23,995 nucleotides of DNA from the IMG/VR virus record IMGVR_UViG_3300048691_000022, positions 1 through 23,995 of that record; one strand, 5' to 3'. A program made the position numbers and the translations under genes. Positions 1 through 23,995 of the stretch are shown piece by piece. Below the pieces are notes generated by a model, which saw only the letters and a list, made by a program, of their open reading frames with translations, ran no database searches and was not told where the DNA came from. Within the stretch, counting starts at the first letter, position 1, and the number at the start of each line of letters is the position of its first letter. Origin of the DNA: a virus.

Positions 1-9
1 GTGATGATC

Positions 10-210
10 TCATTGCTTGGCCCTTTTAGACCTTGATGACTTGCTCTTATCTAGGATGGCCTTTGTACCAACAACTGCACTTGATGGTATCCTGCCCTGC
101 CTGATCCATCTGGATATGTTTTGCGTATTAGTGTGACCTAACATGTGGGCCGTCTTAACAAGACCACTTGCTGTCACCTGCTCTTTTAGAGCAGTCAAAA
201 TCTCTTCCAA
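10..210 (-). CDS. Small helix-turn-helix DNA-binding protein
   Basis: A 66-residue basic protein whose middle (about residues 14-45) looks like a Cro/YdaS-type helix-turn-helix: an AxxLGHTNTQNISRW stretch followed by a GRIP turn. The C-terminus is Lys/Arg/Ser-rich. Likely a phage regulator, acting at DNA, with unknown target. The start is a TTG codon; it is chosen because a strong TGAGGGGG ribosome site lies 6 bases upstream and no ATG is better placed. The gene is divergent from the plus-strand gene starting at 374. Its TGA stop overlaps an ATG (ATGA), so a further minus-strand gene may begin at position 13 and leave the window after four codons. The family assignment rests on pattern only; the HTH call is likely, the exact regulator type is not known. 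Confidence 0.7.
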   Translation of the reverse strand: MEEILTALKEQVTASGLVKTAHMLGHTNTQNISRWIRQGRIPSSAVVGTKAILDKSKSSRSKRAKQ

Positions 211-229
211 TTATTACCCCCTCAGGCTT

Positions 230-264
230 AATTTGAATTAGTATTTTTTATATTTAAATTTGAA
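230..264. repeat. Pair of AATTTGAA direct repeats in the divergent intergenic region
   Basis: AATTTGAA occurs at 230-237 and again at 257-264, 27 bases apart, between the candidate promoter and the start of the HTH gene. This position suits an operator for autoregulation by that protein, but the sequence is AT-rich and chance is possible. Confidence 0.3.
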
Positions 265-268
265 CTAT

Positions 269-297
269 AACTTAATGATTAATAATAATTTTGTCAA
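269..297 (-). promoter_or_regulatory. Candidate promoter for the small HTH gene
   Basis: On the minus strand a perfect TTGACA (297-292) is followed after 17 bases by TAAGTT (274-269), a weak -10 (3 of 6). The region between is AT-rich and contains a dyad TTAAT-N-ATTAA at 272-282. On the plus strand the overlapping TTGTCA (291-296) could serve the divergent gene, but I see no good -10 at the right distance. Prediction by eye only. Confidence 0.4.
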
Positions 298-373
298 AAC
301 TAATTTCTAACTTTTCATATCAACTAATCTTTTCTAGGATTTAGATACCGACAACACTTCATGAGGGGGATTT

Positions 374-574
374 ATGAGCAAGAACGGTGGAAACAATTCA
401 ACTGAAAAAAACAATGATCAGCCAAAGAGCCTGGAGCACCCAAAGGCAGCTGTCAACAGACTTACTGGTGAGATCATTAGTGAGTGCAAACTTATCGCTA
501 CTGGATGCACTGAGAGCTGCTACATGCTGGTCGAAAAGACTAAGCAACTAATGGATGCTGAAAGTAAAATCTAG
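374..574 (+). CDS. Small hypothetical protein, only plus-strand gene
   Basis: A 66-residue protein that I do not recognise. The N-terminal third is polar (Asn, Lys, Glu, Ser) and likely disordered; the C-terminal half has three cysteines (C-x6-C-x3-C, within ECKLIATGCTESC) and looks helical. It has no signal peptide or membrane segment. The ATG is preceded by TGAGGGGG with 5 bases of spacing, an excellent ribosome site, and an intrinsic terminator lies just after the stop. It is therefore an independent one-gene transcription unit placed head-to-head with the HTH gene and tail-to-tail with the late operon. This arrangement fits a moron-type gene or a small regulator expressed outside the late programme. 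Function unknown. Confidence 0.6.
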   Translation: MSKNGGNNSTEKNNDQPKSLEHPKAAVNRLTGEIISECKLIATGCTESCYMLVEKTKQLMDAESKI

Positions 575-583
575 CTTTAAAAG

Positions 584-607
584 AAGAGGGGAGCTTGCTC
601 CCCTTTT
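584..607. terminator. Bidirectional intrinsic terminator between convergent units
   Basis: Stem AGGGGAG (587-593) / CTCCCCT (598-604) with a CTTG loop, extendable through A-T pairs at both ends. It is followed by TTTTATTATT on the plus strand and by CTTCTTTT on the minus strand. It ends the plus-strand 66-residue gene and closes the long minus-strand late operon. Confidence 0.85.
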
Positions 608-661
608 ATTATTCTGGCATCCATTTATCGACAGCTCAAAGTCAGTCTTGCCAAAATATTC

Positions 662-1120
662 TTAAGATAATTCTAAACCACTTTTAAGAGCATTGAAACA
701 ATCAATTGGCCGCCACATATCTTGACTGCCTTTTAATTTAAATCCGGCCATTCTTGTAAGTACAATCCCCACAAGCTCAGAGCATATCATTTTCTCATCA
801 CCATTCATGTCACCACCCTTGCCTGAGGCAATGGCAGCAATCTGGCTTTGTGAATATTCTTTTCCTTTTGATCCATCAACAAATCCAAGAAAGTAATCTC
901 TCGTTACATTGAGATCAATCTCAAATATAAATGGCAACTCATGCTCATCCTCAAACCTGCAAAGGTCATCAGTGCAAACACCCTCACCAACAGCATGAAA
1001 GATTTTACTCTCATCATAAATAATTAAGACGTGACTATAATCTGTATTGTCTTTCTTCATTATTTGCTGGCTTACAAAATCAGGATCTTTCTCTTTACTG
1101 AATGCAACTTTAATTTTCAA
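662..1120 (-). CDS. Permuted papain-like (NlpC/P60-related) hydrolase, candidate endolysin
   Basis: This 152-residue protein has the order of motifs expected of circularly permuted NlpC/P60 enzymes (YiiX/LRAT-type). A YSHV histidine (H30) is followed by a hydrophobic strand and an FHAVGEGV segment. The nucleophile motif ICSELV (C113) comes after that, and a PIDCFNAL segment near the C-terminus matches the family's usual P-x-D-x3-L ending. Such enzymes hydrolyse amide or ester bonds. It has no signal peptide, so it would need a holin to reach the wall. It is the last gene of the late operon, directly after a lipoprotein resembling an outer spanin, and no other muralytic enzyme is visible in the window. 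An endolysin role is therefore plausible but inferred. The start is TTG with AGGAGG upstream. The fold call is good; the substrate is unknown. Confidence 0.65.
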   Translation of the reverse strand: MKIKVAFSKEKDPDFVSQQIMKKDNTDYSHVLIIYDESKIFHAVGEGVCTDDLCRFEDEHELPFIFEIDLNVTRDYFLGFVDGSKGKEYSQSQIAAIASGKGGDMNGDEKMICSELVGIVLTRMAGFKLKGSQDMWRPIDCFNALKSGLELS

Positions 1121-1129
1121 TTGATCCTC

Positions 1130-1423
1130 CTAGTATTTAAATCTCATTGCAGATTTGCAGGTAAATCCGGCCTTGATTAAATCATCTCTCACATCTGACT
1201 TATTTAAATCATAAAAATCAATCTTATGAACTTGACTGCATTTTTCTTTTTTAAAGATAGATCCAATCCCTGTCCTTTTCACGCACACTGTTTGATTGTG
1301 AGGATAGGCAAGTCCTGGCTGATCTGGATGGATTAAAAGCTCTCTGTCCTGGAGTCTCAAGAGTCCAGCTGCACCAGTCGCACAACCCATGATGAAAATA
1401 AAACTTATTAAAACGTATCTCAT
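1130..1423 (-). CDS. Small lipoprotein, possible outer-membrane spanin subunit
   Basis: A 97-residue protein starting with a short lipoprotein signal (YVLISFIFIMGC), with lipobox I-M-G-C and the lipidated cysteine at residue 14. The mature part has three more cysteines and no membrane segment. It overlaps the end of the preceding coiled-coil gene by four bases (ATGA) and has GGAGG upstream. A coiled-coil protein followed by an overlapping small lipoprotein, next to a hydrolase and holin-like genes, resembles the Rz/Rz1 arrangement in which the pair fuses inner and outer membranes at lysis. It lacks the proline-rich body of Rz1, so the role is inferred from context; the lipoprotein call is firmer. 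Confidence 0.6.
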   Translation of the reverse strand: MRYVLISFIFIMGCATGAAGLLRLQDRELLIHPDQPGLAYPHNQTVCVKRTGIGSIFKKEKCSQVHKIDFYDLNKSDVRDDLIKAGFTCKSAMRFKY

Positions 1424-1647
1424 TTTGTAGCCTCCAGGATGTACTCTTTCTTAAGGTCATCGACTTGTAAAAATAGATCACGTTCGGCTTTGCCTTTTGC
1501 CTCCATGTCTTTTTTATAAAACTCAGAGTCCTCAACCTCTTGTATCTTTTTCATTAACTCTGATGACTTGTTTTCAAAGTACCTTTTTCTCTCATCTGAG
1601 AAAATCTTGGCACCAATTATGATCAGCTCTAAAATGGCCGTTGGCAT
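1420..1647 (-). CDS. Small coiled-coil protein, possible inner-membrane spanin or accessory
   Basis: A 75-residue protein: a short hydrophobic N-terminal helix (about residues 3-16, AILELIIIGAKIF) followed by a highly charged, heptad-like helix rich in Glu and Lys. The plan resembles an inner spanin (one N-terminal anchor plus periplasmic coiled coil), but the anchor is short and contains a glutamate, so a peripheral membrane protein is equally possible. Its ATG lies directly after the stop of the upstream membrane-protein gene, with the GGAG ribosome site inside that gene, so the two are coupled. It overlaps the following lipoprotein gene by four bases. Confidence 0.5.
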   Translation of the reverse strand: MPTAILELIIIGAKIFSDERKRYFENKSSELMKKIQEVEDSEFYKKDMEAKGKAERDLFLQVDDLKKEYILEATK

Positions 1648-1648
1648 A

Positions 1649-1894
1649 TTAAGCTCCTATGATAAACATTGTGATTATTTTTTTGATATTACTTGGGACA
1701 AAAGGGGCAGCACAGGCCGCCCCAATAAGTATGATCTTAAACCAGAAAGATGCTTTCTTATAAAAAGGTCTATGCACCTTTTGAGAAAACAGCAAGAAAC
1801 TTAGGAGCGTAATCAAGCTGTACAACAGCAAGCTCAATACCTTCACCTGCGTCCACATCTTTGATCTCAGCTGGGATTGCTTTGTAGTTGTCAT
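1649..1894 (-). CDS. Two-helix membrane protein overlapping its upstream neighbour, holin-like
   Basis: An 81-residue product with two hydrophobic segments (about residues 18-37 and 49-76) separated by a basic stretch, ending IIGA. The first half overlaps the 3' end of the 119-residue exported-protein gene in another frame (124 bases). The stop at 1649 sits two bases before the next ATG and contains its GGAG site, which argues that the stop is real. The start is uncertain: the upstream ATG has an AAAGG 7 bases away; a second ATG is at codon 13; TTG or GTG starts near 1770 would give a one-helix protein. Size and topology fit a small holin or antiholin, but small two-helix proteins are not diagnostic. 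Confidence 0.45.
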   Translation of the reverse strand: MTTTKQSQLRSKMWTQVKVLSLLLYSLITLLSFLLFSQKVHRPFYKKASFWFKIILIGAACAAPFVPSNIKKIITMFIIGA

Positions 1895-2129
1895 ATGCTG
1901 CCTTTACCTTTGATTTGAAGTCCTCATCAGCTGTAACCTTTGCATAAAATTCTGTGAAGTCTGTAACCTGTACACCGTCTTTGAATTTTTCAGCAAGACA
2001 TAGTGAAACTTCATTGACACCAATTAGTGCCTCTTTAGTTTCCTTTACACCAACAGCTGAGTCAGCCTTTTTAAGTGAAGGTGCAACCATTGTTAGTACC
2101 GATGATAATAGTAAAAATACTTTGTTCAT
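1770..2129 (-). CDS. Small exported protein of unknown function
   Basis: A 119-residue protein with an apparent signal peptide: a lysine, then a hydrophobic run (VFLLLSSVLTMVAPSL) and an A-D-S-A site near residue 25. The remainder is mixed-charge and helical. A segment near residues 85-100 (IPAEIKDVDAGEG) resembles small phage proteins found near lysis genes, a resemblance from memory and not a firm family call. The ribosome site is TAAGGGGGAT, nearly the same as that of the two larger exported-protein genes upstream. The last 124 bases overlap a membrane-protein frame. The signal h-region is modest, so an N-terminal anchor is also possible. Confidence 0.6.
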   Translation of the reverse strand: MNKVFLLLSSVLTMVAPSLKKADSAVGVKETKEALIGVNEVSLCLAEKFKDGVQVTDFTEFYAKVTADEDFKSKVKAAYDNYKAIPAEIKDVDAGEGIELAVVQLDYAPKFLAVFSKGA

Positions 2130-2148
2130 TTTATCCCCCTTAGGATTG

Positions 2149-2379
2149 TTATTGTTTGAGAAACAATTGTGCTATATATCCGGCCATTGCTCCAAAGAAA
2201 GATGATACAAGTCCAACCTTTAATTTAAGAGTTGCCCCCAAGATCTCCAGTGCTGTCATTCTTGATTGGAGTTGATCCATCTTGCTATCAAACTTATTCT
2301 CAATTTCATTAAGTCTTTTAATTTGATATCTGCGCCACTCTTTTTCATTCTGAAACTCAACATCTGTATCTCTGCTCAT
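2149..2379 (-). CDS. Coiled-coil protein with C-terminal membrane helix, XhlA-like
   Basis: A 76-residue protein: a charged N-terminal half with heptad-like helix (about residues 12-48, with repeated Lys/Glu/Asp and hydrophobic positions), then a single hydrophobic segment (about 52-73, VGLVSSFFGAMAGYIAQLF). This plan matches XhlA/haemolysin-type and similar phage proteins that sit in lysis cassettes beside holins. It would sit in the inner membrane with the coiled coil in the cytoplasm. The preceding gene also has a holin-like plan, so the pair could be holin and partner. The ribosome site is a modest AAAGGAT about 8-10 bases upstream. Confidence 0.55.
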   Translation of the reverse strand: MSRDTDVEFQNEKEWRRYQIKRLNEIENKFDSKMDQLQSRMTALEILGATLKLKVGLVSSFFGAMAGYIAQLFLKQ

Positions 2380-2440
2380 CTTTAGATGATCCTTTAAAAT
2401 GGTATGTTAAAAGTTTAAGTGGTTTTTGGATTTTATTCAA

Positions 2441-2460
2441 GGCCCACTTTTACATGGGCC
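2441..2460 (-). terminator. Hairpin between lysis genes, weak terminator or processing site
   Basis: Perfect GGCCCA (2441-2446) / TGGGCC (2455-2460) repeat with an 8-base loop, in a 102-base gap between two membrane-protein genes. On the minus strand it is followed by TTGAATAAAA and not by a clean T-run, so termination would be inefficient; an RNA processing or stability element is equally possible. Confidence 0.4.
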
Positions 2461-2481
2461 ATAAATTAATTGTGATTTTTT

Positions 2482-2748
2482 CTATTGCTTTTTAATGTCA
2501 AGGCCAAGTTTTCTAGTGTCATCGTTTCCTTTCATTCTCCAGAAAAGGTGCCCACATAAAGTACCGATCCCAAATCCAACACAGAAAACCATGAAAGGCA
2601 TTGTGTATGCAGATGTGATTATGAGACTTGAGATACTTGCCTCGTTACCGTCAACACTCACAGCAATTGCGTCATAGATTAATATGATCACAATTAGTGC
2701 AGGGATGATCCCAAATGTTAAAATTCCTGTGAACTTTTTGAAAGTCAT
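2482..2748 (-). CDS. Two-helix membrane protein, candidate holin
   Basis: An 88-residue protein with two clear membrane helices: about residues 8-32 (GILTFGIIPALIVIILIYDAI) and 49-70, ending with the GHLFW motif. A short polar loop (SVDGNEASIS) joins them, and the tail is charged and lysine-rich. Small phage proteins with a second helix ending in GH(L/F)FW are frequent in lysis regions and are commonly suspected holins. It lies directly after the fibre-region genes and starts the lysis-like block. AGAGGT lies 5 bases before the ATG. The topology is well supported; holin activity is inferred. Confidence 0.6.
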   Translation of the reverse strand: MTFKKFTGILTFGIIPALIVIILIYDAIAVSVDGNEASISSLIITSAYTMPFMVFCVGFGIGTLCGHLFWRMKGNDDTRKLGLDIKKQ

Positions 2749-2758
2749 TTAATACCTC

Positions 2759-3487
2759 TTAATTTAAATCAATGCATTTCTGAGTTTCATTTGCCAGGTC
2801 TGTTTTATCGGCCTCAGTTACAAGCACACCATCAGCCACTGTGGCCATGATAAACTCTTTTGCTGTTACCAGTGAGGCTGTCCCTAGTAGGCCCTTGATT
2901 GGGGCAGAGACAGTATTCATCTGGGCAATCTGAGTTGGTGATAATGCCTTTGGTACATTTCTAACAACCATCAAGGCAATGACTCTTTTTCCACAGTCTA
3001 TTTTCTTGATTGCCGTTTGGACGTTGGATTCTTTTTGTCCAGCCTGCGCTTTGATGACTTCCTGTGCTTGGTAATCTTGAAGTTTTTGCGTATCAAGCAT
3101 GATGGATTTGATAAATTTCTTTTCATATCCTGCTAGTTTAACACAATAAACTTGCAGCAAATCTAAATTCTTAATCTTATAGTAGTCATTTTGAGTACAT
3201 GTAAGTGCTAAGAACTTAGCAGAGCAATCAATCTCATCTGAGCATGAAAGCTCATCGGCTTTAAAGTAAGTTGGCCTTGTGTAGTCATCAACTTCTTTGT
3301 CATATTCTGAGTGGATCGAGCTTGGATAAATGCCAAGATCAAAACACTCCTCTCCTGAGACTCTTTCACAGTCATGCTTAAGTGAGAATGCCTCTATTGA
3401 TCCTGACTTAATCTTTGTGTGATTAAGCCAGTTTTCTGCATGAGCTATTTGAGTAAAAAGTAAAATTGTTAAAATTAAATATTTCAT
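2759..3487 (-). CDS. Exported cysteine-rich protein beside the fibre gene
   Basis: A 242-residue protein with a textbook signal peptide (MKYLILTILLFTQIAHA, cleavage after AHA at residue 17). The mature part has eight cysteines, an even number that suits disulfide bonds made outside the cytoplasm, and no further membrane segment. No family is recognised. It follows the 644-residue exported fibre-like protein with a 9-base gap, shares its MKYL start and an almost identical ribosome site (TAAGGGGAT), and so is probably made and exported with it. A chaperone, partner or assembly factor of the fibre is one guess; a periplasmic protein acting in lysogens is another. Confidence 0.7.
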   Translation of the reverse strand: MKYLILTILLFTQIAHAENWLNHTKIKSGSIEAFSLKHDCERVSGEECFDLGIYPSSIHSEYDKEVDDYTRPTYFKADELSCSDEIDCSAKFLALTCTQNDYYKIKNLDLLQVYCVKLAGYEKKFIKSIMLDTQKLQDYQAQEVIKAQAGQKESNVQTAIKKIDCGKRVIALMVVRNVPKALSPTQIAQMNTVSAPIKGLLGTASLVTAKEFIMATVADGVLVTEADKTDLANETQKCIDLN

Positions 3488-3496
3488 AAAATCCCC

Positions 3497-5431
3497 TTAT
3501 GGTAATTCGCCATCACATTGATAAGTAAAATCCCTAGGTCCTACAGCGTTTGCATAGGTAACAAAAGATTGAGAGCTTGATGTCCCAGTTGACAGTGGCA
3601 TACACCAAAATACCGCTGCACTGGCCACACCATCTGAAACGCTACATGTACAATTTAATCTCGTTGTGTGTGAGTTGGTTAGCGGACAAGTGGCAACTCC
3701 ACCACTTAACCCACCCCATGTACACGATGATGCAAATGATCCTTTTTTATTTGATATTACACCAGACCCATTTACAATCCCACTATAGTGGACTGGCTTG
3801 ACAGATGTTGGGACAGTCATCTGATCACCAGTTAAAATCGGACGATTAAAAGCAGATAAAAGCGGTCTGACTGTTATTTTCATATCACGTTGACCAGCTG
3901 AAGATGCTCTGTCACCATAAATTATTAAACTAGTTGCACCCGACTCATAAGAAAAACGTAATGTTTTTTTAGAAACATCGTTAAAAGTAAATGTTCCACA
4001 ATTATTTAAAGTTGAACTAAAATTATCTACACCATTAAAAGCCGTTCTTGCTTTACCTTCTGTAATAATTGTTTGTGAATTATTTGCTGTTTCTACCCAT
4101 TGAACTGTTGAAGTACCAGGCCCGTTATTATACAAAGCACCTTGAATACAAGCTTCATAAACACCAGCATAAGGTGGATTAAATGCAACACCAACTTGTT
4201 CACTTCCAGAACTACAAGTTAAACCTGTTGAAGCATTTGTTCCAGAGCATGGGATTTCTGCACTTGCTGAACCAGTATTTAAAACTAAATCAAGTGTAGC
4301 ATTTTCAAAAGGAAGGTATGAAGTCGTTGCCGTTCCATTTGGATTCGCCCCCCCAATATTTGCATCAATAAACCATGACGCTTGTTCTGATGATACGGCT
4401 GTCTGTGGCTTTGCCTTGGTAAAGTCTGAGCCAGACTTCTGACAAACAATATGATAAGCCTCAGCTGAGATTGCACCATTTAAAAAAGTTTTTGTTGTAA
4501 CTTGAGTTGATGAAGGATCAGTCATCCAAGAATAAATTAAAGTGCCACCAGTGTTGGAATTTACTGTAACCGTACAAGATGGTGCTGTTGTAAAAATACC
4601 TGTATTATATGCACACGTACTAATTGATGTCCCAGAAATTACACAATTCCCATTTATCCAGTCTAAATTCTCTCTTACAACAGTTCCTGTTGATGCAACA
4701 GTTGCAGTAAAAACATCTTCGCATCCAACTGTGCCCTGACACTGGCTTTCAACAATGTTTTGATTTGATCCAATATAAGCTCTATCAAATTGAATTGTAC
4801 CAGCGGCCAGTGATGTAAGTCTTAGTTTTAGATTGCTTGATCCAGTTGTTGGGCACTGAAAACTAATTGTTGGAATTTTTATCCATGGACTAACTCCAAT
4901 TGTTTGCTCGGCTAAGATATTATTTGAAACATCAAGGGCCTGTACTTTAAAAATACCTGCAGTTGCAATGTTAACTTTCTTAAAATCGGCCTGGCATCCA
5001 GCTGAGAAATTTGTTGGCACCGAAACAATCTGCTCAATATACTGACCAGATGCTGTTGCCACAAATTGGCCATATTTTGTATCTGACTCTGATGGTATCG
5101 CATATGATTGTTGTGTAAATGTCCCACCAGATGATGTCCATGGAGATCCTATTCCATCTTCAAAAGACTCATTGGTAAGAATATTAATTCCACTTGATCC
5201 ACCAGATCCAGATCCTGATCCTAGGTTTTTATATAGAGATCCATCATTTGAAAATTCAATTTTACCTGTACTTTCATTTGCTCTAATTTTCTTGTTTGTA
5301 CCAAGAGTGATCTCTTTGTTTGCACTCGATCCTGGTTTCCCGATCTTTAAAGTATCATCTGTGATTGTTGCCCCAAAGACATTCGTAACTAGTAACGAAT
5401 ATACAATGAGAAAGACATTTAAATATTTCAT
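3497..5431 (-). CDS. Exported multidomain fibre-like adhesin/receptor-binding protein
   Basis: This 644-residue protein has a Sec signal peptide (residues 1-20, VFG/A). A short repeat-like shaft segment (about 24-70, with KIEFSNDG) comes next, then a Gly/Ser linker (71-81). Residues 82-222 (NESFEDG...W) form a beta-sandwich resembling carbohydrate-binding modules. A cysteine-containing domain follows (about 225-335), then a TNF/C1q-like jelly-roll (about 352-525, with VETANNSQTI, CGTFTF, KKTLRF and GQRDMKITVRP) of the kind seen at phage fibre tips. The last domain is cysteine-rich (540-644). There are 18 cysteines in all. It lies in the tail-fibre position of the operon. A signal peptide on a virion protein is odd, because tails assemble in the cytoplasm; it may be a surface adhesin or an exported decoy. 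A seven-G tract lies at codons 360-362. The domain calls come from pattern recognition. Confidence 0.75.
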   Translation of the reverse strand: MKYLNVFLIVYSLLVTNVFGATITDDTLKIGKPGSSANKEITLGTNKKIRANESTGKIEFSNDGSLYKNLGSGSGSGGSSGINILTNESFEDGIGSPWTSSGGTFTQQSYAIPSESDTKYGQFVATASGQYIEQIVSVPTNFSAGCQADFKKVNIATAGIFKVQALDVSNNILAEQTIGVSPWIKIPTISFQCPTTGSSNLKLRLTSLAAGTIQFDRAYIGSNQNIVESQCQGTVGCEDVFTATVASTGTVVRENLDWINGNCVISGTSISTCAYNTGIFTTAPSCTVTVNSNTGGTLIYSWMTDPSSTQVTTKTFLNGAISAEAYHIVCQKSGSDFTKAKPQTAVSSEQASWFIDANIGGANPNGTATTSYLPFENATLDLVLNTGSASAEIPCSGTNASTGLTCSSGSEQVGVAFNPPYAGVYEACIQGALYNNGPGTSTVQWVETANNSQTIITEGKARTAFNGVDNFSSTLNNCGTFTFNDVSKKTLRFSYESGATSLIIYGDRASSAGQRDMKITVRPLLSAFNRPILTGDQMTVPTSVKPVHYSGIVNGSGVISNKKGSFASSCTWGGLSGGVATCPLTNSHTTRLNCTCSVSDGVASAAVFWCMPLSTGTSSSQSFVTYANAVGPRDFTYQCDGELP

Positions 5432-5440
5432 CTATCCCCC

Positions 5441-6013
5441 TTAAACTCTGATTTCAAAAATTGAAGTTATTTTTAATTGCCCATCATATGCAGATCCTGC
5501 CAGGTTGTCAGTCACATATTGCAACTTGCTTACTGTGCCTGCAGATATTGCTGTCGAAAGTATTACCCCGACATCATCATCAAAAAGAGATATCTTGCTA
5601 ATTCTCCAGATGTTATCAGCTGTGTCTCTTGTGATGAAAAGAATACCAGACTCTTGCTTATTTGCTGATCCTGTTTTTCTTTCAATATCATAAAGGCAAA
5701 TCTTAGTCTTTACCAATATGCTGTCAAAAGTAAATCCTGCAACATCGGCCTCAACTGCCTGGTTGTTAATTAATGATTGTGTAATTGGTGACTGTCTCCC
5801 ACCTCTTAAAAAGAATTCCAGCATAGATGCCTGGAGTTGAGCTGTACTTGGCTTGCTTAATACGATGCCATTGTACTCTATGAAAGTGGCCATCTCCTCC
5901 TGTACAGAGTTGAGCCAGTCGGCACTTACAACAGTGGCCGGTACACCTAGCGATGGATCACCCTCTGTAAATTTATTATCAAGGGTTGCACCCTCGCTGT
6001 CGATCCTAAACAT
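5441..6013 (-). CDS. Short tail fibre / collar-type adaptor protein
   Basis: The 190-residue product begins with the pattern common to contractile-phage fibre proteins: FTEGDPSLGVPATVVSADWL followed by NSVQEEMATFIE (residues 15-46). The rest is beta-rich without collagen-like repeats. At 190 residues it is far shorter than typical fibres, which suggests an adaptor or a stub fibre carrying only a small tip. It has no signal peptide, unlike the gene that follows, so it should assemble in the cytoplasm. It follows the gp48-like baseplate gene, as fibres do in Mu and P2. AGGAGGT stands 5 bases before the ATG. Confidence 0.75.
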   Translation of the reverse strand: MFRIDSEGATLDNKFTEGDPSLGVPATVVSADWLNSVQEEMATFIEYNGIVLSKPSTAQLQASMLEFFLRGGRQSPITQSLINNQAVEADVAGFTFDSILVKTKICLYDIERKTGSANKQESGILFITRDTADNIWRISKISLFDDDVGVILSTAISAGTVSKLQYVTDNLAGSAYDGQLKITSIFEIRV

Positions 6014-6022
6014 TATGACCTC

Positions 6023-6640
6023 CTAAGAACTCGGAAAAGTAAAAATTGCAACTGCATGAGCTGGTTTGTATTTCTCAATTAAACACTGGAGCGTAGAATT
6101 TTGCACTAATAAAAGTCTCTCACCTGCAGTTGATATCCCTGCTCTAAACCTAATAATGCTGTCAGCTGGTGCTTGTATAATAAAAGCGTATCTCCATGTG
6201 CCGTTTGTTAATCTATCACCAGCACGGCCCTGTCCGGCCCTGAATGGTGGTTGATCTGAAACCTCTATGACATCAACATCGTATCCAAATTGTGATGCCA
6301 GGGTTTGATAAAAAGATTTATTTTGCCCACCTCTTGTGGTGAGTAGTTGTAAAATTCTTTGTCGTCTTTGTTGTAAAGTCAGGACCTCATCTGGAGCACA
6401 CTCATCTGGCAATCCAAAAACTCTTTCCCAGTCTGGAAGTAATTCAAATGTTGTTGCAGGATTTGACTCTTTAATTAGAGTGGCACCTCTGTCCTCAATT
6501 CTTGCATACTCCTCGGCCATTGATGCCAAGAGCTTTGAAAGATTTGATGCCTTTCTACTTTTTGCCTCCCACACCCAACCATCTGGCAGTAAGCTTTTTA
6601 AAAGTTTTGAATATCTGCCAACTATGCCAGTGCTTGCCAT
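6023..6640 (-). CDS. Mu gp48-like baseplate/tail protein (DUF2313 family)
   Basis: A 205-residue protein with features of the YmfQ/DUF2313 family: an N-terminal YSKLLKSLLPDGWVWE segment (LLP.G.aW), a helical region with LLPDWERVFGLPDEC near residues 66-82, and QQRRQRILQLL. It is the last baseplate wedge component before the fibres in Mu-like tails and probably links wedge to fibre. It overlaps the end of the baseplate J gene by 19 bases, with AGGA about 9 bases before the ATG. The family match is strong by order and motif. Confidence 0.85.
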   Translation of the reverse strand: MASTGIVGRYSKLLKSLLPDGWVWEAKSRKASNLSKLLASMAEEYARIEDRGATLIKESNPATTFELLPDWERVFGLPDECAPDEVLTLQQRRQRILQLLTTRGGQNKSFYQTLASQFGYDVDVIEVSDQPPFRAGQGRAGDRLTNGTWRYAFIIQAPADSIIRFRAGISTAGERLLLVQNSTLQCLIEKYKPAHAVAIFTFPSS

Positions 6641-7725
6641 GTCGTATTTCCTAATGTCACAAGCTCACCATCAGCTGGGAGCACATTTGCAGGGGCCAAT
6701 CCATTGATTGTCACAATCTCATGATCCTCAAGTCCAACAGCAATACTGATGGCCTGATTTATTTTTGAGAGCAGTATGCTCCCATCGTTTGTAACTCCAG
6801 GACTCTTATATGATCCGGCCAGAGTTGCATCTCTTTTTACAAGGTCACTTAATTCATTAAGTATGTTTTGTTGTACTTCAATTGTGTTTGGTTTGATTTT
6901 AATATCTAAATCCATCGGTGCTGCCACTGGTGCAAACACTGTCAAGAGTGCTGTCACTGGCTTTCTCTCTTCAATGTATGCCCTAACCTCATTAACCTTT
7001 GGTGCAGGTGGTATGATATCAACCTCATCATCTGTGACAAATGAAACTGCAACTGTACCTGGCCCTGTATAGAGAGGCAAAACCCATGACCTTGTCACTC
7101 CACCAACTTCTTTTGCCCATGTGATATAGTCATTTGCCGATCCACCCAATGGTGGTAATTGCATTCTATTAAGTAGCCTTGCTCTGAGTGAGTCTATTGT
7201 TTCCTGGCCAGATGCAATTGTGATTATTTCTGAAATTGTTGACTCTGAGTTTATGTTTGCTATTGGTGAAACTAAATTTACCTTTCCACCAACATCCATA
7301 TTTGATCCAGTATCTGGAAGGACTGCAACTAGCTTTCCGATGATTGATCCACCGATTGGGATAATGACCTCAGCATCTATTTCATATTGAAATCCAGATG
7401 CATTTTGGTAAAGCTCACCTTCAATGACTACCCCTCCAGGGTTTCCTGTGATTGTAATATTAAACTCAGCAAATGTTGCCTCTCTTAATTGCAGGCCAAA
7501 TATTGATGCCCATCTAATTAATTGCTCATCCTCTGCAGTGTCTGGAATAACTTGCTTTGAAATCCAATCCAGGTATCCCAATTGCAAATGTGATAATCCG
7601 GCCATTGCTCTGGCAATTACACCAAGAAATGATCTCCTGATAATATCGGCAACATTCAAACCACTTCTGAAATCTGATTTAACTCTTTCAATAAGCTGAT
7701 CTAGTGTTGGTCTTTGGAAGGGCAT
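6622..7725 (-). CDS. Baseplate J-like protein (Mu gp47-like)
   Basis: A 367-residue wedge protein of the baseplate J family (T4 gp6 core relatives). It has an N-terminal helical domain (RPTLDQLIERVKSDF), a DTAEDEQLIRWASIFGL segment around residues 60-76 typical of the family, and a central beta domain with LPPLGGSANDYITWAKEV (about 188-205). A C-terminal helical and beta region follows. It would form the baseplate ring around the hub. It overlaps the preceding gp46-like gene by one base (TAATG) and is coupled to the following gene. The length is normal for the family. Confidence 0.9.
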   Translation of the reverse strand: MPFQRPTLDQLIERVKSDFRSGLNVADIIRRSFLGVIARAMAGLSHLQLGYLDWISKQVIPDTAEDEQLIRWASIFGLQLREATFAEFNITITGNPGGVVIEGELYQNASGFQYEIDAEVIIPIGGSIIGKLVAVLPDTGSNMDVGGKVNLVSPIANINSESTISEIITIASGQETIDSLRARLLNRMQLPPLGGSANDYITWAKEVGGVTRSWVLPLYTGPGTVAVSFVTDDEVDIIPPAPKVNEVRAYIEERKPVTALLTVFAPVAAPMDLDIKIKPNTIEVQQNILNELSDLVKRDATLAGSYKSPGVTNDGSILLSKINQAISIAVGLEDHEIVTINGLAPANVLPADGELVTLGNTTWQALA

Positions 7726-8177
7726 TACAATCTCCTAACTTTCTGTGCATCCCAGACAACTTGAAATTTTGAAACCACACCGCCTGGACGAACTGTTTCA
7801 ATTAAAATATTCAGATGCTTATTTACATTATACTCAGTTGTGAAATTTATGGTATCTGCAATCCCATCATCAATCAGCCATTTTGTGGACTCTCTGCAAT
7901 AATCCTCTGTAAGATTTCTGGTGTCCTCTGTAATCTTGGCAGGATTAATTGTCCAAAGCCTAGATCCTATCTTGTCACCAGGTATCTCTGAGAATAAATC
8001 ACCCCACCACCCTCTTTTGTTTGTTGATCCATATGGCAACTGATCCTCAGTCACCCTAGCATCTGAAAAGATTGAAAGTGAAAGGGCGTTTTCTAAGCCA
8101 TCATCATACATTAGGTCCTGACCATCAATTACAATATCAAAAAAACCATTATTTAACTGGAGTGCTATATCTCTCAT
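7725..8177 (-). CDS. Mu gp46-like baseplate wedge protein
   Basis: A 150-residue protein of the phage GP46 family, the Mu counterpart of the gp25/GpW-type wedge protein. Characteristic parts are the DALQL-like start (DIALQLNNGFFDIVIDG), ENALSLSIFSDARV (about 29-42), NKRGWWGD (about 52-59) and IGSRLWTI near residue 70, all positions conserved in this family. It connects the sheath to the wedge. It sits immediately before the baseplate J gene, the standard order in Mu-like tails. GAGGTG precedes the ATG. Confidence 0.88.
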   Translation of the reverse strand: MRDIALQLNNGFFDIVIDGQDLMYDDGLENALSLSIFSDARVTEDQLPYGSTNKRGWWGDLFSEIPGDKIGSRLWTINPAKITEDTRNLTEDYCRESTKWLIDDGIADTINFTTEYNVNKHLNILIETVRPGGVVSKFQVVWDAQKVRRL

Positions 8178-8401
8178 TATTTCACCTCAGTCTGTTGAGC
8201 TGTTGCTGTCTGAGTACCTGTTGTGATAAATGGCACTGTGCTTTTAACTTCCAAATTAGCCTTTATTTCTTCAATAATCCCATCACAGATATCCTCCAAA
8301 TAAGGATCTAGGATGGCAATATTTGCAGCGTTTAGATTTGTATTTCTTGCCTGGATATTTGCTCTAATTCTATTTTTCATTGACGTTTTATTTAATGCCA
8401 T
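8177..8401 (-). CDS. Small hypothetical protein between spike and wedge genes
   Basis: A 74-residue protein, helical for the first two thirds (lysine-, asparagine- and alanine-rich) and ending in a Thr/Gln-rich tail (TTGTQTATAQQTEVK). Small genes of this plan, helical start and Thr-rich tail, occur at this position in some phage baseplate operons, but I know no function. It is not a PAAR protein, because the Pro-Ala-Ala-Arg and metal-binding pattern is absent. AAGAGGT precedes the ATG, and the stop shares one base with the next start, so it is a genuine operon member. Confidence 0.65.
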   Translation of the reverse strand: MALNKTSMKNRIRANIQARNTNLNAANIAILDPYLEDICDGIIEEIKANLEVKSTVPFITTGTQTATAQQTEVK

Positions 8402-8410
8402 TGTGACCTC

Positions 8411-8968
8411 TTAAATTTTAAAGGTATCCATCTTTTCTTTTACGGCCTCAAGCTTTGCCTTTGTGGCAGGCTCCCATGGTTGTGGGCCAAGTGCAGTTAT
8501 TGTTAAGCCCTTAATGACCTCATCCATAAACTCTGACAGTACGGCTATCATCTCATGATCATCATTTTGGATCTTTAACTTTTTTAAAAGCATTTCAATA
8601 TTGTCATTTTCTTTGATCCAGATATATTTTCCATTTAAATTGTATTGTGCAGATTCTCCAGATACTAGGCCCTTTAATCTCATCTCTCTATTTTCTGTGG
8701 CAATTACAACACCGTGATCTCTTGATCCTGCCACTGACAACATGATGCACTCAGATCCATTTGGAGCATTTGATGTGAAACCAAAATGATTAAAGACCTC
8801 AACCTGATCCTTTACCTCATCGGCAAGTAATGTGATTTGCATTTGTTGAATTTTACTACTGTCATTTACGGCCATTATAATTCCACGGCCAACCATTAAT
8901 AGTATCTTATTTTTTAAGGGCATCGCCATTGATGTGACTGCCTTTCTGATTTCATCACCTAGGCTCAT
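8411..8968 (-). CDS. Mu gp45-like baseplate spike/assembly protein
   Basis: A 185-residue protein of the Mu gp45/gpV type. The N-terminal region carries the OB-fold signature: FGFTSNAPNGSECIMLSVAGSRDHGVVIATENR (quoted in parts; about residues 63-95) followed by GESAQYNLNG. In Mu the C-terminus forms a beta-helical needle with a metal-binding HxH tip. Here I see no HxH motif, and the last 70 residues look helical, ending GPQPWEPATKAKLEAVKEKM, so the tip differs from Mu. It lies between the hub gene and the wedge genes, as expected. Its ATG overlaps the hub stop (ATGA). Confidence 0.83.
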   Translation of the reverse strand: MSLGDEIRKAVTSMAMPLKNKILLMVGRGIIMAVNDSSKIQQMQITLLADEVKDQVEVFNHFGFTSNAPNGSECIMLSVAGSRDHGVVIATENREMRLKGLVSGESAQYNLNGKYIWIKENDNIEMLLKKLKIQNDDHEMIAVLSEFMDEVIKGLTITALGPQPWEPATKAKLEAVKEKMDTFKI

Positions 8969-10071
8969 TTCTTAACACTCCAGCCGAGCAGATCCAGTGG
9001 ATCTTTTTCTTTTTTAATTTTCTGCTTAAACTCAAATGCATCAGGCCTGATAAGTTCAAGCTCTGTTATTTTTCCATTTTCAGATAGTTCAAAATTTACC
9101 TTTGATATTAGCATGTCTTGTTTGACACCAATTGAAGGGCAGTCAATATGCACCAGCTGATTAGTTGCCCATAGCTCACCTGCTTTCTGTGTCCAGCCAA
9201 CAACCACAACACTGACATTGCAGGCCTTGGCACTTCTTAGTGATGCCTCCCACTCTGATCTTTGCTGAGCAGTTTTTCCATCACCTTGAGACTCGTTTAA
9301 TATTACTATTGGCCTATATCTATCAATTCCCTCATCTTGTGCAGATCCCTTTGCCTGGCTTGCATCTGCAGGAATGCCCAGCAATCCAATGGCCTGAGAT
9401 TTTACATAATAAGTACTAAATCTTTCAGTGTTATCCAGATCAATTCCAGCATTTCTAATATTAAAACCTTCAATCAACTCTGATGATGATCTAATTATTC
9501 CCTTTTTTTCAAATACAAGATTACCCTCTGGTGAGCTTGTTAAAAGCAAGTTTCTTTGTTTTGCTAATTTTTCCAATGCCTGGAATACGGTATCACCTTG
9601 AGTGATTGTAAATTTTGTAAATGGTGATCCTGTCTCTGCAAATATAATGACATCAATTCCAAATGGCTTTACAAGCTCTCTTGCTATGGCCTCAAGCTTC
9701 ATGTTGTTAAATTCATTTCTGCCAATATGAGAGCAATCAACTAGATCTCCAGTTTTATCACGCCCACTGATTGTTAAGTTTCTTGATCCAGCTGAAAGAC
9801 TTATGGCCAGCTTATCAATATACCCCTTGTAAAAAGGACGCTTTCCGATCTTGCAAGAAATCTCTAGCCCTGGCTTTAGTTCAAAATCAACTTTCTCAAC
9901 ATTGAACTTATCAACTAAAACAATTTCAAATGATCCTGTAAGTGATGTTAGAGATCTGGATAGTTTTATATTTTTAAAACCTTCATAGATTTGTTTGTTG
10001 ACATAGAAAACAGCTGCATCATCCTCAGTCGTACCACCATCAGATATAATTGGTGGATTAGAAGTTGCCAC
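8965..10071 (-). CDS. Mu gp44-like baseplate hub protein
   Basis: A 368-residue protein resembling Mu gp44/P2 gpD-type hub proteins (T4 gp27 fold), which form the trimeric tube end carrying the spike. Visible features: an N-terminal beta region (NIKLSRSLTSLTGSFEI), a YKGYIDKLAISLS segment near 80-92, GRDKTGDLVDCS (about 102-113) typical of the family, and a C-terminal WxxxAGELWATNQLV-like region. The start is GTG with GAGGTG upstream and a 14-base overlap with the previous gene. Its stop overlaps the spike gene by four bases. The length is close to Mu gp44. Confidence 0.87.
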   Translation of the reverse strand: MATSNPPIISDGGTTEDDAAVFYVNKQIYEGFKNIKLSRSLTSLTGSFEIVLVDKFNVEKVDFELKPGLEISCKIGKRPFYKGYIDKLAISLSAGSRNLTISGRDKTGDLVDCSHIGRNEFNNMKLEAIARELVKPFGIDVIIFAETGSPFTKFTITQGDTVFQALEKLAKQRNLLLTSSPEGNLVFEKKGIIRSSSELIEGFNIRNAGIDLDNTERFSTYYVKSQAIGLLGIPADASQAKGSAQDEGIDRYRPIVILNESQGDGKTAQQRSEWEASLRSAKACNVSVVVVGWTQKAGELWATNQLVHIDCPSIGVKQDMLISKVNFELSENGKITELELIRPDAFEFKQKIKKEKDPLDLLGWSVKK

Positions 10072-11257
10072 TTAACACCTCAAGAGTTTTTCCCTGTGGA
10101 ATAAATCCAGGGTTTTTTATTTTATTTCTTGCAATAAGATCTGCCTCTGCTCTTGGATCTTGGTATAGATCATAGGCAAGGTGAAGTGATGAGGTCACTG
10201 CCTCTGTTGTGTATTCTTTTAAATATGGTAAATCTGCATCAGCATCTGGAAGGGCCGACACAAGTGCTGTCTTAACATCAATCAATGATTGATAGATTTC
10301 AGTGTCTCCACTTGTCCTGATCTGCTCTTCAATTACTTCTGTAATTGTGTCCCTTGTTTCTTCTGCCTCTTCAAATGTTTCATACTCTGCCTCTTGGGCC
10401 GTGACTGCAGCACTGGCAGCCGCCACTCTTCTCATGAAATTATTGAAAGCATCTTTATTGGCAGCCTCCTGACTTCTTACTGGAGTTGCACCAGCACCAC
10501 CAACATCATCAGATCCAAATCCAAAGAAAGATGTCAATGCACCTGTCTGGATCTTTACATTGCTAAATGTGTTTTTTAAAAGAGTAAAGGAATTTAGTAG
10601 CCTTTCACTTAACTGTGAGGGGGATTTCAGTAAGTCATTTGTTTCAGCTACTAAATTCCTAGTACTATATGCTAGCTCTGCAGCTGCATCAGAAATATCT
10701 CTAAGTCCCTTGCTTGCATTGTCATATGCTTTTTGAGCAGCTGCAATTTTTCCTCTTGCACTTTCAACTGCAAATCCTGGAAGTCCCACCACTGAAAAAG
10801 TATTGTCAAAATCTGCCTTGGCATCTGCAATTGCTTTATCAGCTGCCTCACCAAGTATGGATGCTTTGTCATTAATTGTTTTTGGAAACTCTAAAGATCC
10901 GGCCTCATAAATTGTTGCCGTAAAATAAAGTATTGCCCCTTCTTTTGTTGACTCTGTAAACTCAACAGCACCAACCTGTACCATTTGCAATCCATCATAT
11001 GGATGTATTAGCTCACCTGGCCCAAACTTATTAAAGGCCTCCTCAAGCTTTGCTTTTGCCTCATCATAATCTGTGCCCAGGACATGGCCATCAAGTGACC
11101 ATGCTGTTGCAATTCTTCCCATGTCTTGAGTAAAAGGTGTCTCTCTATTTGGAAACTCATGGACCACAGCACGGCGGCCCAATGTCTTTTTTGTACTTTC
11201 TACATAAAACTTTACACCTCTAAAGGATGCAGGTCTTAAATTATCAAGCCAGCTCAT
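10058..11257 (-). CDS. Mu gp43-like tail/DNA circularisation protein
   Basis: A 399-residue protein whose first about 95 residues match the 'DNA circularisation protein N-terminus' domain: WLDNLRPASFRGVKFYVES, then GRRAVVHEFPNRETPFTQDMG and GPGELIHPYDG. The C-terminal two thirds are alanine-rich and helical. Despite the name, in Mu-like phages it is a tail protein between the tape measure and the hub, probably a baseplate-central component. It overlaps the tape-measure stop by four bases (ATGA), with GGAGG just upstream, and overlaps the hub gene by 14 bases. Confidence 0.87.
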   Translation of the reverse strand: MSWLDNLRPASFRGVKFYVESTKKTLGRRAVVHEFPNRETPFTQDMGRIATAWSLDGHVLGTDYDEAKAKLEEAFNKFGPGELIHPYDGLQMVQVGAVEFTESTKEGAILYFTATIYEAGSLEFPKTINDKASILGEAADKAIADAKADFDNTFSVVGLPGFAVESARGKIAAAQKAYDNASKGLRDISDAAAELAYSTRNLVAETNDLLKSPSQLSERLLNSFTLLKNTFSNVKIQTGALTSFFGFGSDDVGGAGATPVRSQEAANKDAFNNFMRRVAAASAAVTAQEAEYETFEEAEETRDTITEVIEEQIRTSGDTEIYQSLIDVKTALVSALPDADADLPYLKEYTTEAVTSSLHLAYDLYQDPRAEADLIARNKIKNPGFIPQGKTLEVLSGNF

Positions 11258-13071
11258 AGTCCTCCAATCTCACCAGTATTCATTTTTAAAATTGAATCTC
11301 TGTTGTCAGTTGTCACCTTTGCACCTTTTGGCATATTGGAAAAGTTGACATCAATTTGTGCTTTCTGTTGTCTCATCTCAAATTCCTTTGAGTTTTTTAT
11401 GGCCTGATCAGCACCAAGTGCTTGGCCCTGTGGCCCACCAATTTTAAATCCCTTTGCAGCAAGTTGACTATCAACTGTATCTGCACTGTCACTGAAAAGA
11501 TTTTTTAATGTATCTATTCCTGCAAGGTTTCCCATCCACCCAACTAGATCTTTAATCTGTTGCAATGGCTCTGTGAAAAAGTCACTAAAGAATGCCTTTA
11601 TAGGCTCCCATGCATTATAGATCATCACTGCAGCTGTTACTATTAAAGCAGCAATTGCAATGAACTTTATAAATGGCAATAGTGCTGCCCATCCTGTAAT
11701 CCCCACGGCTGCAAGTCCAACTTTTAACAAGGCAAAACCTGTTACCATTTGTGGAATTGCTGCCACTACCATTCCAAACATCACAAGCATTGGGCCAAGC
11801 ATGGCTATAATTAAAGCACCTGCCCCAACAAATTTTAATATTGCTGGATTGGTTGCTGATATCCATCTAAGAAAATCAGTTACAACTAAAACCAAAGATG
11901 TGAATGATGATAATATTCCAGACTCAGTAAAGGCCAATTGTACATCCTCAAATGCTGAGCTTAATTCCTTAATTGCACCAGGTGCCCCTTGCATCATCGT
12001 CTTTGCCATTCTCTCGGCTGCACCATTGGAATTTTCCATGGCCTCAGTAAATTTTTCAATTCCACTTTTTCCATCTGATCCAATTGCCATGGCCTGTGTG
12101 ATTAATTCACCTGCACCAGCAATTGCCTCTTTTCCAAATACTTTATCAAGCACTGCAAGCTGTGTTGATTTTGGGAGGTTCTTCATACCCTTGCCCATAT
12201 TAGATAAAATCTTATTTAATCCAAGCATATTGCCTGCGCTATCTGTTGCCTCAATTCCTAAACGCTGGAATATTTTTCTAGCACCAGATGCAGGGGCCGC
12301 TAATCTTAGGAGTACATTTTTAAGAGTAGTACCTGCCATTGAGCCTTTGATCCCTACGTTTCCAAGTAATCCCATGGCAGCACTTGTGTCCTCAATGCTT
12401 AATCCGAATTGCTTTGCAACTGGAGCTGCGTATTTCATGGCCTCGGCCAGGTCCTCAATGTCTACGTTTGAGGCTGCAGCTGCTTTGGCAAAAACATCTG
12501 CCACACGTCCAGCATCACCTGCTTTTAGTCCAAAGGCCGCTATGTTGCTTGATGCAATCTCTGCAGATCTTGCTAAGTCAGCACCCGATGCAGCTGCCAG
12601 GTTTAATAGCCCTGGAGTTGCTGCTAAGATGTCATTAACACCAAAGCCAGCTTGACCTAAATTGGCCATTGCCTGTGCGGCCTCAGATGCTGAGAATTGA
12701 GTTGTTGATCCAAGCTGCTTTGCCATGTTTCTCATTTTAAGAAGTGGCTCACCAGTGGCCTCTGTCATTGCAGCAACCTTATTCATTGACTCATCAAAGC
12801 TTATTGCTGTCTTTATTGCTGATGCACCAAATGCAATAATAGGTGCTGTTAATCCAAGAGACATTGTTGTACCAACGTCCTTTATTCCACCACCTATTTT
12901 TGACATTTTATTTCTAAATTTCTCTGTGTTTTTTTGGAGTAAATCAAATTGAGTGTCTGCTCTTTTGGCAGCATCAATCATCGGCTTAAAAGAGCCTGCC
13001 ATATTTTTAAGTGGAGCAGTTAATTTATCAACTACCCCAAAACGCCACTTGACTGGAAATTCATCTGACAT
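11254..13071 (-). CDS. Tail tape measure protein (TP901 type)
   Basis: A 605-residue protein with a charged, helical N-terminus (about 1-60), then the TP901 tape-measure domain (about 75-300: ISFDESMNKVAAMTEATGE, SASEAAQAMANLGQAGFG and related segments). It has several hydrophobic helices at about 415-490 and a polar C-terminus. It sets tail length and probably enters the cell membrane during DNA ejection. Position after the chaperone gene and before the gp43-like gene is standard. AAGGAG precedes the ATG. Its first 11 bases overlap the frameshifted chaperone product, so the two are coupled. At 605 residues it predicts a fairly short contractile tail. Confidence 0.93.
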   Translation of the reverse strand: MSDEFPVKWRFGVVDKLTAPLKNMAGSFKPMIDAAKRADTQFDLLQKNTEKFRNKMSKIGGGIKDVGTTMSLGLTAPIIAFGASAIKTAISFDESMNKVAAMTEATGEPLLKMRNMAKQLGSTTQFSASEAAQAMANLGQAGFGVNDILAATPGLLNLAAASGADLARSAEIASSNIAAFGLKAGDAGRVADVFAKAAAASNVDIEDLAEAMKYAAPVAKQFGLSIEDTSAAMGLLGNVGIKGSMAGTTLKNVLLRLAAPASGARKIFQRLGIEATDSAGNMLGLNKILSNMGKGMKNLPKSTQLAVLDKVFGKEAIAGAGELITQAMAIGSDGKSGIEKFTEAMENSNGAAERMAKTMMQGAPGAIKELSSAFEDVQLAFTESGILSSFTSLVLVVTDFLRWISATNPAILKFVGAGALIIAMLGPMLVMFGMVVAAIPQMVTGFALLKVGLAAVGITGWAALLPFIKFIAIAALIVTAAVMIYNAWEPIKAFFSDFFTEPLQQIKDLVGWMGNLAGIDTLKNLFSDSADTVDSQLAAKGFKIGGPQGQALGADQAIKNSKEFEMRQQKAQIDVNFSNMPKGAKVTTDNRDSILKMNTGEIGGL

Positions 13072-13494
13072 TTTTTTGCTGCTCCTTTACCTGATCCATC
13101 CAAAAATCAAAATCACTCTTTGTCATTTCCCAGATTGCCTCAGGTTGAAAATGAAACCACCTGGCCAAAATCCCTGCGCAATTTTTCCAATCTCTTGGCC
13201 AGGTTAATTGAAAGCCCCGAAAAACTCTGCAAGGTTGTTGCAGTCTTTTAAAGACAATTCATCAATTACACTATCTGGCTCACTTGCAAGTTTTCCACAT
13301 GCCTTTAAAACATCATCCATAATTGGAGATGTAGGCATCTTTCTAATGTGCTTTGCTTTTGGCTCATCTAAGTGAAGCTCTGTAATAGTTCTTTCACCAT
13401 GCTTGATTTGCTTTGATAGTGGCAGGATGTACTTTCCATCTTTCTGCTCTAATGTGCTTAGGTCAAAATCTGACTTTTCTTTTTTCTCTTTCAT
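13061..13494 (-). CDS. Frameshift-extended tail assembly chaperone (E+E'-type fusion)
   Basis: No normal gene fills 13072-13203, yet the -1 frame relative to the upstream chaperone is open there and reads like the second half of P2-type tail chaperones: AGILARWFHFQPEAIWEMT followed by KSDFDFWMDQV. It lacks a ribosome site of its own and ends with TGA 11 bases inside the tape-measure gene. A -1 shift at T_TTA_AAA (13252-13246) joins 83 codons of the first product to 61 of the second (144 residues). A later Phe-Phe site (TTT TTC, 13224-13219) would give the same length. Such fusions recruit tail tube subunits to the tape measure. Contiguous translation is inferred; the open frame, slippery heptamer and family match are seen. 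Confidence 0.8.
13204..13494 (-). CDS. Tail assembly chaperone, unshifted product (gpE / Mu gp41-like)
   Basis: A 96-residue protein: a charged, disordered-looking start, then YILPLSKQIKHGERTITELHLDEP (residues about 19-42, quoted in two parts as YILPLSKQIKHGE and RTITELHLDEP), the beta-strand pattern of phage tail assembly chaperones of the E/gp41 type, followed by helices. It lies between tube and tape-measure genes as expected. The ribosome site is TGAGGGGG, placed just after the T-run of the terminator that follows the tube gene, so it is the first gene after a possible transcription stop. Most ribosomes should make this short form, with a fraction shifting to the longer product. Confidence 0.85.
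   Translation of the reverse strand: MKEKKEKSDFDLSTLEQKDGKYILPLSKQIKHGERTITELHLDEPKAKHIRKMPTSPIMDDVLKACGKLASEPDSVIDELSLKDCNNLAEFFGAFN
13227..13252 (-). promoter_or_regulatory. -1 ribosomal frameshift signal
   Basis: Canonical X_XXY_YYZ heptamer T_TTA_AAA (13252-13246), in the correct frame (codons TCT TTA AAA). Two bases later comes a hairpin with 6-bp stem CTGCAA/TTGCAG and a CAACC loop (13243-13227). The spacer is shorter than the usual 5-9 bases, so the hairpin may be weak as a stimulator. The -1 frame stays open from here to 13061. Confidence 0.7.
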
Positions 13495-13509
13495 GTTTCC
13501 CCCTCAATG

Positions 13510-13534
13510 AAAAAAGGGCAGGTCAAGCCTGCCC
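13510..13534 (-). terminator. Intrinsic terminator after the tail tube gene
   Basis: GGGCAGG / CCTGCCC stem (13516-13522 and 13528-13534) with a 5-base loop, followed on the minus strand by six T. It lies 18 bases after the tube stop and before the chaperone gene. It probably reduces transcription of the low-copy tail genes downstream, or is overridden by antitermination. Confidence 0.9.
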
Positions 13535-13551
13535 ATTGTATCTTTTAAATT

Positions 13552-13914
13552 TTATCTGATCTCATCACAATCCATGCCCTCAAATCGGGCCTCAATCTCA
13601 CCCTCTTCTGTGGTCACGTTACCCTCTCCAGCAAACCATGCTTTTGAAAGTGATATCACCTTGCCGTTTGCAAGCTCAAGAGTGACTGTTGCCTCCTCAA
13701 GTTCTAGCAATTTTTCAACTGAGATTTCGCTGTCATCAGTGATTGTACCCTCAATGAATGGCACTTGTGGCATGGCCTTATACCCATGCATTCCATCGGC
13801 ACCAACAACACCCTCTTTTTTTAACTTTCCAAGGTTGTATGTCCAGTTTCCTTTGGCACGGTATTGTGTACCGTCAACCTTAATAAAAATAACTCCACCA
13901 ACTCTTTGTCCCAT
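13552..13914 (-). CDS. Tail tube protein (Mu gp40-like)
   Basis: A 120-residue protein of the Mu-type tail tube family. The family pattern GGVIFIKVDGTQYRAKGNWTYN (quoted as GGVIFIKVDGTQYRAKGNW plus TYN) at the start is followed by VVGADGMHGYKAMPQVPFIEG (as VVGADGMHGYK and AMPQVPFIEG) and TITDDSEI. It polymerises as hexamer rings inside the sheath and is one of the most abundant virion proteins. It follows the sheath gene with a short gap, has GGAG upstream of the ATG, and is followed by a strong terminator. The length is normal for the family. Confidence 0.9.
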   Translation of the reverse strand: MGQRVGGVIFIKVDGTQYRAKGNWTYNLGKLKKEGVVGADGMHGYKAMPQVPFIEGTITDDSEISVEKLLELEEATVTLELANGKVISLSKAWFAGEGNVTTEEGEIEARFEGMDCDEIR

Positions 13915-13926
13915 GACTATCTCCTA

Positions 13927-15396
13927 TTAAAGTAAAAATCCAAATTGAGTACCGATCACCATTAACTGATTAACTAGATCAGGAGGTAATAAGAAATCTA
14001 ATCTATTTACATCTCCTGTTGATCTCTCAACAATTAATCCTGCCTTGAATTGATCAAGCCCCTCAACCAGGCCATTAAATTGCCACTCTTTAAATTTGGC
14101 AACGGCCTCAGCCTTTCCAAGCTTAGGAGTCATGATTGGTTGTCCAGCTGCAAAGCGGTTTCCATCACCAGCAAGCTTGTGGCGTGGATACTTTCTCAGC
14201 ATATAGTTTCTCCAGTCATATCTTAAATATGAAAGTGTAAGCAGAGTGTTTAGATCCAGGTATGAAACATCATCAGCACCAGCATTGTTTTTCTTGTAAG
14301 TTGTAATAACTCTCTCAAGTACAACCTGTGTACCAACAATTTTATCTGTTGAAATACCGTGATAAAGCAGGATGTTTCTGTCCTCAAGTTCTAGCATCTC
14401 CTCCTCAGACTCTGGCATAATTCCTGGCACAGCAAGTGTCTGGAATGGTCTAGCTGGATCAATTTGAGCTGCAGCTGCAATGACTGCAACCTTTGCTGAA
14501 ACTTGTGATGCTGGATGTGTAGGTCCTCCAGCTCTATGGATAAGAGTAAATTGAGAATTTCTTGCATCACCAATTGCATTCAACTCAGAAAGAGTGCCCT
14601 TAGCACCATAATGGCAATAACCATCATTTTGCTTAATTGGCCCAAATCTAGTTGCAAGCTCATCCTCCATTGACACCATGTTTGCTGAGTCTCTGAAAGC
14701 TGAGATAAGTTGGATGTATTGGCCATCACCAATAACTGCTAGTGCTCCAGTGATAACTGGATTTGTTAATCCACCTGTCATTGCAACAATTGTAATTCCA
14801 AGGCCAGCCGGTAATTCTTCATCTGAGTTATAATTTACTCTGATGTCAATATCGTTTCCATGTAGCCCTTTTGATTTTGCTGTAATATTAATCTTTGTTG
14901 CATCAACACCATCAACCACTGTTGATACTAACAAGTCAGCATTTGCTGCCATTACTGCCTGCAGTGCTGTGGCGATTGATGCCAGAGTTGCACCACTGGC
15001 AACTGCCACTCTTGAAACAATTCCACCTATGTAAACACTCAATGTGCCTGCAGCCGTTGGTGCCCCTGTAAGTTTAACAGATCCAGCCGCTGGAGCACCT
15101 GCCACATCGTCCTTTATTCCAATACAGTAGAGCTCATTAATTCTGTTGATGTCCAAATACTTTCCGGCCATTTCAGCAATTAAAGATCCTGCACCAAAAA
15201 ATGTTTTTGCATCTGCTTTTGATGTTACTAGGTGCTTTGTATTTTCTGCCTTTGTGCCAGCGTTAAGCATTGGCCCAATTAATAGGACGTTGTATGGTTG
15301 TGTCTGAGGTCCCTGGACTGCATTTGAATTATCAAACTCAGCATATAAAAATGGCACTCTCAAGTTTGCTGGTACTTGGTTAAATGGGATTGTCAT
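13927..15396 (-). CDS. Contractile tail sheath protein (Mu gpL-like)
   Basis: A 489-residue protein beginning IPFNQVPANLRVPFLYAEFDNS, split here as IPFNQVPANLRVPF and LYAEFDNS, the hallmark start of Mu gp39-type sheaths. A YNVLLIGPML segment is near 39-48. An inserted Ala/Gly-rich beta domain spans about 100-190, and the conserved core runs to the C-terminus (YDWRNYMLRKYPRHKLAGDG near 395-415). The sheath contracts to drive the tube through the cell envelope. CGGAGG lies upstream of the ATG. The size is typical, and the contractile morphology of the phage follows from this gene. Confidence 0.94.
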   Translation of the reverse strand: MTIPFNQVPANLRVPFLYAEFDNSNAVQGPQTQPYNVLLIGPMLNAGTKAENTKHLVTSKADAKTFFGAGSLIAEMAGKYLDINRINELYCIGIKDDVAGAPAAGSVKLTGAPTAAGTLSVYIGGIVSRVAVASGATLASIATALQAVMAANADLLVSTVVDGVDATKINITAKSKGLHGNDIDIRVNYNSDEELPAGLGITIVAMTGGLTNPVITGALAVIGDGQYIQLISAFRDSANMVSMEDELATRFGPIKQNDGYCHYGAKGTLSELNAIGDARNSQFTLIHRAGGPTHPASQVSAKVAVIAAAAQIDPARPFQTLAVPGIMPESEEEMLELEDRNILLYHGISTDKIVGTQVVLERVITTYKKNNAGADDVSYLDLNTLLTLSYLRYDWRNYMLRKYPRHKLAGDGNRFAAGQPIMTPKLGKAEAVAKFKEWQFNGLVEGLDQFKAGLIVERSTGDVNRLDFLLPPDLVNQLMVIGTQFGFLL

Positions 15397-15398
15397 GA

Positions 15399-15611
15399 CT
15401 AAACCTCCGAATTATTTTTTTTAGAATCTTTAAAACTTTTCTTTTCAACTAATTGCTCACACTCAACAACTTCTTTTGAAAGTAGTCTTCTGTGCCAATA
15501 GTTGCTCATTGCAACCTCTTCACCCTCTGGCTTAAGGTGTAACCCTGTTGCAGGGTTGAAAACTTTCAACTCATCATTTGATGGTTTCAGACTTTTAAAT
15601 TCTGATTTCAT
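15399..15611 (-). CDS. DUF2635-type small tail-region protein (Mu gp38-like)
   Basis: A 70-residue protein with the DUF2635 pattern: V-x-N-P-x-T-G-x2-L-x-P-x-G (VFNPATGLHLKPEG) and then YWHRRLLSKEV, matching the family's YW-x-RRL-x2-x-(D/E)V. Mu carries such a gene immediately before its sheath gene, as here. Function is unknown; a small structural or assembly role in the tail is usually assumed. The C-terminus is basic and serine-rich. GGAG stands before the ATG, inside the preceding stop region. Confidence 0.85.
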   Translation of the reverse strand: MKSEFKSLKPSNDELKVFNPATGLHLKPEGEEVAMSNYWHRRLLSKEVVECEQLVEKKSFKDSKKNNSEV

Positions 15612-16142
15612 TTAAGGCTCCTCAAAGACAGTAATACTTTTTGCATCGTTATCTTGATTATCATTCATACTGAAATTATTATCCAGAGAATTTAAGTCAT
15701 CAAATACCAGATCCACTCTTGGATAGTAATTTAATGACATTGTGTAGCTTATTTTCACTGCCCCCACTGGTGACTGGCCTGTGCCCTCGGTGTCTGTAAT
15801 TATGCTTGTAAGTGTCACATGCTCACAATTATCCTCCAGTAAAAAACTATCCTCAATGGCCTTAATGACTGCATCTGATAAATCATCAAGCTCATCTGAA
15901 AGCTTGCTGTCATCATCATGTTGCGTGATGCATTCTATTACCATCTCTTGGTTAATTAGATATGACTTTGGAGACTCATCTCTTCTGTCGATTGGAGCAT
16001 TTTTTGAGTAAACCAAAACAACTGGAAGTGTCTCAATGTTGGATGGAATAGATCTGTTTGGAAAAACATTGCCACTTACACCGCAAATATTTGCAGCTTT
16101 GAGGATATCAACTAATTCTTTTCTTAAAGACTTTCTGTTCAT
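15612..16142 (-). CDS. Probable tail terminator/completion protein
   Basis: A 176-residue protein: an N-terminal helix (SLRKELVDILKAAN), a strand LPVVLVYSKNAPIDRRDES (about 40-58), then YLINQEMVIECITQ and a helix LSDELDDLSDAVIKAIEDSF. This is the helix-strand-strand-helix order of lambda gpU-like tail terminators and Mu gp37-type proteins. Such proteins cap the tube and join tail to head. The position between the connector and sheath genes agrees. The Asn/Asp-rich last 25 residues look disordered. It overlaps the connector gene by 35 bases. Confidence 0.65.
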   Translation of the reverse strand: MNRKSLRKELVDILKAANICGVSGNVFPNRSIPSNIETLPVVLVYSKNAPIDRRDESPKSYLINQEMVIECITQHDDDSKLSDELDDLSDAVIKAIEDSFLLEDNCEHVTLTSIITDTEGTGQSPVGAVKISYTMSLNYYPRVDLVFDDLNSLDNNFSMNDNQDNDAKSITVFEEP

Positions 16143-16461
16143 GGTTTAACCTATGGAGTAGTAGAGTTGCTCCACCCTGGCCATCAGGTTTAACATCAAT
16201 GATTTTGTATCTGATATTTCTAATTTGGACTTGATCATCCTCTTTAGGCTCAGCAACAAAGTCGAATAAATTTACCCCTAGGCTTGGCTGAGTTGCACTG
16301 ATTAATTTCTCAGTGTCTGGATCAACTGACTGTGTTTCATTGTCAAAAATTCCAGTAAAAGCAAAGCTCCCACCTGGACCTGGATAAAGGACACATGGCT
16401 CTCCAAAGTTTTTTTTGGAGTGATTTAATATTCTTGCCACCCTGTCTCTGAAATCAATCAT
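16108..16461 (-). CDS. Head-tail connector, lambda gpFII-like
   Basis: A 117-residue protein, the same length as lambda gpFII. It has an N-terminal helix (RDRVARILNHSKKNFGEP) followed by a beta barrel-like region including VAEPKEDDQVQIRNIRYKII (about 70-92) and VKPDGQGGATLLLHRL, as in gpFII-type head-tail joining proteins that form the tail attachment site on the filled head. It starts directly after an intrinsic terminator, and its weak ribosome site (GGAT) is embedded at the end of the terminator T-run. Both features should keep expression low, fitting a protein needed in few copies. Confidence 0.7.
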   Translation of the reverse strand: MIDFRDRVARILNHSKKNFGEPCVLYPGPGGSFAFTGIFDNETQSVDPDTEKLISATQPSLGVNLFDFVAEPKEDDQVQIRNIRYKIIDVKPDGQGGATLLLHRLNHEQKVFKKRIS

Positions 16462-16470
16462 TAATTATCC

Positions 16471-16500
16471 AAAAAGAAAAAGGGCCTCGCTAGGAGGCCC
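16471..16500 (-). terminator. Intrinsic terminator after the cement protein gene
   Basis: GGGCCTC (16482-16488) / GAGGCCC (16494-16500) stem with a 5-base loop, followed on the minus strand by TTTTTCTTTTT. It lies 13 bases after the cement gene stop and just before the connector gene, so it separates high-copy head genes from low-copy connector and tail genes. Confidence 0.92.
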
Positions 16501-16512
16501 TCTGTTTTCTAC

Positions 16513-16857
16513 TTAATTAAAAGCGTACGGTGTACTGTTTAGGAGGATTTCAACCTCAGCATCACCAGCAAGTGCTGCTTTATCAACAATCCCTGCTACA
16601 ACTTCACCATCAACCTCAGTCGCTGTTATTTCTCCAGCTCCCTCATCCCACCAAACTTTTGCACCTTGAGCAAGTACAATTGCTGCTTTCTTTTTTAGAG
16701 AAACCACACCACCTCTGATGTACTCACCCTCAACTCCAGCCGCATATGATCCACATGCAACTAAAAGCTCAGTACCGTTAACAACGGCCTGTCCAGATAT
16801 AACTGCACCAACAGATGCCTTAGTTACTTTGTAACCTGGTTTAACATAATTTTTCAT
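16513..16857 (-). CDS. Capsid cement/decoration protein, DUF2190 type
   Basis: A 114-residue beta-rich protein with the pattern of DUF2190 capsid cement proteins: an early V-x-A-x-VxSGQAVVNGTELLVAC stretch (as ISGQAVVNGTELLVAC, about 20-35), a KKKAAIVLAQGAKVWWDE segment (about 54-71) and VDKAALAGDAEVEILLN near the end. It would decorate and stabilise the shell after expansion. It follows the capsid gene and is itself followed by a terminator, so it should be highly expressed. AGAGGAG precedes the ATG, and a small TTAGTT-AAA-AACTAA dyad (16872-16886) lies just upstream of that site. Confidence 0.82.
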   Translation of the reverse strand: MKNYVKPGYKVTKASVGAVISGQAVVNGTELLVACGSYAAGVEGEYIRGGVVSLKKKAAIVLAQGAKVWWDEGAGEITATEVDGEVVAGIVDKAALAGDAEVEILLNSTPYAFN

Positions 16858-16890
16858 ATCAAAATCTCCTCTTAGTTAAAAACTAATTAA

Positions 16891-18960
16891 TTAAAGACCT
16901 GGGTTTTTAAAGATACCACGGTGGTCAATTACCTTAGCACCAACATCGTAAGAGCACTTAAGCTGTAGGCCATCAGTGTTGAATCCCTCTTTAGTTGTAA
17001 GAGTTGGACCGTCTTGACCGATAAGGTTTGCAAGTTCAAAGATATCAACTTGAGCGATTGCTGCAAGTAAGTACCATGCAGTTGAGCTGGCAGCATCTAA
17101 TCTTGGCTCAGCAATTGGCATTAACTTTCCAGAGAAAGGGTTTACCTGGTTGTTTTGGTTAGCTTGGATAACCGAAACAAATTGCTCTGCAATTGTCTCA
17201 AGTGCTGTTGGCACTAAAAGAGTTTTTGGTACAAGATTTAAAAGAGCATCATTTAGGCCCTTTTGTAGTCTCATTTTTGAGCGTCCCTCAGAGATTGATG
17301 CAATTGCAATTGCAGCTGCAGTCCCAAGGTTTCCATGAGTAGCATGGAATAATGGCACACCATCGGCCATGTTTGGATTGCTTGTGATGATTTTGTAAAT
17401 CAACTCAGACTCAAGATCTCTTGATGAGCGTCCAAACATTTCTGGAAGTCTTGAGAAAGCATCCATGTCATCGTTAACAAGAGTTTGTCTTGTAATCCCG
17501 ATGATCTTACCATAAGTTTCAACCTTATATTTTTCAGCTGCCTCACCGATTTTTCCAGTTTTGTACTCGCCATTTTCTAAAACTTTTTCAAGCTTAGGAG
17601 CATCACCTAATTGAGTACGGCTGATTTCTTTGAAGTCAGCAACCTGCACTCTTCTTGTGAATGGTGAGAATGTTTGAGGAGCTTCCTCGTATGCAGATCT
17701 AAGAGATCTATTTGCCACGTTGGCAAGAATAAGTGCAAAGTCAGATGTGCTGTGAAGTGCTCTCTCTGCAAGCTCATTTGGTGTTAGGCCACGGACATTT
17801 TGCCCTGCAGCTGTTAGGATCTCCTCAGCAAGTCTGATTAGAGACATACCACGGTATGATCTAGCATCCTCATGCAATGTAACTTTATCACTGTGAGCAC
17901 GATGCATTAATGCATTTGTTGCCATCTCAATTCTCATTTTACTTTGATCCACGTCCCTAACCTCCACATTATGGTTTTTTGTTTTTGTTTCTTTGTTTTT
18001 TTCTGAAAGATTTTCTATGATCATCTCACGGGCTTTATCAACAGTGATGTCCTCAGTAATCATTTTCTCCGCAAAGTCATCACCAAGACCTGCAGTTTTA
18101 ACAGCTGATCTGATTTCAATTCCACGTTGTTTTTCTAATTCCTTTTCATTCACTGTGACCTCTTTGTTTTCGACAGCTGCAGGTGCTGTCTTTGTTTCAG
18201 ACTGAATTGATCTTTCCTCTTTAGTTTCTGTCAGCTCTGAATTTTGTTCAACAGATTTATTCAAATCTGTTTGAGTTTCTTCTTTTACTTCTGTTTGAGG
18301 ATCTGTTTCAACATTTGTTTCTGTTGCCACAACTTCTGTTGTTTCTGTTTCAACTGGTACATCAATAGCATCTGCGACATCGGCCTCAGTCTCAACCTCT
18401 TCTGATGACCTAAGAGTGATTGATGACTCGTATCTTTCTTGTCCGGCCTCCATTGATCTAACTTGTGCATCCTTGTCGAATGGAATATTTACAAAGGAAA
18501 TCTCCATAGGCTCCCAGTCAATTGCTCTATAAGTTGGGATCTCATCACCTTTTTTTGTTATTTCTTCATATGAGTGGACAACATATCCAACAGAGATGTT
18601 TCTAATAACACCCTCTTGGATGTCTCTTACTATTCCTGCAACCTCATCTCTTGATGATAGTCTCAGTGTTGCACGTCCCTCTTTCCCTTTAATCCATGCC
18701 TTTTCAACAACACCAAGATTTGATCCAAGATCATATGATCTGTGACTATTTAAAACTGGTGCCCCTTGATTTAATCTATCAAGCTTTACATGGTCTTTTT
18801 TCATTGAAAGCTCTTCATAGAAAGCTCCAGTCCATGTGTATCTTTTTCCTTTTGCTCCCATTGACCACACAACCTCAACGGTCCTGTCCTCAACATTAAA
18901 AGTGTTTCTTTGGATAAGGGCCGACATCTGGCCTTTAGGTGTTTGAATTTTTCTACTCAT
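16891..18960 (-). CDS. Prohead protease-scaffold-major capsid fusion protein
   Basis: A 689-residue fusion. Residues 1-175 are an HK97-type (U35) prohead protease with LNSH (H73), IRNISVGY (S123) and the WEPMEISFVNIPFDKDAQVR segment (as WEPMEISFVNIP and FDKDAQVR) as active-site and family features. Residues about 185-330 are an acidic Glu/Thr/Val-rich, low-complexity stretch and coiled coil, suited to act as internal scaffold (delta domain). Residues about 335-689 are the HK97-fold major capsid region. Protease-capsid fusions of this order are a known phage family. The protease presumably cuts itself and the scaffold away after prohead assembly; no cleavage site can be fixed by eye. It overlaps the portal stop by 8 bases, with AAGGGG upstream. 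Confidence 0.9.
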   Translation of the reverse strand: MSRKIQTPKGQMSALIQRNTFNVEDRTVEVVWSMGAKGKRYTWTGAFYEELSMKKDHVKLDRLNQGAPVLNSHRSYDLGSNLGVVEKAWIKGKEGRATLRLSSRDEVAGIVRDIQEGVIRNISVGYVVHSYEEITKKGDEIPTYRAIDWEPMEISFVNIPFDKDAQVRSMEAGQERYESSITLRSSEEVETEADVADAIDVPVETETTEVVATETNVETDPQTEVKEETQTDLNKSVEQNSELTETKEERSIQSETKTAPAAVENKEVTVNEKELEKQRGIEIRSAVKTAGLGDDFAEKMITEDITVDKAREMIIENLSEKNKETKTKNHNVEVRDVDQSKMRIEMATNALMHRAHSDKVTLHEDARSYRGMSLIRLAEEILTAAGQNVRGLTPNELAERALHSTSDFALILANVANRSLRSAYEEAPQTFSPFTRRVQVADFKEISRTQLGDAPKLEKVLENGEYKTGKIGEAAEKYKVETYGKIIGITRQTLVNDDMDAFSRLPEMFGRSSRDLESELIYKIITSNPNMADGVPLFHATHGNLGTAAAIAIASISEGRSKMRLQKGLNDALLNLVPKTLLVPTALETIAEQFVSVIQANQNNQVNPFSGKLMPIAEPRLDAASSTAWYLLAAIAQVDIFELANLIGQDGPTLTTKEGFNTDGLQLKCSYDVGAKVIDHRGIFKNPGL

Positions 18961-20383
18961 TTACTGCCCCTTTTGATACTTCGTGTTTTTTTCCGTTTGC
19001 ATTTACTTTTCTTGGATCGGAGTCAAGGATCAAACCAAGCTCATCTGCTTTGTCGTTTCCGGCCTTGAGTCCTTTATATACCTCATCAGGATCTCTTCCC
19101 AGAGATGAGATCACTGCATCTCTTGAGTCAAACCCTGCTCTCACAAGTTCGTTTAATGCTGCCACTTCTTTTGAAGGATCAATCATTTCACGTCTTGGTG
19201 GTATGTGATTAAATGATGAGCCTGCCTGTGCTGGCTTACCAAGTAATGTCATCATAAATTTAAAATCACTAACAACCTCTTTTAAAAAAAGATTGAGCAT
19301 GATCGAGTCTCTCCATGCATCTATGTTGCGGCCCATTTCAAGCCATCCCATTCTTGCAGATGAAAAGTTTACTTCTGATAAGTCACCACTGAATGACTCA
19401 TATGAGATACCAACACCTGCAGAGATTGCTCTTAGTTGAGATGAAACAAATTCACGGTAGTTTTCAACTGATGGTGGTGATGCAAATGTGATTGTTTTTC
19501 CAGGTGGTAATTGTTCAATGAGTGCAGGTGTAATCCTGTTTTGCTCATTGGCCTCAAGAGTGCTGCAATCATCTGACTCTTGTGATCCATCAATGTCATG
19601 TACAAAAGCAGTAAAGCAAGCCGCCACTTTTTGTTTCATTAATTGAGCATCCTCATAATCATCAAGATCTTTGAGCCTCATCATAGATGGTGCCATCCAT
19701 GGGATACCTCTTACCTGGCCCGGCCTTTCTTGTTTGAAAAGATGGATCATTTCATTTGCTGGTATGAAGTTCGATTTAAATGTATTTTTTACTTTCTCGT
19801 AAGATCCTGGATGAGACTCATAAATGTGGTATCCAACTCTCTTACCATCTTGATCAAACTCAACACCCTGGATGACATAGTTACCCTCTTTAAAAGGTGT
19901 CTTTGTAAATGATCCATCTATAAAGTCAGACTCCAGGACCTGGTATTGAAGTGGATATTTTAATCCGGCCACAACTCTCTTTCTGATAATAACTTCACCA
20001 GACTCAACAATTGCATCCATTGCCAATCTTTGAAGTCCCTTTAAATCATTTCTTCCATCATAGTCACAAGCTGTTGTATAGGCCCACTCTTTCCAGGTGT
20101 CATCTAAGGCATCTGGCTTTACATCTGTGATGATCCCTTTTCCAACAACATTATTTGTTATGACTTCAATTATCTTGTGAGCATATGGGTTATTTCTTCT
20201 TAGGTCCCTAGATCTTTCTCTTAGGGTTGGAAGGTCACTTTTGATCTGGGCATTTGCATCCCCTCCTCCAGTTATCCATCCTCCGGCCCTCCGGCCCTTT
20301 GATGCTCCCTCATACTTTCTATCTGTCTTGTCATCTATTTTTTTCTTTTTAGATGATAAGTTAAAATCTAATGTCAGTTTCAT
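18953..20383 (-). CDS. Portal protein, lambda gpB family
   Basis: A 476-residue protein matching lambda-type portals: a basic N-terminus with GRRAGGWITGGGDANAQI (about 30-47), then RERSRDLRRNNPYAHKIIE (about 55-73), in which the R-N-N-P-x-A motif is characteristic. It continues with a YPLQYQVLESDFID segment and a VNFSSARMGWLE motif near 345. Twelve copies form the ring through which DNA enters the head. The gene follows the gpW-like gene with a one-base overlap, as in lambda (W then B). It is slightly shorter than lambda gpB (533). Confidence 0.93.
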   Translation of the reverse strand: MKLTLDFNLSSKKKKIDDKTDRKYEGASKGRRAGGWITGGGDANAQIKSDLPTLRERSRDLRRNNPYAHKIIEVITNNVVGKGIITDVKPDALDDTWKEWAYTTACDYDGRNDLKGLQRLAMDAIVESGEVIIRKRVVAGLKYPLQYQVLESDFIDGSFTKTPFKEGNYVIQGVEFDQDGKRVGYHIYESHPGSYEKVKNTFKSNFIPANEMIHLFKQERPGQVRGIPWMAPSMMRLKDLDDYEDAQLMKQKVAACFTAFVHDIDGSQESDDCSTLEANEQNRITPALIEQLPPGKTITFASPPSVENYREFVSSQLRAISAGVGISYESFSGDLSEVNFSSARMGWLEMGRNIDAWRDSIMLNLFLKEVVSDFKFMMTLLGKPAQAGSSFNHIPPRREMIDPSKEVAALNELVRAGFDSRDAVISSLGRDPDEVYKGLKAGNDKADELGLILDSDPRKVNANGKKHEVSKGAVNE

Positions 20384-20613
20384 CAGAGTCCTTTGCTATG
20401 CTCCATTACCAAACGCTTTCCACCAAACAGTCCTTTTTTAGCACATGACTTGTTTAGGCCAAGCTCACCTCTCATTAGATCTCTGGTTTGCAACATCTCT
20501 TTTAATGATCTGTATTCAACTTCCTTATCTGAGTATTTAACCCTCAAAGCACCATCTGCTATGGCAGCCTCAAGGGCGATTAGTTGCTCTGGTGTAAAGC
20601 TTGATTGAGTCAT
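20383..20613 (-). CDS. gpW-like head-tail joining protein
   Basis: A 76-residue protein with the gpW-family pattern: TPEQLIALEAAIADGALRVK (residues 7-26) and VEYRSLKEMLQTRDLM (about 32-47), equivalent to the E-x-L-x-x-A-L-x-x-G-x2-x-V then V-x-YRS-x-x-E order of lambda gpW. It binds the portal as part of head completion. It lies between large terminase and portal, exactly as W does in lambda. The ribosome site is weak (TTGGT), so translation may depend on coupling with the terminase gene four bases upstream. Confidence 0.85.
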   Translation of the reverse strand: MTQSSFTPEQLIALEAAIADGALRVKYSDKEVEYRSLKEMLQTRDLMRGELGLNKSCAKKGLFGGKRLVMEHSKGL

Positions 20614-20616
20614 TTT

Positions 20617-22581
20617 TTACCAATACCCATCATCGGCCTTAGGTTTCTTTGGCCGTTTGTTTTTTGCGTTGTTGGTTTCATTTTCCGGCCTCTTGAGATT
20701 TTTTACAACCATTATATTAGACTCTGCCTTTTTCCACTCCTCCTCTTTCCATCTATCTATCCCGATCATTGCAGCCGCTGCTCTGTTGTAAACATATAAA
20801 TCCAGAGTCTCGTTTCTGTCTCTCACCTTGTGCCACTCAATAACTGTGTGACCTTTTTTATTTTTCTTAAGCCTCCTCTCCTCAGCAACTAGCTGTGAGA
20901 AATATTCCAGATCATAATCTGGAAAGTGGATGTACCCTTTTGGATATGGTTGCGTTATGTCATCTGGTGCAGTTTTTTGCAGATCACCATAAAGCTCACC
21001 CTTGATCATGTTGATCCCAACTCTCCAAAGTTTTATCCCACGTCTTTTTGTTTTTCCTTTCTCACTAACATCCAAAGCCTTTGGCAGCGCATACATCTGA
21101 GTAAGGGCCTCATCACCTTTAATAGGCAAAACTCTCTTGGCATCAAAGCGTCTACAAAAATTATAAACTCTCTGTGTTTCATAACCAGAGTCGATGACGG
21201 CCTTTGTGATTGGCATACTGAAACCATCAACGTGCTCAAAGGTTGTGCCAAGATACTCCTCCAATTCATTCCAGGTATCATCCTCAGTAACATTGCCAAC
21301 AATGATTTTTCTTTCAACAGACCATCTCCTCCTGTCTCTGCCCCATGCATGCACCTCGGCCTCAAGTCGATCCTCTTGCACATCCACTGCACAGGTAAGA
21401 AAGATTGCACCCCTCTGCACAGTCCCGACTGGATACTGCTCACGTCTTGCAAATAGATTTTTTTCAATTGGTCTTTCACCGACATCCTCAAAAACCTCAC
21501 CAAGTACGGTGTTAACAAATGAAATCATTTTTTCTGGATCTTTAGAGTTTTTGGCATTCACATAGTCCTGGCAAATTTCTTTCCAAGACATCCACCCTAG
21601 TGGTGAGTACATTGATGAAAGCATAAATCCAGCAACTTCACTTTTAGGATTGTGCTTGATCCACTCGGCCCCATTATCACCAGAAAACATCCACGGCTTA
21701 TTGTGCTCCAGGATCTCCTCTCCACATTTTTTACAAAAGACAACTGCCCTGGTAACAATCTCACCACCAACAGCATCGGCCTCAGTCTCATAATGAAGGT
21801 GATCAAAAACAGTGAGAGGTCTTTCCCAATCCTCATGGCCTAATATTTGTTTTTCTTTGCAGTGAGGACATGGCACATAATACCATCTCTGATCAGACAG
21901 CATAAACTCTTTGTGAATTTTAGATGATCTTTTAAAAGTTGGTGTGCTCACATAGTATGCTTTACGTCTTGAGTAAGTTCTTTGTCTGGCCTCAACCAGC
22001 TTTACAGGATCTCCCTCACCCTCAACATCATCTGGCCATCTGTCGATCTCATCACCAAAAACATTCTTTGCTGGTATAGATGAAAGAGATGAGCTGGAGT
22101 TAGCACCTGATATGATCAAGGCTCCATTCTCAAAATCTTTTAAAAGTACAGTGGCCTTTGCATCTCGATTGTTTCCAGTTGATAGTTTTGTCCTGATCCT
22201 GGGAGTTGCTTGAAACATAGGATCTAATCTGATCTTTGAATTTTTCTTTGCATCTGGAAGTGTAGGCCAAACAATCATAGTCATCCCTGGATCATGATCA
22301 ACTATGTATCCAATCCAGTTAAGACCTGCAGCTGTGGCACCAACCTGGGCACCCTTTTTAAATATTACCTTTTTAACTAATGATTGGTTTGAGATCTCCC
22401 ACATGATCTCTCTTAGAAATGGAGTCCTGTCTGATCTATATGGTCCTGGCTCTGCAGAGTCTTTTGCTGAAAGTATTCTGTACTTATCGGCCCACTCCCA
22501 AACTGATAATCTTTCCTTTGGCTTTAAAGCATTTAGCAATGCCCTTTCAAAAACTTGATACGCATCTGCTAAGGCACTCAT
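20617..22581 (-). CDS. terL: Terminase large subunit, GpA family
   Basis: A 654-residue protein of the lambda GpA family. The ATPase has a variant Walker A (KKGAQVGAT, about 75-83) and Walker B/catalytic motif (VFGDEIDR, 174-181). A zinc-ribbon-like CPHC...CKKC set follows (C238, C241, C283, C286). The nuclease centre shows a conserved aspartate in TCAVDVQEDRLE (D400, aligned with lambda D401), VIDSGYE (D463) and RDRNETLDL (D594). It cuts concatemeric DNA and drives packaging into the prohead, probably at cos sites given its family. It starts inside the methyltransferase stop (ATGA). The length is near lambda's 641, and all key residues are present. Confidence 0.95.
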   Translation of the reverse strand: MSALADAYQVFERALLNALKPKERLSVWEWADKYRILSAKDSAEPGPYRSDRTPFLREIMWEISNQSLVKKVIFKKGAQVGATAAGLNWIGYIVDHDPGMTMIVWPTLPDAKKNSKIRLDPMFQATPRIRTKLSTGNNRDAKATVLLKDFENGALIISGANSSSSLSSIPAKNVFGDEIDRWPDDVEGEGDPVKLVEARQRTYSRRKAYYVSTPTFKRSSKIHKEFMLSDQRWYYVPCPHCKEKQILGHEDWERPLTVFDHLHYETEADAVGGEIVTRAVVFCKKCGEEILEHNKPWMFSGDNGAEWIKHNPKSEVAGFMLSSMYSPLGWMSWKEICQDYVNAKNSKDPEKMISFVNTVLGEVFEDVGERPIEKNLFARREQYPVGTVQRGAIFLTCAVDVQEDRLEAEVHAWGRDRRRWSVERKIIVGNVTEDDTWNELEEYLGTTFEHVDGFSMPITKAVIDSGYETQRVYNFCRRFDAKRVLPIKGDEALTQMYALPKALDVSEKGKTKRRGIKLWRVGINMIKGELYGDLQKTAPDDITQPYPKGYIHFPDYDLEYFSQLVAEERRLKKNKKGHTVIEWHKVRDRNETLDLYVYNRAAAAMIGIDRWKEEEWKKAESNIMVVKNLKRPENETNNAKNKRPKKPKADDGYW

Positions 22582-22586
22582 GGGTT
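22578..22586. repeat. Direct repeat at the methyltransferase/large terminase junction
   Basis: TCATGGGTT (AACCCATGA on the coding strand) includes the stop/start overlap and is identical to the copy at the other end of the methyltransferase gene. Here it encodes Asn-Pro-stop and the ATG of the terminase. Confidence 0.75.
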
Positions 22587-23318
22587 AATCCTCTCTTTTG
22601 CAATCTCAAAATATTTATCATCCATCTCTATACCTATAAAATTTCTATTTAGATTTTTACAGGCAACACCAGTTGATCCTGATCCCATTGTGAAATCTAA
22701 AACCGTTTCATTTTCTAATGTGTATATCTTAACCAAGTACTCTAAAAGTGCCACTGGTTTCTGCGTTGGGTGCAATCCTTTTTCAGAATTAAATCTTTGA
22801 ATAGATCTAGGAGATCTTAATCCAGTATTTTCTGTTAAGTAACCAGACATATCTGATCCAGGTCGATGAACGGATGACCTGTCTGATTTTCCTGTTTTTT
22901 GCCTGTACGGCTCTCCCTTTGTTTTCTGAGGTATATATCTAAGATTTCCTTTTTTGGAGTATGTACACGCCTTTAAACCAAAAACAGAAATTATCTCATG
23001 CACTCTGAATGGTTGTAAATTTACTGAAACAAAATTAGATCCATTTGGTTTTTCCCATATCCAATCATACTTAAACATTTTTAAATTACTCATCCTTAGC
23101 TGACTAGAAAATGGTTCACTTCCAAATAAAACAATTGCCCCTGTGTCCTTTGTAATTCTCTTTAGCTCATTCCACATTGGCTCAAACTGAATAACCACAT
23201 CCCACCTGCATGCAGTTGTCCCATACGGTGGATCAGTTAAGACCATGTCAATTGATTTATCAGGAATAGTTTTTAGAATTTCAAGGCAGTCACCTTTTAA
23301 TAGATTTAAACTGATCAT
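22578..23318 (-). CDS. DNA adenine-N6/cytosine-N4 methyltransferase (DPPY type)
   Basis: A 246-residue site-specific DNA methyltransferase with motif IV TDPPYG (DPPY at 29-32) near the N-terminus and the SAM-binding motif I FTMGSGSTG (209-217) near the C-terminus. This order belongs to the beta group (HinfI/CcrM-like). HPTQKPVALLEYL precedes motif I, as is usual. DPPY most often means N6-adenine methylation; the target sequence cannot be read from the protein. There is no restriction endonuclease beside it, so it is an orphan enzyme. It is wedged between the terminase genes and overlaps both by exactly four bases. Both junctions carry the same nine bases. It probably modifies the DNA being packaged. 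Confidence 0.9.
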   Translation of the reverse strand: MISLNLLKGDCLEILKTIPDKSIDMVLTDPPYGTTACRWDVVIQFEPMWNELKRITKDTGAIVLFGSEPFSSQLRMSNLKMFKYDWIWEKPNGSNFVSVNLQPFRVHEIISVFGLKACTYSKKGNLRYIPQKTKGEPYRQKTGKSDRSSVHRPGSDMSGYLTENTGLRSPRSIQRFNSEKGLHPTQKPVALLEYLVKIYTLENETVLDFTMGSGSTGVACKNLNRNFIGIEMDDKYFEIAKERINP

Positions 23319-23323
23319 GGGTT
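23315..23323. repeat. Direct repeat at the small terminase/methyltransferase junction
   Basis: The same nine bases as at the other methyltransferase junction, again spanning Asn-Pro-stop and the next ATG. The two copies are 737 bp apart; joining them would leave small and large terminase genes with a four-base overlap. Confidence 0.75.
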
Positions 23324-23902
23324 TACCCCTTCTAGGAATAAATAATCACCCCTGCTAAGATTGGTAAGCACGGCCCTTATCTCATCAGAAATTATCTTGT
23401 GACATTTATCAATATTGGTTTCAGCTGCCATTAGTGGAGCAAGCTTGTCTGCAAAGTTTTCTAATGTACTTCTGATGTTGGATCCAATCTCAATTGCTGC
23501 CTTTCTAACATCAGCCGTTGGTGTGAGGATCTTAACTTTCTCCTCATATTCTAGCTGGGCCGTCTTTGCTGCATAACTTTCCTTGACTGTTCTGATCTTG
23601 ATTAAAGTTGGTGCAGCTGGATCGGCCTCACTCTCCTCACTGTTTTGATCAGCTCTGGCCCTCTGTGTTTGTTTCTCATTTGGTAAGAAAGTCTTTTGCC
23701 TAAGCTCATTCTTATTATTGACAACAGTGCTCTCCTCCCAAAACTTATCGGCCTCACTAACCAGGATCAGCTTTCTATCATTTGATCCAATCTTGATGGC
23801 ATGTTTTGGTAAACGCCCCTCATTAATTGCCCTCTTAACTGCAGATAATTCGACACCTTTATGTCGAGCGTATTCTGTCTGTGTCATAGTTCTATCAACC
23901 AC
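23315..23902 (-). CDS. terS: Terminase small subunit, Nu1-like
   Basis: A 195-residue protein with an N-terminal winged helix-turn-helix (about residues 6-32: MTQTEYARHKGVELSAVKRA then INEGRLP), as in lambda Nu1. A charged linker follows (about 60-95), and a helical C-terminal half probably mediates oligomerisation and large-subunit binding. It recognises packaging sites on phage DNA. The start is GTG, chosen because TGAGGGGG lies 5 bases upstream; an in-frame ATG five codons later has no such site. It is the first gene of the late operon and ends inside the methyltransferase start codon. Family identity is supported by position and the HTH, not by strong motifs. Confidence 0.78.
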   Translation of the reverse strand: MVDRTMTQTEYARHKGVELSAVKRAINEGRLPKHAIKIGSNDRKLILVSEADKFWEESTVVNNKNELRQKTFLPNEKQTQRARADQNSEESEADPAAPTLIKIRTVKESYAAKTAQLEYEEKVKILTPTADVRKAAIEIGSNIRSTLENFADKLAPLMAAETNIDKCHKIISDEIRAVLTNLSRGDYLFLEGVNP

Positions 23903-23939
23903 TTAAGCCCCCTCATTTGTTGTTTTGTTTAATCAACGT

Positions 23940-23956
23940 ACAAAAATGTTTTTTGT
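23940..23956. repeat. Second short dyad near the start of the late operon
   Basis: ACAAAAA-N3-TTTTTGT, a perfect 7-bp inverted repeat in what would be the early leader of the late transcript. It contains one AAAATGT half-site of the larger dyad. AT-rich, so possibly fortuitous. Confidence 0.3.
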
Positions 23957-23962
23957 CTAAAA

Positions 23963-23991
23963 ATTTTACAACATTTTACTGAAAATGTCCT
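23963..23991 (-). promoter_or_regulatory. Candidate late promoter upstream of the terminase genes
   Basis: On the minus strand AGGACA (23991-23986, 4 of 6 to the -35 consensus) and TAAAAT (23968-23963, 5 of 6 to the -10) are 17 bases apart. They lie upstream of the first late gene in an otherwise gene-free, AT-rich stretch. This would start an RNA with a leader of roughly 50 bases. The upstream edge is cut by the window end. Confidence 0.4.
23971..23988. promoter_or_regulatory. 18-bp dyad overlapping the candidate late promoter
   Basis: Perfect inverted repeat ACATTTT-N4-AAAATGT lying between the candidate -35 and -10. A third AAAATGT half-site is at 23943-23949. This is a plausible operator or activator site; a weak AT-rich hairpin is the alternative reading. 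Confidence 0.45.
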
Positions 23992-23995
23992 ATTT

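Follow-up and report, generated by a model that had tools for sequence, protein, structure and literature searches.

We identified in the tail operon of a virus fragment a fibre gene whose product is, judging from its sequence and that of its relatives, almost certainly exported by the Sec pathway and is probably the receptor-binding half of a split tail fibre, ending on virions after docking to an anchor encoded by a separate gene. The window, as we call the whole stretch analysed, is a 23,995-base fragment from IMG/VR whose minus strand encodes a late region of Mu-like type, with tail sheath, tape measure, gp45-48 and baseplate J. The fibre gene (3497-5431, minus strand; 644 aa, cysteine-rich) occupies the fibre slot of this operon, after gp46, baseplate J (gp47; 6622-7725, minus strand; PF04865), a Mu gp48-like baseplate protein (6023-6640, minus strand; PF10076, phrog_203) and the anchor gene (5441-6013, minus strand; 190 aa, no signal peptide). 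The sequence-only reading had likewise placed it in the normal position of a tail-fibre gene, and the equivalent slot is found in four other contigs (G011, G003, G024 and G036), all with anchors homologous to the one in the window. Elsewhere in the window, a 689-aa gene (16891-18960) resembles a fusion of prohead protease and major capsid protein, and a very long head gene (gpT-like, ~696 aa) also occurs in Bordetella phage PBb002, whose sheath is the closest relative. Directly before the terminase large subunit lies a DNA methyltransferase-like gene of 246 aa with a DPPYG motif (22578-23318).

The open reading frame of the fibre starts with an ATG at 5431, 9 bases from the anchor gene, and is preceded by a strong Shine-Dalgarno sequence (AAGGGGG, 5436-5442, minus strand, in the context AAGGGGG-ATAG-ATG). 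A shorter start is unlikely, because the first 300 residues contain no other in-frame ATG. The N-terminus reads MKYLNVFLIVYSLLVTNVFG|ATITDD, and residues 1-20 (5372-5431, minus strand) have the n-h-c layout of a Sec signal peptide under home-made rules: a lysine in the n-region, a hydrophobic h-region (Kyte-Doolittle mean of 2.78 for the best 9-mer) and small residues before a predicted cleavage site near residue 20/21, with (A) alternatively before the cut. AlphaFold2 (AF2) predicted a helix at residues 2-16, a result compatible both with a signal peptide and with a buried shaft segment. The mature protein would begin with a short shaft (residues 21-60; 5252-5371, minus strand), the proposed docking segment. 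After a GSGSGSGG linker comes a beta-sandwich like those of carbohydrate-binding modules (CBM; residues 85-225; 4757-5179, minus strand), modelled by AF2 and matched by VIA-align to the CBM of arabinanase EndoMA1 (Z 13.9), a porphyran CBM (Z 13.6) and the CBA120 tailspike TSP4 (Z 12.3); Foldseek matches of this region also include CBM and phage tailspike structures. A first C1q/TNF-like jelly-roll with conserved cysteines follows (residues 229-348; 4388-4747, minus strand; C1q-like profile E 9e-35), and Foldseek ranks the C1q globular head 5hzf first for the full model (E 2e-5), BAFF/APRIL coming further down; the VIA-align list was filled by CBM matches, so the C1q domain does not show there. 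A second C1q-like jelly-roll at the C-terminus (residues 548-636; 3524-3790, minus strand) is predicted from a weak profile match and from beta strands with block-mean pLDDT mostly of 66-85. Confidence in the full-length model was low (mean pLDDT 59), and it rose to a mean pLDDT of 83 when residues 85-345 were modelled alone with a deeper alignment, in which MAFFT had put CBM-only rows onto the C1q part and so added noise. The protein has 18 cysteines, none of them in the signal peptide. Thus, the signal peptide, short shaft, CBM-like sandwich, jelly-roll and cysteine count described by the sequence-only reading were all recovered, and the CBM and C1q-like folds are those of an adhesive or carbohydrate-binding tip. 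Searches of Pfam, PHROG and PDB sequences returned nothing significant for the fibre, tblastn against the cultured phages of INPHARED returned no relative, and no anchor profile of Pfam or PHROG matched it, consistent with a polypeptide devoid of a tail-attachment domain of its own. A separate anchor gene does not exclude a function as receptor-binding protein, as some receptor-binding proteins lack an anchor of their own.

Relatives of the fibre are carried by at least 60 other phage contigs. A first scan with a DNA pattern for the C1q motif E-N-x-D-[WF]-I-x-G-[ND]-C, which carries no information on the N-terminus, returned 43 viral contig stretches. Once spurious and near-identical matches had been discarded and the window and two matches from genome contigs added, the set comprised 37 distinct fibre genes, on podo-, sipho- and myophage-like contigs. 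All 37 start with a signal-peptide-like sequence under the home-made rules, GTG and TTG starts included, compared to 4 of 135 upstream genes of the same operons (at least 100 aa), two of which are exported fibres themselves (G021 and G030). Lysine or arginine is present at residues 2-5 in 36 of the signal peptides and a plausible cleavage site in every one, the consensus of the site not being independent of a picker that favours alanine. A second scan, with the pattern E-T-G-N-x-N...F-E near the start of the CBM, added 26 new contigs (a few near-duplicates among them), again all with a signal peptide, and neither set contained a member with a visible N-terminus and no signal peptide. Such counts (37/37 and 26/26) rule out a chance hydrophobic start. 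Short motifs also recur just after the cleavage site in L139, L140, L154, L162, L163 and other contigs (LPPTTxKGQ, APYGIKGQ and QGDAPxxxxGQ), and these are candidate docking peptides. In two contigs (L096, 3234-7126; L111, 229-3271) a YPP-type anchor gene is followed by two exported fibres in a row, encoded by consecutive signal-peptide genes of 895 and 601 aa, respectively, and then of 401 and 402 aa.

The cysteine content of the family also sets it apart from its neighbours. Mature fibres contain 2.45 cysteines per 100 residues versus 0.35 in the upstream genes, a 7-fold difference (p = 3e-21), and the number of cysteines is even in 32 of the 37 (binomial p = 7e-6), the scan pattern requiring one cysteine but being neutral on total and parity. 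This combination is the mark of an oxidising compartment and would be expected only there. Among ~85,000 prokaryote genomes (GTDB) the C1q-like domain gave only 2 true matches. At least one of the two sits on a contig with phage tail genes; the clearer match adjoins Baseplate_J in a metagenome-assembled genome (MAG), the only case among 192 in the surveyed phylum. A host gene or contamination was ruled out by the presence of the relatives on IMG/VR contigs and their near absence from GTDB genomes.

The gene preceding the fibre provides the link to the virion. In sampled contigs with family matches, an anchor truncated past its N-terminal domain is encoded by the gene before the fibre and, once, by the gene before that. 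In Mu-like contigs the product of the upstream gene hardly extends beyond the N-terminal domain of a short tail fibre (phrog_2617, positions 1-86 of 659), podophage-like contigs have an N-terminal tail-fibre domain in its place (phrog_5510, positions 1-126 of 789), and G032 carries a different anchor (phrog_7389, positions 12-68 of 732). The anchor in the window follows the same plan, its phrog_2617 match being confined to positions 1-85 of 659 and its phrog_1858 match to the N-terminal part of 1018; we propose that it comprises the baseplate-binding N-terminal domain of the short-tail-fibre family and a small C-terminal domain that would dock the exported fibre. Several of the genes at this position lack a family match, and there the anchor role is assigned from position. 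Coupling of the fibre gene to such a truncated anchor was seen in at least three types of tail, and in 33 of the 37 cases the two genes are separated by -4 to +9 bases; ribosome-binding sites are used by the start picker, so their presence is not independent evidence. The anchor gene alone holds no receptor-binding part.

Further, the last 90 residues of the anchor co-vary with residues 1-40 of the mature fibre (rho 0.33, reached in 0 of 500 permutations), the peak of the signal, and the correlation persists among pairs with unrelated anchors (rho 0.27). Matching pairs cross tail types, as illustrated by G031, which has an anchor unlike that of the Mu type and pairs with G024 and G036, both Mu-like. 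The anchor C-terminus hardly tracks the intervening signal peptide (0.10) and shows no covariation with the C1q domain (0.06) or the fibre C-terminus (0.01). Plain DNA linkage would predict similar signal peptides as well, and their near lack of covariation leads us to read the signal as a putative docking interface; linkage may nonetheless contribute in part, the brevity and simple composition of the signal peptide making it a weak control. No contig contained a second gene with the tip domain or a cytoplasmic twin of the tip, many of the contigs being partial.

Downstream of the fibre, in the slot of the Mu-like fibre chaperone, the window encodes a second exported, cysteine-rich protein (2759-3487, minus strand; 242 aa; signal peptide MKYLILTILLFTQIAHA|EN). 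Its family is also present in G011, G032, G037 and G023 and has six invariant cysteines, and from its position one might guess at a role as a periplasmic chaperone. Single-sequence scans of viral contigs with this protein and with gp48 recovered no relatives. In seven other relatives the gene after the fibre belongs to family A5, which has no signal peptide; two of its members match 'tail fiber assembly' weakly, and this likely fibre-assembly gene is carried by some siphophage relatives. Lysis-type genes lie directly after the second exported gene (2482-2748, 2149-2379 and 1130-1423). The last of these encodes a 97-aa lipoprotein-like product with a MRYVLISFIFIMGC lipobox, possibly an outer-membrane spanin, and similar small lipoproteins come after the fibres of G007 and G036.

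These features can be accommodated in a model of assembly in two compartments. The virion-bound anchor (5441-6013) would stay in the cytoplasm and be built into the tail, whereas the fibre (3497-5431) would be exported by Sec and its signal peptide removed. The exported chains, with their CBM and C1q-like domains, would then fold into a trimer and acquire disulfide bonds in the periplasm, perhaps with the help of the second exported protein (2759-3487). At or after lysis, the N-terminal segment of the mature fibre would dock on the C-terminal domain of the anchor and complete the virion. The lack of a signal peptide in family A5 is a counterpoint to the model, because a cytoplasmic assembly protein does not suit a fibre that folds in the periplasm. 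Among the options offered by the sequence-only reading, addition of the fibre to virions outside the cytoplasm best matches the anchor coupling, the covariation and the lack of a tip twin in the contigs, many of them partial.

The main rival, also raised by that reading as a decoy or superinfection-exclusion factor, is that the exported fibre is presented on the surface of the infected cell or released into its surroundings without ever entering virions, so as to block superinfection or re-adsorption of progeny to debris or to act as an adhesin of the lysogen. We consider it unlikely, but it would explain the signal peptide of every relative and the adhesive nature of the CBM and C1q-like folds, and it has an analogy in the surface fibres of Bdellovibrio (PMC10769870). 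It does not account, however, for the covariation of the mature N-terminus with a virion anchor. A copy that blocks receptors should, moreover, be matched by a virion protein that shares its tip; none was found in the contigs, many of them partial, and the anchor gene alone cannot supply the receptor-binding part. Lysogenic conversion is also improbable for the Bdellovibrio phage phi1422 described below, which is described as lytic (PMC3391216).

Other roles are less probable still. The carbohydrate-binding fold and the lysis-type genes that follow would suit a role of the fibre in the periplasm or during egress, such as aiding lysis or freeing progeny from debris through attachment to glycans of the envelope, the anchor being merely an operon neighbour. 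We regard this as improbable, as no catalytic domain was recognised, the tips vary in the manner of receptor-binding domains, and the anchor is linked to the fibre in several tail types and co-varies with it. Hydrophobic N-terminal stretches exist in some phage fibres, and the one described here could be retained as a buried shaft or membrane-like segment fixed in the anchor trimer, with the usual assembly in the cytoplasm. The predicted helix at residues 2-16 fits this explanation as well as a signal peptide, and a likely fibre-assembly gene without a signal peptide in some siphophage relatives favours it. It is, however, very improbable given the tripartite n-h-c layout, with lysine or arginine at residues 2-5 in all but one of the 37 and a plausible cleavage site in all, and given a cysteine density and parity expected only in an oxidising compartment. 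Furthermore, it is the part after this segment, and hardly the segment itself, that co-varies with the anchor.

Comparison with known systems helps delimit what is particular to the split fibre. In SfMu and other Mu-like phages, as in the window, the fibre (gpS, then chaperone gpU) is encoded after baseplate J and gp48, begins with an anchor of the same kind and is followed by a chaperone-type slot. The SfMu fibre is, however, one cytoplasmic chain of 488 aa with 7 cysteines and no signal peptide, whereas the window divides it into an anchor and an exported, cysteine-rich part. Filamentous phages provide a precedent for virion proteins made with Sec signal peptides, pIII and pVIII, which are placed in the membrane or periplasm, as proposed here for the fibre. 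Filamentous virions are put together in the membrane as they are secreted and do not require lysis, in contrast to the cytoplasmic assembly of tailed virions. The mosaic adhesive trimer (MAT) proteins of Bdellovibrio bacteriovorus are also fibre-like and have a signal peptide, and some carry TNF/C1q-type tips (PMC10769870). After the signal peptide they have a conserved domain of ~130 aa, reported to have no PDB matches (PMC10769870). The window fibre has only ~62 residues between signal peptide and CBM, leaving no room for such a domain, and its CBM has clear PDB matches, which sets it apart from the MAT domain as described (PMC10769870). MAT genes are, in addition, chromosomal genes of the predator, whereas the fibre gene is phage-borne, lies in the tail operon of a virus contig coupled to a virion anchor, and has a domain nearly absent from genome contigs. 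Membership of the MAT group is therefore not supported. Neither is the earlier suggestion that host MAT adhesins arise from genes of this kind, given the two true matches in the genomes and the missing space for the MAT domain.

The layout of the window recurs in a cultured phage of Bdellovibrio, phi1422 (NC_019525). Its tail fibre gp67, without a signal peptide, is followed directly by gp68, a protein of 614 aa with the signal peptide MKFMIAFIIALFSVTMATA, and a second small exported protein (gp75) is also present, as in the window. The tip sequences are mostly different, and gp67, gp68 and gp75 are annotated only as hypothetical. A domain is shared between gp68 and the G008 fibre (20.6 bits; 9.1 for the best of 200 shuffled queries). 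The C1q and CBM profiles gave nothing above shuffled controls against the phi1422 proteins, so the link of the window family to gp68 rests on the layout and the pairwise domain match. The product of gp75 (L063, 44298-44810; 170 aa, signal peptide) resembles a single C1q-like domain. The sections of the phi1422 description available to us do not remark on export of the fibre (PMC3391216). Not all Bdellovibrio phages share the trait, as the late genes of phi1402 contain no large fibre with a signal peptide.

Textbooks describe the assembly of tailed phages as entirely cytoplasmic. Our results suggest late attachment, by the phages described here, of a tail part made outside the cytoplasm. By a narrow balance of probability, we envision that tailed phages of a widespread group, with Bdellovibrio phages among them, would make head, tail and anchor in the cytoplasm and a disulfide-bonded fibre in the periplasm, and join them only at or after lysis. 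The PMC literature, which misses most subscription journals, yielded no description of a tailed phage with Sec-exported fibres; if true, two-compartment assembly of the virion would be a maturation route unreported for tailed phages in that literature. In myo-, sipho- and podophage-like genomes alike, the receptor-binding part of the fibre carries a conserved signal peptide. This leaves two options, namely synthesis and oxidation of part of the virion in the periplasm with late addition, or export of fibre look-alikes to the host surface, a question that phi1422, as a cultured phage, makes directly testable. Both readings alter how we think about host range, superinfection and disulfide-stable tips.

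Follow-up and report, generated by a model that had tools for sequence, protein, structure and literature searches.

A probable orphan methyltransferase gene, likely counter-restriction cargo, between the terminase genes of a phage with a lambda-type large terminase

Introduction

In 936-type lactococcal phages, orphan beta-class DNA methyltransferases (MTases) are encoded between the genes for the small (terS) and large (terL) terminase subunits, at a site that is an insertion hotspot (Murphy et al. 2014, PMC4190342). In a survey of ninety 936-type genomes, 65.55% had at least one ORF separating terS from terL (PMC4759559). Enzymes from this group of phages have been characterized: GGWGA is the methylation target of M.Phi145I and M.Phi93I, which shield DNA against HphI; M.Phi93DAM confers protection from DpnII (PMC4190342). 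Murphy et al. also considered whether such enzymes might act in packaging, naming phage P1 as the precedent, and judged this unlikely in the 936-type phages (PMC4190342). Thus, the TerS-MTase-TerL arrangement is already published for one group of phages. Here we report this gene order from another phage lineage, extending it to phages with a lambda-type GpA terminase. The window analysed is the entire IMG/VR virus record IMGVR_UViG_3300048691_000022, which is 23,995 bases long.

Results and discussion

Reading from its right end, the minus strand of the window carries a series of packaging and head genes. TerS (23315..23902, 195 aa, phrog_57 E=4.6e-30, assigned from this match and from its sequence) is followed by the MTase (22578..23318, 246 aa), and then by a TerL of the GpA/lambda type (20617..22581, 654 aa; PF05876, PF20454, phrog_15 E=5e-222). 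Next come a head-tail joining protein in a gpW-like position (20383..20613; phrog_2545, NF047331), a lambda-family portal protein (18953..20383; PF05136 E=6e-109), and a fused head protease/major capsid protein (16891..18960; phrog_4523 E=8e-225, PF25209). The contig stops 93 nt upstream of TerS, and the cos/pac region lies outside the window.

A first-pass annotation of this DNA had proposed that a DPPY methyltransferase sits between the small and large terminase genes, and the motifs, the Pfam and PHROG matches and the gene order all bear this out. In translation, motif IV (DPPY, residues 29-32) precedes motif X (HPTQKP, near residue 183) and motif I (DFTMGSGSTG, residues 208-217), which is the order of the beta class. 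Profile searches place the protein in PF01555 (E=3.1e-35) and PHROG 67 (E=4e-78). The enzyme is 43% identical over its full length to M.Phi145I, which is itself a phrog_67 protein, so that the window gene has a tested homologue from the equivalent slot of another phage. Like the window enzyme, M.Phi145I and M.Phi93I (KM091444, KM091443) are beta-class MTases of PHROG 67 encoded between terS and terL; they are orphans, as the window enzyme probably is, and the M.Phi145I gene overlaps terS by 4 nt, as the window MTase gene does. The two loci differ in phage type and in their junctions: the M.Phi145I locus has no copy of the 9-bp repeat discussed below, and its MTase and TerL genes do not share a 4-nt overlap (the MTase ends at 1638 and TerL starts at 1650).

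Based upon these similarities, we propose that the window gene probably encodes an orphan N6-adenine methyltransferase, carried as cargo in an insertion-open slot between terS and terL, translated with the packaging genes and protecting phage DNA from restriction. An orphan beta-class PHROG 67 enzyme would have been acquired into this slot as cargo. Because the MTase ATG overlaps the terS stop and the MTase stop overlaps the terL ATG, translation of the enzyme would keep pace with that of the packaging genes. The enzyme would then methylate the phage DNA made during infection, ahead of packaging, and virions would carry resistance to some restriction enzymes into the next host. Here the m6A activity, its timing and the protection it would give are predictions from family, homology and gene order.

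Alternatively, the MTase could come from a restriction-modification or stability system, as its remnant or as a solitary half, and serve to hold a prophage in place or exclude rivals rather than to protect the phage. PADLOC models do class the enzyme with type II methyltransferases. Yet a terminase gene flanks it on either side, so that no partner nuclease could adjoin it, and it lies in a structural/packaging operon rather than in a lysogeny region. We regard this origin as extremely unlikely.

To ask how the slot behaves in other phages, we found relatives by scans with TerL and TerS alignments, and compared junctions in relatives whose TerL is 51-64% identical to that of the window; none nearer than 63-64% was found. 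A scan with a TerS alignment of the window and one relative, L092, matched the L092 contig only. The same arrangement occurs in IMG/VR contigs 3300033148_008077 and 3300033153_012373 (L253/L254), which share with the window the gene order TerS, PHROG-67 MTase, TerL, and a TerL of 63% identity. They differ in that their MTase is only 53% identical to that of the window, and in that their junctions read ..GGACTAG|ATG and ..GAGAGTAA|ATG (TAG|ATG and TAA|ATG), with no repeat. Over the aligned terS-MTase region, L253 and L254 differ only in a tandem duplication of 78 bp that spans the TerS/MTase junction of L254 (592-700) and may be real variation or an assembly error.

In a second relative, L262 (TerL 64%), the protein encoded between TerS and TerL is a ParB-type MTase of PHROG 498. 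ParB-domain MTases of this family occur in GpA-terminase phages and prophages and resemble the window enzyme in belonging to PF01555 and in lying beside the terminase, in L262 inside the slot itself; they are longer and carry an N-terminal ParB-like domain. Since the L262 enzyme belongs to PHROG 498 and not 67, the slot has housed no fewer than two kinds of MTase in the clade of the window. The L262 gene (2716-4005) is broken by an in-frame TGA near 3391, which may reflect gene decay or a sequencing error. In five further relatives, L092, L256, L257 and L258 (TerL 51-57%) and L436, TerS overlaps TerL and the slot is empty, and the MTase is therefore not conserved with this type of terminase.

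The first-pass annotation had gone further, suggesting a modular insertion by junction duplication: recombination would insert or remove the MTase, with the two 9-bp copies of AACCCATGA as both its substrate and its scar. As to the sequence itself, this description is accurate. The copies are real and lie exactly at both boundaries of the MTase gene, on the minus strand. In the upstream copy (23315-23323) the TerS stop overlaps the MTase ATG and AACCC forms the spacer 3' of an AAGGGG ribosome site; in the downstream copy (22578-22586) the MTase stop overlaps the TerL ATG and AACCC is the spacer 3' of a GAGG ribosome site. TerS (..EGVNP*) and the MTase (..ERINP*) each end in Asn-Pro-stop, exactly as described, with each TGA overlapping the following ATG. 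Joining the flanks at AACCCATGA would also leave an intact TerS-TerL ATGA overlap.

Several observations nonetheless argue against junction duplication. Comparison of relatives with and without the MTase, the check proposed along with the idea, found AACCCATGA at neither junction of L253/L254 and L262, where the slot is filled, nor at the empty junctions of L092, L256, L257, L258 and L436. This outcome had been named beforehand as one that would count as a refutation of the idea. A plain 4-nt ATGA overlap would yield an equally clean in-frame swap, making the extra AACCC unnecessary. The Asn near the end of the MTase is common in the family (Asn follows the conserved 'RI', giving RIN, in about 26 of 85 homologues); its codon is therefore the enzyme's own, and no copying from TerS is required to account for it. 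Finally, the gene and family assignments within the window place no transposase gene next to the MTase. We consider junction duplication very unlikely and reject repeat-mediated insertion as the likely mechanism, given that the repeat is missing in relatives both with and without the MTase gene. As the nearest relatives share only 63-64% identity in TerL, a recent repeat-mediated event may still have taken place in the lineage of the window.

How unusual is the repeat? The window contains four copies of AACCCATGA versus 0.31 expected, two of them on the other strand (1384 and 7081) and remote from the MTase junctions. The stop/start overlap itself, ATGA, accounts for four of the nine bases, and AACCC alone is extra, falling in the spacer between ribosome site and ATG. 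Among relatives, two of 248 same-contig pairs of ATGA-overlap junctions (0.8%) share at least 5 bases upstream of ATGA, and the same holds for 2.2% of random junction pairs drawn from contigs of similar GC. The window has four ATGA-overlap junctions, which make six pairs; with a chance of about 1% per pair, the repeat is a weak surprise at best. Thus, the repeat is real and mildly unexpected, and it is likely, though not certain, that it reflects a stop/start overlap and a short ribosome-site spacer that match by coincidence at two junctions.

What stands of the modular-insertion claim is that the MTase is acquired, removable cargo: in most GpA-terminase relatives TerS adjoins TerL with nothing between, and differing MTases occur in the slot in neighbouring phages. 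Insertion by way of the 9-bp repeat is the part not supported, because relatives lack it. The MTase gene has a lower GC content than its neighbours (34.8%, versus 42.0% and 41.8%); this is weak evidence because another small gene of the window is just as low (34.7%), and we take low GC as suggestive rather than as proof of acquisition.

Among MTases of unrelated phages, identity to the window enzyme reaches 65%, against 53% for the MTase of L253; these levels hint at separate acquisitions of the window and L253 enzymes. Phylogenies lean the same way. In a 93-row MTase tree the L253 enzyme sits beside that of L033 (91/80) and the window enzyme falls in a polytomy, and in a 35-row tree L253 lies inside an 11-row group (96/87) with the window outside that group; a clade test did not reject the window and L253 enzymes as sisters (p-AU 0.75 and 0.56).

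The position of the MTase between the terminase genes had also been read as a sign that methylation is coupled to packaging. The MTase could, for example, mark cos/pac and thereby restrict terminase cleavage to methylated (or to unmethylated) DNA, as Dam does in P1. In the P1 Dam/pac system (cited in PMC4190342), adenine methylation has a known link to packaging; the window enzyme shares with it a predicted m6A activity, while the methylated cleavage site is a feature of P1. Modification genes do recur beside terminase genes. Two MTase families do so within the clade of the window alone, and we surveyed this more widely in loci that have a GpA-type TerL and in which a TerS is detectable, 263 of them distinct. 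In 243 of these, TerS and TerL are at most 150 nt apart. An MTase is found upstream of TerS in 101 loci, between TerS and TerL in five (the window included) and nowhere near in 157. MTases of ParB-type size in other GpA-terminase loci are mostly upstream of TerS, unlike the window enzyme. In a distant GpA-terminase lineage (L005:596-3468, and L006), TerL is preceded by TerS, a pair of small ORFs and a ParB-type methyltransferase.

PHROG-67 MTases of other phages also often adjoin terminase genes, with TerL types unrelated to that of the window: their downstream neighbour matches phrog_2 (terminase large subunit) in 13 of 53 loci and Pfam Terminase_6N in 9 of 53, and terminase genes are also present among their upstream neighbours. 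These loci were chosen by similarity to the window enzyme, and the proportions are not a census.

Genes that may act in other kinds of DNA modification fill the TerS-TerL slot elsewhere. QueD/6-pyruvoyl-tetrahydropterin-synthase-like genes belong to 7-deazaguanine pathways, which serve DNA modification in some phages. We found a PTPS/QueD-like gene in the slot at three loci (L442:2964-4048, by Pfam, and L443:1510-2594 and L445:5546-6630, by the same signature), and a PAPS-reductase-like gene at another (L295). One could imagine that the slot preferentially takes DNA-modification genes, including several MTase families as well as the QueD-like and PAPS-reductase-like genes, through a coupling of modification to packaging in which, for instance, only modified DNA is packaged. 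We think such a preference improbable.

Against a packaging role for the window MTase, the slot is shared by cargo that has nothing to do with modification: a PIN-domain toxin with a Phd/YefM antitoxin (L211:2733-3394, by Pfam, and L250:2564-3225, by likeness), a C92 peptidase (L369) and a DDE transposase (L119). A ParB protein occupies it in L296. Moreover, close relatives that share this type of terminase carry no MTase in the slot, so that packaging there needs none in this position, and Murphy et al. oppose a regulatory role in the 936-type phages (PMC4190342). A marking function of this kind thus seems unlikely to us; nothing in the data calls for a role in packaging, and several near relatives have no MTase in the slot. 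The counter-restriction cargo that we favor and a packaging role could be separated within a single small clade, since its members have the slot empty, or filled by a PHROG-67 MTase, or filled by a ParB-type MTase.

We also searched for the target motif of the MTase through palindrome bias, and within the window detected no clear single-site avoidance save that of CpG-containing words, which fits general CpG depletion. Across the window (1-23995) the observed/expected ratio of CpG is 0.30, a strong depletion, with an excess of TpG (1.43) and CpA (1.31). The ratio is similar in L092, L253, L256, L257 and L258 (0.17-0.31), L262 is less depleted (0.62), and a Silvanigrella phage (L086) has no CpG depletion (1.13). 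Cytosine methylation followed by deamination in the host would fit the depletion pattern.
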